NCBI RefSeq assembly: GCF_021249345.1
Contig: NZ_CP089588.1
Span: forward strand, 558,001 to 622,000
Direction: 5' to 3'
Origin: Halobacterium wangiae
Lineage (GTDB): Archaea; Halobacteriota; Halobacteria; Halobacteriales; Halobacteriaceae
Length of the DNA stretch: 64,000 bases
This document shows, one piece after another, positions 1 through 64,000 of the stretch (its first letter is position 1; each line of letters begins with the position of its first letter). Both the position numbers and the translations under genes were made by a program. The notes beneath the pieces were generated by a model. It saw only the letters and a program-made list of their open reading frames with translations. It was not told where the DNA came from and searched no databases.

Positions 1-497
1 TGCCCGAGCCGACGTACGGCACGCCGGCGAACCAGCGGGACAGCGGGAGCGCGTAGTACAGCACGAACAGCTGTGCGAGCAGTGGCGTGCCGCGGATGAG
101 TTCGATGAACCCGAGCGCGACCCACCCGCTCACGCGGCCGTAGACGCGGGCGGCCGCCAGCGGCACCGCGATGAAGAGGCCGAAGACGATGCCCAGCACG
201 GTGAGCACGACGGTGAGCCACGCGCCAGCGGCGAAGTCCGGGAGGTACGTCGCGGCGAACGAGATCGACCCGAGCAGGTTCGCCACCCACCCCACGGGGG
301 TGCCCAGGATGCCGAGTCCGGCCGCTGTCTCGCGGAGGGCGGCGGCCGCGTCCGCGAAGGGAGCCGGCGGGACGAACGGCTCACCCCGCGCGAAGAAGAC
401 GCCGCCGAACCAGTCGTTCAGCAGGCGCAGCGAGAACCAGAACCAGAACACCGCGAGGATGGCGTCCCGTACGACCCGCTGGGTGTTCCGGCTCATT
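1..497 (-). CDS. Amino-acid ABC transporter permease, partial (C-terminus beyond left edge)
   Basis: Membrane permease of a polar amino-acid ABC importer. About 165 residues are visible, starting at an ATG (495-497) that overlaps the upstream ATPase stop as ATGA, so it is the last gene of a four-gene operon. The N-terminus holds an aromatic membrane helix, then an extracytoplasmic stretch rich in Ala and Gly, then two further helices. A typical HisM/GlnP-family segment (RGTPLLAQLFVLYY) lies just before the edge. The reading frame stays open to base 1, so this is a window truncation, not a broken gene. It probably forms a heterodimer with the permease at 1242-1925. Confidence 0.9.
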
Positions 498-1239
498 GCC
501 CGCCGTGGAGCTCCGTGAGCCGACTGAGGAACGCCGCGGTGCGGTCGTTCTCGGGGTGTTCGAACAGCTGTTCCGGCGGCCCGTGCTCGACGAGCCGCCC
601 GTCCTCGAGGAACATGATGTCGGTTGCGGCCTGCTGTGCGAACCCCATCTCGTGGGTGACGACGAGCATCGTCATCCCCTCCTCGGCGAGGTCACGCATC
701 ACGCTGAGGACGTCGCCGATGAGTTCGGGGTCGAGCGCCGACGTCGGTTCGTCGAACAGCATCAGTTTGGGGTCCATCGCGAGCGCGCGTGCGATGCCGA
801 CCCGCTGTTTCTGTCCGCCGGAGAGCTCGGCGGGGTAGGAGTTGGCCTGCTCGGCGAGCCCGACGCGCTCCAGTTCCTCGAGTGCGCGCTCGGCGGCCTC
901 CTCCTTCGAGAAGTCGCGGACCCGGCGCAGCCCCAGCGAGACGTTCTTCTTCGCAGTGAGGTGCGCGAACAGGTTGAAGTCCTGGAACACCATCCCGACC
1001 TGCCGGCGGAGGTCGTTCTGGTCCATCGAGAAGATGGACTCACCGTCGAGGACGATGTCGCCGTCGTCGATGTCGGTGAGGCGGTTGATACAGCGGAGCA
1101 TCGTGGACTTCCCGGAGCCGGACGGCCCGACGAGCACCTGTACGTCCTGGCGGTCCATGTCGAAGGAGATGCCGTTCAGGACCTGCTCGTCGCCGTAGCT
1201 CTGGTGGACGTCCTCGACGCGGAGTAGTTGGTCTGTCAT
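493..1239 (-). CDS. Amino-acid ABC transporter ATP-binding protein (GlnQ/HisP type)
   Basis: Cytoplasmic ATPase that powers the importer encoded around it. The 248-residue protein has the expected length. Visible motifs are Walker A GPSGSGKST (residues 38-46), Q-loop VFQD, signature LSGGQ (139-143), Walker B LMLFDE (159-164), the D-loop SALD and the H-loop histidine (about 196) in VVTHE. It begins 2 nt after the first permease and its stop overlaps the second permease start. Closest overall pattern is the polar amino-acid subfamily (GlnQ, HisP, ArtP); the actual substrate cannot be read from the ATPase. Confidence 0.95.
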   Translation of the reverse strand: MTDQLLRVEDVHQSYGDEQVLNGISFDMDRQDVQVLVGPSGSGKSTMLRCINRLTDIDDGDIVLDGESIFSMDQNDLRRQVGMVFQDFNLFAHLTAKKNVSLGLRRVRDFSKEEAAERALEELERVGLAEQANSYPAELSGGQKQRVGIARALAMDPKLMLFDEPTSALDPELIGDVLSVMRDLAEEGMTMLVVTHEMGFAQQAATDIMFLEDGRLVEHGPPEQLFEHPENDRTAAFLSRLTELHGGQ

Positions 1240-1241
1240 GG

Positions 1242-1925
1242 TTAGTTACCTCCGGGGATGGCGACGCGCTCGTTGAGTGCTTCGATGCCGCGGTTGACCG
1301 AGAAGGTCAACACGAAGTAGATGAGCGACGCCGCGAGGAACACCTCGAGCGCTGCCGACGTCTGCAGCGAGAAGAGGTCGTAGCTCCGTTTCAGGAGTTC
1401 GGCGACGCCGATCGCGTACGCGATGCTGGTGTCCTTCAGCACGATGGTGAACTCGTTCTGGAAGCCGGGGACCGAGCGCCGCAGCGCCTGCGGCAGGACG
1501 ACGTGCCGGATGGCGCCGAACTTCGAGAGACCGACGGAACGCGCGGCCTCCATCTGGCCGCCGCCGACGCTCTCGATGGCGCCCCGGAAGATCTGGCTTT
1601 GGTAGGCCGCCGACCGAACGCCCAGCGCCAGCGTCGCCGCGAGGAACGCCGGCGAGATGCCGACGGCGAAGTACGTCAGCGCGATGATGACGAGGATCGG
1701 GGTGCCGCGGATGGCGACCCCGAGTGGACGCACCACGCCCTTCGAGTACCGCCCGCCGTAGGCCTCGACGACGCCCGCCGGGAGGCCGAGGACGAACCCG
1801 AGCACGATGCTGAAGAACGTCAACAGGATGGCGAGCCTGGTGCCGTCGATGAAGAACTGCCGCTGGCGCCAGACGAACTCCCAGTCGCCGACCCCCGCCT
1901 GGAGGACGAGTTGCGTCGGGTCCAT
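1242..1925 (-). CDS. Amino-acid ABC transporter permease (HisM/GlnP type)
   Basis: Integral membrane subunit of the amino-acid importer, 227 residues. It carries about five hydrophobic segments and the RGTPIL motif (near residue 95) typical of HisM/GlnP permeases, followed by the cytoplasmic coupling region (AARSVGLSKFGAIRHVVLPQALR) that contacts the ATPase. It lies 5 nt after the binding-protein gene and 2 nt before the ATPase gene, so the operon reads binding protein, permease, ATPase, permease. Confidence 0.93.
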   Translation of the reverse strand: MDPTQLVLQAGVGDWEFVWRQRQFFIDGTRLAILLTFFSIVLGFVLGLPAGVVEAYGGRYSKGVVRPLGVAIRGTPILVIIALTYFAVGISPAFLAATLALGVRSAAYQSQIFRGAIESVGGGQMEAARSVGLSKFGAIRHVVLPQALRRSVPGFQNEFTIVLKDTSIAYAIGVAELLKRSYDLFSLQTSAALEVFLAASLIYFVLTFSVNRGIEALNERVAIPGGN

Positions 1926-1930
1926 CGCCG

Positions 1931-2722
1931 TTACTCGCTAGCGAACCACTCCTCGGTGAGCTCGTCGTACGTGCCGTCCTCCTGGATCGCCGCGAGCCCG
2001 TCGTTGAGCGCGCTCTGGAGGTCGGAGGCACCCTCGCGGACGCCGAAGCCGTACTCTTCGCCCGTCTCGATGGTGAACGCGATGACGACGTCGCGATTCG
2101 AGACGAACGTCTCCGCCACCGGCGTGTCCACGATGACCGCGTCCGTGTTGCCGTTGGTGAGGTCCTCGACGGCGAGCACGTAGTTCTCGTAAGTGGTCGC
2201 CTGGGAGTTGCTGATGCTGCCGTCGTCGACGAGCGCCTGCATCTGCTCGGCGCCCGTGGTGCCCGACTGGGCCCCGATGGAGCGGTCGGCCAGGTCGTCG
2301 GTCGACCCCGGCTGGAAGTCGCCACCCTCGCGCACGAGGACCGCCTGGTTCGCGTCGTAGTACGGGTCCGTGAAGTCGATCGTCTGGTCGCGTTCGTCGT
2401 TGATGGTCATCGCGGCCGCGATGACGTCGATGCGGTCGTTGTCGAGTGCGGTGATGAGCTGCCCGAACTCGAGGTCCTCCCACTCGCCCAGTTCGTAGTC
2501 GGTCTGCTCGACGACGGCCGACAGCAGGTCGACGTCGAAGCCGACGAGGTCGCCACTCTCGTTGACGAACTCGAACGGCGGGAAGCCCGAGGCCGTCCCG
2601 GGGACGATGGTGTTCTCGCCACCGCCGCCACCGCCGGTGAGCTCCGAGCAGCCCGCTACCGACAGTGCGACTCCTGTTCCACCGACGCTCTTCAGGAACG
2701 TCCGCCTGTTGAGATCAGACAT
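1931..2722 (-). CDS. Tat-exported lipoprotein, amino-acid-binding protein of ABC importer
   Basis: Extracytoplasmic solute-binding protein of family 3 (SBP_bac_3), 263 residues. The N-terminus shows a twin-arginine signal (NRRTFLKSVGG, residues 5-15) followed by a lipobox SVAGC with Cys25, and then a Gly-rich linker, the usual haloarchaeal design for Tat-exported lipoproteins. Family motifs such as PPFEFVNESGDLVGFDVDL and EWFASE follow. It is first in the operon, with TATA-like TTTTAAAT about 27 nt upstream of the ATG, which supports this start and a nearly leaderless transcript. Binding of a polar amino acid is inferred from family. Confidence 0.93.
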   Translation of the reverse strand: MSDLNRRTFLKSVGGTGVALSVAGCSELTGGGGGGENTIVPGTASGFPPFEFVNESGDLVGFDVDLLSAVVEQTDYELGEWEDLEFGQLITALDNDRIDVIAAAMTINDERDQTIDFTDPYYDANQAVLVREGGDFQPGSTDDLADRSIGAQSGTTGAEQMQALVDDGSISNSQATTYENYVLAVEDLTNGNTDAVIVDTPVAETFVSNRDVVIAFTIETGEEYGFGVREGASDLQSALNDGLAAIQEDGTYDELTEEWFASE

Positions 2723-2746
2723 GATGTATCCGTATGACCGCCCGTG

Positions 2747-2754
2747 ATTTAAAA
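2747..2754 (-). promoter_or_regulatory. TATA box for the amino-acid ABC operon
   Basis: TTTTAAAT on the minus strand, centred about 28 nt upstream of the binding-protein ATG at 2722. The position fits an archaeal TATA box serving a leaderless or nearly leaderless mRNA. Nothing resembling a ribosome binding site lies in the short gap. Confidence 0.65.
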
Positions 2755-2774
2755 CCCCTCCAACGGACCTGGCG

Positions 2775-3617
2775 TTAGGAGTTCTCTACGCCGGCTCTAC
2801 TCGGTGCGGTCGTGGGCTTCCCGTAGGTGGCTACGACGAACAGCGCGCCGACGCCAGCGGTGAGGGCGTAGTAGGTGAGCTGGACGGTCGCGGAGAACTG
2901 GACGATTCCCGTGCCGAGGAGCACCTGTACGGTGACGATGGCGGTCGCCAGCCCGGTGGCGAGCGCGGCCCGGTCGGCGCCGCGGCGGCGTGCCCACACG
3001 AAGCCGGCGACGGTGGCGGTGAACACGAGCAGTTCGGCGGAGTGGTGGAGCAACTGGACGCGGGTGCCGTACACCGCGAACAGCGTGTTCCGCGAGAAGG
3101 CGAGCTGGAGGGGGAGCAACGCGAGTCCGGCGAGCGCCGCGGTTCTGACGCGTCCGAGCCCGCCGCCCGTCAGCTCACGGATGCGCAGCGTCGTGTAGAC
3201 GAGCGTGCCGAAGATGGCGAGGGCGGCGAGGTGGTGGACCGCCTGCGTGAGCGGCATGTACCCCCACGGGAGCAGGCCGCTGAACGTCACAGTTGTGCCG
3301 CCGAGCAGCACCTGCAGCGGCAGGAGGACGACGGCGAGCACGCCGCCGAGACGGACGTCGCGGGCCTCGAAGTTGCGCCACGCGACGGCGCCGGTGCCGA
3401 GGATGAAGAAGCCGACGACCATCGCGACGCCCCGGTGGAACTGCTCGATGAAGTCGTGGATCTGGAGGCCGATCGGGAGCAACTGCCCGTTGCACTGGGG
3501 CCACTGGAGCCCACAGGTCGCTCCGGACCCGGAGACGGCGGTGTACTCCCCGAGCAGGATGAGGACGAACGTGAGGCCGGTGGTCAGGGCCGCGAGGTGG
3601 TACGAGCGGCGAGCCAT
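2775..3617 (-). CDS. ctaA: Haem A synthase, COX15/CtaA family
   Basis: Polytopic membrane enzyme that oxidises haem O to haem A for the aa3-type cytochrome oxidase; a matching oxidase operon lies at 34.4-38.1 kb. The 280-residue protein has eight predicted helices, the EQFHR motif with His61, a Cys pair (Cys35, Cys42) in the first extracellular loop as in CtaA, and paired histidines in QAVHHLAAL and QLLHHSAEL of the second half, which serve as haem ligands in the family. ATG 3617 is chosen because translation from there starts the first helix directly; the same frame is open for a long way upstream but that stretch is antisense to malic enzyme. Confidence 0.9.
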
Positions 3618-3746
3618 GTACCGAGCTTTCGGCTGTCGGTACGTAGGCGTGTCGTCTCGCGCGCAACCCCCGAGGTTCGACGTCCGACGAAATCGGCTTC
3701 GACGCGTTGGGACAGGCTTTTGCCCGATGCCGCGGCAGGACTGTAC

Positions 3747-5990
<2,244 letters not shown>

Positions 5991-6150
5991 CGTAGCCCGA
6001 CTACGGTTCCGTTCTCCGGCCCCGTTCTCGGTGCAGCGGTCTTCCAGCACTCGCCACCGAGCGCTACGTTCCGGCCGTTCCTGCCGGACTTCCCCAGTGC
6101 GAACATTGACGTACCCCTCCGATAATTGTCGTCAGAGCAACGGGACCACC

Positions 6151-7932
6151 ATGGCCTGGACCCCATCAATCTACGTCCTCCCCAACCTCCTCGCCGGCGT
6201 CGTCTCCGCGCTGGTCGTGGCGTTCGCCTGGGGCCACCGCCGGGAGCGGACGGGCGGTCCGTTCGTACTGCTCATGCTCGGGTTGGCCTGGTGGTCTATC
6301 GCCTACGGCATCGAACTCGGGTTCACGGATACGGCCGCCATCGTCCTGTGGGACAAGATCGCGTTCGTCGGGTCGGTCACTGTCCCCGCCGCCCTGTTCC
6401 TGCTCGGGGTAGAGTACGCGGGCTTCGACGACTGGTTCCCCGACTGGACCCCGGCACTGCTCGCCGTGGAACCGCTCGTCACGCTCGCGCTGGTCTGGAC
6501 GTACCCCGAGAGCCCCCTCGTCTGGGAGTCAGTCACGGTCGACCAGACGGGCGCCGTCGCGCTCCCGGCGGTCGAGTTCGGCGTCTGGTACTGGGTGAAC
6601 TACGCGTACTCCTACCTCCTCATCGGGGCGGGGCTGGCGATGATCGCCTCCGTCTTCGTGCGCGGCAGCCGCGTCTACCGCCGACAGTCCGCGCTGTTGA
6701 TCCTCGGCGTCGTCGTCCCGCTCGGCGCGAACGTCCTCTACAACGTCTTCCCGGGCCTCAGCCCGTTCCCCGCGGTCGACCTGACGACGTTCGCGATGAC
6801 GTCGACTGGCGTCCTCTACGGCCTCGCGCTGTTCAAGTTCAGGATGCTCGATTTCGCTCCGGTCGCCGGGAACATGCTGCTGGACGAGGTCGGGGACGGC
6901 TTCGTCGTCGTTGACGATACCGGCGACGTGCTGGAGGGCAACGAGGTGGGGACGAGCGTCCTCGGGCGCGGCCCGAGCCGCCTCCAGCGGCGGGCGGGGT
7001 CCCGTGGCGGAGTCGCCGACCTCGACGGCCAGGTGCTCTCCGTCCACGTCGACGACGTCGACCGGTCGTACGAACTCAGGACCGACTCGGTCACCGACTT
7101 CCGCGGCGAGCAGCTCGGGACGCTGCTCGTCTTCCGCGACATCACCGAACTCGAGGTGGTCAGGCGTCACGAACAGCGCCTCTCGGTGATGAACCGGATC
7201 GTCCGACACAACATCCGCAACGAGATGAACGTCGTGCAGGGGTACGCCGAACTCCTCGCCGAATCGCTGTCGGGGGCCGACCGGGAGTACGCTGAGCTGA
7301 TCGCCCGGAAGGCGACGCGGATGATCTCCGTCGGGGAGAAGGCCCACCACATCGGCGTCGACCTCGACCCCTCCCCGGAGCGCGAGGTGGTCGACGTGGT
7401 GCCGGTCGTCGAGTCGAGCGTCGAGGACGCGCGGGCCGATTACCCGGCCGCGGCGTTCTCCGTGCGCGGGGCCGCGGCCGGGAGAGCGAGGGTGACCGGG
7501 CGGAAGAGCGTCGCGACGGCGGTCAGCTACCTCCTCGAGAACGCCGTGGAGCACAACGACACGGCCGAACCGACGGTGACGGTGGCAGTGGACAGTGATG
7601 AGACCGCCGTAGAGATCACAGTCAGGGACGACGGCCCGGGTATCCCGGCTGGCGAACGGACCGTGATCGCGTCCGGGAGCGAGACCCCGCTCGAACACGG
7701 GAGCGGACTGGGGCTCTGGATCGTCTACTGGCTGGTCTCCCGCTCGAACGGGACGGTCTCCTTCGACGAGAACGAGCCCCGCGGGAGCGCCGTGACGATC
7801 CGGCTGCCCGCCGCTAACGCCGACGGCGACGCCGAGTTCCGGGACGAGGACGCCCACGGCGGCCCCTCCACTCGGGTGCGGACCGACGACCGACCCGCCG
7901 AGCACCAGTCCCCCGACGTCCAGGGAGTGTGA
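6151..7932 (+). CDS. Membrane histidine kinase with 7TM sensor domain
   Basis: Sensor kinase of 593 residues. Residues 1 to about 230 hold seven hydrophobic helices of the N-terminal 7TM sensor type common in haloarchaea. A degenerate PAS-like segment follows (about 240-330), then the dimerisation helix with the phospho-acceptor His353 in RIVRHNIRNEM, and an HATPase domain with N-box LLENAVEHND, G1 box VRDDGPGIP and G2 box HGSGLGLWIV. No response regulator is adjacent, so the partner is unknown. The ATG at 6151 begins the first helix and has an AT-rich GATAATTG about 27-30 nt upstream. The ligand is not predictable. Confidence 0.93.
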   Translation: MAWTPSIYVLPNLLAGVVSALVVAFAWGHRRERTGGPFVLLMLGLAWWSIAYGIELGFTDTAAIVLWDKIAFVGSVTVPAALFLLGVEYAGFDDWFPDWTPALLAVEPLVTLALVWTYPESPLVWESVTVDQTGAVALPAVEFGVWYWVNYAYSYLLIGAGLAMIASVFVRGSRVYRRQSALLILGVVVPLGANVLYNVFPGLSPFPAVDLTTFAMTSTGVLYGLALFKFRMLDFAPVAGNMLLDEVGDGFVVVDDTGDVLEGNEVGTSVLGRGPSRLQRRAGSRGGVADLDGQVLSVHVDDVDRSYELRTDSVTDFRGEQLGTLLVFRDITELEVVRRHEQRLSVMNRIVRHNIRNEMNVVQGYAELLAESLSGADREYAELIARKATRMISVGEKAHHIGVDLDPSPEREVVDVVPVVESSVEDARADYPAAAFSVRGAAAGRARVTGRKSVATAVSYLLENAVEHNDTAEPTVTVAVDSDETAVEITVRDDGPGIPAGERTVIASGSETPLEHGSGLGLWIVYWLVSRSNGTVSFDENEPRGSAVTIRLPAANADGDAEFRDEDAHGGPSTRVRTDDRPAEHQSPDVQGV

Positions 7933-7972
7933 CGGGACGGCGCCGGACTGAGAACCGACGGCCCCCGCCGTC

Positions 7973-8977
7973 TCAGTCGTCGTCCGCGAGCACCGCTTCG
8001 ACGGGCCAGCGCGGCGTGTGGTCGGTGGCCTCGTCAGCGTAGCCGACGCGGAACAGGTGCTGGGGATGCTCGTCGGCGATTCCGAGCGCGTCGGCGAGGC
8101 GCTCCCGGGTCGACTCGCGTTCGAGTGTCTGGCTCATCGGGTGGACGGCGACGCCGGCGGCGGTCGCGGCGAGGGCGATACGCTCGAACGCGCGGCCGGT
8201 GTCGACGTGGGCAGAGTGGTCGTCGTCGGGCGTCGCGAGGACGAGGACGGCGGGCGCGGACCCGATGAGTTTCGAGTTCTTCCGGGCCTCGCGGCCGCCG
8301 AGGTCGAGGTGGGTGACGGCGAGCTGGCCGACCCGGGCGGCGAGCCATGACGCGCCGAGCGCGCCGGTCCCCACCCAGTGGCCGAGTTCGCGGCGGTACT
8401 CGGGGTCGTCCATCAGCGCGCGGTCGGCCTCCGCCTGGAGTTCGCCGACCGCCCGCTTGTCGTCGGCGGCGACGACGTGGAGGCTCCCGGCGTAGTCGCC
8501 AGCGGCGTCCCGGAGGCGGTCGAGCGTGGCGTCGTCGAGGGGCCGGTCGTCGAAGGGTGCGTGGCTGGTCGAGCGCTCCGTGAGCGCGGCGAACGTCGGC
8601 GTCCGGTCGACGGGTCCGGAGTCGCGGTCGCCGAGGTGGACGGTCGCAGTGAGGGCGTCGCGGTCCGTCTCGTACGCTACGCGGGGGTCGAAACCGAACG
8701 CGTCGGCGGCGACGACGAGGTTCTCGACGGCACACCCGAGGCTGACGTACAGTTCGCGGTGGGACTGGTCGGCCACCCGGAGCCAGCGCGACTCGTCGGG
8801 TTCGACGGTCACGGCGTCCCCGTCGACGTCCAGCCGCCACGGCTGGGAGTTGTGGCTGGACGGCGCGAGCACGGCGTAGCGGAGCAGGAACCGCGCCTGC
8901 TCTGCGACCGTGGCGTCCGCCGGGAACTCGTTCGGGTCGACCCGCCAGACGTCGGTTGTCAGGTCCTCGGGGCCCAT
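7973..8977 (-). CDS. Acg-family nitroreductase-like FMN protein
   Basis: Soluble flavoprotein of 334 residues resembling the nitroreductase superfamily branch of mycobacterial Acg proteins. The motif APSSHNSQPWRLDV (about residues 35-48) is the FMN-contacting region of the family, and a second conserved part is ELGHWVGTG. Acg proteins have two pseudo-symmetric halves within one chain, which agrees with the length. A function in flavin sequestration or redox stress is known only for some homologues, so none is assigned. ATG 8977 starts just before the conserved region; an alternative start further upstream would add a poorly conserved stretch. Confidence 0.8.
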   Translation of the reverse strand: MGPEDLTTDVWRVDPNEFPADATVAEQARFLLRYAVLAPSSHNSQPWRLDVDGDAVTVEPDESRWLRVADQSHRELYVSLGCAVENLVVAADAFGFDPRVAYETDRDALTATVHLGDRDSGPVDRTPTFAALTERSTSHAPFDDRPLDDATLDRLRDAAGDYAGSLHVVAADDKRAVGELQAEADRALMDDPEYRRELGHWVGTGALGASWLAARVGQLAVTHLDLGGREARKNSKLIGSAPAVLVLATPDDDHSAHVDTGRAFERIALAATAAGVAVHPMSQTLERESTRERLADALGIADEHPQHLFRVGYADEATDHTPRWPVEAVLADDD

Positions 8978-9173
8978 ACGACATGTACGGTAGCCACCAC
9001 GAAAAACGGGTGGCCGGCCACCACCGACCACCCCCGATTCGCGCCGCGTTTGCCGTGAACGCGGCGCCGAGGACGAACGCCGATCCGACGACCGCGTTCC
9101 GGTCGCGCATAGCCGGCTACTGGCGTCGGTTCACGGGGAGGTTTGCTTTCGGTCGAGAAGGGGCAGCGACTGC

Positions 9174-9794
9174 TCAGTCGCTGGCGTGTCTGTCCGCCCG
9201 GGACGGCGGCGGAATCTGGGGGTCGGGCTCCGGCACCTCCGGGAGCAGGCAGCGCGCCGGTTCCTGGTTGACGTGGGCGTACTGGCCGGGTTCGTTGGCG
9301 AGGACGTGGGCCGGATTGCGCTTGCTGTCGACCTGGGCGGCCCGGAGTTCCTCGAAGCCGACGACGCGGGCGCGGATGCCCCGCCAGTGGTGCTCCGCGG
9401 ACGCCGGGACGGAGAACTCCTTGAGTGGGCGATAGTCCCGCGTGCGCGAGGCGAGCATCGCGGCGTTCACGTTGCCCGCGAGGTTGTTGTGGTCGACGAG
9501 GACGCCGACACTCGCGTTCGCCGGCGCGCGGTGGGCGAGCGTGTCGAGGCCGAGGTGGAGCGCGCGGTACTCGGCGACGTTGTTGTTCGGCGCCTCGTCG
9601 GGTACCGAGAGGCGTGCTACCCGCTCGCCGTCTCGTGCCTCGATGATGACGCCCAGGCCGCTCCCGTCGCTCGCGTAGGAGCCGTCGGTGGCGACGTAGA
9701 AGTCCCGGCGATGGGAGCGCGGCGGGTGGGCGATGTGCGGCGTCGGAGAGTCGTCGAACAGGTCGCGGAGATTTGACCGGCCCACGATGGCCAT
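9174..9794 (-). CDS. rnhA: Ribonuclease HI, haloarchaeal type
   Basis: Degrades RNA in RNA-DNA hybrids. The 206-residue protein has a short N-terminal extension, then the RNase H fold starting at DFYVATDGSY with Asp37, Glu75 in NNNVAEYRAL and Asp101 in VLVDHNNL, which match three of the four metal-binding acids of RNase HI. The fourth position, normally Asp in an N-x-A-D-x-LA helix, reads His163 (NPAHVLAN). A Pro-rich acidic tail of about 25 residues ends the protein. The ATG at 9794 is preferred over an upstream ATG at 9818. It is a single gene, divergent from the CBS gene. Confidence 0.88.
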   Translation of the reverse strand: MAIVGRSNLRDLFDDSPTPHIAHPPRSHRRDFYVATDGSYASDGSGLGVIIEARDGERVARLSVPDEAPNNNVAEYRALHLGLDTLAHRAPANASVGVLVDHNNLAGNVNAAMLASRTRDYRPLKEFSVPASAEHHWRGIRARVVGFEELRAAQVDSKRNPAHVLANEPGQYAHVNQEPARCLLPEVPEPDPQIPPPSRADRHASD

Positions 9795-9873
9795 ACTACT
9801 CGTTTTCCGCGCCACCACTTAAGCAGTGCGCCGAAACCGAAACGATACGTGGCGTGCCCGTGACTCTCCACGT

Positions 9874-10368
9874 ATGCAGGCACGCGACCTGATGACGGCC
9901 GACGTCGAGACCGTCCACGAGGACGAGGAGGTCAGCGAGGTCCTCCGGAAGCTCGCTCGCCGGGACTTCACGGGCTTCCCCGTGGTGGACGACGAGGACC
10001 GCCTCGTCGGCGTCGTCACCCAGCGGGACATGGTGGAGCTGTTCCAGCCGAAAGACCGCACCGTCTGGATCCCTATCGGCCTCCCGCCGTTCCTCGAGTC
10101 CCTGGAGTACGGTTTCGACCTCTCGTGGGACGAACTGGAGTCCGAACTCGACCTCGCGCGCCACGCCGGCAAGCCCGTCCGGAAGATCATGACGACGGAC
10201 GTGCTCACCGTCGAACCCGACGCGAGCCTGGACGACGTGCTCGCCATCCTCGCCTCCGACGAGCGTGACGTGAACCGCGTCCCGGTCGTCGAGGGCGACG
10301 TGCTCGTCGGCCTCGTCACGCGCGAGGACGTGCTACGCGCACTCCACGCCGAGCGCAGCGGAGCGTGA
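9874..10368 (+). CDS. Two-CBS-domain protein
   Basis: Cytoplasmic 164-residue protein made of one Bateman module. The first CBS motif is MQARDLMTADVETVHEDEEV with FPVVDDEDRLVGVVTQRDMVE; the second is VRKIMTTDVLTVEPDASL with RVPVVEGDVLVGLVTREDVLRAL. CBS pairs bind adenosine nucleotides and sense energy status, but the partner of this stand-alone module is not evident. It is divergent from the RNase HI gene with about 80 nt between starts, and 75 nt before the DMT exporter, so it is probably transcribed alone. Confidence 0.93.
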   Translation: MQARDLMTADVETVHEDEEVSEVLRKLARRDFTGFPVVDDEDRLVGVVTQRDMVELFQPKDRTVWIPIGLPPFLESLEYGFDLSWDELESELDLARHAGKPVRKIMTTDVLTVEPDASLDDVLAILASDERDVNRVPVVEGDVLVGLVTREDVLRALHAERSGA

Positions 10369-10443
10369 CTCTCGGTCGCCGAAGCGGCGGCAAGACGTGC
10401 CCCGCTTCGAAAGCGTAAACCCCCTCGCGGGCGGATTCTCGGC

Positions 10444-11367
10444 GTGACCAACTACCGGGACGCAGGACTGTTCCTCGCGCTCGCTGCCGTCTGGGGGTCG
10501 GCGTTCGTCGCCATCAAGGCCGGCCTCAACGCCGGCTTCGAGCCCGTGCTGTTCGCGGCCGTCCGCTACGACATCGCCGGCGTCCTCATGCTCGCCTACG
10601 CGGCGTACGTTGCCGACAGGTGGCTGCCGCAGTCGCGGGCCGACTGGACAGTCGTCGGCATCGCGGCCGTCCTGATGATCGCGGCCTACCACGCCTTCCT
10701 GTTCGTCGGCGAGACGAACCCACACGTCACGAGCGCCGTCGCCGCCGTCGGCATCAGTCTCGGCCCCGTGCTGACCACCGGGTTCGCGCGTGCGTTCCTG
10801 CCAGCCGAACGCCTCTCCGTGGGCGGCATCGCCGGGCTGCTGCTCGGCCTCGTGGGCGTCGTCGTGCTGTCGAACCCCGACCCGTCGAACCTCCTCGGGA
10901 AGAGCACGGTCGGCGTCATGCTGGTGTTCACCGCTGCCGCGTGTTTCGCGCTCGGCAGCGTCCTCATGCAGCGCGTCGACGACGACCTCTCCATCGAGAC
11001 GATGGAAGCGTGGGCGATGCTGCTGGGCGCGCTGCTCATGCACGGGCTCAGCCTCGGTCTCGGCGAGACACAGGCGGTTCCGACGAACTGGGACGCACTG
11101 ATCTCGATCGCGTACCTCTCCGTGGCCGCCTCCGCCGCCGGCTTCCTGGTGTACTTCGAACTGCTGGACCGCCTCGGCCCCATCGAGATCAACCTCGTGA
11201 GCTACGTTGCGCCCGTGTTCGCCGCCGTGGTCGGGCTGTTGCTGCTGGGCGAACCCATCACGGTGTACACCGCTGGCGGCTTCGTCGTCATCTTCGCGGG
11301 CTTCTGCCTACTGAAGCGGCGCGCGCTCGCCGACGAACTCGGGAAGGTCCGGACGTCGTGGGCGTAG
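10444..11367 (+). CDS. DMT-family permease (EamA domains)
   Basis: Ten-helix drug/metabolite-type transporter of 307 residues, built of two EamA repeats (about 1-140 and 150-295). Conserved features are WGSAFVAIKAGL near the N-terminus and EPITVYTAGGFVVIFAG in the last helices. Such proteins often export amino acids or metabolites, but the substrate is not deducible. Translation starts at GTG 10444; a CGTAAACC element about 27-34 nt upstream fits a TATA box for a leaderless GTG start. Convergent with the aldo/keto reductase gene (9 nt gap). Confidence 0.93.
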   Translation: MTNYRDAGLFLALAAVWGSAFVAIKAGLNAGFEPVLFAAVRYDIAGVLMLAYAAYVADRWLPQSRADWTVVGIAAVLMIAAYHAFLFVGETNPHVTSAVAAVGISLGPVLTTGFARAFLPAERLSVGGIAGLLLGLVGVVVLSNPDPSNLLGKSTVGVMLVFTAAACFALGSVLMQRVDDDLSIETMEAWAMLLGALLMHGLSLGLGETQAVPTNWDALISIAYLSVAASAAGFLVYFELLDRLGPIEINLVSYVAPVFAAVVGLLLLGEPITVYTAGGFVVIFAGFCLLKRRALADELGKVRTSWA

Positions 11368-11376
11368 AGGAGGCGG

Positions 11377-12345
11377 CTACTTCGCGTCGGCGATGCGCTC
11401 GAACTGGTCGTCGTTCAGGTCGATGTCCGCGGCGTCGAGGTTCTCGCGGAGCTGCTCTGGCGTCCGGGCACCAGTGATCGGTGCGACCACGCTGTCGTGG
11501 TGCGTGAGCCACGCGAGTGCGACCTGCGCCGGCGACGCGCCGACCTCTTCGGCGACGGCCTCGACCTCCTCGAGGGCATCGAAGTTCTCGGACGTGAGGT
11601 AGGAGTCGACGAACTGCTGGTCCGTCGCGCCCCGCGTCCCCTCCGGCGGCTCCTCGCCGCGAGTGTACTTCCCGGTGAGGAAGCCGCCAGCGAGCGGCGA
11701 CCACGGCACGACGCCGACGTCGTAGTCGTCGCACATCTCGAGGTAGTTCCCCTCTATCTCGCGATTGACTGCGTTGAATCGGGGCTGAGCGACGGTGAAC
11801 GGTTCGTACCCCTCGCGGCGCGCGATCTCGTTGGCCTTCGCGACCTTCCAGGCGTTCGGCTCGAACGTCGACGTCCCGAGGTAGTTCACCTTCCCATCGC
11901 GGACGAACCCGTCGAGGGTGCGCATGAACTCGCGGGCGGGCGTGTCGTCGTCCCAGCGGTGGATGTACAGCAGGTCGACGTAGTCCGTGCCGAGGCGGTC
12001 GAGAATCTCGTCGACGTTGTTCCGGAGGTGTTTGCGGTTGAGACCGCGTCCGTTCGGGTCGTCGCGGGTCGGCCAGTAGATCTTCGAGGCGACGACGAAG
12101 TCCTCGCGGTCGCGGTCGGCGAGCCACTCGCCGATGTACTGTTCGGCGCGGCCGGCGCCGTACATGTCCGCGGTGTCGATGAAACGACCGCCGGCGTCGG
12201 CGTACGCGTCGAGCAGTTCGTGTGCTCGCTCGCGCCCGACTTCGACGTCGCCCTCGTCGTTCTCCCGGCCGAACCGCCAGGTGCCGAACGCGATTTCCGA
12301 GACCTTGAGGCCGGTACGGCCGAGCGGAACAGAGTCGAGACCCAT
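11377..12345 (-). CDS. Aldo/keto reductase
   Basis: NAD(P)H-dependent oxidoreductase with a TIM barrel, 322 residues. The catalytic tetrad is visible: Asp57 and Tyr62 in FIDTADMYG, Lys88 in VVASKIYW, and His129 in LLYIHRWD. The C-terminal part has PITGARTPEQL, the coenzyme phosphate-binding region of the AKR family. The general pattern matches the Tas/YghZ-like subgroup found in many archaea. Substrate unknown. It is followed convergently by the DMT permease and preceded by a small membrane protein on the same strand (56 nt gap). Confidence 0.93.
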   Translation of the reverse strand: MGLDSVPLGRTGLKVSEIAFGTWRFGRENDEGDVEVGRERAHELLDAYADAGGRFIDTADMYGAGRAEQYIGEWLADRDREDFVVASKIYWPTRDDPNGRGLNRKHLRNNVDEILDRLGTDYVDLLYIHRWDDDTPAREFMRTLDGFVRDGKVNYLGTSTFEPNAWKVAKANEIARREGYEPFTVAQPRFNAVNREIEGNYLEMCDDYDVGVVPWSPLAGGFLTGKYTRGEEPPEGTRGATDQQFVDSYLTSENFDALEEVEAVAEEVGASPAQVALAWLTHHDSVVAPITGARTPEQLRENLDAADIDLNDDQFERIADAK

Positions 12346-12401
12346 GCGAGAAGCGAGGAGAGCGCCGGTGTTAAGCGGTGCGTCTTCGGGCGAGGAGTGG
12401 G

Positions 12402-12650
12402 TCAGTCGTCGGTGCGGTGGCGGCGGCCGACCAGGAGCGCGACCACGTGGGCCACGACCAGTCCGGCGAGCGCGGTCTGTTCGGCCGGCGACGTCGGGCC
12501 AGCGACGACCAGCGGGAGGTAGAGGAACGGGAGGGCGACGGCGGACCAGAAGCCGACGACTTCCAGGGGCTTCAGGACCGTCGCGGACGCTGGCGTCGTG
12601 ACGGCGTCCGATGCAGCTTCGGCGAGAGCGGAGCGGGAGGGGGTTGACAT
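12402..12650 (-). CDS. Small membrane protein, haloarchaeal, unknown function
   Basis: An 82-residue protein with a polar N-terminal stretch (1-30) and two hydrophobic segments (about 31-50 and 58-74) ending in a basic, His-containing tail RRHRTDD. I recognise no family. Support for a real gene: GC-rich third codon positions, a clean ATG, a TATA box and a perfect 14-bp palindrome upstream (12680-12693). It may be a short membrane anchor or an uncharacterised haloarchaeal protein. Confidence 0.6.
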   Translation of the reverse strand: MSTPSRSALAEAASDAVTTPASATVLKPLEVVGFWSAVALPFLYLPLVVAGPTSPAEQTALAGLVVAHVVALLVGRRHRTDD

Positions 12651-12679
12651 CAGGAGTTCACCTCGTCATCACAGTGTAC

Positions 12680-12693
12680 TGGTGGCGCCACCA
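12680..12693. promoter_or_regulatory. Perfect 14-bp palindrome, operator candidate
   Basis: TGGTGGCGCCACCA is an exact palindrome located directly downstream (in minus-strand sense) of a TATA box (CCTATATGG, 12691-12699) and about 30 nt before the ATG of the small membrane protein. Placement over the expected transcription start fits a repressor operator. No regulator gene lies nearby. Confidence 0.5.
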
Positions 12694-12699
12694 TATAGG

Positions 12700-13096
12700 G
12701 GGCCGACCGTTGGAATCGTTTCACCCCGATTCAGTTCGTCAGCCCCGAAGTAACGTCAGTTTAGGACGTGTTTATAATCGTTTAGACGTTTTATCGAGGG
12801 TTCTGAGGCGTTCTTCGTGGTCCCCTAGAAATCCCGCCATATTCGGGGCGTCTGACGGAGGGCAGCCACTGGCACGCCCGAGGTCCGTCGGTCGTCGAGT
12901 GAGGACGCTGGCGACCCGCACGGCCGTCGCCACTCTGGACACCGCAGTGACAACTCGGGCGCACTCGGGTAGCCGCTCGACTGTCCGCGACTCCCGTCGG
13001 CGAGGCAGCGGGTGGAGAACTGAGGTCCGTCTGGTCCGGCCCGTTCGACTGTTGCTCGGGAGTCGGAACGCGACGTCGCTGCCCCGTCCAGAGGCT
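12700..13096. other. Intergenic region without recognised gene
   Basis: Roughly 400 nt between a divergent promoter and the 3' end of the methyltransferase gene. The left third is AT-richer than its surroundings (TTTATAATCGTTTAGACGTTTTATC at 12770-12794 region, read in parts) and may hold a plus-strand promoter, but no coding frame with haloarchaeal codon bias follows. I see no RNA gene or repeat. Confidence 0.4.
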
Positions 13097-13999
13097 CTAC
13101 TTCTGGCCCCGTAGCGAGACGTCGACGCAGTTGCCGGCGCCCGTCTCGGCGACGCGCTCGAACGCCGACTCTTCGAGGTTCTTGACGGTGTAGCCGAGCA
13201 GGCTCGTGAAGCCGTTGCTGTCGGGGTGGAGGCCCAGACCGCTGCCCGCTCCGATGAGTCCAGGGGGTTCGGTGTCGAGGTGTCGTCGCCACCAGTCGGC
13301 GTCGAAGAACAGCGACGAGATCTCGATGTGTTTCACGTCGTGCGTGAACAGGTACCCGCCGTCGACGAGGGCGGGCCAGAGGTGTTCGATGCAGGTCTCG
13401 GCCGAATCCCGCAGGCCGACGTCGAGGAAGACCAGCGCGCAGTCCGCCTCGAACTCCGGGAGCGTCTCCTCGAAGTACCCCCGGTGGAACGTACAGACCG
13501 AGGGGTCGCCGTACGCTGCGACGTTCGCCTGGGCTTCCTCGAGAGACGCTCGCCAGGAGTTCTCCGAGTACGTGTGGACCTGTTCGGATTCGACGAGGAC
13601 GTGTGCCTCGTCGCGTTCGGAGGGTTCGGGCATCCCCTCGAAGGAGTCGAAGACGTCGAGCTGACGGCCGCAGGCGCTCGCCACCAGCGACAGGTTCGCC
13701 GTGCTCCCACCCTTGTAACAGCCGCACTCGACGATGCTCCCCTCCGTGTCCGCCGGCAGTTCGAGAATCTTCGTCGCGATAGTGAGATGTTCGAGGAACG
13801 TCGACCCCGTCGGAATCCGGCCGTTGTTCCGGGCCATCTGCCACACCAGCCGGAGTTTCGTGGGCAGTCCGACGCCGTACTCCGCGCCCGTCTCGGGCTT
13901 GAAGTAGTCGGTCAGGATGATCGGCGTGGCGAGAACGACGAGCCCCATCGTGTAAATTCGGTACAGCGTCTCGATCGCTCGGTCTGTAGTGTCCGTCAT
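13097..13999 (-). CDS. TylF/MycF-type SAM-dependent O-methyltransferase
   Basis: Class I methyltransferase of 300 residues of the TylF family, which methylate sugar hydroxyls in macrolides and occur widely in polysaccharide clusters. The SAM-binding core is IVECGCYKGGSTANLSL followed by LDVFDSFEGMPEP; the metal/substrate region is VFLDVGLRDSAETCIEHL and GGYLFTHDVKH. The N-terminus has one hydrophobic segment (about 16-28). It is 31 nt behind the GNAT gene on the same strand, so the pair probably forms an operon acting on a sugar or lipid-linked glycan; that link is inference. Confidence 0.85.
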   Translation of the reverse strand: MTDTTDRAIETLYRIYTMGLVVLATPIILTDYFKPETGAEYGVGLPTKLRLVWQMARNNGRIPTGSTFLEHLTIATKILELPADTEGSIVECGCYKGGSTANLSLVASACGRQLDVFDSFEGMPEPSERDEAHVLVESEQVHTYSENSWRASLEEAQANVAAYGDPSVCTFHRGYFEETLPEFEADCALVFLDVGLRDSAETCIEHLWPALVDGGYLFTHDVKHIEISSLFFDADWWRRHLDTEPPGLIGAGSGLGLHPDSNGFTSLLGYTVKNLEESAFERVAETGAGNCVDVSLRGQK

Positions 14000-14030
14000 A
14001 GTCTGAATAGTCGTTTGTCGGTGTCGGTCG

Positions 14031-15170
14031 CTACGTCGTGTCTCGTTCGCAGAACGACAGTAGCCAGTTCGAGGTGTCCGTGAGCCGGTAGTCGTTGACG
14101 GTCCACGCGTCCTCGTTCAGGTCGCCGAGTGGCCGGACGGCGAACGTGCTCCGGTGGTCGGTGAACCGCGACAGCGGCAGGCGGTCGTCGGGGAAGAACC
14201 CGCTTCGCACCAGCAGGTCGTCGGGGAGCGCCCCCTCGGTTGCGGCGAGGACGTCCGAGTCGACGTGGTCGGCGACGACCCTGTCGAGCAGGCAGGCGAG
14301 GGCGGCGGACCGCCGGCGACCCCCCGCGAGCGGCACCACCTCGACGATCTGGGTGAGTGTGATACCAGCTTCCGTCGTGCGCGTGCGCGCGACGAGGCCA
14401 GCCACTTGGGTCCCGTTCTCCGTCGCGACGTACGTTCGACGGCTCCAGACCGGGCTGGCGAACCGCCAGCGGTAGAACGCCTCGTCCCGGGACGCGTGAA
14501 TCTGTTCGGGGATCTCTCGCCGGTAGAGCGTGGTGAGCGTCTCCACTGGAGCACCGGATTCCACTTCGACGGTGAACGCCTCCGGCGACAGGCCGACCCG
14601 GGTCCACAGCGACAGGAGTGTCCGAGCAGCGGGGTTCGCCACTCTGCTGGCGTGCTTCGTGAGCTGGCCGTCCAGCGTCGAACCGGTGAACGCGGTCGGG
14701 TTCTGGATGCGGTAGTAGGTCTGCTGTTCGTCGACTGCTCGCCACCCGAGTTTCTCGTAGCCCGGCCACGCCTGCTCGTTCGGGAAGTTGAAGCACAGCT
14801 CGGGCGTCCGGTCCTCGTAGTGTGCGATCGCGGCCTCCGTCATCCGGGTGAAGATCCCGCGACCGCGGTAGTCGGGGTGGACCATCGTATCCGACGGCTG
14901 GAGGGCAGAGAGGGTCGTGTCCCCCGCACGGAGTCGGAACGCCATGAACGGGCGCGCTCCGACGACACGTCCGTCCGCGAGTGCGAGAAACACCGGTGGT
15001 TCGGTGATGTAGGGGTTCTCCTCGTACTTCCAGGCGAACCACGATTCGCTCCTCGTGCGGTCCCAGACGACTTCGTCGAGCGCGAGCACGTCGGCGCGGT
15101 CGCGGGGGTCGTATCGACGAATCCTGACTCGACTGTCGGAGCCCCCCGCTCCCCCGGACGTCGCGTTCAT
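14031..15170 (-). CDS. GNAT-superfamily N-acyltransferase
   Basis: A 379-residue acyltransferase with a recognisable GNAT domain in the N-terminal half: SRVRIRRYDPRDRADVLALDEVVWD, the substrate strand, and the acetyl-CoA pyrophosphate loop HPDYRGRGIFTRM (about residues 98-110). The longer C-terminal half, containing YEKLGWRAVDEQQTYY and a Trp/Arg-rich part, is typical of large GNAT proteins in cell-envelope gene groups. Substrate unknown. It precedes the TylF-like methyltransferase by 31 nt. Its 5' region is a 380-nt gap without a strong TATA box at -27. Confidence 0.82.
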   Translation of the reverse strand: MNATSGGAGGSDSRVRIRRYDPRDRADVLALDEVVWDRTRSESWFAWKYEENPYITEPPVFLALADGRVVGARPFMAFRLRAGDTTLSALQPSDTMVHPDYRGRGIFTRMTEAAIAHYEDRTPELCFNFPNEQAWPGYEKLGWRAVDEQQTYYRIQNPTAFTGSTLDGQLTKHASRVANPAARTLLSLWTRVGLSPEAFTVEVESGAPVETLTTLYRREIPEQIHASRDEAFYRWRFASPVWSRRTYVATENGTQVAGLVARTRTTEAGITLTQIVEVVPLAGGRRRSAALACLLDRVVADHVDSDVLAATEGALPDDLLVRSGFFPDDRLPLSRFTDHRSTFAVRPLGDLNEDAWTVNDYRLTDTSNWLLSFCERDTT

Positions 15171-15551
15171 GACTCTACTCTGCGCAGTGGTGAGTTTCCA
15201 CCCGACACGGTAGAACGTTCAAAGCTCGACTGCATTGTTATTGAGGCGCTGTCTGCCACTCTCTGCAGCACGCGTTTTTTAAGCCGGTCTTGCGGAGAGT
15301 ATGGTGGCGTTGTCGGGCGGTCTAGCCGCTGCGTCCCACCGTCGTCGGCACCCGGAACGACCGTTCTGCAGACTGTCGGTCGCGACTGCGTGTTCGGCCG
15401 ATACTGGACGTGCTCACGGCGGGTGAGCACAGTAGGACGAGCATGTGGAGCGGGCTTCGAATTACGGAAGCGTTTCGTGCTCCCTACGTTGCCGGTTCTC
15501 CTCTCGAACGTTCGACGGACGCCTCGCTCTGGTCGTCGTCGCGTCGAAGAA
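15171..15551. other. Intergenic region, no gene recognised
   Basis: About 380 nt between the GNAT start and the tRNA-Met 3' end. It includes an AT-rich patch (ACGCGTTTTTTAAGCC, near 15270-15286) that could be a TATA element or terminator U-tract, and CATTGTTATTG at 15233-15243, a possible weak minus-strand promoter for GNAT. No coding frame has good codon bias. Confidence 0.4.
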
Positions 15552-15708
15552 TGCCCGGGGAGGGTTTTGAACCCTCGATCTCCGCATGTCCCAGGTTCGA
15601 GGCTCGGCGGGCCTCGCGGACATGCCGAACAACCACGTGGCGTGGGTTGCCGCACCGAAGCTCGGAACCCTATGAGTGCGGCGCTATGACCAGCTAAGCC
15701 ACCCGGGC
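15552..15708 (-). tRNA. tRNA-Met (CAT), elongator, with 83-nt intron
   Basis: Acceptor GCCCGGG pairs with CCCGGGC, discriminator A, no encoded CCA. The anticodon stem CCGCA/TGCGG encloses loop CTCATA-A; the intron lies after nucleotide 37, the standard archaeal position, at 15588-15670. The T arm is GAGGG-TTCAAAA-CCCTC. The spliced tRNA has 74 nt. An elongator tRNA-Met intron at this position is known from Haloferax and other haloarchaea and is removed by the bulge-helix-bulge endonuclease. A TTAAAG element at 15735-15740 lies about 27-32 nt upstream as probable TATA box. Confidence 0.95.
15588..15670 (-). other. Archaeal tRNA intron in tRNA-Met
   Basis: 83-nt insert between positions 37 and 38 of tRNA-Met. 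The exon ends pair to form the central helix needed for a bulge-helix-bulge site. Inside is the GC-rich palindromic stretch CGAGGCCCGCCGAGCCTCG (minus-strand reading), forming a stable stem. I could not identify C/D box motifs as found in the tRNA-Trp intron. Confidence 0.85.
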
Positions 15709-15800
15709 GCAGTCTCCGCTAGGCGGAGCCCATTCTTTAACGTTCTCATCTCCGGTGGCTACCCGTCGGGTTTATGCCGAGGGGGTGGCTTCGGGCGTAC

Positions 15801-16844
15801 ATGAACGTACCCGCGCTCGTCCAGTCGTCGCTCGGGGACGAGGACGTCGCCGCGCACGTGCCGTTGAAGGGGGAGGACGCGCTGTTCGTCACGCCGACGC
15901 GAACCATCATCTACCGGGCGGACGGACTGCTCAGCGACGAGACCGTCGAGGAGTTCTCGCACGACGCCGAGGGGATCCAGGTCAGCGAGGGACGACGGAA
16001 GGCGAAGGTCACGCTCGACTACGGCCTCGACGGCGAGGAGACGTTCTCCGTGCCGTCGGGGAAACTCGACGACGTGCTCCACCCGATCATCGCGGGCGTG
16101 CTGAACGCGGCTGGCGTCACGCAGCCTGGCGAGACCGTCAAGCGGACCTACCGGTTCAGCGAACTCACGCTGGTCGTCACCAGCGACCGCGTCGTCAGGC
16201 ACATCGGCGAGGCGGTGTGGGGGCCGGACTACGAGGAGATCGACTTCGAGGCGGTCACAGGTATCGACGTCGAGGACGGCAACGTCGCGAGCCAGCTCGT
16301 CCTCGAGACCACCGGACGCACCCAGCGCATCAAGGCGCCGAACGAGGAGTTCCGTGACGTCCGGGAGACCGTCGAGGAGGGCGTCTACGCCTTCCACGAC
16401 GCGGCCAGCGCCGAGGAGTTCGCGCGGATGAACGTCGACGAGGACGACGAGACGGCCACCGAGGAGGTGTCGTTCGGCGGCGGCGTCGACCCCATCGACA
16501 CCAGCGGCGTCGGCGAGGACGAGAGCGAGACGGTCACGGGGGCGACCGAGGCCGGTGGCGCCCAGGCCCAGGTCGCCGAGGAGCCGGCCGAGACCGCAGC
16601 CGCCGCCGAGGCCGGCGAGGACGACGAGTTCGAGTCCAGCGGCTTCGAGACGGCGGCCGCGAAGATCGAACCACCCGTCGCGCCCGAGGAACTGGACGGA
16701 GAACTCGACGAGATGGAGGGCGTCGTCGCCGAGATGGCCGAGACGATCGATCGACAGCGGGAGGTCCTCGACGCACAGCAGGCCGTCCTGGAGGCCCAGC
16801 GCGAGCGCCTCGCGGCGCTCCGCGAACTCATTCCCGACCAGTGA
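15801..16844 (+). CDS. Conserved haloarchaeal protein with C-terminal coiled coil
   Basis: 347 residues, no enzyme motif recognised. Residues 1 to about 200 form two similar beta-rich repeats (for example TRTIIYRADGLLSDE and LVVTSDRVVRHIGEAVW), reminiscent of PH-like domains of bacterial bPH type. Residues 205-300 are an acidic Ala/Glu-rich linker, and 305-347 form a predicted coiled coil (METVIDRQREVLDAQQ-like heptads). ATG 15801 is supported by TTTATG at 15770-15775, at the right distance for a TATA box. It overlaps the convergent neighbour by 17 nt. Function unknown. Confidence 0.75.
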   Translation: MNVPALVQSSLGDEDVAAHVPLKGEDALFVTPTRTIIYRADGLLSDETVEEFSHDAEGIQVSEGRRKAKVTLDYGLDGEETFSVPSGKLDDVLHPIIAGVLNAAGVTQPGETVKRTYRFSELTLVVTSDRVVRHIGEAVWGPDYEEIDFEAVTGIDVEDGNVASQLVLETTGRTQRIKAPNEEFRDVRETVEEGVYAFHDAASAEEFARMNVDEDDETATEEVSFGGGVDPIDTSGVGEDESETVTGATEAGGAQAQVAEEPAETAAAAEAGEDDEFESSGFETAAAKIEPPVAPEELDGELDEMEGVVAEMAETIDRQREVLDAQQAVLEAQRERLAALRELIPDQ

Positions 16845-17217
16845 CCTTCCGGATGCACGACGACCCGAACGCGCCGAGTTCGCCGGCGTCGAGCCGGACG
16901 AAGTAGCCCGTCGAGATCGTCGACCCGCAGCGCCGACACGAGAACTCCCCCTCCTTCGTGAACACCTCCGAGCGGAACGACACGTAGGCGCCGCCCTGGG
17001 GGTACACCTCGCCGTCCTCGCGCTCGATGACACCGCGCTCCTCGGCGGCGTCGAGGATCTCGCGGGTCCGCCGCGGGTGGGTCGTCACCGTCTCGATGCG
17101 GTCGATGGCGTCGGCGACGGACAGCGACTCGAACTCCAGTTTCGAGAGGAGTTCCACGCCCAGCTCCACGGGGTCGGCCGTCTGGTCGCCAGCGTGGTCC
17201 GCGTCGCCGTCGCTCAT
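16828..17217 (-). CDS. Winged-helix-like plus zinc-ribbon protein, haloarchaeal (DUF5830-like)
   Basis: 129 residues. The N-terminal part (VELGVELLSKLEFESLSVADAIDRIETV, then TTHPRRTREILDAAEERGVIERE) reads like a small winged helix, and the C-terminal part has Cys pairs CRRCGSTISTGYFV and SSCIRKVTG that may bind one zinc ion. The pattern resembles haloarchaeal family DUF5830, a name given from memory. A DNA-binding role is plausible but unproved. ATG 17217 was chosen because the extra upstream residues to 17265 are basic and non-conserved in style. Confidence 0.7.
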   Translation of the reverse strand: MSDGDADHAGDQTADPVELGVELLSKLEFESLSVADAIDRIETVTTHPRRTREILDAAEERGVIEREDGEVYPQGGAYVSFRSEVFTKEGEFSCRRCGSTISTGYFVRLDAGELGAFGSSCIRKVTGRE

Positions 17218-17297
17218 GCGTACTCCTGGGTCGACGGCGCACTTGACGCTTGCGCGGATGGACAACGATAAGCGCCTCCCCCGGGTAGCGGGCGCCG

Positions 17298-17927
17298 ATG
17301 AAGCGGTACGCGGCCGGCGCGGCGGTCGCCGCGCTGGTGGCCGTCGCCGTCGTCGTCCGCCCGGACCGTGCGCTCGGCGTGCTGCGCACGGCCGTCGCCA
17401 GCCCCTGGTTCCCGCTGCTCGCCGTCGGCCTCTACGCCGTCCGTCCGTTCCTCGGCTGGCCGATCAGCCTGCTGTCGGCGCTCGTCGGCTTCCGGTACGG
17501 CGTCGCCGTCGGCGTCCCCGTCGCGCTCGTCGGCGCGGTCGGCACCAGTCTCCCCGCCTACGTCGTCGGCCGGCGCGCCCCCGCGGACGGCCGCCTACTC
17601 GGGCGGTTCACCGACGGGAGCCGACGGTTCTTCGACGCGACCGGCGACCTCCGCGGCGTCGTCGCCGCGCGCCTCGCACCGACGCCCTCCGAACCCATCT
17701 CCGCGGCGGCGGGTGCCGGCGGCGTCGGCCTGCGCGCGTTCGTCGCGGGCACGCTGGTCGGCGAACTCCCGTGGGTGGTGGCGACGGTAACCCTCGGCAG
17801 TGGGCTGAACGCGTTCACGATGGACGCCGCGCACGTCGACGCGACGCTGCTCGTCGGCGGCGCACTCGCGGCGCTACTCGTCCTGACGCCGGTGGCGCAC
17901 CGCACGTGGCGGGCACGGCGAACGTGA
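17298..17927 (+). CDS. TVP38/TMEM64 (VTT/DedA-like) membrane protein
   Basis: 209-residue polytopic protein with a VTT/SNARE-associated domain: PFLGWPISLLSALVGFRYGVAVGVPVALVGAVGTSLPAYVVGR and the conserved RLAPTPSEPISAAAGAGGVGLRAFVAGTLVGELP. These signature loops are re-entrant in DedA-type proteins, recently linked to lipid scrambling or transport in other organisms. A TATA-like ACGATAAGCG about 27 nt upstream supports the ATG. Divergent from the zinc-ribbon gene; the small zinc protein follows convergently with 1 nt between stops. Confidence 0.85.
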   Translation: MKRYAAGAAVAALVAVAVVVRPDRALGVLRTAVASPWFPLLAVGLYAVRPFLGWPISLLSALVGFRYGVAVGVPVALVGAVGTSLPAYVVGRRAPADGRLLGRFTDGSRRFFDATGDLRGVVAARLAPTPSEPISAAAGAGGVGLRAFVAGTLVGELPWVVATVTLGSGLNAFTMDAAHVDATLLVGGALAALLVLTPVAHRTWRARRT

Positions 17928-17928
17928 G

Positions 17929-18057
17929 TTACGAGACCCAGAAGTTGTCCGAGCAGTCCATGATGACGCCGTGCTGCGGGCAGACGTACTTGCAGTGGCG
18001 CTTGAACAGGTGCGCCTCGCACATCGGGCACGTCGGTCCACCCTCGTCGTCTGCCAT
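17929..18057 (-). CDS. Small zinc-finger protein (42 aa)
   Basis: A 42-residue protein that starts at ATG 18057 and ends with TAA. It contains CPMC near the N-terminus, CKYVC in the middle, CPQHG and a final DCSDNFW: six Cys and several His that could hold two zinc ions. The pattern HCKYVCPQHG followed by DCSD matches the haloarchaeal HVO_2523-type zinc-finger group as I remember it. Such micro-proteins are numerous in haloarchaea, and some affect biofilm formation or swarming in Haloferax. Codon bias and tight spacing support it as real. Confidence 0.8.
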   Translation of the reverse strand: MADDEGGPTCPMCEAHLFKRHCKYVCPQHGVIMDCSDNFWVS

Positions 18058-18136
18058 ACCAGTGGCTCTGGAGTCGACGAGTAAAGGCGTGTCTCTCGAC
18101 ACCGAGTTCTATGGGGTTCGACGCCAACGTCCACGT

Positions 18137-19603
18137 ATGCGGTGGTTGCCTGGTGTCGAACGAGCCGTCCCCGCTGGAGTCGCCGCAGTCGCGGCTTCGT
18201 ACGCCTACGCAGGGTTCACGCGGGAGTTCGTCGTCGCGCCGCTGACGCGCATCGTCGTCCGGTTCTCCCCGGACTCGCTCGTCGGGTTCGCCATCACGCA
18301 ACTCGGCTCGACGGCACAGACGCTCGTTCTCGCCGCGAGCCTCGTCGCCGCCGCGGGGCTGTTCGGAGCGGCGGGCGCAATCGGCTGGGCGGCAGGGGAC
18401 ACGGTCGGTCGTGAGTGGGTCGCCATCCCGGTCGGCGCCGTCGCCGCGGGACTACTCGGCTGGCTACTCGCGCCGACGTGGGAAGTCGGCATCGTCACGG
18501 GACTCGCGGTCGGTCTCGTTCTCACGGCGTTCGCCGTGCCGGTCTCCGGGTCGGCGCCGGGCGCACCGCGGCGCCGCGTCCTCCGGGCGGCCGCGGGTGT
18601 GGCGGCGAGCGCGGGCGTCGGCTCCCTGCTGGCGAGCGAGCGGACGTACAGCGCCGACTCCGTCGTGCGCGACCCGGTCGCGGTCGACCTGCTGGAGGGC
18701 GCCGACGCCCGGAGTCTCGCCGTGCCGGACGTCGAACCGCTGGTCAGCCGGTCGTTCTACGAGGTGGACGTCAACGTCGTGAACCCGCGCGTCCGGACCG
18801 AGGACTGGACGCTGTCCGTGACCGGGTCGAGAATCGACACCGAGTACGACTTCGACGCGCTCCGCGAGTTCGACGTCGAACACCGGTTCGTCACACTGCG
18901 CTGCGTCGGCGACGCGCTGAACGGCCGGAAGATGGACACCGCGCTGTGGACCGGCATCCCGGTGCGTGCGCTGCTCTCGAAACTGGACGCCCCGACCAAC
19001 TGCTGTGTGGTGACGCGGGCGGCCGACGACTACCACCAGGAGTTTCCGCAGGCCGCGCTCCGCGACGGTCTGCTGGCGTTCCGCATGAACGGCAAGCCGC
19101 TGCCGCGAGCGCACGGCGCGCCGGTCCGCCTACTCGTCCCGGGCCACTGGGGCGAGATCAACGTGAAGTGGCTCGACGAAATCGAACTCCGCGACGAACC
19201 CGCGACGGGCTACTGGGAGGAACGGGGCTGGCACGGCACCGGCCCGGTGAACACCGTCGCGAAACTCCACCACGCCGAGCGGGACGGCGACCGCGTCACC
19301 GTCGGCGGCCACGCGTACGCCGGCACGCGGGGCGTGAGCCGAGTCGAGGTGTCCCCGGACGGCGGCGAGACGTGGCGCGAGGCGGAACTCAGCCCGCGAC
19401 TCCCGGGCGCCCACGGCGAGCACGGCTCGCAGTTACGGGAGATGGCGCGGGACGCGTGGCGGCAGTGGCGCTACAAGTTCACGGCCAGCGGAGAACGAGA
19501 GGTCGTCGTTCGAACGGTTGAATCGGACGGAACTGTACAGCCACGCGAGCGCTCGGCGGCGAAACCGGACGGCGCGAGTGGATGGGTCAGCGAGCGCGTG
19601 TAG
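18137..19603 (+). CDS. Membrane-anchored sulfite-oxidase-type molybdopterin enzyme
   Basis: 488 residues. Residues 1-165 contain about four membrane helices; residues 200-395 form the molybdopterin domain with the Mo-coordinating Cys256 in HRFVTLRCVGDALNGRKMDT, and WTGIPVRALL plus HGAPVRLLVPGHWGEINVKWLDEIEL, the SUOX core. Residues 395-488 resemble the dimerisation domain (GGHAYAGTRGVSRVEVSPDGGETW). It may oxidise sulfite or reduce a small substrate such as methionine sulfoxide (YedY-like); the order helices-then-domain suggests electrons exchange with a membrane partner. No haem subunit is adjacent. Confidence 0.88.
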   Translation: MRWLPGVERAVPAGVAAVAASYAYAGFTREFVVAPLTRIVVRFSPDSLVGFAITQLGSTAQTLVLAASLVAAAGLFGAAGAIGWAAGDTVGREWVAIPVGAVAAGLLGWLLAPTWEVGIVTGLAVGLVLTAFAVPVSGSAPGAPRRRVLRAAAGVAASAGVGSLLASERTYSADSVVRDPVAVDLLEGADARSLAVPDVEPLVSRSFYEVDVNVVNPRVRTEDWTLSVTGSRIDTEYDFDALREFDVEHRFVTLRCVGDALNGRKMDTALWTGIPVRALLSKLDAPTNCCVVTRAADDYHQEFPQAALRDGLLAFRMNGKPLPRAHGAPVRLLVPGHWGEINVKWLDEIELRDEPATGYWEERGWHGTGPVNTVAKLHHAERDGDRVTVGGHAYAGTRGVSRVEVSPDGGETWREAELSPRLPGAHGEHGSQLREMARDAWRQWRYKFTASGEREVVVRTVESDGTVQPRERSAAKPDGASGWVSERV

Positions 19604-22600
19604 CTAGCACTCGCTCCAGCCGCAGGACTCGCAGGTCTTGCAGCCTTCGCTGAAGTAGAGGCTCATCGACCCGCAGTCCGGGCACTCGGGGCTCTCGCCC
19701 GCCTCGATGAGCGACTGGGTCGCGTCCTCGGTGTCCTGTGCGGCGTCCTTGCTGGCGCCGCCGGGACCCTGCGGTCCGCCAAGCGTGGTGTCGGTCGGGC
19801 CGCCGTCGGTCTCCGGCGGACTCTCGGTCTCCCCGGTGAGTTCGGAGAGGTGTTGCTGCTGGGGGTAGGCCGCGCGGTCGACGTCGCCGTCGAGGTAGCG
19901 ACGGAGCGCGGTGCCGAAGGCGTCCGGGATGGAGTTGACCTGCTCGCCCTTGTCCCAGGCGACCTTCGGGCTGCGGATGCCCTGCAGTTTGTCGGCGATC
20001 TCCTCGGGGTCGACGCCCGAGCGGAGCGCGACGGAGATGGTCTTCGCCAGCGCCTCCGTGAACGAACCCGTGAAGCCACCGGAGTTCCCGGTGTTCGCGA
20101 ACAGCTCGAACGGCCGCTCGCGCTCGGGGTCCTCGTTGATGGTGACGTATAGCTTCCCGTAGCCGGTGTCGATGCGCTGGGTGACGCCGTGGAGGAGGTC
20201 GGGGCGGGACTGCTTCTCGGCGAACTCGCCCTCGAGGGCTTCCTCGTCGCCGGCGAAGAGGTCCCGGAGGTCGTCGCCGAACTCGGCCTGGACCTCCTCG
20301 GACTCGAGGAAGCCCTCGATGCCGCCGAACGTCTCCTCGATCTGCTCGACCATCGCCTCCGCAGCTTCGTCCTCGTCCATCCCGGAGAAGTCGGCGTTGT
20401 CGGCGCGCGTGGTGAGCACCTGCTTGCTGCGGGTGCCGTCGCGGTAGACGGTGACGCCCTTCCCGCCGTTCTCGTAGATGTAGCGGTACACCTCGTCCAT
20501 GTCCTCGACGGAGGCGTCGTTCGGGAAGTTGCAGGTCTTCGAGATGGCGGAGTCGACGCCCGCCTGGCACGCGGTCTGGACCGCGGCGTGCTCCTTCCCG
20601 GAGAGGTCGGCGGTGACGACGAACAGTTCGCCGATGGCGTCCGGGACCGTCTCCAGGCCCTCGACGCCGTCGAAGACGTTTTCGGCCATCTGCTCCTGGG
20701 CCTCCGCCTTCACGGCGTCGACGTCGATGTCGTTGTCGACCAGCGTGCGGAGGAAGTAGTCGTCGAACTCGACGAGCATCTCGTCGCCCTGCACGTCGTC
20801 GCTGACGTTCTTGTAGTAGGCGACGTTGTAGATGGGCTCACAGCCGCCCGTGGTGTTGCCGACCATCGACGTGGTGCCGGTCGGCGCGATGGTGGTCGTG
20901 TTGTGGTTGCGGATGGGGTAGCCGTCGGCCCAGTCGTCGGCGTCCTCGCCGGTGTGGTGTTCGAACCACTCCGCGTACTCCGTCGGGTTCGCGTACTTGG
21001 ACTTGCCCCACTCGTCGAAGCTGCCGCGCTCGCCCGCGAGTTCGTGGCTCGCGGCCTTCGACCCGTGGTCGATGCGCGTCATCAGCTGGCGGGCGATCTC
21101 GTTACCCTCCTCGCTGCCGTACTTCACGCCGAGCTGGATGTACAGCTGTGCGAGGCCCATGACGCCGAGCCCGATCTTGCGCATCTCGGCAACCTTCTCC
21201 TCGATCTTCTCGACCGGGAAGTCCGACATGGTGACGACGTTCTCCAGGAAGCGCGTCCCCATCTCGATGCGGTGGTCGAACTCCTCTGTGTCGACGGCCT
21301 CCGCGAGGAAGCGCTCGACGCCCTCCTCGAGGGAGTCGAACTCGTTGTTCTCGCTCCAGACGCGCCAGTCCGGCGCGTTCTGAGCGGCGAGCGTCGAGAG
21401 GTTGATGTGGCCGAGGTTGCACGCCTCGTACTCCTCGAGGGGCTGCTCGCCACACGGGTTCGTCGCGAGGATGCGGTGCTCGGGGTGCTCCTCGACGTCG
21501 AAGGAGTGCTGTTTGTTGACGCGTTCGAGGTAGATGACGCCGGGTTCCCCGTTCTCGTGGGCGCCCTCGACGATGCGGTCCCAGAGCTCGTGGGCGGGGA
21601 TGGTGAGCTCCTCGCCGGGTTCGACGTAGTGGCCGAGCCCGTAGCGGGAGTACATCTCCTTGGTCTCCGCGGTGGCGACGTGCGGTTCGCCCGTGCGCGG
21701 GTTCGTGAACGTGTACTCCTCGCCGTTCTGGAGGGCCTCCATGAAGCCGTCGGTGACGCCGACGGAGATGTTGAAGTTAGAGAGGTGGCCCTCGACGGCG
21801 TTCCGGAGGTGCTTCGGGACCTTCCCGTCCTCGTCGATGAGGTCGCGGGCCTCCTCGAGCGCCTCGGAGAACGTGGTGTACGTGTAGTCGTCGGGGTCGT
21901 TGAGGCGCAGCGTGTGCGCGAGGCTCACGTCCTTGTTCTTCGCGTGGATGAACTCCACGACGTCCGGGTGGGAGACACGCATCACGGCCATCTGTGCGCC
22001 GCGGCGCGCGCCGCCCTGCGCGATGGTCTCGCACATCTGGTCGAACGTCTCCATGAACGTCAGCGGCCCGGAGGCGATGCCGCCCGTGGAGCCGACGGAG
22101 TCGCCGTACGGGCGGAGCTGCCAGAACGCGTACCCCATGCCGCCGCCGGACTGGAACACTTCGGCGGCCTCCTTGGCGGTCTGGTGGATGTCCGTGAGGT
22201 CGTCGCCCGGCGAATCGACGAAACACGCCGAGAGCTGCTGGAGTTCGTCGCCGGCGTTCATCAGCGTCGGCGAGTTCGGCATGAACGCCAGCCGCTCCAT
22301 CAGTTCCTGGAACTCGCCGCGGACGCTCTTGACGTGCGCTCGCGCCGCGTCGTCCTCGAGTTCGGGGACGACGGTGTCGTAGGCGAACTTGTTGACGTTC
22401 TCCTCGGTGAGTTCGACCGTCTCGTCGGTGTCCGCCGGCGTGACGCCCTCGCCGAAGACCTCCTCGGCGAGTTCGTCGCGGCGCGGGTGGTCGGGCTTGA
22501 GCTGGTCGGGCGTGACGGTGACCGGCTCGTCGGTCTCGTAGACGACCTCCGCGAGCGCGATGTTCTTCGCGACGCGCTCGAAGAGGTCCTCCTGGCTCTC

Positions 22601-22750
22601 GACGAGGTCGCCGTTGGAGTCCTTGCGGAGGTAGCGAGCCGGCAGGATGTTCTCGTAGGCGTTGTCGGTCATCCGGTCGGCGAGCGTGTCGCCGTCGACG
22701 CGCTTGACGGGCAGGGTGAGATCGTCCGCGGAGAGGTCCCGAGAGCTCAT
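19604..22750 (-). CDS. nrdJ: Adenosylcobalamin-dependent ribonucleotide reductase (class II)
   Basis: Makes deoxyribonucleotides with a B12-generated thiyl radical. The 1048-residue protein has substrate-site LMNAGDELQQLSACFVDS, the allosteric FQSGGGMGYAFWQLRPYG, the active region NPCGEQPLEEYEACNLGHINLS and PTGTTSMVGNTTGGCEP. The C-terminal end bears a zinc-ribbon with CPDCGSMSLY and CKTCESCGWSEC, which in class II enzymes re-reduces the active disulfide. ATG 22750 is preceded by GGAGGG (22758-22763, 7 nt spacing), a Shine-Dalgarno-like site that decides the start. The frame is open further upstream without homologous content. Confidence 0.95.
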   Translation of the reverse strand: MSSRDLSADDLTLPVKRVDGDTLADRMTDNAYENILPARYLRKDSNGDLVESQEDLFERVAKNIALAEVVYETDEPVTVTPDQLKPDHPRRDELAEEVFGEGVTPADTDETVELTEENVNKFAYDTVVPELEDDAARAHVKSVRGEFQELMERLAFMPNSPTLMNAGDELQQLSACFVDSPGDDLTDIHQTAKEAAEVFQSGGGMGYAFWQLRPYGDSVGSTGGIASGPLTFMETFDQMCETIAQGGARRGAQMAVMRVSHPDVVEFIHAKNKDVSLAHTLRLNDPDDYTYTTFSEALEEARDLIDEDGKVPKHLRNAVEGHLSNFNISVGVTDGFMEALQNGEEYTFTNPRTGEPHVATAETKEMYSRYGLGHYVEPGEELTIPAHELWDRIVEGAHENGEPGVIYLERVNKQHSFDVEEHPEHRILATNPCGEQPLEEYEACNLGHINLSTLAAQNAPDWRVWSENNEFDSLEEGVERFLAEAVDTEEFDHRIEMGTRFLENVVTMSDFPVEKIEEKVAEMRKIGLGVMGLAQLYIQLGVKYGSEEGNEIARQLMTRIDHGSKAASHELAGERGSFDEWGKSKYANPTEYAEWFEHHTGEDADDWADGYPIRNHNTTTIAPTGTTSMVGNTTGGCEPIYNVAYYKNVSDDVQGDEMLVEFDDYFLRTLVDNDIDVDAVKAEAQEQMAENVFDGVEGLETVPDAIGELFVVTADLSGKEHAAVQTACQAGVDSAISKTCNFPNDASVEDMDEVYRYIYENGGKGVTVYRDGTRSKQVLTTRADNADFSGMDEDEAAEAMVEQIEETFGGIEGFLESEEVQAEFGDDLRDLFAGDEEALEGEFAEKQSRPDLLHGVTQRIDTGYGKLYVTINEDPERERPFELFANTGNSGGFTGSFTEALAKTISVALRSGVDPEEIADKLQGIRSPKVAWDKGEQVNSIPDAFGTALRRYLDGDVDRAAYPQQQHLSELTGETESPPETDGGPTDTTLGGPQGPGGASKDAAQDTEDATQSLIEAGESPECPDCGSMSLYFSEGCKTCESCGWSEC

Positions 22751-22757
22751 CGGCTGT

Positions 22758-22763
22758 CCCTCC
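22758..22763 (-). promoter_or_regulatory. Shine-Dalgarno-like site of nrdJ
   Basis: GGAGGG on the minus strand, 7 nt before the ATG at 22750. Most genes here look leaderless, so a ribosome binding site points to an nrdJ transcript with a real 5' leader. Confidence 0.6.
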
Positions 22764-23124
22764 CCGGTACGGTGCGTTGCGTGGTTGGTTGGAGTATCAT
22801 GGATTGGTCGAACACCGGGTCGCAGTTGACGACGAATGGTACCGCGCGGAGCGGTTAGTAGTTGTGTTTCTCCACCCCCGCGACACCCGCCGTCAACCCG
22901 CCCGAATCTGCGTGCCTCAAGCGTATGGATGGCTGGGTCATAAGCCCATCCAAAGCACGGTGAAAGTGGTAACCATCTGGCGACAAAAGTCGGAGACAGC
23001 ACGGGGATTTCAGTTTCGTCCTCCAGTGGAACAAAAGGGGGGTTCGGCACCGCGCGAACCGGCGGCTGTTCGGGGTAGCGCAGCCAGCGACGACGACGTC
23101 GATTCGAAGGGTGAGAACCGGGGT
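22764..23124 (-). promoter_or_regulatory. Long nrdJ upstream region with inverted repeat around a TATA-like element
   Basis: About 360 nt without a gene. At 22926-22932 and 22946-22952 lies an inverted repeat (TGGATGG / CCATCCA, 7-bp arms) enclosing CTTATGAC (minus strand, about 22937-22944), the best TATA candidate. Transcription from there would give a leader of roughly 160 nt. I looked for the conserved B12-box and did not find it. Confidence 0.4.
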
Positions 23125-23712
23125 TCAGACGCCCGCGAGGAAGTTCCGGACCAGGTCGTGACCGGCCCCGGTCAGGACGCTCTCAGGGTGGAACTGTACG
23201 CACTCGATCGGGTGCTCGCGGTGGCGCACGCCCATCGGGAGGTCGCCGTCCGCGACGGTGGCCGACACCTCGAAGCAGTCCGGGACCGCGGTGCACGCCA
23301 GCGAGTGGTAGCGGGCCGCGGGGAACTCCTGGTCGACGCCCGCGAACACGCCCCGGTCGTCGTGGACGACGGGGCTGGTCTTGCCGTGAATCGGGGCGGG
23401 CGCGCGGCCCACCTCGCCGCCGAACTCGTACACCGCGGCCTCCATGCCGAGACAGACGCCGAGCGTCGGCACGTCCGGGCTCACCGCCCGCAGAACCTCC
23501 CGGGTGACGCCGACGTCGCGGTCGTTCTTCGGGTGGCCGGGTCCGGGGCTGACGACGATGGCGTCCGGGTCGACCTCTCGCACGTCCTCGAGACTCGCGG
23601 TGTTCTTCAGCACCGGCGTCTCCGGGCGTTCGCCGTCGACGCGCTGCTCGGAGACGTACTCCACGAGGTTGTACGTGAACGAGTCGAAGTTGTCGACGAA
23701 GAGCACTCTCAC
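23125..23712 (-). CDS. trpG: Anthranilate synthase, glutamine amidotransferase subunit
   Basis: Hydrolyses glutamine to give ammonia to TrpE for anthranilate formation. 195 residues, class I amidotransferase with nucleophile Cys87 (GVCLGMEAAV), His175 and Glu177 (VQFHPESVLTG) and oxyanion motif SPGPGHP. The residues after the catalytic Cys are Met-Glu where many homologues have His-Gln. It starts at GTG 23712, overlapping the trpE stop as GTGA, and ends the trpDFEG operon. Confidence 0.95.
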   Translation of the reverse strand: MRVLFVDNFDSFTYNLVEYVSEQRVDGERPETPVLKNTASLEDVREVDPDAIVVSPGPGHPKNDRDVGVTREVLRAVSPDVPTLGVCLGMEAAVYEFGGEVGRAPAPIHGKTSPVVHDDRGVFAGVDQEFPAARYHSLACTAVPDCFEVSATVADGDLPMGVRHREHPIECVQFHPESVLTGAGHDLVRNFLAGV

Positions 23713-25280
23713 GGCTGGACCTCCGGTTCCGGTTCGCGCTCGCGGATGCGCTCGACGGCGGCGAGCACGCCGTCCATCTTCGCCTCCGTCTCGTCGAACT
23801 CCGCGCTCGGGTCGCTGTCAGCGACAACGCCCGCGCCCGCACGCACGCGTAGGGTGTCCTCGCTCCCGTCGACACCCATCTCTATCGTCGCCGACCGGAT
23901 GGCGATGGCGAACTCCGCGTCGCCGGTCCACGAGAAGTAGCCGACGCCGCCGCCGTAGATGCCCCGCGGGGAGGCTTCGAGGGCGTCGATGTGCTCCATC
24001 GCGCGGACCTTCGGCGCTCCCGACAGCGTGCCCGCGGGGAACGACGCACGGGTGGCGTCGAAGCAGTCGGCGTCGTCTGCGAGCGTCCCGGTGACGGTGG
24101 ACTCGATGTGCTGGACGTGGCTGTACTTCAGGACGCGCATGAACTCGGGGACGCGGACGCTCCCGGGTTCGCTGACGCGACGCACGTCGTTGCGCGCGAG
24201 GTCCACGAGCATCGCGTGTTCGGCGCGCTCCTTCTCGTCGGCGAGCATCTCGCCCGCGAGGCGGCGGTCCTCGACGGGGCTGGCGCCCCGGGGGCAGGTG
24301 CCCGCGATGGGGTTGTTCACCACGGTGTCGTCGTGCACGGCGACCAGCGTCTCTGGGCTCGCCCCGACGACGGTGCGATCGTCGTGGGAGAGCAGGAACA
24401 TGTACGGCGAGGGGTTCACGTCGCGGAGTGCCGCGTAGAGGCCCCGCGGGTCGACGTCACCGTCGAGTTCACGCGTGCGCGAGACGACCGCCTGGTACAC
24501 CTCGCCGTCGAACACTGCCTCCTTGGCCTTCGAGACGGCAGCCTCGTACTCCTCGCGTGGACCGGCGCGCTCGTCGGTGACGCGGAAGCCACCGAACTCG
24601 GGGTCGGGCGCGTCGGTGAGCGCTGCCTGCACGCGTTCGGCCTCCGCGCGGAGCGTGTCGTAGACGGCTTCCGGGTCGTCGTCGGCGCCGACGACGGGCG
24701 TGAACACGAGCGAGACGTCGCCCGTCGCGCGGTCGAAGACGAGCGTCCGCGTCGAGAGCACGAACTCCGCGTCCGGGAGCGGCGTCTCGGGGCGCTCGAC
24801 ACCCACCTCCTCCAGCCAGAGGTCGTACACCGCGTCGTAGGCGAGGAAGCCCACGAGACCACCGTCGAGCAACTGGCGGTCCTCGTCGGGGAAGCCGCGG
24901 CGCTCGACGTTCGGCAGGACGTCACGCAGGCGGTCGAGGACGTCGCCCTCACCTGCGCCGAGCAGGTCAGCCGCGCGCTCGTCCCGGAGGCGCTCGACGT
25001 CGGTTCCCTCGGGCCCCACGGTGACGACGGCGGCGGGGTCGTAGCCGACGAACGAGTAGCGGGCGTGGCGGTTCTCTGTGGCGCTCGAAGGCCGGAACGC
25101 GCCGTCCGGGTCGCTGGCCGCGGTCTTCTCGGCGCTCTCCAGCAGGAAGCCGTACCGTCCCTCGGTGAGCGCGTCGTAGGCCGTCAGTGGCGTCACGTCG
25201 GTGTCGAGGGTGGCCGCGACCCGGAGGACCGCCGGCCCGTCGCCGGCGAGGTCCGCGAACGCCGAGCGCGTGGTGTCCAT
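23709..25280 (-). CDS. trpE: Anthranilate synthase component I
   Basis: Converts chorismate and ammonia to anthranilate, the first step of tryptophan synthesis. 523 residues. The N-terminal LLES tetrad (Ser49 in YGFLLESAEK) is the classical site of tryptophan feedback inhibition, so allosteric control is likely kept. The chorismate-binding domain shows NPSPYMFLLSH, GASPETLV, NPIAGTCPRG and TLSGAPKVRAMEHID. ATG 25280 overlaps the trpF stop (TGATG). A much longer open frame upstream is antisense noise over trpF and trpD. Confidence 0.96.
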   Translation of the reverse strand: MDTTRSAFADLAGDGPAVLRVAATLDTDVTPLTAYDALTEGRYGFLLESAEKTAASDPDGAFRPSSATENRHARYSFVGYDPAAVVTVGPEGTDVERLRDERAADLLGAGEGDVLDRLRDVLPNVERRGFPDEDRQLLDGGLVGFLAYDAVYDLWLEEVGVERPETPLPDAEFVLSTRTLVFDRATGDVSLVFTPVVGADDDPEAVYDTLRAEAERVQAALTDAPDPEFGGFRVTDERAGPREEYEAAVSKAKEAVFDGEVYQAVVSRTRELDGDVDPRGLYAALRDVNPSPYMFLLSHDDRTVVGASPETLVAVHDDTVVNNPIAGTCPRGASPVEDRRLAGEMLADEKERAEHAMLVDLARNDVRRVSEPGSVRVPEFMRVLKYSHVQHIESTVTGTLADDADCFDATRASFPAGTLSGAPKVRAMEHIDALEASPRGIYGGGVGYFSWTGDAEFAIAIRSATIEMGVDGSEDTLRVRAGAGVVADSDPSAEFDETEAKMDGVLAAVERIREREPEPEVQP

Positions 25281-25927
25281 CACGACTCGACCACCGCGTG
25301 GCCAGCGTTCGCGTTCTCCACGAACGCCCGCACTGCGTCGTGGTCCTTCTTGCCGCCCGCGACCTCGACGCCCGAAGCGACGTCCACCGCGTACGGCTCC
25401 GCCGCGTCGACGGCGTCGGCGACGTTCTCCGGCGTGAGTCCGCCCGCGAGCACGACTGGCGAGTCGACCGACGCGGCGAACTCCCGGGTCGCGTCCCAGT
25501 CGTGCGTGCGGCCGGTTCCGCCCCCGCCACCGGCGTCTGCCGAGTCGACGAGCAGCGCGTCGACGACGTCGTCGTACCGACCAGCGCCGGGGTCCCCGGC
25601 GTCGACCGACTTCAGCACGGCTGCGTCCGCCTTCGCCGCGACGTAGGCCACGTCGCCGACCGGCAGGTCGCCGTGCAACTGGACGACGTCCGGGTCGACG
25701 CGGTCGACGAGTTCGACCGCGCGCTCGGGCGTCGCCGGCATCGTCACGAGCACCGTGGTGACGAACGGCGGCGCGGCGGCGACGAGGTCCGTGGCCCGCT
25801 CGACGGCGACCTCCCGCGGCGTGTCCACCGGGACATCGGAGATCACGCCGACGGCGTCGGCGCCGGCCGCGGCGGCCGCTCTCAGGTCGGTCTCGGAGGT
25901 CAGCCCGCAGATCTTCACGCGCGTCAT
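25280..25927 (-). CDS. trpF: Phosphoribosylanthranilate isomerase
   Basis: Amadori rearrangement of phosphoribosylanthranilate in tryptophan synthesis. 215 residues, TIM barrel. The N-terminal VKICGLTSETDLRAAAAAGADAVG contains the catalytic Cys, VVQLHGD the substrate contact, VDALLVDS the catalytic Asp region, and the phosphate is bound by VLAGGLTPENV and VDVASGVE. It overlaps trpD (ATGA) and trpE (TGATG). Confidence 0.96.
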   Translation of the reverse strand: MTRVKICGLTSETDLRAAAAAGADAVGVISDVPVDTPREVAVERATDLVAAAPPFVTTVLVTMPATPERAVELVDRVDPDVVQLHGDLPVGDVAYVAAKADAAVLKSVDAGDPGAGRYDDVVDALLVDSADAGGGGGTGRTHDWDATREFAASVDSPVVLAGGLTPENVADAVDAAEPYAVDVASGVEVAGGKKDHDAVRAFVENANAGHAVVES

Positions 25928-26943
25928 TGCGTCGCCGCGTGGGTCCCCTGGAGGGTTCTGAGCGTCTCCTCGGCGTCGCCAGAATCGATCGCCTCGCGTG
26001 CGCGCTCCGCGCCCGCTTCGAGCGAGTCGGCCTCGCCGGCGACGTAGATGGCGGCGCCCGCGTTCGCGAGTACGATGTCGCGTTTCGGGCCGGTGACGTC
26101 GCCGGAGACGATGCCGCGGAGGTCGCGGGCGTTCTCCTCTGGCGAGCCACCGGAGACGGCCGTTATCGGGGCTTCGTCGAGGCCGAAGTCGGCGGGCGTG
26201 ACGGTGTACTCCGCGACGGTGTCGCCGTCGACCTCCGCGACGGTCGAGGGGCCGTGGAGCGCGAACTCGTCGAGGCCGTCGCCGTGGACGACGAGCGCGC
26301 GGTCGACGTCCATGTGCGAGAGCGCGCGAGCGAGCGTCGGGACGAGGTCGGGGTCGTAGACGCCGACGACCTGGGCGTCTGCGCCCGCCGGGTTGGTGAG
26401 CGGCCCGAGGAGGTTGAAGATGGTCCGCATCTCGAGTTCCCGGCGCGGGCCGATGACCGCCTTCATCGCGGGGTGGAACGCCGGCGCGTGCATGTAGCCG
26501 ATGCCGTGGTCCTCGACGAGCGCCTCGACCGCCGTGGGGTCAGCGTCGAGGTCGACGCCGACCGTCTCGAGGACGTCTGAACTGCCCGAGGAGGAGGAGA
26601 CGGAGTAGTTGCCGTGTTTGGCGACGGGGACGCCGGCACCACCCACGACGAGCGTCGAGGTGGTGGAGACGTTGATGGTGTCGTAGTCGTCGCCGCCCGT
26701 GCCGCAGGTGTCGACCAGCGGCTCGCGGTCGGGGTCGATGGTGCGCGCGGCGTCGCGCATCCCTTGTGCGAACCCCGCGAGTTCCGTCTCCGTCTCGCCC
26801 TTCGCGCGGAGCGCCGCGAGCAGCGCGCCGATCTGGGCGTCCGTTGCGTCCTCGAAGATTCGGGTGACGGCGTCGCGGGCGTCGGCGAGGCTCAGGTCCT
26901 CGCCGTCCGCGACGCGCTCGGTGTACTCGTTTATATCGGACAT
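25924..26943 (-). CDS. trpD: Anthranilate phosphoribosyltransferase
   Basis: Transfers phosphoribose from PRPP to anthranilate. 339 residues. PRPP-binding motif DTCGTGGDDYDT (residues 78-89), then VAKHGNYSVSSSSGSSDVLE, and the C-terminal EGAERA-type helices. First gene of trpDFEG; in haloarchaea trpCBA is usually a separate operon, and none of those genes is in this window. The promoter just upstream carries a TATA box and two TGTACA boxes, so control by tryptophan is likely. Confidence 0.96.
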   Translation of the reverse strand: MSDINEYTERVADGEDLSLADARDAVTRIFEDATDAQIGALLAALRAKGETETELAGFAQGMRDAARTIDPDREPLVDTCGTGGDDYDTINVSTTSTLVVGGAGVPVAKHGNYSVSSSSGSSDVLETVGVDLDADPTAVEALVEDHGIGYMHAPAFHPAMKAVIGPRRELEMRTIFNLLGPLTNPAGADAQVVGVYDPDLVPTLARALSHMDVDRALVVHGDGLDEFALHGPSTVAEVDGDTVAEYTVTPADFGLDEAPITAVSGGSPEENARDLRGIVSGDVTGPKRDIVLANAGAAIYVAGEADSLEAGAERAREAIDSGDAEETLRTLQGTHAATQ

Positions 26944-26966
26944 CGATGTTCTATTCCGGGTTGTGG

Positions 26967-26993
26967 TGTACAAGTCTGTACAACGCCTTAAAG
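26967..26993 (-). promoter_or_regulatory. trp operon promoter: TATA box with two TGTACA boxes
   Basis: CTTTAAGG (26986-26993, minus strand) is the TATA box, about 45 nt before the trpD ATG. Two copies of the palindromic hexamer TGTACA (26977-26982 and 26967-26972) follow downstream, 10 bp centre to centre. TGTACA is the published TRP-box sequence bound by the repressor TrpY in Methanothermobacter. Position between TATA box and start site suits repression. Confidence 0.75.
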
Positions 26994-27080
26994 CTGTCGT
27001 GGGCGGCAGCGCTCGGTTCCCCTGTTTCGAAACCTTCAACTATACCCCCGGACTACGGTGAGATGCACCGAAGGCCACGC

Positions 27081-27155
27081 GGGTTGGTGGTCTAGTCAGG
27101 CTATGACACCTCCTTGACATGGAGGAGACCGGCGGTTCAAATCCGCCCCAACCCA
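27081..27155 (+). tRNA. tRNA-Val (GAC)
   Basis: 75 nt, no intron, no encoded CCA. Acceptor GGGTTGG/CCAACCC, anticodon arm CCTCC-TTGACAT-GGAGG giving anticodon GAC, T arm GGCGG-TTCAAAT-CCGCC, discriminator A. CTATACCC around 27042-27049 may be its TATA box. A damaged copy of its 3' end lies 150 bp downstream. Confidence 0.95.
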
Positions 27156-27218
27156 CTTCTACGAAACTCACACCGGCGAGCACCGCGTAGCGTGTGCGAC
27201 GCCCCGAGAAGACGGTGA

Positions 27219-27313
27219 ATGGGTTCGGGGATTCGAACCCGGGACGTCGCAGCGGCCGAGCGAAGCGAGGCCGACCATCTTCCTCGGGGTCACAATCCGC
27301 CCAGCCCACTTCT
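27219..27313. pseudogene. tRNA-like remnant with duplicated tRNA-Val 3' end
   Basis: Bases 27294-27313 repeat the tRNA-Val 3' end and following bases (27140-27160) with one deletion and one substitution. At the other end (27223-27245) the minus strand reads like a tRNA T arm, CGGGTTCGAATCCCCG plus AACCC. Between them is a stem-loop (CGGCC at 27253-27257, GGCCG at 27269-27273). No full cloverleaf can be folded on either strand, so it is not called as a tRNA. Confidence 0.5.
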
Positions 27314-27508
27314 CGAATTGCTGCGCCGACGGGCGACGCTTGTGCCGCTCGACGCGCACCCGTTTGACCGTGGTTGCGACCGAGAACGTGCGGACGTGAA
27401 CCCCGAGACCACGCGCGACGAATCTGTGAGCGGGTCCGCCCGATAGAGCCGAACGTGGACGGGTTACGCGCCGACTACCAAACTACCGGTACGCTATCGG
27501 TTGGGGTA

Positions 27509-28924
27509 ATGTCTGGGAGTCGCTGGGACCCGAGCGCGCCCGTGACGACTGCGGCAGGGGCCCGCAGGCGTTCGGTGAGAGCGGCGGTCGTGGGGGTGGG
27601 AACGGTCGGGCTCCATCGAGCGGTCACGTTCGATGACGCCGACGTCGACGTGGTCGGCTACGACGTCGACGAGTCGGTCGTGGCGAAGTACCGCCGTGGA
27701 GTCGACGCGACTGGCGCCGTGGGTGACGCCCGGGTCGCCGAGAGTGACTGTTCGTTCACCACGGACTCCGCCTGTATCCGGGACGCCGACGTGGTGTTCG
27801 TGGCGGTCCCGACGCGCCACGACACCGAGACGCGGCGGTCGCTCCCCACGGTTCGGGCGGCCGCCGAAACCGTCGGCGAGCAGCTCACGCCGGACACAAC
27901 CGTGATCCTGGAGTCGACCGTCCCTCCTGGTGGCACGTCGGACGTCTTCACGCCGACGCTCGAAGCGACCGCGAACATGACCGCCGGCGAGGAGTTCGCG
28001 GTCGCCTACTCGCCGGCACGGCTCTCGCCGGGGAACCGGGAGGGCGACGCGCGGAACCCGACGAAGCTCGTCGCTGCAGAGCAACGCTCCGTCGCCCGGG
28101 ACGTCGCAGCGCTGTACGAGCGTGTGTTCGAATCGGTCCACGTCGTCAGAGACCCGGCAATCGCGGCGGCCGCGAAGTGCGTCGAGAACGTCTACCGGGA
28201 CGTGACCATCGCGCTCGTGAACGAACTCGCCGCCGCCCTCGACGCGCTCGACCTCGCCGTCGACGACGTCCTCGACGCCGCGGCGACGAAGTGGAACGTC
28301 CCCCGCCTCGACCCGGGGCTCGTCGGCGGAACCTGTCTCCCGGACGACCCACACCTGTTCGCGGACCGGGTGGAACGCGCGGGTGGGTCGACCCCCCTCG
28401 TTCGGGCGGCGAGAGCAGTCAACGAGGCCGTCCCGGAACGCGTCGCTGAGACGACCGTCGCCGCGCTGGCCGACCGCGAGACCCGGACGAACCCGGCTCG
28501 GGACGTCGGCGAGCGCGAGCGCTCCGAGGCCGACGCCACGCTGCGGGGGAGTGGCGCGTCCGGCGACGAGGCGACCGTGTTGCTCCTCGGGCTCGCCTAC
28601 AAGCCAGACGTGGCCGACCTCTCTGGGACGAGGTGCGACGTCGTCGCAGCGCGACTCGCGAAACGGGGCATCGACGTCGTCGGCTACGACCCGCTGGTGG
28701 ACGCTGCCCACGCCGACCGCGCCCTCTCAGTCGACGTCCGGTCTGCCCGGCCGTTCGAGAACGTCGACGGCGTGGTGGTGCTCGTCGGCCACAGCGCCTT
28801 CGACGACCTCACGCTCGACGACGTGGCGGCCACGAACGACGTCCCACCAGTGGTCGTCGACGTTCCCCGTAGCTTCGACCACGGCCACTCCTCGCGACCC
28901 GACGTCGTCTACCGGTGTCCCTGA
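27509..28924 (+). CDS. wecC: UDP-N-acetyl-D-mannosamine dehydrogenase (nucleotide-sugar dehydrogenase)
   Basis: NAD-dependent oxidation of UDP-ManNAc to UDP-ManNAcA, in the cytoplasm. 471 residues. GVGTVGL (Rossmann fold, near residue 29), ESTVPPGGT, the active-site region AAAKCVENVYRDVTIALVNELA with the catalytic Lys, GGTCLPDDPHLF with the nucleophilic Cys, and GLAYKPDVADLSGT of the UDP-binding domain. UDP-ManNAc is preferred over UDP-glucose as substrate because a WecB epimerase gene lies in the same operon. An unconserved 25-residue polar insert precedes the C-terminal domain. First gene of the glycan operon. Confidence 0.88.
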   Translation: MSGSRWDPSAPVTTAAGARRRSVRAAVVGVGTVGLHRAVTFDDADVDVVGYDVDESVVAKYRRGVDATGAVGDARVAESDCSFTTDSACIRDADVVFVAVPTRHDTETRRSLPTVRAAAETVGEQLTPDTTVILESTVPPGGTSDVFTPTLEATANMTAGEEFAVAYSPARLSPGNREGDARNPTKLVAAEQRSVARDVAALYERVFESVHVVRDPAIAAAAKCVENVYRDVTIALVNELAAALDALDLAVDDVLDAAATKWNVPRLDPGLVGGTCLPDDPHLFADRVERAGGSTPLVRAARAVNEAVPERVAETTVAALADRETRTNPARDVGERERSEADATLRGSGASGDEATVLLLGLAYKPDVADLSGTRCDVVAARLAKRGIDVVGYDPLVDAAHADRALSVDVRSARPFENVDGVVVLVGHSAFDDLTLDDVAATNDVPPVVVDVPRSFDHGHSSRPDVVYRCP

Positions 28925-29874
28925 TGTACCGGGACCACACCGTCGCGGTGGTCGTTCCGGCGTACGACGAAGCCCCGCACGTCGGCGACGTCGTCGCCGA
29001 GATACCGGCGTTCGTCGACCACGTCTACCTCGTAGACGACGCCTCGAACGACGACACGAGTGCGGTGGCGCTCGCTGCTGCCGACCCGGAACGCGGGCGA
29101 GCGACTGGAGCCGACATCTCGAGGAATCCGGGCGACGCCGCGAACGGAGTCTGGTCTGCCCTCGAGGACCGCGTCGCCGAGCGAACCCGCCGGGGGCGAG
29201 TGACCGCACTCCGCCACGGCGAGAACGAGGGGGCGGGTGGCACCGTCAAGACCGGCTACCTCGCCGCGCTCGCGGGTGGCGCGGAACTCGTCGCGACGGT
29301 CGACGGGGACGGCCAGCTGGACCCGGCCCGACTCGACCGGTTTCTCGAGGCCCTCACCACCACCGACGCGGACTACGTGAAAGGGACGCGGCTCCGCAGC
29401 CGCGAGGACCGCGACGAGATGCCGGCGTTCCGGCTGTTCGGCAACGCCGTCCTGACGCTCCTCTCTCGCGCGTCCACGGGGTACTGGGACCTGACAGACC
29501 CCGTGAACGGCTACACGGTGATCACCCGGGAAGCGCTCGCCGACGTACGCCCCCGGTCGCTCTACGAGGGGTACGGCTACGGCGTCCAGGTGCTGGCCAG
29601 ACTGCACGCCGCCGGCTGTCTCGTCGCGGACGTCCCCCACCCGAGCGCGTACGGCCCAGAGGTGAGCGGCATCGACTACCGGACCTACGTCCCCCGGGTC
29701 TCCGGGCTGCTCGTCGAGACGCTCGCGTGGCGGCTCCGGCGGGAGCGCCTGGGCGCCCTCTCGGACCCCGGTGTCGCCGCCGCAAAGTCGGTCGTCGGTG
29801 ACCTGCTCGGCGTCGTCGAGGGTGTAGTGAGCGCCGTTCGCGGGGGTGCGCTCGAACGGGGTCGGGAGCCGTGA
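28924..29874 (+). CDS. Glycosyltransferase family 2
   Basis: 316 residues, GT-A fold. AVVVPAYDEAPHVGDVV near the N-terminus, VDDASNDDTS, then the nucleotide/metal motif VATVDGDGQLDPARL and the DLTDPVNGYTVITREAL segment typical of DPM-like GT2 enzymes. The C-terminus has no clear membrane anchor. Start ATG 28924 overlaps the wecC stop (TGATG). It may add the first or second sugar to a lipid carrier; acceptor unknown. Confidence 0.9.
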   Translation: MYRDHTVAVVVPAYDEAPHVGDVVAEIPAFVDHVYLVDDASNDDTSAVALAAADPERGRATGADISRNPGDAANGVWSALEDRVAERTRRGRVTALRHGENEGAGGTVKTGYLAALAGGAELVATVDGDGQLDPARLDRFLEALTTTDADYVKGTRLRSREDRDEMPAFRLFGNAVLTLLSRASTGYWDLTDPVNGYTVITREALADVRPRSLYEGYGYGVQVLARLHAAGCLVADVPHPSAYGPEVSGIDYRTYVPRVSGLLVETLAWRLRRERLGALSDPGVAAAKSVVGDLLGVVEGVVSAVRGGALERGREP

Positions 29875-30899
29875 GAGTCCTCTTCGACGTCACACACCCG
29901 GCGCTCGTCCACCTGTTCGAGGCACCCGCCGAGACGCTGGCCGACCGGGGACACGACGTCGCTGTCGCGGCACGCGAGAAGGACGTCACAACCGACCTTC
30001 TCGACGCCGCCGGCGTCCCCTACGAGGTGGCGTCCCGGGCCGGTTCCGGCCCCCTGTCGCGAGTCGCGGAACTCGTCGTGCGCGAACTCGGACTGCTGCG
30101 GATCGCCCGGCGGTTCGACCCGGACGTGATCGTCAGTCAGGTCGACCCGGCGGCCGTCCACGTTGCCCGCCTGGTCGGCGCCAGTGCCGTCGTCTTCGAC
30201 GACAGCGAACACGAGCGGGTCGTCGCCAGTGTCACCCACCCGTTCGCCGACGTCGTCTGTACGCCCGCGGCGTTCCGGCGGGACGTCCCGAACCAGCGCC
30301 GGTACGACGGGTTCCACGAACTCGCGTACCTCCACCCCGAGCGGTTCACGCCGGACCCCGACGTCCTCCGCGAACACGGTGTCGACCCCGACGAGCCCTA
30401 CGCCGTCGCCCGGTTCGTCTCCTGGGCGGCCCACCACGACGTCGGGCAGGGTGGCTTCTCGCCGACCGGCAAGCGCCGCCTGGTCGCCGAACTCTCCGAG
30501 TACGCCACCGTCTACGTCTCCAGCGAGGGCGACGTTCCCACGGGCGTGGACGCCGACCCGCTCCCGGTGCCGCCCGACTGCGTCCACGACCTGGTCGCGT
30601 TCGCGGACTGCTACATCGGCGACTCCCAGACGATGGCGACCGAAGCCGCCGTCCTCGGGACGCCGGCGGTCCGGTCGAACTCGTTCGCGGGCGACGGCGA
30701 CATGAGCAACTTCCACGAACTGGAGGACGAGTACGGCCTGCTGGAGTCCTTCGAGGACGAGGACGTGGCAATCGAGCGCGCCGTCGAGTACGTCAGGGAC
30801 CCACCCGAGGAGGCGCTGTCGAGGCGGCGAGCGCGGCTCGTCGAGGAGAAGATCGACGTCGCGTCGTTCGTCGTCGACGTCGTGGAGGGGGTCGCGTGA
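29871..30899 (+). CDS. DUF354-family glycosyltransferase-like protein
   Basis: 342 residues, GT-B-like: MRVLFDVTHPALVHLFEAPAETLADRGHDV at the N-terminus and IGDSQTMATEAAVLGTPAVRSNSFAGDGDMSNFHELE in the C-terminal half, which matches the nucleotide-sugar-binding part of DUF354 proteins and is related to MurG and WecB folds. DUF354 genes regularly neighbour wecB/wecC in archaea. Probably a glycosyltransferase; no activity is proved for the family that I know of. GTG start overlaps the previous stop (GTGA). Confidence 0.8.
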   Translation: MRVLFDVTHPALVHLFEAPAETLADRGHDVAVAAREKDVTTDLLDAAGVPYEVASRAGSGPLSRVAELVVRELGLLRIARRFDPDVIVSQVDPAAVHVARLVGASAVVFDDSEHERVVASVTHPFADVVCTPAAFRRDVPNQRRYDGFHELAYLHPERFTPDPDVLREHGVDPDEPYAVARFVSWAAHHDVGQGGFSPTGKRRLVAELSEYATVYVSSEGDVPTGVDADPLPVPPDCVHDLVAFADCYIGDSQTMATEAAVLGTPAVRSNSFAGDGDMSNFHELEDEYGLLESFEDEDVAIERAVEYVRDPPEEALSRRRARLVEEKIDVASFVVDVVEGVA

Positions 30900-31987
30900 A
30901 CGTCTGCTCGGTCGTCGGCGTCCGCCCGGAGTTCGTGATGGCGACGCCGGTCGTCAGCGAACTCGCGGCGAGCGGCCACGAGACGACGCTCGTCCACACC
31001 GGCCAGCACCACGACGACGCGCTCTCGACGGTGTTCTTCGAGGAGCTGTCGCTGCCGTCGCCGGACCACCACCTCGGTGTCGGGTCCGTCCCTCGCGACG
31101 AACAGGTCGCCGGCGCCGTCGCGCGCCTCGTCCCGGTTCTCGCGTCGACTGCCCACGACGCCGTCGTCGTCTACGGGGACACGACGTCGACGCTGGCGGG
31201 TGCGCTCGCAGCCAGCACGACGAACACGCCGCTCGTACACGTCGAGGCCGGCCTCCGGAGCGGCGACTGGTCGATGACCGAAGAGCGGACCCGCGTCCTC
31301 GTCGACCACGTCGCCGACCTCCGGTTCGCCCCGACCCGCGGCGCGCGCACCACGCTCGCGGACGAGGGCGTGACCCGGGGCGTCCACGAGGTCGGCGACG
31401 TCCGCGCCGACGCCGTCGCGATGGCCCGCGACGTCACCCCGGCGGCACTCCCGGACGTTCCCGACGAGTACGTGCTCGCGACGGTCCACCGCGCCGCCAC
31501 GACGGACGACGAGTCGACACTCCGGGACGTGTTCGGGGGGCTCGCGAACGCCCGCCTCCCGGTGGTCCTCCCGCTGCACCCCCGGACTGCCGACCGGCTC
31601 CGCGAGTTCGACCGCTACGGCTGGGCGGCCGACCGGGTCGCGCTCGTCGAACCGACCGGGTACGCCGCGTTCCTCGAACTGGTCGAGAGCGCGTCTGCCG
31701 TCGCCACCGACTCAGGCGGCGTCCAGCGGGAGGCTGCCTACCTCGGGACGCCGTGCGTGACGCTCCGCGACACCACTGAGTGGAAGGGGACAGTGCGGCG
31801 TGGGCAGAACGTCCTCGCGGGGACGGACCCGGAGTCCGTCTCGGCGTCGATCGACGCCGCGACCGCCGAACGTGGACACGACGCTGACCCCCCGACCGGC
31901 GCGGCGAGCGATATCGTCGCGACCCTGGAAGCGTGGACGGACGGAGCGCAGTCCGGGGAGCCGTCCGTCCCGGGAGGAGTGCCGTGA
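30896..31987 (+). CDS. wecB: UDP-N-acetylglucosamine 2-epimerase (non-hydrolysing)
   Basis: Converts UDP-GlcNAc to UDP-ManNAc, the substrate of the dehydrogenase at the head of the operon. 363 residues. VVGVRPEFVMATPVV, LVHTGQHHDD, HVEAGLRSGD with the following TEERTR, and DSGGVQREAAYLGTPCVTLRDTTEW mark all main active-site regions. GTG start at 30896 overlaps the preceding stop (GTGA). Together with wecC it gives a complete route from UDP-GlcNAc to UDP-ManNAcA. Confidence 0.93.
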   Translation: MNVCSVVGVRPEFVMATPVVSELAASGHETTLVHTGQHHDDALSTVFFEELSLPSPDHHLGVGSVPRDEQVAGAVARLVPVLASTAHDAVVVYGDTTSTLAGALAASTTNTPLVHVEAGLRSGDWSMTEERTRVLVDHVADLRFAPTRGARTTLADEGVTRGVHEVGDVRADAVAMARDVTPAALPDVPDEYVLATVHRAATTDDESTLRDVFGGLANARLPVVLPLHPRTADRLREFDRYGWAADRVALVEPTGYAAFLELVESASAVATDSGGVQREAAYLGTPCVTLRDTTEWKGTVRRGQNVLAGTDPESVSASIDAATAERGHDADPPTGAASDIVATLEAWTDGAQSGEPSVPGGVP

Positions 31988-32916
31988 TGCGCGTCCTCAA
32001 CCTCGTCCCCAGCGCGGAGTCGACGGCGTTCCGCGGGCAGGTGTGCGCGCTCCGCGACCGTGGTGTCGACTGCACCACGCTCGCTGTCCCCGGCAGCCAC
32101 GTCCCCGGTGAGCGCGCGCGTTCCCCACTCGACTACCTCGTCCACCTCGGCCGCGCGCTCCGAGCGGCGGCCGACGACGTCGACGTTGTGCACGCGAACC
32201 AGGGTGTCGTCGCGCCGACGGCGCTGCTGACACCGGGTCTCCCGACGGTCGTCTCGCTCTGGGGGACCGACCTCTACGGACCGCTCGGCCCGGTCAGCCG
32301 GGCCTGTGCGCGGGCTGCGACGGAGGCCGTCGTGATGTCCGCGGCAATGGCCGACGAACTCGACGCCGACTGTCGGGTCGTCCCGCACGGCGTCGACACC
32401 GAGCGATTCCGCCCGCGCGACCCCCAGGAGGCCAGGGACACCCTCGGCTGGGACGACAGTCGAGTGCACGTCGTCTACCCCTACGCCCCGGAGCGGACGG
32501 TCAAGAACTTCCCGCGAGCACGACGAGTCGTCGCCGCTGCCGCGGACGAACTCGAGGACAGGCCGGTGCTCCACGCCGTCACGGGCGTCCCACACGCGGA
32601 GATGCCGACGTACCTGAACGCCGGCGACGTGCTCCTGCTCACCTCCGACCACGAGGGGTCGCCGAACGCCGTCAAGGAGGCGCTCGCCTGTAATCTCCCG
32701 GTCGTCTCGACGCCCGTCGGCGACGTCCCCGAGCGACTCGAGGGCGTCGACCCGTCTGCCGTCGCGGAGACCGACGAGGGGCTGGTCGACGCGCTCGTCG
32801 ACGTGCTCTCCCGGGCCGAACGCTCGAACGGCCGGCAGTGCGTCGCGGGCCTCGACCGCGACTGGACCGCCCGGGAACTCGAGAGCGTCTACCGGTCGGC
32901 TCTCGCAGATGCGTAG
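31987..32916 (+). CDS. Glycosyltransferase family 4
   Basis: 309 residues, GT-B fold. VVPHGVDTERFRP in the linker region and GDVLLLTSDHEGSPNAVKEALACNLPVVSTPVGDVPE in the C-terminal domain carry the E-x7-E motif that binds the nucleotide sugar. The N-terminal domain is short (MRVLNLVPSAESTAFRGQVCALRDRGVD). It overlaps wecB (TGATG) and the next gene by 8 nt. Adds a sugar of unknown type to the same glycan as its neighbours. Confidence 0.92.
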   Translation: MRVLNLVPSAESTAFRGQVCALRDRGVDCTTLAVPGSHVPGERARSPLDYLVHLGRALRAAADDVDVVHANQGVVAPTALLTPGLPTVVSLWGTDLYGPLGPVSRACARAATEAVVMSAAMADELDADCRVVPHGVDTERFRPRDPQEARDTLGWDDSRVHVVYPYAPERTVKNFPRARRVVAAAADELEDRPVLHAVTGVPHAEMPTYLNAGDVLLLTSDHEGSPNAVKEALACNLPVVSTPVGDVPERLEGVDPSAVAETDEGLVDALVDVLSRAERSNGRQCVAGLDRDWTARELESVYRSALADA

Positions 32917-33691
32917 ACACGACGTCTACGCCCACGCCGCCCGCTCCCTCCTCGCGGACTGGCGGCGGGATCGGTCACCAGTCGAGGAGCTCCCGGCGGC
33001 CGCGCTCCGGGACGCCCTGGACGGGTTCGACGCGGACGTCGCCGTGGTGTACGCGGGACTCTCGGACGTGGTGGCCGCCCTGGGCGGCGACCCCTACGAA
33101 CGCCTCCAGGACGCACTGCTCGCACAGTTCGACGCGGTCCTCACGCCGGGGTTCACGTTCTCCTTCCGGGACACCGGGTTCGTCGACCTCGACCGGGCAC
33201 CCCCGGAGGTCGGCACGTTCGGGCGACGGTTCCTCGCAGACGCCGACGGTCGGACCGACGACCCCGTGTTCTCGCTCCTCTGGACCGGCGCCTTCGAGTT
33301 CGACACCGACGGCACCGACTGCAGTTACGGCCCCGGTGGCTACTGGCGAGAACTCCACGACCGGGACGTCCTCTACCTGAACGTCGGCACCGACCGCTTC
33401 CGGTGTTCGGCGTTCCACGTCGCGGAACTCCGTCACGACGTGCCGTACGTCTCGTGTGCCGAACACCGCGGCGTCGTCAGGCACGGCGGCACGACGCGCA
33501 CCGTCGCACACCGCGCGCCGGTGGACGACCACTACCGCCGGTTCGCCCGCCGGAGCGTCCTCGAGGAACTCGGCGACGCGCTCGTCGACCAGTCGGTCTG
33601 CGGCCTCAGAGTACAGGGATGTCGAGCGAGCGACGTGGACGCGCTCCTGGACGACCGGCTCGACAGCGACCCCTACTACCTCGTGACGTGA
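32909..33691 (+). CDS. AAC(3)-like N-acetyltransferase (probable sugar N-acetyltransferase)
   Basis: 260 residues resembling the aminoglycoside 3-N-acetyltransferase (Antibiotic_NAT) fold: VVYAGLSDVVAALGGDPYERLQDALLAQFDAVLTPGFTFSF, EVGTFGRRFL, the DPVFSLLWTGAFEF segment and CSAFHVAEL with the catalytic-position His. In polysaccharide operons these proteins acetylate amino sugars, so resistance is not implied. The start overlaps the GT4 gene by 8 nt. The frame stays open and strongly GC3-biased for about 30 codons past the TGA stop, so the protein may be C-terminally truncated. Confidence 0.8.
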   Translation: MRRHDVYAHAARSLLADWRRDRSPVEELPAAALRDALDGFDADVAVVYAGLSDVVAALGGDPYERLQDALLAQFDAVLTPGFTFSFRDTGFVDLDRAPPEVGTFGRRFLADADGRTDDPVFSLLWTGAFEFDTDGTDCSYGPGGYWRELHDRDVLYLNVGTDRFRCSAFHVAELRHDVPYVSCAEHRGVVRHGGTTRTVAHRAPVDDHYRRFARRSVLEELGDALVDQSVCGLRVQGCRASDVDALLDDRLDSDPYYLVT

Positions 33692-33886
33692 CGGGTCGAG
33701 CGCGTCGCCGACGGCTCCGCCCAGTTCGACCTCGAGACCGTCGCTGTCGGCGTCTGGAGCGACGGGGCATCGACAGCCGCGCGACCGGGACGGTGGAGGA
33801 GAGCCCACTACCGGTGCCGCCCCGAGCAGCTTCGGGCGCTGCGACTCTCCGCGTCGATTTATCTGTCCCGACGACCAACGAGAGGT
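33692..33886 (+). other. Gap with apparent coding remnant and DUF74 promoter
   Basis: The first 80-90 bases continue the acetyltransferase frame without stop and with nearly all codons ending in G or C (VERVADGSAQFDLETVAVGVW). The bias weakens after about 33790. ATTTATC at 33857-33863 is a good TATA box for the YbjQ-family gene that starts 27 nt later. Confidence 0.5.
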
Positions 33887-34216
33887 ATGGCAGACGTCAC
33901 AGTGACGACGACGGACGGCATCGAGGGCGAGGAAGTCACCGAGTATCTCGGCATCGTCTCCGGGGAGGCGGTGATCGGCGCGAACGTCGTCAGCGACATC
34001 GCGGCCGGCATCCGGGACGTCGTCGGCGGGCGGAGTGGCTCCTACGAGAAGAAGATCGAGACGGGGCGCACGGAGGCCATCGCCGACATCGAGGCGGAAG
34101 CCGCCGAGATGGGCGCCGACGCCGTCGTCGGCGCCGCCCTCGACTACGAGGAGATGGCCGAGGGGATGCTGTGGGTGAACGTCTCCGGCACGGCAGTGAA
34201 GACGCGGCGGGAGTAG
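33887..34216 (+). CDS. YbjQ/DUF74 family protein
   Basis: 109 residues of the putative heavy-metal-binding YbjQ family. Conserved parts are VTTTDGIEGEEVTEYLGIVSGEAVIGANV, the central IRDVVGGRSGSYEK, and AEAAEMGADAVVGAALDYE. The family forms homopentamers in structures, but its function is unsettled. ATTTATC 27 nt upstream supports a leaderless start. It stands alone between the glycan operon and the oxidase operon. Confidence 0.92.
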   Translation: MADVTVTTTDGIEGEEVTEYLGIVSGEAVIGANVVSDIAAGIRDVVGGRSGSYEKKIETGRTEAIADIEAEAAEMGADAVVGAALDYEEMAEGMLWVNVSGTAVKTRRE

Positions 34217-34428
34217 TCGCCACCAGTTCGTCTGAGACGACTAGCGTCGGACTGACAGTCGCAACGCTGCGGCGAGCCGTCACCGGCGTCTCGCCGTCGG
34301 ACCGAGACGGCCGCATTCAGCCAGTTCGCTCCTCGGAACGACGGTACTGATGGGGTCACTCGCGCCGGAATCGGGTTTTCCGACCGAATGTTTACGTGTA
34401 TGCGACGAAAATTTATTACATACTTAGC

Positions 34429-35187
34429 ATGCCAATCCTTGGCGCGGCACTCCGGGGGGTGGTGCTCTCGCCGATCGTTCCACGAGGGACGCGCTCGTAC
34501 GTCTTCGAGCAGATCTACGTCGTGTTCCTCGTTCTCGGGACGCTGGTGGGCATCGTCGTCATCGCCTACATGCTCCACAAGGCGTACACGTACCGTGCGT
34601 CGACGAGACACGGTGACGACGCGGACCGGCCGACCGTCGGTGAGATACCGTCTGGGAGCGGGGGTGGCCGGAAGCTGTTCGTCTCCTTCGCGCTCAGCGC
34701 CATCATCGTCGTCTCGCTCATCTCGTGGACGTACTTCACGCTGCTGTACGTGGAGAGCCCCGACACGGCGGCGGACGAGGAACCGCTCGAGGTGGACGTC
34801 GTCGCCCACCAGTTCTACTGGGAGTTCGTCTACCCGAACGGACACTCCGAGCGAGGCACGCTGCGCGTTCCGGAGGACCGTCGCGTTCGGTTGACGGTGA
34901 CGTCGGCGGACGTGTTCCACAACTTCGGCGTTCCCGAACTGCGCGCGAAAGCCGACGCGGTACCGGGTGAGCGGACGGACACGTGGTTCGAGGCGTCGAG
35001 TCCCGGGACCTACGAGGCGCACTGCTACGAACTCTGTGGCACCGGCCACTCCTACATGGACGCCACCGTCCAGGTGATGGAGCAGGGCGCCTACGAGGAG
35101 TGGTACGCGAACACGTCGAACGGGACGGCCGAGAACGGTACGACTGCGGACGCGAGCGCGCCAATCGCGTCCGCAGCGGGGGTGTGA
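34429..35187 (+). CDS. coxB: Cytochrome c oxidase subunit II (CuA)
   Basis: Receives electrons from a small donor, probably a blue-copper halocyanin, and passes them to subunit I. 252 residues: two membrane helices (about 18-42 and 75-98), then the cupredoxin domain with YWEFVYPNG, His in ADVFHNFGVPEL and the CuA motif CYELCGTGHSYM (C-x3-C-x3-H-x2-M). All CuA ligands are present. ATG 34429 is chosen over an in-frame GTG at 34396, since that region is AT-rich promoter DNA (TTTACG near 34391, ATTTATTAC near 34411). First gene of the oxidase operon. Confidence 0.93.
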   Translation: MPILGAALRGVVLSPIVPRGTRSYVFEQIYVVFLVLGTLVGIVVIAYMLHKAYTYRASTRHGDDADRPTVGEIPSGSGGGRKLFVSFALSAIIVVSLISWTYFTLLYVESPDTAADEEPLEVDVVAHQFYWEFVYPNGHSERGTLRVPEDRRVRLTVTSADVFHNFGVPELRAKADAVPGERTDTWFEASSPGTYEAHCYELCGTGHSYMDATVQVMEQGAYEEWYANTSNGTAENGTTADASAPIASAAGV

Positions 35188-35193
35188 CCACCG

Positions 35194-37854
35194 ATGACGG
35201 GACACGAGACGCCGCCCGACGACCTGCCGCCCGGAGACGCCGCGTCCGACGCTGGGGACGAGCGAGACGGACGCCGAGACAGTGAACAGCCCGGAGAAGA
35301 CGTCGAAGTCGACGGTGGTGTCGCCGGCGAGGCGGTGCACGACGACCACGCGTTCCCACCGAAGAGTTCGGTGAAGCGGTGGTTCGTCACGACCAACCAC
35401 AAGGACGTCGGCATGCTCTACCTCGTCACGTCGCTGCTGTTCCTCGTCCTGGGTGGCGTGCTGGCGTTGCTGATGCGGACGCAACTGTGGGCCCCGCGCG
35501 CTCCGGGAACCGGGCCGCTGTCCGCGCTCGCCTACAACCAGGCCGTCTCGGTGCACGGCCTGGTGATGGTGTTCTGGTTCCTGTCGCCGTTCGCGTTCGG
35601 GTTCGCGAACTACGTCGTCCCCCTCCAGATCGGTGCGAAGGACCTCGCGTTCCCACGGCTGAACGCCCTGAGCTACTGGCTCTACCTCGCCTCCGGCATC
35701 CTGCTCGGCGTGTCGTTCTTCCAGGGCGGGTCGTTCGCGGGCGGGTGGACGATGTACGCGCCGCTGAACCTGCCGCGGTTCGTCCCCAGCATCGGCGGGA
35801 ACTCGGCCATCCTCGCACTGCTGTTGTTCGTCGTGTCGGTGACCGTCGGGTCGGTGAACTTCCTGACGACCATCCACCGGATGCGCGCCGACGGCCTGAC
35901 GCTCTGGCGGTTGCCGCTGTTCACGTGGACCATCCTGTTGACCGTGTGGATGATGCTGTTCGCGTTCGCGGCGCTGCTGGCGGCCCTGCTCATCCTCTCG
36001 GCCGACCGCCTGCTGGGGACGACCTACTTCGCGGCCGAGGCCGCCAGCGGCGCGCTCCTGTGGACACACCTCTTCTGGTTCTTCGGCCACCCCGAGGTGT
36101 ACATCGTCTTCTTCCCCGCGCTCGGCGTGATGGCGGAGACGTTCCAGACGTTCACTGGCCGCCGAATCGTCGGCCGGAAGTGGTTCATCGCGGCGATGGT
36201 GCTGGTCGCGCTCCAGAGCTTCGTCGTCTGGATGCACCACATGTTCCTCACGAGCATCAACCTCGAGATCAAGACGCTGTTCATGGTGACCACCATCGGC
36301 ATCTCCCTGCCGTTCGACCTGATGGTGTTCTCGCTCATCTACACGATGGTGAAGGGCCGCATCCGATTCACGACGCCGTTCCTCTTCTCCTTCGGGGGGC
36401 TGTTGCTGTTCATCGTCGGCGGCATCACGGGCGTGTTCCTGGGCGCCGTCGTCCTCGACTACGAGTTCCGCGGCACCTACTGGGTGGTCGCACACTTCCA
36501 CTACGTGATGGTCGCGGGCGTCGCCGCGCTCATCGGCGGCCTCTACTACTGGTACCCGAAGATGACCGGCCGGATGTACGACGAGTTCCTCGGGAAGCTC
36601 CACTTCGCCGTGTTCTTCGTCGGCTTCAACCTGCTGTACTTCCCGATGTTCGTGGCGTGGGAGACGCCGCGCCGGAGCTTCGCGTACGAGCCCGGGATGA
36701 CGCCGTGGCACCAGCTCGCGACCGTCGGCGGGTTCGTGTTCGGCCTGTCGTTCGTCATCATGCTCTACAACATGGTGGTCTCGGCGTACGCCGGCGAGCC
36801 AGCAGACGACAATCCCTGGAAGTACGGGTCGACGGCCGAGTGGGCGGTTCCGTCGCCGCCGCCGCTTGAGAACTTCCCCGGGGTGCCGAGCTACGGGGGT
36901 GGCAGACTCCAGTTCCTCGGCGGGGGCTCGGAGACGGACGCCATCGAGTCCGGCGCGGCCGACAGCGTCGCCGACGGCGGGCCGCCCGACGGTGTCGCCG
37001 ACGGCGCCGGGACGGCCGACGTTGTCGGCGGTGAGGTCGCGGCCCAGCGCCGTCGCACCCGGGAGGAGACCCACGAACCCGCGCCCAGCCACGCCAGCAT
37101 CTGGCCGTTCGGCGTCGGCGTCGCGGCGTTCTTCGCGCTGTTCGGGCTCTCCGGCTTCCAGAACGGGCAGTTCCCGTCCGGGGCGATGGGGACCGTCTAC
37201 GTGGCGTCGACCGGAGTCGGCCTGTTCGGGGTTCTCGCGACGCTGGTCGCGATGGCGCGCGAGCGGTTCCACGGCCCGAGCGGCCCGTTCGGGGAGAGCT
37301 GGCCGTTCGGCGGCGTCGGCAACGTCAAGACCGGCGTCTGGATCTTCCTCGCGTCGGACGTGGTGCTGTTCGGGGCGTTCATCGGCGCGTACGTCTTCCT
37401 CCGGTTCTCCAGCGGCTGGGTGGCCTGGGAGCCGATTCCGGACAACGTCACGCCCGGCCTCGTGAACACGTACCTCCTGTTGACCAGCAGTTTCGCCGTC
37501 GTGCTGGCCCTGGAGGCCGCCGAACGGGAACACCGCTGGGGTGTGGTCGCCAGCCTCGGGACGACGCTGGTGCTCGGCCTCGGGTTCCTCGGCAACAAGG
37601 CCATCGAGTGGAACCACCTCTTCCACGAGGGCGTCTGGCTGTCCTCGAACGTGCGCGCGTCCACGTTCTTCCTGACGACGGGGCTCCACGCCGCCCACGT
37701 CATCACGGGACTGCTGATAGCGGCGTACATGCTCCCGCGGGCGTGGCGCGGCGCGTACCTCGGTGACAGCGCGCCGATAGAGCACTTCGGGCTCTACTGG
37801 CACTTCGTGGACATCGTGTGGCTGTTCCTGTTCCCGCTGTTCTACATCCTGTGA
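35194..37854 (+). CDS. coxAC: Cytochrome c oxidase subunit I+III fusion
   Basis: Reduces oxygen to water and pumps protons, in the membrane. 886 residues. Residues 1-55 are an acidic tail; about 70-535 subunit I with haem a ligand His121, CuB ligands His299 (GHPEVY) and His348/His349, haem ligands His434 and His436. D-channel residues Asn139, Asp150, Asn157 and Glu301 are present and Tyr303 is kept for the His-Tyr crosslink. The K-channel Lys position in helix VIII reads Met377 (LPFDLMVF). An acidic linker (575-640) leads to subunit III helices (VKTGVWIFLASDVVLF). The I+III fusion is usual in haloarchaea. Confidence 0.95.
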   Translation: MTGHETPPDDLPPGDAASDAGDERDGRRDSEQPGEDVEVDGGVAGEAVHDDHAFPPKSSVKRWFVTTNHKDVGMLYLVTSLLFLVLGGVLALLMRTQLWAPRAPGTGPLSALAYNQAVSVHGLVMVFWFLSPFAFGFANYVVPLQIGAKDLAFPRLNALSYWLYLASGILLGVSFFQGGSFAGGWTMYAPLNLPRFVPSIGGNSAILALLLFVVSVTVGSVNFLTTIHRMRADGLTLWRLPLFTWTILLTVWMMLFAFAALLAALLILSADRLLGTTYFAAEAASGALLWTHLFWFFGHPEVYIVFFPALGVMAETFQTFTGRRIVGRKWFIAAMVLVALQSFVVWMHHMFLTSINLEIKTLFMVTTIGISLPFDLMVFSLIYTMVKGRIRFTTPFLFSFGGLLLFIVGGITGVFLGAVVLDYEFRGTYWVVAHFHYVMVAGVAALIGGLYYWYPKMTGRMYDEFLGKLHFAVFFVGFNLLYFPMFVAWETPRRSFAYEPGMTPWHQLATVGGFVFGLSFVIMLYNMVVSAYAGEPADDNPWKYGSTAEWAVPSPPPLENFPGVPSYGGGRLQFLGGGSETDAIESGAADSVADGGPPDGVADGAGTADVVGGEVAAQRRRTREETHEPAPSHASIWPFGVGVAAFFALFGLSGFQNGQFPSGAMGTVYVASTGVGLFGVLATLVAMARERFHGPSGPFGESWPFGGVGNVKTGVWIFLASDVVLFGAFIGAYVFLRFSSGWVAWEPIPDNVTPGLVNTYLLLTSSFAVVLALEAAEREHRWGVVASLGTTLVLGLGFLGNKAIEWNHLFHEGVWLSSNVRASTFFLTTGLHAAHVITGLLIAAYMLPRAWRGAYLGDSAPIEHFGLYWHFVDIVWLFLFPLFYIL

Positions 37855-37856
37855 CA

Positions 37857-38117
37857 ATGACCAGGCTCAAACTGTACACCGCGATCTACGTCGTGTTGTT
37901 CGTCTCCGCGACCGTCCAGGTGCTCGTCGAGCAGGCCGGGATGGCCTACTGGACGGCTCTGGGGATCATCGTGGCACTGTCGTTCGCGAAGGCCGTCGTG
38001 GTCGCCGCCTACTATCAGCACCTCCGCTGGGAGCCGCGGTCGGTCACCGGTCTCGTCGCACTGGGGCTGCTGGCAGCACTGGCGTTGACCGTCGCGGCGA
38101 CGTACTCGATAACGTGA
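37857..38117 (+). CDS. coxD: Cytochrome c oxidase subunit IV-like protein
   Basis: 86 residues with three hydrophobic segments and the pattern KLYTAIYVVLFVSATVQVLVE ... SFAKAVVVAAYYQHLRWEPRS, typical of prokaryotic oxidase subunit IV (COX4_pro), where KAxxVxxYYMHLR is conserved. It starts 2 nt after coxAC. Stabilises the oxidase complex; not catalytic. Confidence 0.88.
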   Translation: MTRLKLYTAIYVVLFVSATVQVLVEQAGMAYWTALGIIVALSFAKAVVVAAYYQHLRWEPRSVTGLVALGLLAALALTVAATYSIT

Positions 38118-38332
38118 CCGCGCCGCCCGCGGCGTCGCCGTCGACGCGCGAACGACTGGGGTGGGCAGCGCTGTTCGCCGTGCCGATGGGCGTCGGCGTC
38201 GCCGTCGCGACGGCGCAGTCGGTCGGCCTCCCGCCGTCCCATCCGATGGTCGTAGCTGCGGGGGTAGGAACGACGCTGTTGCTGGCGCTCCTCGTCCTGG
38301 GGGCGACGGCGGTGAACCAGTCGGCCGAGTGA
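38114..38332 (+). CDS. Small membrane protein in oxidase operon
   Basis: 72 residues, GTG start overlapping coxD stop (GTGA). Two hydrophobic helices (about 16-34 and 44-66) with SVGLPPSHPMVV between. Tight coupling with coxD suggests it is an oxidase accessory subunit or assembly factor, but the sequence matches no family I recognise. Confidence 0.7.
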   Translation: MTAPPAASPSTRERLGWAALFAVPMGVGVAVATAQSVGLPPSHPMVVAAGVGTTLLLALLVLGATAVNQSAE

Positions 38333-38395
38333 CTCCCGGAGCGGGACTGGCGGCCCTGGCGCACAGTTTTACCGGGCCGATGCGTACACGCTAGC

Positions 38396-38593
38396 ATGGG
38401 ACGTGATCCGCTCGTGTACGGCGCCATCGTCGGCGTGCTGACCGTGGGCATCGCGGCGCTGCTCGCCGGGGAGTTCTTCCACGGCGTCGGCTACCTCGTG
38501 CCCGTGGGTGGCGCGCTGGCACTGCTCGCCGTCGGCGGCCTGACCGCCGCCATCGCGCGAGAGCCGGTTCCCGAGTCCGCCAGCGATCACTGA
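38396..38593 (+). CDS. Small two-helix membrane protein
   Basis: 65 residues with hydrophobic segments at about 7-25 and 31-50, separated by EFFHGVGYLVP. It lies 63 nt after the previous gene and convergent to the zinc-finger/TM gene. No family recognised. Likely the last gene of the oxidase transcript, or expressed alone. Confidence 0.6.
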   Translation: MGRDPLVYGAIVGVLTVGIAALLAGEFFHGVGYLVPVGGALALLAVGGLTAAIAREPVPESASDH

Positions 38594-38618
38594 GTTCGGA
38601 CCGGCGGGGACGGGAGCG

Positions 38619-38936
38619 CTACAGGATGTCGCTGCCGAGGACGACCATGTACAGCAGGACGGTGAGCGCGTAGAGGACGCCCAGCGCCACCACGACGCGC
38701 AGGTGGAAGTAGAACAGTTCCTCGCGCTCGGCCTCCCGGGCCGCCTCGTAGGCCGTGCGTTCCGCGGTCGAGCACTCCTCCGGGTGGACCTCGCCGACGT
38801 GCAGGTCGCGGGCCGCCGTCTCCGCGAACGGGCGACCACAGTGCGGACACGCCGCGGCCACGGAGTCCTCGGCGCCGACGTCCGACTCGACGTCGACGAC
38901 TGGGTCCCGACGGTCCGCGCCGGTGGCAGACTGCAT
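38619..38936 (-). CDS. Zinc-finger plus single membrane helix protein
   Basis: 105 residues. After an acidic start it has a C2H2-like finger, CPHCGRPFAETAARDLHVGEVHPEECS, then a charged helix (ERTAYEAAREAEREELFYF) and one C-terminal membrane helix VVVALGVLYALTVLLYMVVLG. Tail-anchored zinc proteins of this layout occur next to oxidase genes in haloarchaea, in my recollection; a role in assembly is speculation. Confidence 0.7.
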   Translation of the reverse strand: MQSATGADRRDPVVDVESDVGAEDSVAAACPHCGRPFAETAARDLHVGEVHPEECSTAERTAYEAAREAEREELFYFHLRVVVALGVLYALTVLLYMVVLGSDIL

Positions 38937-38959
38937 CCGTGTCGACGTGGGTGCTGGAG

Positions 38960-40372
38960 TCACAAGTAGACGGGGGCGACCGTCGGCTGTCCGACGACCC
39001 AGGCGCTGGTCATCGTGTACACCATCATCACGACGACGAACGGGTACTGGCTCCGGATGGGACGCAGGACGCCGGGGAACAGTTCTATCGCGAGGGCGTG
39101 GGCGACCCAGACGGCGAGCAGGTGGCCGAGGACGACGAGGGCCAACTGGAGCGTCCCGAACCACGCCGGGAGCACCGCGACCTGGACGGTGTCGACGCCA
39201 CCGAAGGGCGCGCCCAGCAGGCCGACCAGCGCGGGCGACAGCGTGAGGAAGTAGCCGAGGAAGTGCGCGACGTGGTAGCCGGCGGCGATGGGCAGTAGCG
39301 ACGGCGCGAACCACCGCTCGACGACCGACGGGGCGAGGAAGCTGTCGACGCGCTCCCGCGAGCGAGCGGCCGCGAACCGGTAAGCGAGGAGGAAGCCGCC
39401 GAACCCCACGAGGAGCGCGACCAGGTAGAAGAGCGCGACCACGGCACCGCCGAGGACGCCGTTGCCGGCGACGGGCGAGAGGAGCGGGCCAGCCAGGGCG
39501 TTCCAGGCCGGCGTCGCGACGAGGCCGTCGAACGTGGTGACCCAGAGGAGCGCGACGACGAACGCCGTCGACCCGGGTTCGTCGTCGGTTCGGAGGTCGG
39601 TGAGTGCCGCGCCCGGCAGTCTGAGCTGGAGTCCGTCCGGCCCGCGCTGGACCGGCGCGACGCGGCCGTAGAGGCGGAAGACGCGGGACACCGGGTCGAC
39701 GCGACCGAACCAGGTGTCGGTGCCGTAGCGCGCCGCCCCGGCGAGCGTCGCGACGGTGTAGGCCGCGACGAGCGCGCCGAGCGCCTGGGGGTTGGCGGCG
39801 AGTGGACTGACGACTTCGACCCAGACGAGTGCGAGGAGGCCCGCGACGCTCGGCCACGCGCCGTAGCGCTCCGGGTACGGGCGCTGGCTCGACGTCGGGA
39901 GGACGCGGGCGAGCGTCCGCCACGGATTCACCACCGGCCAGCTGTTCCCGACGAGGTAGGTGGACATCGCGTAGCCCGCCCACCACCCCACCCAGACGAC
40001 GAGGATAGCGAGGTTCGTCGTCGGCGTCGACGGGCCGAGCACACTGGCCGCCAGGACGAGCGCGAGCACTGCGACGCCAGCGGCCGACAGCAGCGTCGCG
40101 CCGGCGCGCCAGAACACGGCGGGGGACGGCAGAACCGCGTGCCAGCCGTTCACCGCGCGGATACCCTTGTGGTCCGTCAGCAGACTGTTGAAGAGGAACG
40201 ACGCGCCGACCAGCACGCCGCCAGTGACGACCGTCAGCCAGGACGGGACCTGGGTCGCGGCGGCGGCGTCACTCAGGCCGCCGACGTGCGCTGGCAGCAA
40301 CCGGAGTACATCCTGGGCGGTCCACCGTGCGACGAGGACGTCGAGAATGGCGACGAGGGTGGGGAACGGCAC
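38960..40372 (-). CDS. Large multi-pass membrane protein, haloarchaeal, unknown function
   Basis: 470 residues with about 11-12 hydrophobic segments. Notable conserved-looking spots are FNSLLTDHKGIRAVNGW, WWAGYAMSTYLVGNSWPVVNPWRT, GTDTWFGRVDPVSRVFRLYGRVAP and AAGYHVAHFLGYFLTLSPALV, the last with His pairs in a helix that could bind a metal or haem. It lies 7 nt ahead of no further gene on its strand but only 6 nt behind the next membrane gene, so 41498-38960 may be one operon. No family name can be given with certainty. Confidence 0.72.
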   Translation of the reverse strand: MPFPTLVAILDVLVARWTAQDVLRLLPAHVGGLSDAAAATQVPSWLTVVTGGVLVGASFLFNSLLTDHKGIRAVNGWHAVLPSPAVFWRAGATLLSAAGVAVLALVLAASVLGPSTPTTNLAILVVWVGWWAGYAMSTYLVGNSWPVVNPWRTLARVLPTSSQRPYPERYGAWPSVAGLLALVWVEVVSPLAANPQALGALVAAYTVATLAGAARYGTDTWFGRVDPVSRVFRLYGRVAPVQRGPDGLQLRLPGAALTDLRTDDEPGSTAFVVALLWVTTFDGLVATPAWNALAGPLLSPVAGNGVLGGAVVALFYLVALLVGFGGFLLAYRFAAARSRERVDSFLAPSVVERWFAPSLLPIAAGYHVAHFLGYFLTLSPALVGLLGAPFGGVDTVQVAVLPAWFGTLQLALVVLGHLLAVWVAHALAIELFPGVLRPIRSQYPFVVVMMVYTMTSAWVVGQPTVAPVYL

Positions 40373-40378
40373 GACGGG

Positions 40379-41068
40379 TCACGCGCCCCCCGTTCGCCAG
40401 ACCAGGAGGACGACGGCGGCGACGAACGCGGCCGTCGAGAGGTCGACTGCGAAGCTGTACACCGTCGTCGGGACGGCGCCGCCGAGGACGACGGCGAGCA
40501 GCGACGCGAACACCGGCCACGAACAACTGGCGCAGGCCAGCAGACCGAGCGCGCCGCTGAGGGCGGCCGCGGCGAAGTCGAGGAGCGCGACGTAGACGAG
40601 GTAGGTCAGGGCGAGGTAGCCGACGACCTGGTAGGGGACGAGTGTCAGGGTGAACGCGGCGTGGTCGTAGACCACCGTCGGACCCCACCCGGGCGGGAGC
40701 GACGTGAACAGTTCGAGGCCACGGGGGCCGCCGTGGCTGTGACCGTGTCCGAGGTGCGTGACGTCGAGCACGCCGCCGACGTACGCGAGCACCAGGAGGT
40801 AGCCCGCCGTGACCGCGAGGACGGCGCCGCGCACGCGCCGCGAGGCGTCCGGGGGGACGACGGTGAAGACGGCCCACGCGGCGAGGTTCACCCAGACGAA
40901 CGGGTAGAGGAGGTAGCGGACGCTGGTCGGTTCCGCGCCGGTGAAGCCGAGGTAGCCCGCGAGGAGCGCGAGTTCGGCGAGGACGACGACTGTGACGACG
41001 GCGAGTGCTACCGGGGAGACCCGGCGAGAGAGCGCGGCGAGCGACCGGGCGGCGACTGAGTCGGTCAT
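40379..41068 (-). CDS. Membrane protein with CxSCxWP motif
   Basis: 229 residues, about six to seven helices. A His-rich loop THLGHGHSHGG (about residues 107-117) and an intramembrane ALGLLACASCSWPVFASLL (near 175-193) with two close Cys suggest metal handling, perhaps copper. The motif recalls thiol pairs in small metal-transport proteins, but I see no proper family match. It is 6 nt upstream of the 470-residue protein and 22 nt downstream of the next gene. Confidence 0.7.
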   Translation of the reverse strand: MTDSVAARSLAALSRRVSPVALAVVTVVVLAELALLAGYLGFTGAEPTSVRYLLYPFVWVNLAAWAVFTVVPPDASRRVRGAVLAVTAGYLLVLAYVGGVLDVTHLGHGHSHGGPRGLELFTSLPPGWGPTVVYDHAAFTLTLVPYQVVGYLALTYLVYVALLDFAAAALSGALGLLACASCSWPVFASLLAVVLGGAVPTTVYSFAVDLSTAAFVAAVVLLVWRTGGA

Positions 41069-41090
41069 GGCGGGTGAGTGGGGAGTGCGG

Positions 41091-41498
41091 TCAGGCGACG
41101 AGGAGTTTCGTGGCGATGACGCCGACGAGGACGACGGCGAAGAGCCAGGCACTCAGCCCCACGGAGTGGGCCTGTGGGAGGCCGTGGGCTCGCGCGACGT
41201 GGTAGGTGCCCCACGCGAAGAAGGCGGCGAGCAGCGTCGGTGCGATGGCGACGAGGAGCAGCGAGGCGGCGTCGAGGAACACGGCGAGCGCCGCGACCAG
41301 GAGGAACACGGCGGTCGCAGCGAGTGCCACGGTCTCGCTCGAGACGCCGCCCGCGGGGATAGCCGACGACGCGTCGCTGCGTGGACGGAACGTCGGTGTG
41401 TACACCGCGTGGTGCCAGCGCCGCGAGACGGCGACGGCCGCACCGACCAGCAGTACCCCCATCACGACCGCGCTCAGCAGGACGCCACTCACTACCAT
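41091..41498 (-). CDS. Four-helix membrane protein, unknown function
   Basis: 135 residues, four hydrophobic segments, with the loop RRWHHAVYTPTFRPRSD after the first helix and FFAWGTYHVARAHGLPQAHS before the last. Both loops are His-rich. Probably first gene of a three-gene operon (41498 to 38960) beside the oxidase genes, with CTTATTGATGG about 30-40 nt upstream as possible promoter. Confidence 0.65.
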   Translation of the reverse strand: MVVSGVLLSAVVMGVLLVGAAVAVSRRWHHAVYTPTFRPRSDASSAIPAGGVSSETVALAATAVFLLVAALAVFLDAASLLLVAIAPTLLAAFFAWGTYHVARAHGLPQAHSVGLSAWLFAVVLVGVIATKLLVA

Positions 41499-41566
41499 GC
41501 TACATCATACCAGAGTTTCGTGCGAGCCATCAATAAGGTTCCTGTCAACCCTGGGTTCGAACGGGG

Positions 41567-42070
41567 TCAGACCTGGTGGTGTGGGATCCCCGTCAGTCGC
41601 ATCATGACGAAGCCGAGAACGGTTCCGTACACCACGTGGGCGGCGAACGTCAGGACCAGGAACGAGGCGTTGACGACGAGGTTCGCTCCGGGCCAGAAGA
41701 TGAAGACGAAGGTCACCCAGAACAGCAGCGCGATGGTCACACCGCGCAGGTACGCCGGTTCTCTCGGCGGGAGGAACGTCGCCGTCACGACGAAGAACAG
41801 CGGCAGCACGAACGCGCCGCCGCCGACGAAGAAGGCCAGCCCGACCGTCGCGTCCGCCTGCCTGATGACCAGGTTCGCGAAGGCCGCGAGCGGTTCCGCC
41901 TCGAATACGCCGAGGAGTAACGGGATGCCGGCGATGATGGGCGCCATGACGACGAGGCCGGCGATGCCGCCGACGATGGCACTGCCAATCACACGTAGCG
42001 TGAGCGGCTCGTCGTTCTCCCCCAACACGGGTTCGTCGGTGGCCGCCTCGGCCTGGGTGCTCTCCGGCAT
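41567..42070 (-). CDS. Multi-pass membrane protein (DUF6789-like)
   Basis: 167 residues, acidic N-terminus, then four to five helices: GSAIVGGIAGLVVMAPIIAGIPLLLG, ATVGLAFFVGGGAFVLPLFFVV, GVTIALLFWVTFVFIFWPGANL and LTFAAHVVYGTVLGFVMMRL. The name DUF6789 is given from memory. GTTAACATAA near 42088-42097 lies about 27 nt upstream of the ATG at 42070, supporting a leaderless start; an ATG two codons earlier (42076) is also possible. Confidence 0.68.
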   Translation of the reverse strand: MPESTQAEAATDEPVLGENDEPLTLRVIGSAIVGGIAGLVVMAPIIAGIPLLLGVFEAEPLAAFANLVIRQADATVGLAFFVGGGAFVLPLFFVVTATFLPPREPAYLRGVTIALLFWVTFVFIFWPGANLVVNASFLVLTFAAHVVYGTVLGFVMMRLTGIPHHQV

Positions 42071-42190
42071 GTGCATATAATGGTCGTTCGTTATGTTAAC
42101 GGTTGTCGTGAATGACAGCGCGAGGACTCGTTCGGCGACCACCACGACGCGAGCCTCCACCCCAGCGGACGGTGAAACTCGCGAGCAGCG

Positions 42191-42301
42191 TTACGGCGAG
42201 TCCGAGCAGTCCGCGCCGCAGTCCGGGCACTCGTCGTCGACGACGGTCACCTGGGCGTCACAGTCGGGACAGAAGTCGAGCCAGCACGCACGGTCGCCCA
42301 T
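42191..42301 (-). CDS. 36-residue zinc-ribbon microprotein
   Basis: ATG 42301 to TAA at 42191. The peptide is 36 residues with FCPDCDAQ and ECPDCGADCSD, two CPxC knuckles separated by 11 residues, enough for one zinc ribbon. It lies 26 nt after the lycopene-cyclase-domain gene on the same strand and is probably co-transcribed. Function unknown. Confidence 0.75.
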   Translation of the reverse strand: MGDRACWLDFCPDCDAQVTVVDDECPDCGADCSDSP

Positions 42302-42327
42302 GACTCCAGGTTGGACGGCCAGCACCT

Positions 42328-42633
42328 TCAGTCCTCGCCGTGGATCGTCTCGTGGAAGCCGACGACGAGCGCGGGGACGACGACCATGAAGAGGTGTTCC
42401 TCGACGGGGATGCCGAGGAACTCCACGCCGGTCCGGAGTTCGATCGCGAAGACGCCGATCTCGAGCGTGTACCAGTCCCAGACGTACGCCAGCGGGTAGA
42501 GCGCCACGACTGTGACAGCGGCGCGCCGGAGTGCGTCGGCTCGGTAGAGGAGCACGAACGCGAGCGCACCGAACGCCACCTCCGAGGCGAGGTAGGTGTA
42601 GTCGCCGAAGACGGCGCCGATGTCGGGGAGCAC
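42328..42633 (-). CDS. Half-size lycopene cyclase domain protein
   Basis: 101 residues, three membrane helices. DYTYLASEVAFGALAFVLLY at the start and GIPVEEHLFMVVVPALVVGF near the end match the lycopene cyclase (CrtYc/d) repeat, including the P-x-E-E motif. A complete haloarchaeal CrtY has two such repeats; only one is here, so activity would need a partner or the protein does something else. GTG start 42633 is supported by TTTTA at about 42658-42663, 27 nt upstream, which fits a leaderless mRNA. Confidence 0.78.
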   Translation of the reverse strand: MLPDIGAVFGDYTYLASEVAFGALAFVLLYRADALRRAAVTVVALYPLAYVWDWYTLEIGVFAIELRTGVEFLGIPVEEHLFMVVVPALVVGFHETIHGED

Positions 42634-42741
42634 GCGGCTGGCTACGTCCCGCAGGCGTAAAACTCTACGAGGGCGCTCCGGGACCGCGAGAGGCGCAACA
42701 AGGTTCAAGGCGCTGGTCCGTGTCCTTCCACGTGAAGGCCT

Positions 42742-43887
42742 ATGGATATCTCTAACATCGCGACTAACGACTACATTCAGGTGGAATCCGAGGAACGACT
42801 GGGGAAGGTGCGGTCTATCTTCGAGGAGGAGAACCCCAAGGGGATCATCGTCACGAAGGCCGGACAGTACGAGGGAGTCATCTCGGAACGACAGCTGATC
42901 CAGTCCCACATCGAGGACCACACGAAGGTCGCCGCGCTGATGGCCGACGCGCCACAGGTCGACCGCACGGAGGACGTGCGGGACACGGCACGGATGCTCG
43001 TCGAGGGCGGCACCAAGATCGCGCCGGTGTTTGAGGCCGGCGACCTCTGGGGCGTCGTCAGCGAGGACGCCATCCTCGAGGCCGTCCTCGAGAACCTCGA
43101 CGCGCTCACCGTCGGCGACATCTTCACCGAGAATGTCGTCACCATCGAGGAGAGCGAGACCATGGGCCGGGTCATCAACCTCCTCCGCGAACACGGCGTC
43201 TCCCGGCTGCCCGTCGTGGACGACGACGACGGCTTCCTCACGGGGATCGTCACCCGCCACGACATCGTCGACTTCGTCGTGCGCGACAACACCCGGACCA
43301 CCCGGGGGGACCGCAGCGGCGAGATGGAGCGTCTGCTCGACCTCCCCGTCTACGACGAGATGTCCAGCCCCGTCGCGACCGCCTCCGTCGCCGACAGCGT
43401 GCGCGACGCCGTCGCCGAGATGCTCGACAACGACTACTCCGGCCTCGTCGTCACCCCGGAGAACGACGACCGGGTCGTCGGCGGCATCCTCACCAAGACG
43501 GACGTGCTACGCGCACTCTCCTACACTGAGGAGGAACACCTCGACGTCCAGATCACGAACATCGAACTGCTCGACGCGCTCACCCGCCAGGAGGTCCAGG
43601 AGCGCATCGAACAGGTCGCGGGCAAGTACAGCGAGATGAACGTCCACCACGCCCACGTCCGCCTCCACAAGCACAAGGAGAAGCTCCGTGGCACCCCACT
43701 CATCCAGGCTCAGATCCGCCTCCGCACGAACAAGGGCCAGGTCGCCGGCACCGGCGAGGGCTACGGCGCGGACAACGCCTTCTACGTCGCCCTCGACAAG
43801 CTCGAACGGAACGTGCTCGAACTGAAGGGGATCGAACACGACGAGGAGTACCGCGGCCAGCTCCTCCGGAAGCTGAACGAGCTATAG
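42742..43887 (+). CDS. Four-CBS protein with ribosome-hibernation-factor-like C-terminus
   Basis: 381 residues. Four CBS motifs: residues 1-60, 65-120, 122-178 (TVGDIFTENVVTIEES ... RLPVVDDDDGFLTGIVTRHDI) and 205-262 (LPVYDEMSSPVATASV ... GGILTKTDVLRAL). The remaining 110 residues (ITNIELLDALTRQEVQERIEQV, HAHVRLHKHKE, then AFYVALDKLERNVLELKG) resemble the HPF/RaiA (S30AE) domain that silences ribosomes. CBS pairs bind adenine nucleotides, so the protein may couple energy state to ribosome hibernation. That is inference from domain content. Confidence 0.85.
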   Translation: MDISNIATNDYIQVESEERLGKVRSIFEEENPKGIIVTKAGQYEGVISERQLIQSHIEDHTKVAALMADAPQVDRTEDVRDTARMLVEGGTKIAPVFEAGDLWGVVSEDAILEAVLENLDALTVGDIFTENVVTIEESETMGRVINLLREHGVSRLPVVDDDDGFLTGIVTRHDIVDFVVRDNTRTTRGDRSGEMERLLDLPVYDEMSSPVATASVADSVRDAVAEMLDNDYSGLVVTPENDDRVVGGILTKTDVLRALSYTEEEHLDVQITNIELLDALTRQEVQERIEQVAGKYSEMNVHHAHVRLHKHKEKLRGTPLIQAQIRLRTNKGQVAGTGEGYGADNAFYVALDKLERNVLELKGIEHDEEYRGQLLRKLNEL

Positions 43888-44079
43888 TACCTTTTGCTGT
43901 GCTCGCGGCCTTCGGCCGCTCGCTGGCAAAAGCTACGCTAAAGGCACTCCTCCTTCCCGCCGCTCGGTTCGCTCGCGTTAGTCAGTCGTCGGCCTCCGCT
44001 CACTCACTAACTACGTTCGTTCGCGGAGTGACTCACGGCGCTCGGGACCTTCGGACCGCTCGCGCCGTGAATGCTCGGG
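43888..44079. repeat. Nested inverted repeats between convergent genes
   Basis: Long imperfect palindrome 43891-43932: CTTTTGC / GCAAAAG outer arms and GCGGCC-TTC-GGCCGC inner hairpin (43905-43919). A second inverted repeat has arms TCACGGCGC (44033-44041) and GCGCCGTGA (44062-44070). These lie exactly between the convergent CBS and radB stops and probably act as terminators or are haloarchaeal intergenic repeat DNA. Confidence 0.65.
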
Positions 44080-44778
44080 CTAGTGCTGCTGGACGCCCTC
44101 GATGCCGGTCTCGGTAATCTGGAAGCGAGCCTGGCCGCCCTCGGGCTGGGCGCGGTGTTTCTCGACGGTCGCGCGGCGGTTGCCGCCGCGGAAGCGGTCG
44201 ATGCGGACCACGACGCCCGTCCAGTGGGAGAGCGTGTGGCCGCCGAGCGGGCGTACGCGGTCGCTGTCGCTCTCCACGTCGGTGAACACCTGGTTCGTGA
44301 TGACCACCGCGAGGTCGTGCTTCCGGGCGAGCGACAGCAGGTGGGTGACCTGGCTGGCAACCTGCCGGAGCGCCTCGCCATGGTCGTCGTCGTCGCGTTC
44401 GAGGCGATAGAAGCCGGTGGCGGAGTCGAGGACGATGAGGTCCGCCTGCTCGGCGAAGTCGGCGGCGTCCCTGACGGCCTCGGCCTGCTCCTCGAAGTCG
44501 TGGACCGCAGAGAGGACGATGCGCGCGGAGGCGTCCTCGGTGTCGTCCGTACGCGCCGACAGTAGCTGGTCGAAGCGCTCGACGGAGAGCCCCTCGGTGT
44601 CGATGTAGACGGCCGTCCCGCCCTCGGCGGCGACCTCGACGGCGGTCGAGAGCGCGACGTTCGTCTTGCCGGCGCCGGGCGCGCCGTACACCTGCGTGAC
44701 GGTGCCGCGCTCGATGCCGCCGCCGAGCAGGTCGTCCAGCGGGTCGCAGCCGGTCGAGACGTGGGTGTCGTCGCTCAC
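44080..44778 (-). CDS. radB: DNA repair and recombination protein RadB
   Basis: RecA-superfamily paralogue that assists RadA in homologous recombination. 232 residues, only the ATPase core without the N-terminal domain of RadA. Walker A GAPGAGKTNV (about 31-40), Walker B ADLIVLDSATGFYRLE, and VITNQVFTDVESDSDRVRPLGGHTLSHWTGVVVRI, typical of RadB. GTG start at 44778 (SDDTHVSTGCDPLDDLLGGGIERG follows). Divergent from a RuvC-fold gene, 90 nt between starts. Confidence 0.95.
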   Translation of the reverse strand: MSDDTHVSTGCDPLDDLLGGGIERGTVTQVYGAPGAGKTNVALSTAVEVAAEGGTAVYIDTEGLSVERFDQLLSARTDDTEDASARIVLSAVHDFEEQAEAVRDAADFAEQADLIVLDSATGFYRLERDDDDHGEALRQVASQVTHLLSLARKHDLAVVITNQVFTDVESDSDRVRPLGGHTLSHWTGVVVRIDRFRGGNRRATVEKHRAQPEGGQARFQITETGIEGVQQH

Positions 44779-44868
44779 TGCGCGGCTATTGGCGCGTCCC
44801 GTGCAAAGTATTCTCGGGTCGCTCGCGCCGAGAAAGCGTTTTGCGCCCGGGGCGCCCACCTCCAGACA

Positions 44869-45594
44869 GTGATCGTCGTCGTCACGGCGGACTTCGAGGT
44901 GTACCACGAGGTCGTCGGCGAGCTACGCGACCGGGACGTCGAGTTCACCACCGTCGAACCAGGCGACCCCTTGCCAACCGCGGCGGACGTGGTCGTCACC
45001 GCGGGGGACGCCGTGGACGTCGACGTCCCGGTCGTCGTCGCGACGGCCGACGACCCCCGCCGCGCGGTCGAGGAGGCGCTGGTTCACGTCCGGGGTGGCG
45101 ACGGGAAGACAGTCGTCGGCATCGACCCGGGGACGCGGCCGGGCATCGCGGTCCTGCGGGGTGGCATGGTCGTCGGGGCGTTCCAGGTGCCCGCCGAGCA
45201 GGCGGCGGAGGTCGTCGCCGAGGAGGTCGAGGACGAGGCGGACGCCGTGGTCCGCATCGGCGACGGGGCGCGGCTGGCGGGTGCGCGCATCGTGGAGGAA
45301 CTCGACGACGTGCGGGTCGAACTCGTCGACGAGACGGGGACTACGCCGTCGCTCGGACCCGGCGCCCGTGGCATGGGCGACGTGCTCGCTGCGGTGAACA
45401 TCGCCCTCATGGCGGGCGAGGAGATCGAGGGCCGCAGCATCGACCCGACCGAGGGCGAGATACAGGTCATCAAGAGCCGGTCCCGGGAGGCCAGCGAGGA
45501 GAACCGCACCATCACGGAGGCGCTCGCGCGGAAGGTCGCGGTCGGGAAGCTCACGCTGGAGGAGGCGCTGGACGAACACCGCGAGAACAGCTAG
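44869..45594 (+). CDS. RNase H/RuvC-fold protein, possible nuclease
   Basis: 241 residues. The first 75 form a small Rossmann-like part; from about 78, KTVVGIDPGTRPGIAVLRGG is a classic RuvC/RNase H first strand with the catalytic-position Asp. Later LVDETGTTPSLGPGARGMGDVLAAVNIALMAG has a further Asp in a helix, as in resolvases. The C-terminus SRSREASEENRTITEALARKVAVG is basic. It may be an archaeal Holliday-junction-resolvase-like protein; no activity claimed. Start GTG 44869. Adjacent to radB, which supports a role in DNA repair. Confidence 0.7.
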   Translation: MIVVVTADFEVYHEVVGELRDRDVEFTTVEPGDPLPTAADVVVTAGDAVDVDVPVVVATADDPRRAVEEALVHVRGGDGKTVVGIDPGTRPGIAVLRGGMVVGAFQVPAEQAAEVVAEEVEDEADAVVRIGDGARLAGARIVEELDDVRVELVDETGTTPSLGPGARGMGDVLAAVNIALMAGEEIEGRSIDPTEGEIQVIKSRSREASEENRTITEALARKVAVGKLTLEEALDEHRENS

Positions 45595-46352
45595 AGCGCG
45601 TCCGCCGGCGGCCGAATCTCCGTCGAGAGTTCGTCGTCGAACCGCGGTCCCGCGAGCGAACGGTCCATCGCGACGTCCATCGACGCCGGGGCCTCGGTGG
45701 GACGGAGACCATCGGTGTCGACGCCGAGCGCGTCGAGCGCTCGCTGGTGGAACTCATACACGCTCAGCCGCGGGCCCGGAACGTGGAAGACGCCGGTCCA
45801 GTCGCCGGCGGCGAGTTCGCAGACGGCGGCCGCCACGTCGTCGACGTGCGCGGGACTCCGGTAGACGTCGTCGAATCGCTCGTACGTCCCGTCGGCGAGC
45901 GCGTCGCGGGCGGCCGCCAGTCGCGGCGACGGCGGACTGGCGGCGTACACGTAGCTCGGCCGGAGCACGACCGCGTCGTCGTGGGCCCGGAGTCTGTCCT
46001 CGAACAACTGGAGGCGGCGACCGTAGTCGTCCTTCGGTGACCGCGCGTCCGCGGGTTCGTACCGGCCGGCCGCGCCGTCGAAGACGGCGTCGCTGGACAC
46101 GTAGACGAGTCGCGCCCCCGCGCAGGCGTCGACGAACGACTGGACGGCCTCGTCGTACTCGGGAATCGGCACGTCGGCTCGCTCGACGTTCGCCGCGAAC
46201 ACGACGGCGTCGAATTCGCGGGCGTCGACGAGCGACGCCGGGTCGTCGGCAAACAGGTCGAAGCCGGTAGTCGGGGACGCAGGAACACCACCGGTCCGCT
46301 CGACGACCGCCGACCCGAGGAGCCCCGTCCCACCGACCACGAGCACGTCCAT
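45591..46352 (-). CDS. Extended SDR, dTDP-4-dehydrorhamnose reductase-like
   Basis: 253 residues with the Rossmann GGTGLLGSAVVE (7-18), VVFAANVERAD, the active-site Ser region LVYVSSDAVFDG and the YGRRLQLFE helix with Tyr-x3-Arg instead of Tyr-x3-Lys. The RmlD family (sugar reductases) is closest. Stop codons of this gene and its convergent neighbour share a CTAG. May work on a nucleotide sugar; substrate unknown. The Lys-to-Arg change should be noted. Confidence 0.8.
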   Translation of the reverse strand: MDVLVVGGTGLLGSAVVERTGGVPASPTTGFDLFADDPASLVDAREFDAVVFAANVERADVPIPEYDEAVQSFVDACAGARLVYVSSDAVFDGAAGRYEPADARSPKDDYGRRLQLFEDRLRAHDDAVVLRPSYVYAASPPSPRLAAARDALADGTYERFDDVYRSPAHVDDVAAAVCELAAGDWTGVFHVPGPRLSVYEFHQRALDALGVDTDGLRPTEAPASMDVAMDRSLAGPRFDDELSTEIRPPADAL

Positions 46353-46484
46353 ACTGTCCCCCCGTTTCTCCGCGGTGAAAACTCCTCGCAGTCCACGACA
46401 GATTTGCCTCGTTCTGCGCCCAGTCCCGTCGCCCCGTTCGAACCCGGCACAAGGGATTTAGGAGGCTGCGGAGAACGCTGAACG

Positions 46485-47108
46485 ATGGACGAGACGCCCA
46501 TTGAAGTCGTATCCTACGACCCCGAGTGGCGCGACCGCTTCGACGCGGAACGCGACCGCCTCCGCCCGTGGCTCGACGACTTCACCACTCGCATCGAGCA
46601 CGTCGGCAGCACTTCGGTCCCGGGGCTCGCTGCCAAACCAGTCGTCGACGCCCTGGCGGTCGTGGACGACCTGCCAGGGCTCTGGGGCGACGTGGACAAG
46701 CTACACGCGGCGCTGGGCTACGAACTCAGCCACCTTCCCCGGGACTGGCTGTTCCTACAGCGGGCCGACGGCGCCGATCGCGGCTAGAACCTCCACCTTG
46801 TCCCGGAGGACAGCGACCAGTGGCGACGGGACCTCATGTTCCGCGAGTACCTCCGCGCGAATCCCGAGGCGCGCGAGGAGTACGCCGCCGTCAAGCGCGA
46901 GGCCGCCGCTGAACACCCCGAGAACATCGGCGCGTACAACGCCGCGAAGGCCGACGTCTGCAAGGCGATTCTCGAACGCGCGCTCGCGGACGACTGCGGT
47001 CACCATCCCCGAGCCGGAGGGGTAAACTCCGCGCCGGCGGCTGGTGGAGATGCCGGCAGGACAGACGGGATGCGCCACGTCTTTCAAGCCGGGCGTGTTA
47101 GTACGTAG
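46485..47108 (+). pseudogene. GrpB-family (UPF0157) gene interrupted by in-frame TAG
   Basis: The GrpB fold is readable over the whole frame: YDPEWRDRFDAERDRLRPWLDD, IEHVGSTSVPGLAAKPVVDALAVVDDL, then after the stop NLHLVPEDSDQWRRDLMFREYLRANPEAREEYAAVKREAA. The single amber codon is at 46785-46787, just before the conserved NLHLV. Upstream and downstream halves are in the same frame with no frameshift, so one base change explains it. GrpB homologues are nucleotidyltransferase-like proteins related to CoaE-fused domains. Full-length translation would be about 207 residues, longer than usual because the original stop is also missing or later. Probably inactive. Confidence 0.85.
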
Positions 47109-47187
47109 CAACCGCGGGCGGAACCGGTCGGCGGAAAGTACTTCCGTGACGGCGCCGGACTCCGAGACAATCCCGCAGTCTCCAATC

Positions 47188-49413
47188 ATGAACGAAGTTC
47201 AACTCGAGGTGGCGAAAGCCTACCCCAACGACTCGGGGCGGGGTATCGCCCGCCTCGACCCCGACACGCTCCTGCACCTGAAGCTCAGCCCGGGTGACAT
47301 CATCGAGATCGAGGGTGCCGAGACGACTGCCGCGAAGGTGTGGCGCGCCGACCGGCAGGACTGGAACACCGACACGATCCGCATCGACGGCTTCACTCGC
47401 CAGAACGCGGACGTCGGCATCGGCGAGCGCGTGAAGATCCGGAAGGCGGAGGCCGAGAAGGCCGACCGACTCGTACTCGCACCCCCGGAGGAGGCCAGCG
47501 TCCAGTTCGGCTCCGACGCCGCCGGGATGGTGAAACGCCAGATCCTGAAACGGCCGGTCGTCTCCCGGGACATCGTCCCAGTGATGTCGAGTACCAACCA
47601 CCCGTTCATGCGGTCGCCGGGCCAGGCCATCCCGCTCATCGCCGTCGAGACCGAACCCGAGGGCGTCTGCCTCGTCACCGAGGACACCGAGGTGGAACTC
47701 CGCGAGGAGCCGATCAGCGGCTTCGAGCGCACCGGTGGCGGCATCACCTACGAGGACATCGGCGGCCTCGAGAACGAGATTCAGCGCGTCCGGGAGATGG
47801 TCGAACTCCCGATGAAACACCCCCAGATCTTCCAGAAGCTCGGCATCGAGCCGCCACAGGGGGTGTTGCTGCACGGTCCGCCGGGCACCGGGAAGACGTT
47901 GCTGGCGAAGGCCGTCGCCAACGAGACGTCCGCGAGTTTCTTCTCCATCGCGGGCCCGGAGATCATCTCGAAGTACTACGGTGAGTCCGAACAGCAGCTC
48001 CGGGAGATCTTCGAGGACGCCAAGGAGGACTCGCCGGCGATCATCTTCATCGACGAACTCGACTCCATCGCACCGAAGCGCGAGGACGTCACCGGCGAGG
48101 TCGAGCGCCGCGTCGTCGCCCAGTTGCTGACGATGATGGACGGCCTGGAGGGCCGCGGTCAGGTCATCGTCATCGCGGCGACCAACCGCGTCGACGCCGT
48201 CGACCCCGCCCTGCGCCGCCCCGGTCGCTTCGACCGCGAGATCGAGATCGGCGTCCCGGACGAGGTCGGCCGCGAGGAGATCCTGAAGATCCACACGCGC
48301 GGCATGCCGCTGTCCGACGACGTCAACCTCGGGTCGCTCGCCGACGACACCCACGGCTTCGTCGGCGCCGACATCGAGAGCCTCACGAAGGAGGCCGCGA
48401 TGCGCGCGCTCCGGCGCTACCTCCCCGAGATCGAACTCGACGAGGAGGACATCCCGCCGAGCCTCATCGACCGCATGATCGTCAAGCGCCAGGACTTCAA
48501 GGGCGCGCTCAACGAGGTCGAACCCTCCGCGATGCGGGAGGTCCTCGTCGAACTCCCGAAGCTCTCGTGGGACGACGTCGGCGGTCTCGACGAGGCCAAG
48601 GAGAACATCAAGGAGTCCGTCGAGTGGCCACTCAACCAGCCCGAGAAGTTCACCCGGATGGGCGTCGACCCGCCCGCCGGCGTCCTGCTGTACGGCCCAC
48701 CGGGCACCGGGAAGACGCTGATGGCGAAGGCCGTCGCCAACGAGACGAACGCCAACTTCATTAGCGTGCGTGGCCCGCAGCTGCTCTCGAAGTGGGTCGG
48801 CGAGTCCGAGAAGGCCATCCGGCAGACGTTCCGGAAGGCCCGCCAGGTCTCCCCGACCGTCATCTTCTTCGACGAGCTGGACAGCCTCGCTCCCGGCCGG
48901 GGACAGGACGTCGGGAATAACGTCTCCGAGCGCGTCGTCAACCAGCTCCTGACGGAGCTCGACGGCCTCGAGGAGATGGAGGAGGTGATGGTCATCGCCG
49001 CGACCAACCGCCCCGACATCATCGACCCCGCGCTCATCCGGAGCGGGCGTTTCGACCGCCTCGTGCAGGTCGGCCAGCCCGACGTCGAGGGCCGCGAGCA
49101 GATCCTGAAGATCCACTCCGCGGATATCCCGCTCGCGCCCGACGTGAGCCTCCGCGAACTCGCCGAGATCACCGACGGCTACGTCGGCAGCGACCTGGCG
49201 AACATCACCCGCGAGGCCGCCATCGAGGCGCTCCGCGAGGACGAGGACGCCGAGGAGGTCGAGATGCGGCACTTCCGCCGCGCCATGGAGGACGTCCGCC
49301 CCACCATCACGGACGACCTCATGGACTACTACGACCGCGTCGAGGAGCAGTTCAAGGGCAGTCAGAACCCCGAGACGGACCGTCGCCGCGGCGGTCACAT
49401 CGGCTTCCAGTAA
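47188..49413 (+). CDS. cdcH: Cdc48/VCP-type AAA+ ATPase CdcH
   Basis: Double-ring unfoldase that extracts and unfolds proteins for the archaeal proteasome. 741 residues: N-terminal double-psi barrel and four-stranded domain (1-190: [21 protein letters not shown]), D1 Walker A GPPGTGKT at 230-237 and Walker [16 protein letters not shown]2 Walker A at 503-510 and Walker [15 protein letters not shown], with SRH arginines in both rings ([18 protein letters not shown]). Full-length. ATG 47188 is chosen at the start of the N-domain; promoter not obvious. Confidence 0.97.
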
Positions 49414-49968
49414 CCGACTGGAACGCCGTCGCTGGTCGACGGACGACGTCGCGGTCGGCGCGCGCACGATTTTCGCCGGTCACTGTCACCACGACGAGTG
49501 AGCCACCGTACCACCCGTTTCGAAGTCTCTCGGGCCCGAATTTCGCCGGTTCGCCGTTCTGTCGACCGACCCCCGGGGAACTTCGGAACTGTGGACGCCG
49601 ACGGGAAGTTCCACCCGAAACAGAGCCGACGTGCGTCAGACAACTCGGCGAACCCAGTACCGTCGGTCGTGTGAGCCACCCCGACGCTTGCTTGCGATAC
49701 GCGAGCAGTGAAGCCACCTCCAGGCCACACTTTCACCGTTGAGAACGACGCGACCACTACGCTATCCCCCGGTTTCCAGTCGAAACGTGAGACGGCGAAG
49801 TGATTTTCCCGGTCACACTCTCGAACCCCGTTTCGTCGGGCAGTTCTCCAGCAGAAATATACCCCGGGCAGAGGGACGGTTCGTTTCGTGTCGTCTCGCG
49901 TTCATCTCATAGTAATCTTTACCTAACGCGAGCAGAGTGCCAGTAACCCGAAGCTAACTGGGATCCAC
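49414..49968. other. 555-nt intergenic region, no gene recognised
   Basis: No frame on either strand keeps haloarchaeal codon bias. The motif TTTCGCCGGT occurs twice (near 49472 and 49540). Towards the right are AAATATACC (49854-49862) and CTTTACCT (49917-49924), either of which can be the TATA box of the next gene; with the second the transcript has a leader of about 20 nt. A small RNA cannot be excluded. Confidence 0.45.
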
Positions 49969-50340
49969 ATGGACTGTGTAGTTTGCCGGAAGCGGAGCGG
50001 GTACAACCGGGTCGTCGTCGACACCGAGAGTGGCCACGAACTCGGTGGGCTCTGCGTCCGCTGCGAGACCGAGAAGTTCGGCGAACTCGGCGACGAGCTC
50101 GGCGACTCGGGCACGGAGTGCGCGCTCTGCGACAGGGACGGCTTCTGGGCAGTACCGAAGTGGCTCCCCTCCACCTACGAGTCAGAGGGCAAGACGGTGT
50201 CGTACGTCGACTACGACGTGTCGGCGTCGACGCTCCGCCTCTGCGACGAACACCTCGCCAGACTCGGCGTCAAGGACATCACCATCCCCGAGGACGCCAC
50301 CGCCAGCGAGGAGTTCATCACGCGCGGTGCCGAGGACTGA
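49969..50340 (+). CDS. Multi-zinc-finger protein, haloarchaeal
   Basis: 123 residues. Cys pairs CVVC (3-6), CVRC (29-32), CALC (51-54) and a final LCDEHLARLG form two likely zinc sites. The remaining parts are acidic and without a known domain. Length and composition look like a conserved haloarchaeal hypothetical protein. It is transcribed from its own promoter after a long gap and is convergent to the S8e gene. Confidence 0.75.
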   Translation: MDCVVCRKRSGYNRVVVDTESGHELGGLCVRCETEKFGELGDELGDSGTECALCDRDGFWAVPKWLPSTYESEGKTVSYVDYDVSASTLRLCDEHLARLGVKDITIPEDATASEEFITRGAED

Positions 50341-50433
50341 CGTACGCCTTCTCCGTTTAGCGAGTCGAAACGACGACGAGCAGCGCTGCTCGTCGTCCGA
50401 GAGAACGCAGCGATAGAAGGGGAGAGAACCGCG

Positions 50434-50805
50434 TTACTCGACGAGGACGGCGTTGACCTGGCCGTTCTGGCCGGGCCGGGAGGTGACGCGGGCGGTGCCG
50501 ACGTCGGTCTCGATGATGGCGCCCTTCGTGATGATGTTCCGGCGGGCGTAGTTCGGGTTCGCGCCGTTCTCGGTGACGTCCTCGATGGTGGCGCGCTCGG
50601 TGCCGTCGTCGGTGGCGACGTTCGCCACGTCCGTGGAGAGCGCGCGGACCTTGTCGACGTTGCCGCGGGCGTCGACGGTGCGGAAGCGGGACTCGCCGAC
50701 GGTGGTCTCCGTGGGGGAGCGGCCAGTCTTCGACTTCTTCTTCTTGTTCTGCGGTCGGAGTCGGGCACCAGTCTTCGAGCGCTTGGAGCGTCCCTGGTAT
50801 TGCAT
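50434..50805 (-). CDS. rps8e: 30S ribosomal protein S8e
   Basis: Small-subunit protein of archaea and eukaryotes, 123 residues. The basic N-terminus MQYQGRSKRSKTGARLRPQNKKKKSK and the central NPNYARRNIITKGAIIETDVGTARVTSRPGQNG are the S8e signature. Complete. CTTTCAAG at about 50832-50839 is a probable TATA element, consistent with a leaderless ATG at 50805. Divergent from the DUF2240 gene, with a strong hairpin between. Confidence 0.97.
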   Translation of the reverse strand: MQYQGRSKRSKTGARLRPQNKKKKSKTGRSPTETTVGESRFRTVDARGNVDKVRALSTDVANVATDDGTERATIEDVTENGANPNYARRNIITKGAIIETDVGTARVTSRPGQNGQVNAVLVE

Positions 50806-51012
50806 ACCCGAGGAGTGGCGCAGGATACACTTGAAAGACTCGGTTGGGCCCGTGAGAACCAGATTCAGGACAGCATCCGCGACCCGAGCGGGTCGAAGAC
50901 CCCGGAAGGGTCGCGGTTCACTCCGCGAACGAGCGCAGCGAGCGAGCGGAGGCTGACGACCGAGGGACCGCAGGGACCGAGGGAGGAGTGCTTTTGACCG
51001 AGCTATTGCCGA

Positions 51013-51033
51013 GGGCGCGGCGACGCCGCGCCC
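51013..51033. repeat. GC-rich hairpin in the S8e/DUF2240 divergent region
   Basis: GGGCGCGGC-GAC-GCCGCGCCC: perfect 9-bp arms (51013-51021, 51025-51033) with a 3-nt loop, 56 nt before the DUF2240 ATG and flanked by CTTTTGACC and GCAAAAGGTC. The flanking motif resembles the outer arms of the repeat at 43891-43932. Confidence 0.55.
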
Positions 51034-51089
51034 GTAGAGCAAAAGGTCGTTCCGCAGCCTTTACCGTCGGCGGTTCCGTCGGCCCGGCC

Positions 51090-51536
51090 ATGAGTCTCCG
51101 GGTAGCGGTCGCCGCGCCGTTCAAGCAGAAGGGACGGACGCGCATCGCCGAACAGGCGTTCGTAGTGGCGCTGTCGCTGGACCGCGACTGGATGAGCCCG
51201 GACCAGGCGAAACGGCTGCTGGACGTGGCGACCGGCGAGGGGCTGATCGAGCGTGTGGACGGGAACCTCGAGGCCGCCTTCGACCCCGACGAGGTGGCGA
51301 TTCCCGAGGAGTTCACGCCGGACGCGTCGCTGTTCCAGGAGCGGTCGGCGTTCGAGCGCGCGCTGGACGCGCTCGTCGAGGCCGACCACGACCGCCAGGA
51401 GACCGTCGCGGCGGTGAACCGACTCCAGCAGGACCTCGGCGTGACGGCGGACGCGGCCGCCGTAGTGTACGCGCGACGGCGCGACGTGGACGTCGACGGC
51501 GCAGCCGAGAAGGCCCGGGCGGACCTACAGGGCTAG
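51090..51536 (+). CDS. DUF2240 family protein
   Basis: 148 residues, archaeal family of unknown function, recognised by VAVAAPFKQKGRTRIAEQAFVVALSLDRDWMSPDQAKRLLDVATGEGLIE, which looks like a winged helix with nucleic-acid-binding potential. A C-terminal helical part follows. One nt before the next gene, so both are co-transcribed. The neighbourhood with S8e suggests a link with translation, which is inference only. Confidence 0.85.
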   Translation: MSLRVAVAAPFKQKGRTRIAEQAFVVALSLDRDWMSPDQAKRLLDVATGEGLIERVDGNLEAAFDPDEVAIPEEFTPDASLFQERSAFERALDALVEADHDRQETVAAVNRLQQDLGVTADAAAVVYARRRDVDVDGAAEKARADLQG

Positions 51537-51537
51537 T

Positions 51538-51912
51538 ATGGTCGAGAAGCGAGAGACCGACGGCAAGCGGATCGCGGGACTGCTGTCGAGCGAAGTGACC
51601 GGCCACGAGAACGAGCCGTACGGCCGGCTCGCGGTGACGAACGCCGACCCCGGCGTCGAGGCGACGGCGGACGGCGCACACGCCTACGACGTGGAACTGG
51701 ACGGTGAGCGACTGGCCGAGGTGTTCGTCCAGCCGGACCGGGCGCGAGTGGAACTGCGCGGCGGCCTGACGGCGGCCCGCGAGACGGCCGCCGAAGGTGG
51801 CCTGCGCGCGCGGCCGGTCGGCGGCGAGCCGCCGCGACTCGTCGTGTTCGTGGAGAGTGGCGCCGAAGTCAAGCGAGCGCTCGACGTGCTCGGGGCGGCT
51901 GCTACGTCGTGA
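51538..51912 (+). CDS. Conserved haloarchaeal protein, unknown function
   Basis: 124 residues, alpha/beta, soluble, acidic at the ends. EVTGHENEPYGRLAVTNADP and AYDVELDGERLAEVFVQPDRARVELRGG are beta-rich; the C-terminal VVFVESGAEVKRALDVLGAA is an amphipathic helix. I recognise no domain. It starts 1 nt after the DUF2240 stop (TAG-T-ATG) and overlaps the next convergent gene by 11 nt. Confidence 0.7.
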   Translation: MVEKRETDGKRIAGLLSSEVTGHENEPYGRLAVTNADPGVEATADGAHAYDVELDGERLAEVFVQPDRARVELRGGLTAARETAAEGGLRARPVGGEPPRLVVFVESGAEVKRALDVLGAAATS

Positions 51913-52339
51913 ACGCACCGTACGCGAGTTCGGCGGCGCGCCAGATAGCGACGAGGACGGCAACACCGAATGCGGTGGCGGAGAGGTAGAACCACCCCAC
52001 TATCGCGACCGCGAAGCCACTGCCGCCGAACCAGTCGAACAGCACCCCAGGGACGACGAGCACGCCGACTGCCGGCAGGACGAACGCGGCGACGGCGAGG
52101 ACACCGGCGAGTTTGAGACCGGTGCGCTGTGCGGGTCGGAGGGTGTGCCCGGAGAGCAGCGCGGCGGCGCCGAGGATTGCACCGCCGGCCGCGAACGCGA
52201 GCAGCGCGAACCCGAGAGCGAGTCCCGCGGGGAACGCGTCGCTCCCCCAGACTGACGCCCCGGTGAGCACGCCGAAACCCATCAGTGCGACACCCACGAC
52301 CGCGAGGAGGGCGCGGAGGACGGAGCGAACGGGAGGCAC
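51902..52339 (-). CDS. Four-helix membrane protein, unknown function
   Basis: 145 residues, with helices at about 7-24, 32-55, 66-88 and 100-130. GTG 52339 is preferred because it completes the first helix (VRSVLRALLAVVGVALMGF); the first ATG at 52282 would cut through it. The frame continues far upstream but is antisense to pyrF. No family recognised. Divergent from pyrF with 93 nt between the starts. Confidence 0.6.
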   Translation of the reverse strand: MPPVRSVLRALLAVVGVALMGFGVLTGASVWGSDAFPAGLALGFALLAFAAGGAILGAAALLSGHTLRPAQRTGLKLAGVLAVAAFVLPAVGVLVVPGVLFDWFGGSGFAVAIVGWFYLSATAFGVAVLVAIWRAAELAYGAFTT

Positions 52340-52432
52340 GCCTGGACTGCGAACCGTGACCGGCAAGTGCTTTCCGTCGAGTCCCGGAAAACGAATCGCA
52401 TCGCTTTTGCTCGCCCACGGGGAGGCCGAACC

Positions 52433-53236
52433 ATGAACTTCTTCGACGACCTCGCCACTCGCATCGAGGCCGCCGACAGCGTCGTGAGCGTCGGCCTCGA
52501 CCCGGACCTCGACCGCCTGCCCGAGGACCTGCTGGACCGGGACCTGCCGCGGTGGGCGTTCAACCGCCGGGTGATCGACGCGACCCACGAGCACGCGGCC
52601 GTGTTCAAGCCGAACGCGGCGTTCTACGAGGACGCGGACGGCTGGCGGGCGCTCCGCGAGACGGTGGCGTACGCCCACGGGAAGGACGTCCCCGTCCTGC
52701 TGGACGCCAAGCGCGCGGACATCGGGAACACGGCGCGTCAGTACGCCCAGGTGCTCGACGACGTGGACGCCATCACCGTCAACCCGTACCTCGGCGAGGA
52801 CGCCCTCCAGCCGTTCCTCTCGCGGTCTGACGCGGGCGTGTTCGTGCTCTGCCGGACGTCGAACCCGGGCGGCATGGACTTCCAGCACCTCGAACTCGCG
52901 GCGTACGACCGACGGCTGTACGAGCACGTCGCCGAGCGCGCCGCAGGGTGGAACGAAGAGTACGGCAACGTCGGCCTCGTCGTCGGTGCGACGGCGCCCG
53001 ACGAACTGGAAGCCATCCGGGAGCGCGTCCCCGAGTTACCGTTCCTCGTTCCCGGCGTCGGCGCGCAGGGCGGCGACGCGGAGGCCGCCATCGAGTACGG
53101 ACTGAACGACGACGGCGTCGGTGTCGTGAACTCGACGCGTGGTATCATCTTCGCGGGCGAGGACTCCCCCGAGTGGGAGCGCGCGGCCGGCGAAGCGGCC
53201 CGCCGACTGAAAGAGCGACTGAACGAGTACCGCTAG
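52433..53236 (+). CDS. pyrF: Orotidine-5'-phosphate decarboxylase
   Basis: Last step of UMP synthesis. 267 residues, the longer type-2 form of the enzyme. Catalytic array Lys59 (FKPNAAFYE), Asp91-x-Lys93-x2-Asp96 ([13 protein letters not shown]); phosphate binding by [10 protein letters not shown] and STRGIIFA. Length and the FKPNxAFYE motif match type 2. CTTTTGC about 26 nt upstream supports the ATG at 52433. Confidence 0.96.
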
Positions 53237-53244
53237 GTCTGGGT

Positions 53245-53412
53245 TCAGCGCGGGCCGGTGTCTCCGCGGCCGCCCCGCACTTCGCTCGCGCACTCCGTGC
53301 AGAAGCCGGTCGCCGCGTCGTAGTGTTCCTGGCAGACGACCGCGCCGCAGCGGTCGCAGCTGAACTGGGCCTGGGCGTTCCCGCAGGTCTGGCAGAGGCC
53401 GGTGACGCTCAT
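53245..53412 (-). CDS. 55-residue zinc-finger protein (HIT/B-box-like)
   Basis: ATG 53412, stop at 53245. Cysteine pattern [18 protein letters not shown] and CTEC, eight metal ligands at most, similar to cross-brace zinc fingers such as B-box or zf-HIT. Protein partner binding is likely but not shown. Convergent to pyrF (8 nt), divergent from the DnaJ-domain gene. Confidence 0.8.
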
Positions 53413-53484
53413 GGGTGGAGGTTGGTGGCGCAGGTGCTTGAGCGTGGGGCCAGACCCTTTACTGCTCGACTCCCTACCCCCACT

Positions 53485-53958
53485 GTGGTCCGGGATACGA
53501 GCATCGTCTGGGGGCTGGTCGGCGTGTTCGGCGTGCTCGGGGTCGTCTTCGGCGTCCTCGGCTTCGTCTACAGTCCGGTGGCGTTCGGTGTCGCGGTGCC
53601 GTTCGCCGTCACCGCCGCCATCTTCTACTACCACGCCGCCGGCCACCTCCGCGAGCACGCGTTCCAGCAGCGCCGCGTCAGCCGCGAGCAGTACCAGCGC
53701 GAGCAGCGACGGCGGCGGGAGGAACGCCAGCGATCGTTCCGGACCGGCAGCGGTCGCTCGCGTTCGACCGGCCGGGCAGCCAGCCGACCACTCCACGAGG
53801 ACTACCGCGTGCTCGGCGTGGAACCCGGCGCGAGCGCCGACGAGGTTCGGGCGGCCTACCGCGAGAAGGCCCGCGAACTCCACCCGGACCGTGGTGGCGA
53901 CGAGCACGAGTTCTCCCGCGTGAACGAGGCCTACCAGCGGCTGAAACGCGAGGCGTGA
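53485..53958 (+). CDS. Membrane-anchored DnaJ-domain protein
   Basis: 157 residues. Two helices at about 5-27 and 28-46, then a basic Arg/Gln-rich linker (58-100) and a J domain at the C-terminus: [50 protein letters not shown] with the HPD motif. It may recruit DnaK to the membrane. Start is GTG 53485; the antisense long frame in this area is not a gene. Confidence 0.88.
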
Positions 53959-54006
53959 GGAGCGCGTCACAGAACAGTTTAGCCGGTGGCCCCGGGAAGC
54001 GACCAC

Positions 54007-54621
54007 ATGGACGCGGTGTACTTTGACCTCGACGGGACGCTCGTCGAGTTCGACCGGTCGTTCGTCGCCATCGTCGAGGACGCGGCCGTGCGACTCGACG
54101 CGGAACTCCCCGAGGGGAGCGTCGAGACGTTCGGGCGGGCGCTCGGAGAGCACCTGGAGTCGGCCGAGAACCCGTACGCGACGGCCGCGGCGGTGGCCGA
54201 CCTCCCGGTCGACCCCGAGGCGTTCGCGACGGCGATGCAGGACGTCGAGCTCGCGGCGACCGTCCCCGTGGCGGGAGCGCGGGACGCGGTGGCGGCGCTC
54301 GCAGACGACTACCGCCTCGGCGTGCTGACGAACGGCCACGGGCCGATGCAGCGCGCCAAAGTCGACGCCGGCGGTTTCGGCGACGTCTTCGAGGCAGTCG
54401 TCGTCTCCGGTGACGTCGGGGTCGGCAAGCCCGACCCGGAGATCTTCGCGGCCGCCGAGCGGCAACTCCCGGCAGACGACCACGTGTTCGTGGCTGACGC
54501 CCTCGACCGGGACGTGCGGGCCGCCGAGGCCGCGGGCTGGCGCGGCGTCTACTACGGGAGCGAGGTACCCGCGGACGTGACGCGAGTCGGCTCGCTGTCC
54601 GTGCTCCCCGAACTGCTCTGA
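54007..54621 (+). CDS. HAD-superfamily hydrolase
   Basis: 204 residues with the four HAD motifs: DLDGT (Asp7, Asp9), LTNG (motif II), KPDPEIF with Lys (motif III) and VADALDRDVRAAEAAGW (motif IV). The cap domain is C1 type. Probable phosphatase; phosphoglycolate phosphatase-like in general form. CAGTTTAGCC about 29 nt upstream may be the TATA box. Confidence 0.92.
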   Translation: MDAVYFDLDGTLVEFDRSFVAIVEDAAVRLDAELPEGSVETFGRALGEHLESAENPYATAAAVADLPVDPEAFATAMQDVELAATVPVAGARDAVAALADDYRLGVLTNGHGPMQRAKVDAGGFGDVFEAVVVSGDVGVGKPDPEIFAAAERQLPADDHVFVADALDRDVRAAEAAGWRGVYYGSEVPADVTRVGSLSVLPELL

Positions 54622-54714
54622 ACGCCGGCGAGTCGCCGCGAGTGCCGCGCCTCCGGAGTGTTACGGTCTGATACGCGGGGAAGGCTTTTGTCTGCCACTC
54701 ACTAACGCGCCTCC

Positions 54715-56313
54715 ATGGGCCGTGACCGTGCCCGACTGGTGACCGCACTCGAACGCGGTGAACAGGAGGGCGGGAGTGTCGAGTTCAAGGAACGGTTCAG
54801 CCGCGACGTCCACCTCGCCGACGGCCGACTGGAGAGCCTCGTGGCACAACTGCGCCACCGCGTCCTCTCCGGGGACGGGGAGGCCGAGTACGTGCTCGGC
54901 GTCACCGACGACGGCGGTATCGCGGGGGTCTCGCGGGAGGTGTTCTCCGAGACGATGGACGTGCTGAGCCTGCTCGCCGAGGAGGCGGGCGCACACATCG
55001 AGGACGTCCAGACGTGGGGGACCGACGAGGGAGGACTCGTCGGCGTCGCCACCATCAGGGACGGGTCTGCGCTGACACCCGGCGACGACCACATCATCGT
55101 CGGGACGGCGGGGCACGTCGACCACGGGAAGTCCACGCTCGTCGGGAGCCTCGTCACGGGCGACCCGGACGACGGCGACGGCGGGACCCGTGGGTTCCTC
55201 GACGTCCAGCCACACGAGGTCGAGCGCGGCCTCTCGGCGGACCTCTCCTACGGCGTCTACGGCTTCGACGGCGAGGGACCGATGCGGGTGCGCAACCCCC
55301 ACCGGAAGGACGAGCGCGCGGCGGTCGTCGAGAACGCCGACCGCGTGGTCTCGTTCGTGGACACGGTGGGTCACGAACCGTGGCTCTCGACGACGATCCG
55401 CGGCCTCGTCGGCCAGAAACTCGACTACGGACTGCTGACCGTCGCGGCCGACGACGGCCCGACGAAGACCACCCGCGAGCACACGGGCGTCCTGCTCGCG
55501 ACGGACCTGCCGACCATCGTCGCCATCACGAAGACGGACCTCGTCGACGACGACCGCGTCGACGAGGTCGAACGCGAGGTCGAACGGCTGCTCCGGGACA
55601 CGGGTCGCACGCCGCTGCCCGTCTCCCGGCACGGCGTCGACGCGGCCATCGAGGAGATCGGTGACAACGTCGTCCCCATCGTCCGCACGAGCGCGGTGTC
55701 ACTGGACGGTCTCGACGTCCTCGACCAGTTCTTCCAGCGACTCCCGAAGACGACGGCCGCCAGCGGCCCGTTCCGGATGTACATCGACCGCACGTACAAC
55801 GTGACGGGTGTGGGCGCGGTGGCGTCGGGGACCGTGAAGTCCGGCACCGTGGAGGCCGGGGACACGCTCCTGCTCGGCCCGTTCCCGGACGGCGAGTTCC
55901 GCGAGGTGGAGGTGCGCTCCATCGAGATGCACTACCACCGCGTGGACCGCGCGGAGGCCGGCCGCATCGTCGGCATCGCGCTGAAGGGCGTCCGAGAGGT
56001 CGACGTGGAGCGCGGGATGGTGCTGTTGCCGCCGGACGCCGACCCGACGCCAGTCCGGGAGTTCGAGGCCGAGGTGATGGTGTTGAACCACCCGACGCGC
56101 ATCGACTCGGGCTACGAGCCAGTGGTCCACCTCGAGACCGTCGGTGAGGCAGCGCGCTTCGAACCCACCGACGGCCAGTTGCTCCCCGGGGACACCGGCG
56201 AGACGCGCGTCCGGTTCAAGTTCCGTCCGTACCTCGTCGAGGAGGGCCAGCGGTTCGTCTTCCGCGAGGGCGCGAGCAAGGGCGTCGGCACGGTCACGAA
56301 CGTCTCCGACTGA
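54715..56313 (+). CDS. GTPBP1-like translational GTPase
   Basis: 532 residues. Residues 1-120 are an N-terminal domain of its own kind (GGSVEFKERFSRDVHLADGRLESLVAQLRHRV); the G domain starts at GTAGHVDHGKST (131-141), with DTVGHE (G3), ITKTDL (G4) and a SAVS G5. Beta-barrel domains 2 and 3 follow (GVGAVASGTVKSGTVEAGDTLLLGPFPDG). The family is EF-Tu/eEF1A-like GTPBP1/2; in eukaryotes linked to ribosome rescue and mRNA decay. CTTTTGTC about 29 nt upstream supports the start. Confidence 0.92.
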   Translation: MGRDRARLVTALERGEQEGGSVEFKERFSRDVHLADGRLESLVAQLRHRVLSGDGEAEYVLGVTDDGGIAGVSREVFSETMDVLSLLAEEAGAHIEDVQTWGTDEGGLVGVATIRDGSALTPGDDHIIVGTAGHVDHGKSTLVGSLVTGDPDDGDGGTRGFLDVQPHEVERGLSADLSYGVYGFDGEGPMRVRNPHRKDERAAVVENADRVVSFVDTVGHEPWLSTTIRGLVGQKLDYGLLTVAADDGPTKTTREHTGVLLATDLPTIVAITKTDLVDDDRVDEVEREVERLLRDTGRTPLPVSRHGVDAAIEEIGDNVVPIVRTSAVSLDGLDVLDQFFQRLPKTTAASGPFRMYIDRTYNVTGVGAVASGTVKSGTVEAGDTLLLGPFPDGEFREVEVRSIEMHYHRVDRAEAGRIVGIALKGVREVDVERGMVLLPPDADPTPVREFEAEVMVLNHPTRIDSGYEPVVHLETVGEAARFEPTDGQLLPGDTGETRVRFKFRPYLVEEGQRFVFREGASKGVGTVTNVSD

Positions 56314-56349
56314 TCGAACTGTTTTCAGACACCCGTCCGAAGGAGACGC

Positions 56350-56718
56350 ATGGTCAGTCGTCAGACGCTGGAGTTCGTCGTCGGCGTCGTCGTCGCCGGC
56401 GTGGTCGCGGGCACCCTGTCGTTGTCGATGTCGGCACCGTACGCGCTCGCCATCGGCCTGGCGGCGGGAACGCCGTCGCTCGTCCGCACGAGCCTGCGCA
56501 TCGACAGGGCGGCCTACGACGCCGCGAAGACGAGCACGGCGCAGGTCGTCGACGGAGCGATCGCTGCCGTCGCGGCGCTCGCGGTCGGTCTCGCGGGCGG
56601 CTACCTCGCGGTGTCCAACGGCTACTCCGGGTCGATTGCGGCCGCGGTCGTCGCCGCGCTGGGTGTCTTCGGCGGACAGGTCGCGTTCTACGTCCGGAAC
56701 AGCGACTACATCGAGTGA
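56350..56718 (+). CDS. Small membrane protein, unknown function
   Basis: 122 residues with helices at about 8-24, 28-44, 64-86 and 92-114. Between is PSLVRTSLRIDRAAYDAAKTSTAQ. No family recognised. It ends 13 nt inside the convergent HAD gene. It may follow the GTPase gene in one transcript (36 nt gap). Confidence 0.65.
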   Translation: MVSRQTLEFVVGVVVAGVVAGTLSLSMSAPYALAIGLAAGTPSLVRTSLRIDRAAYDAAKTSTAQVVDGAIAAVAALAVGLAGGYLAVSNGYSGSIAAAVVAALGVFGGQVAFYVRNSDYIE

Positions 56719-57374
56719 AACCACTCGCGGACCGCGTGGAGGTCCGGAAACGCGTGGTGGGGTTCGGGGTCGGGCTCGCGGTCCGGGTCCCCGGGCACCC
56801 ACACCGACCGGAGGCCGGCCGCGTGCGCCCCGGCGACGTCGGAGGAGAGGGAGTTCCCGACGTGGACGGCGCGTTCGGGCGGGCAGTCGAGGACGTCGAG
56901 TGCGCGGTGGAACGGTTCGGGGTCGGGCTTCGAGGGTGCGTCGTACCCCGCGAACACGACGTGGTCGAAGGCGTCGACGAGCCCCGCACCCTGGAGCTTC
57001 TGGCGCTGGGCCTCGGGCGCGCCGTTCGTGACGAGCGCGACAGGCTGGTCGAGTGCGTCGACGAGTTCGCGGGCGCCCGGCAGCGCCTCGACGCGGGTCT
57101 GGTCGCGGACGGCCTCGTACGCGTCGGCGACCGAGCGGCCGACCGCCGGTTCGTACCCTGCTTCCGTGGCGAGGTGTGCGAAGCACGTCCGGCGGAGTTC
57201 GTCCATCGACTCGGCGTCGTCGGCGAACTCGCCGTAGGCCGCACGGTACTCGTCCGCGGCGAAACACGGCGCCACGCCCGCCTCGTCGAAGGCGTGGGCG
57301 AGCACCTCCTCGACCGAGCGTTCGTACTCGACCAGCGTGTCGTCGAGGTCGAAGCAGACGGCGTCGACAGTCAC
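56706..57374 (-). CDS. HAD-superfamily hydrolase
   Basis: 222 residues with DLDDT (Asp9, Asp11), VTNGAP, SKPDPEPF and VGNSLSSDVAGAHAAG, all four HAD motifs. The cap is alpha-helical (C1). A haloacid-dehalogenase-type or phosphatase role is possible. GTG start 57374 overlaps the stop of the upstream gene (GTGA), so the two are translationally coupled. Confidence 0.92.
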   Translation of the reverse strand: MTVDAVCFDLDDTLVEYERSVEEVLAHAFDEAGVAPCFAADEYRAAYGEFADDAESMDELRRTCFAHLATEAGYEPAVGRSVADAYEAVRDQTRVEALPGARELVDALDQPVALVTNGAPEAQRQKLQGAGLVDAFDHVVFAGYDAPSKPDPEPFHRALDVLDCPPERAVHVGNSLSSDVAGAHAAGLRSVWVPGDPDREPDPEPHHAFPDLHAVREWFHSM

Positions 57375-57874
57375 GCTCGCAGATACCCTCCGTCGGTCTC
57401 GCGGGCGAGGCCGAGCAGGACCGCCCAGTCGAGGCGCCGCTGGACGCGCTCCGTCCAGAACGCCGGCCAGTTCTCGCGCTTCGTGCGCTCCCAGCGGGGC
57501 ACGCGGTCGCGGACGGATTCGAACACGGCCTCGGCCGACCGTGGGTCCGTGGCGTCCAGGGCGTCGAGGCAGTCCGCCGCGAGGAAGACGCCGTCGGTGA
57601 ACGCGCTCGCGAGGTCCTCGCGGTCGAGGTCTGTCTGCGTGCGGGCGTAGCCGGTGTCCTCTTCGGCGACGGCGCCGAGCGCGGCGAGGAAGACGAGCCA
57701 CGACGACGCGGTGCCGCGGTCCGCCACGTCGGTACGGTCTGTGACGCGCCGACAGCAGTCGTCCTCGGGTTTCGGGACGAGCGGTACCGCCGCGCGGACG
57801 GCCCGCAGCACGGACAGCGAGTCGGGAGCCGGCGGGACGGGTTTGCGTTGCACGTCCGTGCGTCGCCACTCCAC
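57371..57874 (-). CDS. Conserved haloarchaeal protein, unknown function
   Basis: 167 residues, mostly helical, acidic. PEDDCCRRVTDRTDVADRGTASSWLVFLAALGAV in the first half and RWERTKRENWPAFWTERVQRRLDWAVLLGLA in the second half; the latter has conserved-looking Trp residues. GTG 57874 is inferred as start; an ATG lies far upstream inside the crtB leader but would add a basic, atypical stretch. Coupled to the HAD gene by GTGA overlap. Confidence 0.65.
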   Translation of the reverse strand: MEWRRTDVQRKPVPPAPDSLSVLRAVRAAVPLVPKPEDDCCRRVTDRTDVADRGTASSWLVFLAALGAVAEEDTGYARTQTDLDREDLASAFTDGVFLAADCLDALDATDPRSAEAVFESVRDRVPRWERTKRENWPAFWTERVQRRLDWAVLLGLARETDGGYLRA

Positions 57875-58013
57875 GCTATTGAGTCGTTTGGAGAAAGGGG
57901 TGGGCGTCGCTGCTGCCACCGTGTTTTTTCTTTGTCCGCTCCGTAACCGAGAACAGCAACGCCGGGAGACACCTTTCCGACAGCGACGTCTCCCGGACGA
58001 GCCTCCCCGGACC

Positions 58014-58958
58014 ATGGTCGACAGTACACACATCTCCACGAGCAAGGGAATCCAGCGGCGAACCGGGCGGACGTTCCACCTGGCGACGCGCCTCCTGCCC
58101 GAGCGTGTCCGCCACTCGACGTACGTCCTCTACGCGTTCTTCCGGATCGCCGACGACGTCGTCGACACCGTGGAGGACCGTGACCCCGCCGAGCAGCGAG
58201 CGGAGCTCGAACGCATCCGGGCGGAGGCACTGGGCGAGCGGGAGGCCGACGGCGTGCTCGCGGCGTTCCAGGAGCTCTCGGAGCGCCACGACTTCGACGA
58301 CGCGGACGTGGACACGTTCGTCGACGCGATGCTCGCTGACCTGGAGACGACCCGCTACGACACCCACGAGGACCTGGAGGCGTACATGCGGGGGTCGGCG
58401 GTCGCGGTCGGGAACATGATGGTCGACGTGATGGAGGTCGAGGACCCGGAGGGGGCGAAACCCCACGCCGGGGCGCTCGCGGAGGCGTTCCAGCTGACGA
58501 ACTTCCTCCGGGACGTCGCCGAGGACATCGACGACTACGACCGCGTCTACCTCCCCGCGGAGGTCCGGGAGGAACACGGCGTCACCGTCGAGCAGTTGCG
58601 CCGGGGGGAGGTGACGCCCGGGTTCCGGGAGACGATGCGGCAGGAACTCGCGTACACCGAGCGGAAGTACCGGGAGGGCGTCGCGGGCATCGAGTACCTC
58701 CCGGATGACTGCCAGTTCGCGGTGCTGCTGGCGGCGGTGCTGTACGCCGACCACCACCGGGAGATCCGGTCGCGGAACTGCGACGTGCTCACGTCGACGC
58801 CGGGGCTGAGCACGACCCGGAAGCTGTGGCTGCTGGCGAAGACGCGGCTGCTGTGGGCGGTGTACGGCGACCCGGAGTCGGTGTTCTACCGGGTGACCAG
58901 GCTGTCGACGACGGCCGAGCACGCCCACCACCGCGGCGACCCGCACCCGGCCCCCTAG
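58014..58958 (+). CDS. crtB: Phytoene synthase
   Basis: Condenses two GGPP to phytoene, the committed step to C40/C50 carotenoids. 314 residues. First Asp-rich motif DDVVD at 47-51 (AFFRIADDVVDTVED), second in LTNFLRDVAEDIDDYDRVYLP; YMRGSAVAVGNMM in between. All catalytic motifs are intact. It is convergent with cruF; the two stop codons share a CTAG. Confidence 0.95.
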   Translation: MVDSTHISTSKGIQRRTGRTFHLATRLLPERVRHSTYVLYAFFRIADDVVDTVEDRDPAEQRAELERIRAEALGEREADGVLAAFQELSERHDFDDADVDTFVDAMLADLETTRYDTHEDLEAYMRGSAVAVGNMMVDVMEVEDPEGAKPHAGALAEAFQLTNFLRDVAEDIDDYDRVYLPAEVREEHGVTVEQLRRGEVTPGFRETMRQELAYTERKYREGVAGIEYLPDDCQFAVLLAAVLYADHHREIRSRNCDVLTSTPGLSTTRKLWLLAKTRLLWAVYGDPESVFYRVTRLSTTAEHAHHRGDPHPAP

Positions 58959-59782
58959 CGGCGGACGGGCGACAGGCCGAGCACGTCGAAGTCGAAGCGG
59001 TCGGTCCTGAGGAGCGCGACCCCGAGGACGCCCGCCGCGAGCGCGGGGACGGCCTGGCCGAACGCGACGTTCACGGCTCCCCAGAGGACGACGAAGCTCA
59101 CCAGGTCGTCGAGCAGGAACGGACAGTCGGCGAGGCGCTCGCGGAGGGCGGCGCGGTCGAACCCCAGGTCGAGTAGCGCCACCGAGACGGTGGCAGAGAG
59201 CACCCAGCCGAGGTAGTTCGACAGCGGGACACCGTAGTACGCGCCGGCGGCGTCGTACCGCCAGAAGCCGAGCGCGACGGCGCCCGGGTCGAGGACGACG
59301 TCCATCCAGAGGACGAGCGCCGCGACGGCGGGCAGGCGGACGGCGGCGCGGGCGGCGCGCGGACCGAACAGCAGCAGGACGAGGAGGTAGCTGTTCACGA
59401 CGAGCGGGAGGAAGAAGACGGGGAGGCCGAGGGGGACGTCGCCCAGCAGCATCGGCCCGAGGTCGACGAGGTACTCGAAGTGGCCGTAGGGCCACCCAGT
59501 CGCCACGCCGACGAGTTCGATGCCGTAGGCGTAGGCGGTGAGCGCGACCAGCGCGACCGCTTCCCGCCTGCCGACCAGCGGGAGGAGCCCGGCGACCAGG
59601 GGCAGGCGCATCACGAGCACGCCGGAGAGGACGAGGTACGGGTTGAACGCCAGCGGCGCGGGCAGCAGGTCCCACGCGGACGCGAGCAGGAGGACGGCAC
59701 CTACGGTGGGGAACACGACAGCGATCTCGAAGCGGTTGGCGGCGACGAGCGCCTCCAGTCGCCGTTCGACGGCTTCACGCAT
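58955..59782 (-). CDS. cruF: Bisanhydrobacterioruberin hydratase (CruF)
   Basis: Adds water at the C2'' end groups in the final bacterioruberin steps. 275 residues, seven or more helices; DUF422/CruF family with LVGVATGWPYGHFEYLVDLGPMLLGDVPLGLPVFFLPLVVNSYLL and MDVVLDPGAVALGFWRY. Located after lyeJ (8-nt overlap), the same order as in Haloarcula japonica, where CrtD, LyeJ and CruF were shown to make bacterioruberin. Confidence 0.92.
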   Translation of the reverse strand: MREAVERRLEALVAANRFEIAVVFPTVGAVLLLASAWDLLPAPLAFNPYLVLSGVLVMRLPLVAGLLPLVGRREAVALVALTAYAYGIELVGVATGWPYGHFEYLVDLGPMLLGDVPLGLPVFFLPLVVNSYLLVLLLFGPRAARAAVRLPAVAALVLWMDVVLDPGAVALGFWRYDAAGAYYGVPLSNYLGWVLSATVSVALLDLGFDRAALRERLADCPFLLDDLVSFVVLWGAVNVAFGQAVPALAAGVLGVALLRTDRFDFDVLGLSPVRR

Positions 59783-60602
59783 CGACGACCCTCCAGAGGC
59801 CGCCGAGCGTGAGCGCCATCCCGACGAGCGTGTTCACGTAGGGGTACCACCAGTACGCGCGCTCGACGTCGACCCGGGAGCGGACGATGGCGAAGACGAG
59901 CACCGGGTACGCGAACAGGAGCGCGCCGAGTCGCCAGTCGACGAGCGCGAAGGCGGCCGCTGCCGCGAGCCAGCAGGCCGCGCAGTAGGCGTACGTCTGG
60001 CGTTCGCCGAGCACGGTCGCGGTCGTGCGGAGACCGGCCTCGCGGTCGGGTTCGACGTCCGGGATGGCGGAGAACGTGTGCATCCCCATCGCCCACAGCC
60101 AGCCGCCCGCGACCGCGAGCAGCGGCGGCTGACTCCCGGCCACGGCGGCGTACGCGGCGGCGCCCGGGAGGACGTAGAGCCCGTTCGAGAGGGAGTCGAG
60201 GAACGGCGTCGTCTTGAACCGGAGCGGCGGCGCGCTGTACTCGGTGGCGAGGAACGCCCACGCCGCCAGCCACGGGTAGGCGAGCGGCGGGACGAACGGG
60301 AGGACGGCGAGCAGCAGAACGCCCGAGAGGACGACGACGGCGCTGACCCTGTGGCCCCCGCGGAACCTGGCCTCCCGGTCCTCCTTCTTCGGGTTGCGCT
60401 CGTCGGCGTCCCGGTCGAAGAAGTCGTTGACACCGTAGAGGTAGACGTTCGCGGGCACGAGGAAGTACGCGAACAGCGATGCCGCGGGTGCGGAGAACAG
60501 TTCCGGGAGTGCGTCCGCTCCGTAGGCGACGCCGACGAGCACGGGGCCGGCGAGGTAGAGCCAGAACCGGGGACGGGACAGCGTGAGCAGGTAGCGGAGC
60601 AT
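59775..60602 (-). CDS. lyeJ: Lycopene elongase/1,2-hydratase (UbiA-type prenyltransferase)
   Basis: Adds C5 units to lycopene to begin C50 carotenoid synthesis. 275 residues, eight or nine helices. UbiA-family Asp-rich motifs NDFFDRDADERNPKK (59-73) and IPDVEPDREAG; SRPRFWLYLAGPVLVG at the N-terminus. Gap of 3 nt from crtD, overlap of 8 nt with cruF. Confidence 0.93.
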   Translation of the reverse strand: MLRYLLTLSRPRFWLYLAGPVLVGVAYGADALPELFSAPAASLFAYFLVPANVYLYGVNDFFDRDADERNPKKEDREARFRGGHRVSAVVVLSGVLLLAVLPFVPPLAYPWLAAWAFLATEYSAPPLRFKTTPFLDSLSNGLYVLPGAAAYAAVAGSQPPLLAVAGGWLWAMGMHTFSAIPDVEPDREAGLRTTATVLGERQTYAYCAACWLAAAAAFALVDWRLGALLFAYPVLVFAIVRSRVDVERAYWWYPYVNTLVGMALTLGGLWRVVDA

Positions 60603-60605
60603 GCC

Positions 60606-62147
60606 TCAGCGCTCGTCGGCGAGGACGTTCTCGGCGGTGATCTCGCCGCTGATGATGCACATCGGGACGCCGATGCCCGGCGTCGTGAACGCGCCCGTGA
60701 AGTAGAGGCCGTCGAGGGCCTTCGAGCGGTGGGGTGGGCGGAACAGCGCGGTCTGGCGGAGGGTGTGTGCGAGTCCGAGCGCCGTCCCCCGGTAGCTGTT
60801 GTAGCGGTCGGCGAACTCCGAGACGCTGAACGTCTCCTCGACGACAATCCGGTCACGGAGGTCGACGCCGGTGTTCTCGGCGACGTCCGCGAGCACGAGG
60901 TCGCGGTAGGACTCGCGGACCTCGGGAGTGTCGTCGAGGCCGGGAGCGACGGGGACGAGCGCGAACAGGTTGCTGTGGCCCTCCGGCGCCACGTCGTCGT
61001 CGGTCTTCGAGGGGACACAGAGGTAGTACGCGGGGTCCTCCGGCCACGCGGGGTCCTCGAAGATCTGGTCGAAGTGGGTCTGCCAGTCCGAGGGGAGGAC
61101 GAGCGTGTGGTGGGCGAGCGGTTCGACGTCGCCCTCCACGCCGAGGTAGAGCAGGAACGCCGACGGGGCGTACGTTCGGGACTCCCAGTAGTCGGCGTCG
61201 TACTGTCGTTTCTCCGGCGGGAGCAGTGCCTGTTCGGTGTGAGCGTAGTCGGCGTCCGAGACGACGACGTCAGCGAGTTGCGCGCCCGTCGCGCCATCGG
61301 TCTCCACCTTGAACCCGCCGCGCTGGCCCTTGATGGCGGTGACCGGGTGGTCGGTGCGGAACGTCACGCCCAACTCTTCGGCGAGTTCGGCCATCCCGAC
61401 GGCGACGCCGTTCAGCCCGCCGTCCGGGTAGTAGACGCCGAGGTTGAAGTCGACGTGGCTCATCAGGTTGTACAGCGCGGGCGTGGTGTCCGGCGAGCCC
61501 CCGAGGAAGACGAGGGTGTACTGCATCACCTGCTGGAGTTTCGGGTGGTCGAAGTACTCCTCCACGTGGTCCTGCATCGACCCGAGCAACGTGAGCCCGC
61601 GGGCGTACTTCGCGAGGTCCGGGTCGAGCCAGTCCCGGACTCGGGGGCGGTCCTCGTAGACGAAGTGCTCCATGCCGACCTCGTAGTTCTCCCGGGACTG
61701 CGCGAGGTAGTCGTCGAGTTGCTCCCCCGCGCCGGGTTCGTACGCGTCGAAGACGGCCTTCACCTGCTCGCGGTCCGGCGTCACGTCGATGGTGTCACCG
61801 TCGGCGTCGACGTCGAGACCCGGTACGTCGCCGCCGGGGCGACGGCCCTCGTTGTCCTTGAAGAAGATCCGGTAGTGAGGGTCCAGGCGCCGGAGTTCGT
61901 AGTAGTCGGTCGGGTGCCGGTCGAACTCCGCGAAGAACTGCTCGAAGACGTCCGGCATCAGGTACCACGACGGCCCCATGTCGAAGGCGAACCCGTCGCG
62001 TTCGAGTCGACTCGCGCGCCCGCCGACCTGCTCGTTCTTCTCCAGTACGGTCACGTCCGCGCCGGCGTCCGCGAGGTAACAGGCCGTCGAGAGACCACCG
62101 AAGCCCGCGCCGACGACGACGACCGACCGACCCGAGAGCGGTTGCAT
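60606..62147 (-). CDS. crtD: Carotenoid 3,4-desaturase (CrtI/CrtD family)
   Basis: FAD-dependent desaturase, 513 residues. Dinucleotide motif VVVGAGFGGLSTACYLADAGADVTVLEKNEQVGGRAS at the N-terminus and LYFTGAFTTPGIGVPMCIISGEITAENVL at the end. CrtD is chosen over phytoene desaturase CrtI because of its place in front of lyeJ and cruF; sequence alone leaves both options open. TTTTATC (about 62173-62180) 29 nt upstream is a good TATA box. First gene of the three-gene operon. Confidence 0.9.
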   Translation of the reverse strand: MQPLSGRSVVVVGAGFGGLSTACYLADAGADVTVLEKNEQVGGRASRLERDGFAFDMGPSWYLMPDVFEQFFAEFDRHPTDYYELRRLDPHYRIFFKDNEGRRPGGDVPGLDVDADGDTIDVTPDREQVKAVFDAYEPGAGEQLDDYLAQSRENYEVGMEHFVYEDRPRVRDWLDPDLAKYARGLTLLGSMQDHVEEYFDHPKLQQVMQYTLVFLGGSPDTTPALYNLMSHVDFNLGVYYPDGGLNGVAVGMAELAEELGVTFRTDHPVTAIKGQRGGFKVETDGATGAQLADVVVSDADYAHTEQALLPPEKRQYDADYWESRTYAPSAFLLYLGVEGDVEPLAHHTLVLPSDWQTHFDQIFEDPAWPEDPAYYLCVPSKTDDDVAPEGHSNLFALVPVAPGLDDTPEVRESYRDLVLADVAENTGVDLRDRIVVEETFSVSEFADRYNSYRGTALGLAHTLRQTALFRPPHRSKALDGLYFTGAFTTPGIGVPMCIISGEITAENVLADER

Positions 62148-62213
62148 ACCGGGGCCGTCGGTCGGAAACCTGATAAAACGCCGCCCTCCGGCGGCTACTG
62201 CGGGGTCGCCGCG

Positions 62214-63149
62214 TCAGGCGATGTCGAAGCCCTCGGCGAGCAGGTCCTCGTGGACGTCGCCGAGCGTGTACGTCGGGCCGCCCACGACGTCGACGGTGAC
62301 CTGCGCCGGGCCGAAGACGCCCTCGTCGACGTCCGCGGCGTTCCAGTCGGCGTCCGCGAAGATGTCCGCGAACGGGACGCCGTAGCGCTCGGCCGCCGAG
62401 GACGGGACCGCCTCGAACTCGTCGAACTCCTCGGCGACGGTGAGGTGGACGCGGCCGCCGTACGCGAGCGCGTCGTTCGTCCGCCCGATGGCGGCCTCCT
62501 CGTCGCCCGCGACGGGTGCGACGGGCGCGCTCGCGCTGACGGTGAGTACGTCGAGCGGGTCGTAGCCGAGTTCGAACAGCCGGAAGACGGCGAGTTCGGC
62601 TGCCCGCGCGGCGGCGGTCACGCTCCCGGCGACGCTCGCCGTGCGGTAGGCCGCGAGGTAGACGCTCTCCGTGTTCACGTCGGCGAGTTCCGCGATCTGC
62701 TCGGCGGCGGCCGCGGTGGGCAGCGCGTCGCTCTCCAGGGCGAGCACCGCGAACTCGAAGGCGTCGACGTAGTCGAGGGCGCGGTACTCGCCCTCCTGGG
62801 CGACGAGTGCGCGCGCCGGGCCGCTCCCGAGTCCCTCGTAGTCGTCCGTGCTGACCTCCCAGCCGGCCTTCTGCGCGCCGAGCAGGGCCACCCCGGGCTG
62901 GTCGCAGGCGAGTTCCACGTACGGGAACGTCGCGCCCGCCACCTCGTCCACGCGGGTCTGTACGGTCGCGAGGCCGGCGGTCTGTAGCTCCGTGAGCAGC
63001 AGGCCGGCCTCGAGGCCGCCGACGTGCTCGACGCCGAAGTCGATGACCGTCGTGCCGTTGTCGAGTTCGAACGCGCCGACGTCGAGTTCCTCCGTGAACT
63101 CCAGGGCCTCGTCGGCGAGCTCCAGCGACATCCGGTTGAGACTGTCCAT
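62214..63149 (-). CDS. mch: Methenyltetrahydromethanopterin cyclohydrolase
   Basis: Interconverts methenyl- and formyl-tetrahydromethanopterin (or the analogous pterin in haloarchaea). 311 residues: MDSLNRMSLELADEALEF, GVEHVGGLEAGLLLTELQTAGLATV, FPYVELACDQPGVALLGAQKAGW and the late VHLTVAEEFDEFEAVPSSAAERYG. Full-length against the usual 315 or so residues. In a non-methanogen it serves C1 supply. The next gene on the same strand upstream is the MTH1187-type protein, 62 nt away. Confidence 0.93.
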   Translation of the reverse strand: MDSLNRMSLELADEALEFTEELDVGAFELDNGTTVIDFGVEHVGGLEAGLLLTELQTAGLATVQTRVDEVAGATFPYVELACDQPGVALLGAQKAGWEVSTDDYEGLGSGPARALVAQEGEYRALDYVDAFEFAVLALESDALPTAAAAEQIAELADVNTESVYLAAYRTASVAGSVTAAARAAELAVFRLFELGYDPLDVLTVSASAPVAPVAGDEEAAIGRTNDALAYGGRVHLTVAEEFDEFEAVPSSAAERYGVPFADIFADADWNAADVDEGVFGPAQVTVDVVGGPTYTLGDVHEDLLAEGFDIA

Positions 63150-63211
63150 GCCGCCGGGTTCGGCGCCCCCACACAAGAGGTTTCTCAGTCCGCGTGAGCC
63201 GTCGACCGACG

Positions 63212-63526
63212 TCAGTCGCCGTTCGAGCGCGCTTCCCGGCCGAGTTCGCGCTCGACCGCCGCGACCTTCTCGCTGGCCGACTCGTCGCTCGTGCGCTTGT
63301 CGTCGATCTTCAGGAACGTGCTCACGCGGTCGGCGTCGACGGCCTCGTGGGCCGCGCCGACCGCCGCGAGCAGTGTGTCGACGTCGGCGGCCTCGATCAC
63401 CGTCCCCATCGGGTTCGTCTCGTAGGCCACGTCGAAGTCGTCGAGTGCGGCGACGGCGTCGGCCACGTCCGCGGCCATGCTGTCCTCCGTCACGGGCGCG
63501 ACGCTGAGGAGTGCGACGACGGTCAT
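63212..63526 (-). CDS. MTH1187-family thiamine-binding protein
   Basis: 104 residues, ferredoxin-like fold. MTVVALLSVAPV at the start, YETNPMGTVIEA and DRVSTFLKIDDKRTS are typical of the MTH1187/YkoF family (PF01910). Homologues bind thiamine or its HMP part. Short and soluble. ATG 63526 starts directly with the first strand. Confidence 0.9.
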   Translation of the reverse strand: MTVVALLSVAPVTEDSMAADVADAVAALDDFDVAYETNPMGTVIEAADVDTLLAAVGAAHEAVDADRVSTFLKIDDKRTSDESASEKVAAVERELGREARSNGD

Positions 63527-63596
63527 ACCGAAACTTGGCACGGACGACACTTGGGTCCACTGGCCGCCGACGCCGGTAGCTGCGTGGCGGGCGGCG

Positions 63597-64000
63597 TCAG
63601 TCCGCGGCGACGGCGCCGGAGGACGGTTCGTAGTCCTCGCTCACCGGCGGCCGGAACGCCCACAGCAGGAACGCCCCGACCAGGAACAGCGCACCGAGGA
63701 TGGCGACCGCCTTCAGGGGCGTGTACATCCCCGCGAGGATGCCGCTACCGACCCGGAACGGGATGCCGGCGACCTGCCGGAGCATCGCCACCGAGGAGAG
63801 GATCGTGGCGCGCCCGACGGACTGGACGTTGTCGTTGATGTAGCGGTTCCGGATGGGGCCGACGACCGAGCCGCCGCCCTTCATCACGAAGAACATCGGG
63901 AACGCGAGCAGCGGGAACAGCCCCGCGAACACGTACGTCGCCGCGATGGTGACCGGGATGAGCAACATCGCCTTGCGGACGCCGAGGAGCTCCTCGACGT
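63597..64000 (-). CDS. MFS transporter, partial (N-terminus beyond right edge)
   Basis: Only the C-terminal 134 codons or so are in the window; the frame is open to base 64000. Four hydrophobic segments are visible: KAMLLIPVTIAATYVFAGLF, the loop GGGSVVGPIRNRYINDNVQSVGRATILSSVAMLRQVAGIPFRVGSGI with R-x-R-Y-I-N typical of MFS proteins related to multidrug transport, and the final AVAILGALFLVGAFLLWAFRPP. Substrate unknown. Confidence 0.85.
   Translation of the reverse strand, partial: VEELLGVRKAMLLIPVTIAATYVFAGLFPLLAFPMFFVMKGGGSVVGPIRNRYINDNVQSVGRATILSSVAMLRQVAGIPFRVGSGILAGMYTPLKAVAILGALFLVGAFLLWAFRPPVSEDYEPSSGAVAAD

Follow-up and report, generated by a model that had tools for sequence, protein, structure and literature searches.

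How archaea regulate their tryptophan genes is known for few species, and the regulators involved (TrpY and Tar) are unrelated. TGTACA is the TRP-box consensus published for TrpY, a protein that in Methanothermobacter controls its own gene via TRP boxes, is said to block TBP at the TATA box of trpE and whose residue W2 is reportedly its only tryptophan, a point attributed to Xie and Reeve in 2005; a role for charged tRNA has also reportedly been discussed for trpY of this genus. In Methanothermobacter, trpY is divergent from trp. The TrpY of Thermococcus kodakarensis shares 42% identity with that of Methanothermobacter and shows no binding to the trp promoter of its own species; the haloarchaeal homologues form a separate branch listed as unexamined (PMC6737238). 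Among haloarchaea, the trpD1FE1G1 and trpCBA-OE1472F operons of Halobacterium salinarum are induced when aromatic amino acids are missing (PMC4162585), and the trpCBA promoter of Haloferax volcanii is described in PMC13147458 as not tightly regulated.

The locus analysed here belongs to Halobacterium wangiae and lies in a window of 64,000 nucleotides, this being the whole stretch of DNA considered. Its features are the following:

26986..26993, minus strand: TATA box CTTTAAGG of the trpDFEG promoter, TTAA being kept at the equivalent place in relatives
26977..26982, minus strand: TRP box 1, TGTACA, array position 0, an exact hexamer with G2 invariant in 79/79 haloarchaeal loci
26967..26972, minus strand: TRP box 2, TGTACA, array position +10, an exact hexamer with G2, C5 and A6 invariant in 79/79
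26957..26962, minus strand: array position +20, AACCCG, very degenerate, with only C5 invariant in 79/79
26947..26952, minus strand: TRP box 3, AGAACA, array position +30, degenerate here, with C5 and A6 invariant in 79/79
25924..26943, minus strand: trpD, anthranilate phosphoribosyltransferase (Pfam PF00591 and PF02885), ATG at 26943, a start kept in relatives
25280..25927, minus strand: trpF, the open reading frame after trpD, used as the trpF query
23709..25280, minus strand: trpE, an open reading frame with the LLES feedback motif at 25134-25145
23125..23712, minus strand: trpG, an open reading frame used as the trpG query

The operon thus runs on the minus strand in the order trpD, trpF, trpE, trpG, and its boxes 1 and 2 are separated by GACT (TGTACA-GACT-TGTACA on that strand), giving a 10-bp step. 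A TATA box followed by two exact hexamers 10 bp apart before trpD had already been described in the initial annotation, rightly and with the right coordinates, as had the feedback motif of TrpE, which is present at 25145-25134. Given the TATA box at 26986-26993 and the usual archaeal spacing, the transcription start is expected near 26963, which would leave boxes 1 and 2 in the stretch from TATA box to start and place box 3 near the 5' end of the RNA. The box at +30, the three-box array of trpCBA, the probable tnaA site and the conservation throughout the phylum go beyond that annotation. Separately, directly after the tRNA-Val(GAC) gene at 27081-27156, window positions 27217-27310 contain stretches like tRNA 3' ends and T-arms (ggttcggggattcgaacccgggac; caatccgcccagcccactt), which received no ARAGORN call and are perhaps remnants of integration at this tRNA gene.

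To evaluate conservation, the 100 bp preceding the start codon were scanned in 80 named haloarchaeal trpD loci for the sequence closest to TGTACA-N4-TGTACA. It had no more than three mismatches in 79 of them, against about 5% of shuffles, and no more than two in 60, against about 0.6%, its position being mostly -39 or -40 from the start codon. Within the host family, all 25 scoreable promoters (a count that leaves out L124, cut by a contig edge) showed at most two mismatches, at -39 or -40. Exact pairs at trpD were displayed by Halobacterium, Halorubrum, Halonotius, Halomarina and Halosegnis, the consensus outside these genera being TGTACnGATTTGTaCA. Noticeable periodicity was exhibited by the C at box position 5, which recurs each 10 bp in 75, 79, 79 and 79 of 79 rows (positions 0, +10, +20 and +30, respectively), and the third box, degenerate in the window version AGAACA, has the consensus nGTaCA at +30 in other haloarchaea. 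Conservation of the paired hexamers upstream of trpD in relatives, on which the initial annotation had made its reading depend, is thereby borne out.

Within the window TGTACA occurs 16 times, against 2.4 in dinucleotide shuffles; since 10.4 copies are already expected from a higher-order Markov estimate, a single TGTACA is unremarkable, and lone hexamers were dropped as evidence because higher-order composition explains most of the 16. Throughout the 3.11-Mb genome, TGTACAN{2,6}TGTACA has two occurrences, one at trpD and another, with 9-bp spacing, in an unrelated promoter, the trpD pair being the sole exact one with a 10-bp step. Sites with at most two mismatches number 18 in the genome, against 11 in a reversed-pattern control, and the other two-mismatch sites are therefore mostly chance. 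The 9-bp pair, TGTACAAACTGTACA (L002:1501-1515, G000:C1:2945509-2945523), is located between the gene of a small HTH-like regulator and that of a TauE-like permease. When considered as a TRP site it was judged to be different, and it probably belongs to another regulator.

The array is restricted to Trp genes. The trpCBA operon is separate from trpDFEG, with trpC at C1:2188920, and trpC promoters of the family carry three boxes at 0, +10 and +20 (TGTACA-N4-nGTnCA-N4-TGnACA), the last adjoining the start codon and the C of every box being invariant in the 26 rows of the aligned set; boxes 2 and 3 are weak in the host genome. In the other families of the phylum, represented by 48 genomes, trpD was found in 45 and regions of ~7 to 12 kb were taken from 38, of which 35 contained a usable first trp gene and 30 of these came from genomes with a TrpY-family gene. 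The leading gene varies outside haloarchaea, being trpD, trpC or trpE. In the 30 regions from TrpY-bearing genomes, a 10-bp pair with at most two mismatches was detected in 22, against 0.3 in shuffles, and a 20-bp spacing in 17, against 0.5 expected, other spacings giving 0 to 6. Three or four boxes in series follow a TATA-like sequence in many of these non-haloarchaeal fronts and, as the boxes stand before whichever trp gene leads, the array tracks the front of the operon and not the trpD gene. At the annotated trp front of some lineages (L287, L292, L295 and L335) no array was found; there the sequence ahead of the gene resembles coding DNA, so that the actual promoter may be situated further up. 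Taken together, this points to trp control by TRP boxes as an ancient trait of the phylum, retained through operon splitting and rearrangement.

Presence of a TrpY homologue, which the initial annotation had named as a point to check, is confirmed by a single gene of the NCBIfam TrpY_fam model (NF053754) in the host genome, encoding 167 aa at G000:C1:1177710-1178210 and scoring 236.4 bits against the curated cut-off of 180. All 20 aligned members match the same model, and all of them contain a C-terminal Pfam ACT domain (best 4.1e-8), the host member being slightly under the gathering score. The N-terminal domain is presumed to bind DNA; HTH_11 gave a weak match there in 1 of the 20 members (E 0.079), residues ~40-62 are well conserved, and single and profile searches against solved structures gave no meaningful match. 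W2 is the sole tryptophan in all 14 distinct members that bear it, as reportedly in Methanothermobacter TrpY, which favours a regulator of the TrpY type. Across loci L219 to L247 it is kept in the methanogen members and in one haloarchaeal exception (L225), the other haloarchaeal members being listed with F2; 18 of 19 haloarchaeal-type members are devoid of any tryptophan, and the host protein also shows F2 and no Trp. The host gene adjoins hisB, far from trp, no TGTACA was found before its start, and a TrpY-family gene was looked for near haloarchaeal trpD and was absent. This separation from trp, together with the lack of W2 and of a TGTACA box of its own, counts against the protein being the regulator, as does the want of a confident helix-turn-helix match in its N-terminal part.

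TrpY_fam exceeded the cut-off in 140 of 148 genomes of the phylum, and its distribution parallels that of the boxes. Two genomes of one family (G087 and G096, 93-95% complete) are without a TrpY over the cut-off and have trp fronts without boxes; since they share a family, they were counted as one evolutionary event. Among less complete genomes, G105 (78% complete) has neither a full TrpY match nor boxes, G151 (63% complete) shows a weak site only, and G146 (76% complete) keeps the box pair without a full match, which counts against the association, although the missing match may be an assembly gap. In another family, two genomes (L342 G085:C5 and L341 G103:C83) have the TrpY-family gene divergent from and adjoining a trp operon headed by trpC, and a good TGTACA pair was not found between the two; this absence where TrpY adjoins trp likewise counts against.

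The only one-mismatch 10-bp pair of the genome is intergenic, before the tryptophanase gene tnaA (C1:1268972). These boxes (L184:3473-3498, G000:C1:1268972-1268997) consist of a one-mismatch pair overlapping a second, two-mismatch pair, and begin 62 bp ahead of the tnaA start codon, farther up than a TATA box would be expected. G014 and G013 of the genus have the tnaA pair in common, with 1 and 2 mismatches, respectively. As a general haloarchaeal feature the site was rejected, being present, among 59 genomes of the order, in three promoters of the genus Halobacterium only, with a weak match or none in other lineages. The tryptophanase promoter of Haloferax is tryptophan-inducible according to passages of PMC10448506 and PMC8305020, which name no regulator for it. 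One TrpY-family protein might then work both ways from the same box, repressing trpDFEG and trpCBA, with their boxes downstream of TATA, and activating tnaA, with its boxes upstream of the promoter. This dual role is possible, weakly supported, and we regard it as rather doubtful. If true, it would explain the tryptophan induction of tnaA in Halobacterium, might extend to the Haloferax promoter p.tna, and would provide a candidate regulator for tryptophan-inducible haloarchaeal promoters.

That a conserved TRP-box operator array serves the control of trp is well supported, and we hold it to be very probable. The fuller reading, in which this operator answers to a Trp-responsive repressor and is most likely read by the TrpY-family protein, is the one preferred here and is considered probable, with more reserve. 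The initial annotation had put forward a TrpY-like or analogous repressor, a proposal that the conserved boxes and the TrpY-family gene support, binding of the protein to the boxes being what we infer from them. When tryptophan is plentiful, the protein would bind the boxes at trpDFEG and trpCBA, presumably with tryptophan as its ligand; boxes aligned along the same side of the helix would suit dimers placed side by side, and protein occupying the interval from TATA box to start would hinder TFB or RNA polymerase. The loose regulation described for H. volcanii trpCBA counts against the preferred reading.

Its main rival is an operator for tryptophan or aromatic amino acids read by a different protein, for instance LrpA2 (trh1) of the Lrp type, a reading that we consider unlikely though deserving of weight. 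TGTACA being the TRP-box consensus of TrpY, the phylum-wide range shared by the boxes and the TrpY family, with both missing in one family, and the linkage of TrpY to trp in the family of G085 and G103 all argue against LrpA2. Its transcript nonetheless rises 14.9-fold in H. salinarum without aromatic amino acids, and LrpA2 was proposed as regulator by the authors of that study (PMC4162585), although such induction could serve its own neighbours. The case for TrpY is also weakened by T. kodakarensis using the unrelated Tar, by the absence of binding of its TrpY to the trp promoter, and by the unexamined state of the haloarchaeal branch (PMC6737238).

The remaining readings fare worse. Chance proximity of two copies of a frequent hexamer, as the 16 of the window might suggest, is already refuted by conservation and retains a negligible probability, the site being found in 79/80 loci and in unrelated operon orders. 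A repeat acting in the RNA as a leader structure, through attenuation or as a riboswitch, could draw on the self-complementarity of TGTACA and on the role that charged tRNA is said to have in discussions of Methanothermobacter trpY, but it is very improbable: with the start expected at ~26963, just past box 2, from the archaeal TATA-to-start spacing, boxes 1 and 2 would be outside the RNA, and a 10-bp phase suits DNA, not RNA. Less remote, yet still improbable, is that the hexamers belong to the core promoter, or to some other element specific to trp such as an activator site, and have no role in repression. Their rigid distance to the TATA box and start codon fits this, as does the fact that archaeal promoters are made of short spaced elements; however, the exact 10-bp pair occurs at no other promoter of the genome, the array precedes the first trp gene even where the operon order differs, repressor sites typically occupy such a place between TATA box and start, and aromatic amino acids lower both trp operons (PMC4162585).

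The preferred reading, a tryptophan operator recognized by the TrpY-family protein, offers a phased, phylum-conserved array and one candidate gene, and thus opens the question to direct testing in haloarchaea that are amenable to genetics. Regarding known systems, LrpA2 of the closely related H. salinarum is responsive to aromatic amino acids, and differs from TrpY in being of the Lrp family (PMC4162585). The p.tna promoter of H. volcanii, as presented in the passages cited above, is a tryptophan-controlled haloarchaeal promoter, and in Halobacterium the tnaA promoters have a pair of TRP boxes; the weakness or absence of this site outside Halobacterium makes a regulator shared with p.tna uncertain. 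Tar (TK0271) of T. kodakarensis also controls an archaeal trp operon, along with other aromatic operons, as an activator that is not a TrpY homologue. The closest likeness is with Methanothermobacter thermautotrophicus: TGTACA in the trp promoter, a TrpY-family protein in the genome, and a trp operon repressed with Trp, to which the published aromatic-amino-acid response of H. salinarum corresponds here. G085 and G103 further resemble it in having the TrpY-family gene divergent from trp. On the contrary, in the host this gene is unlinked to trp and lacks both W2 and a box of its own, two operons carry an array each, and the boxes are downstream of the TATA box, the TrpY of M. thermautotrophicus reportedly blocking TBP at the trpE TATA box itself. 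The putative TRP-box system described here differs from the known one in linkage, autoregulation and operator layout.
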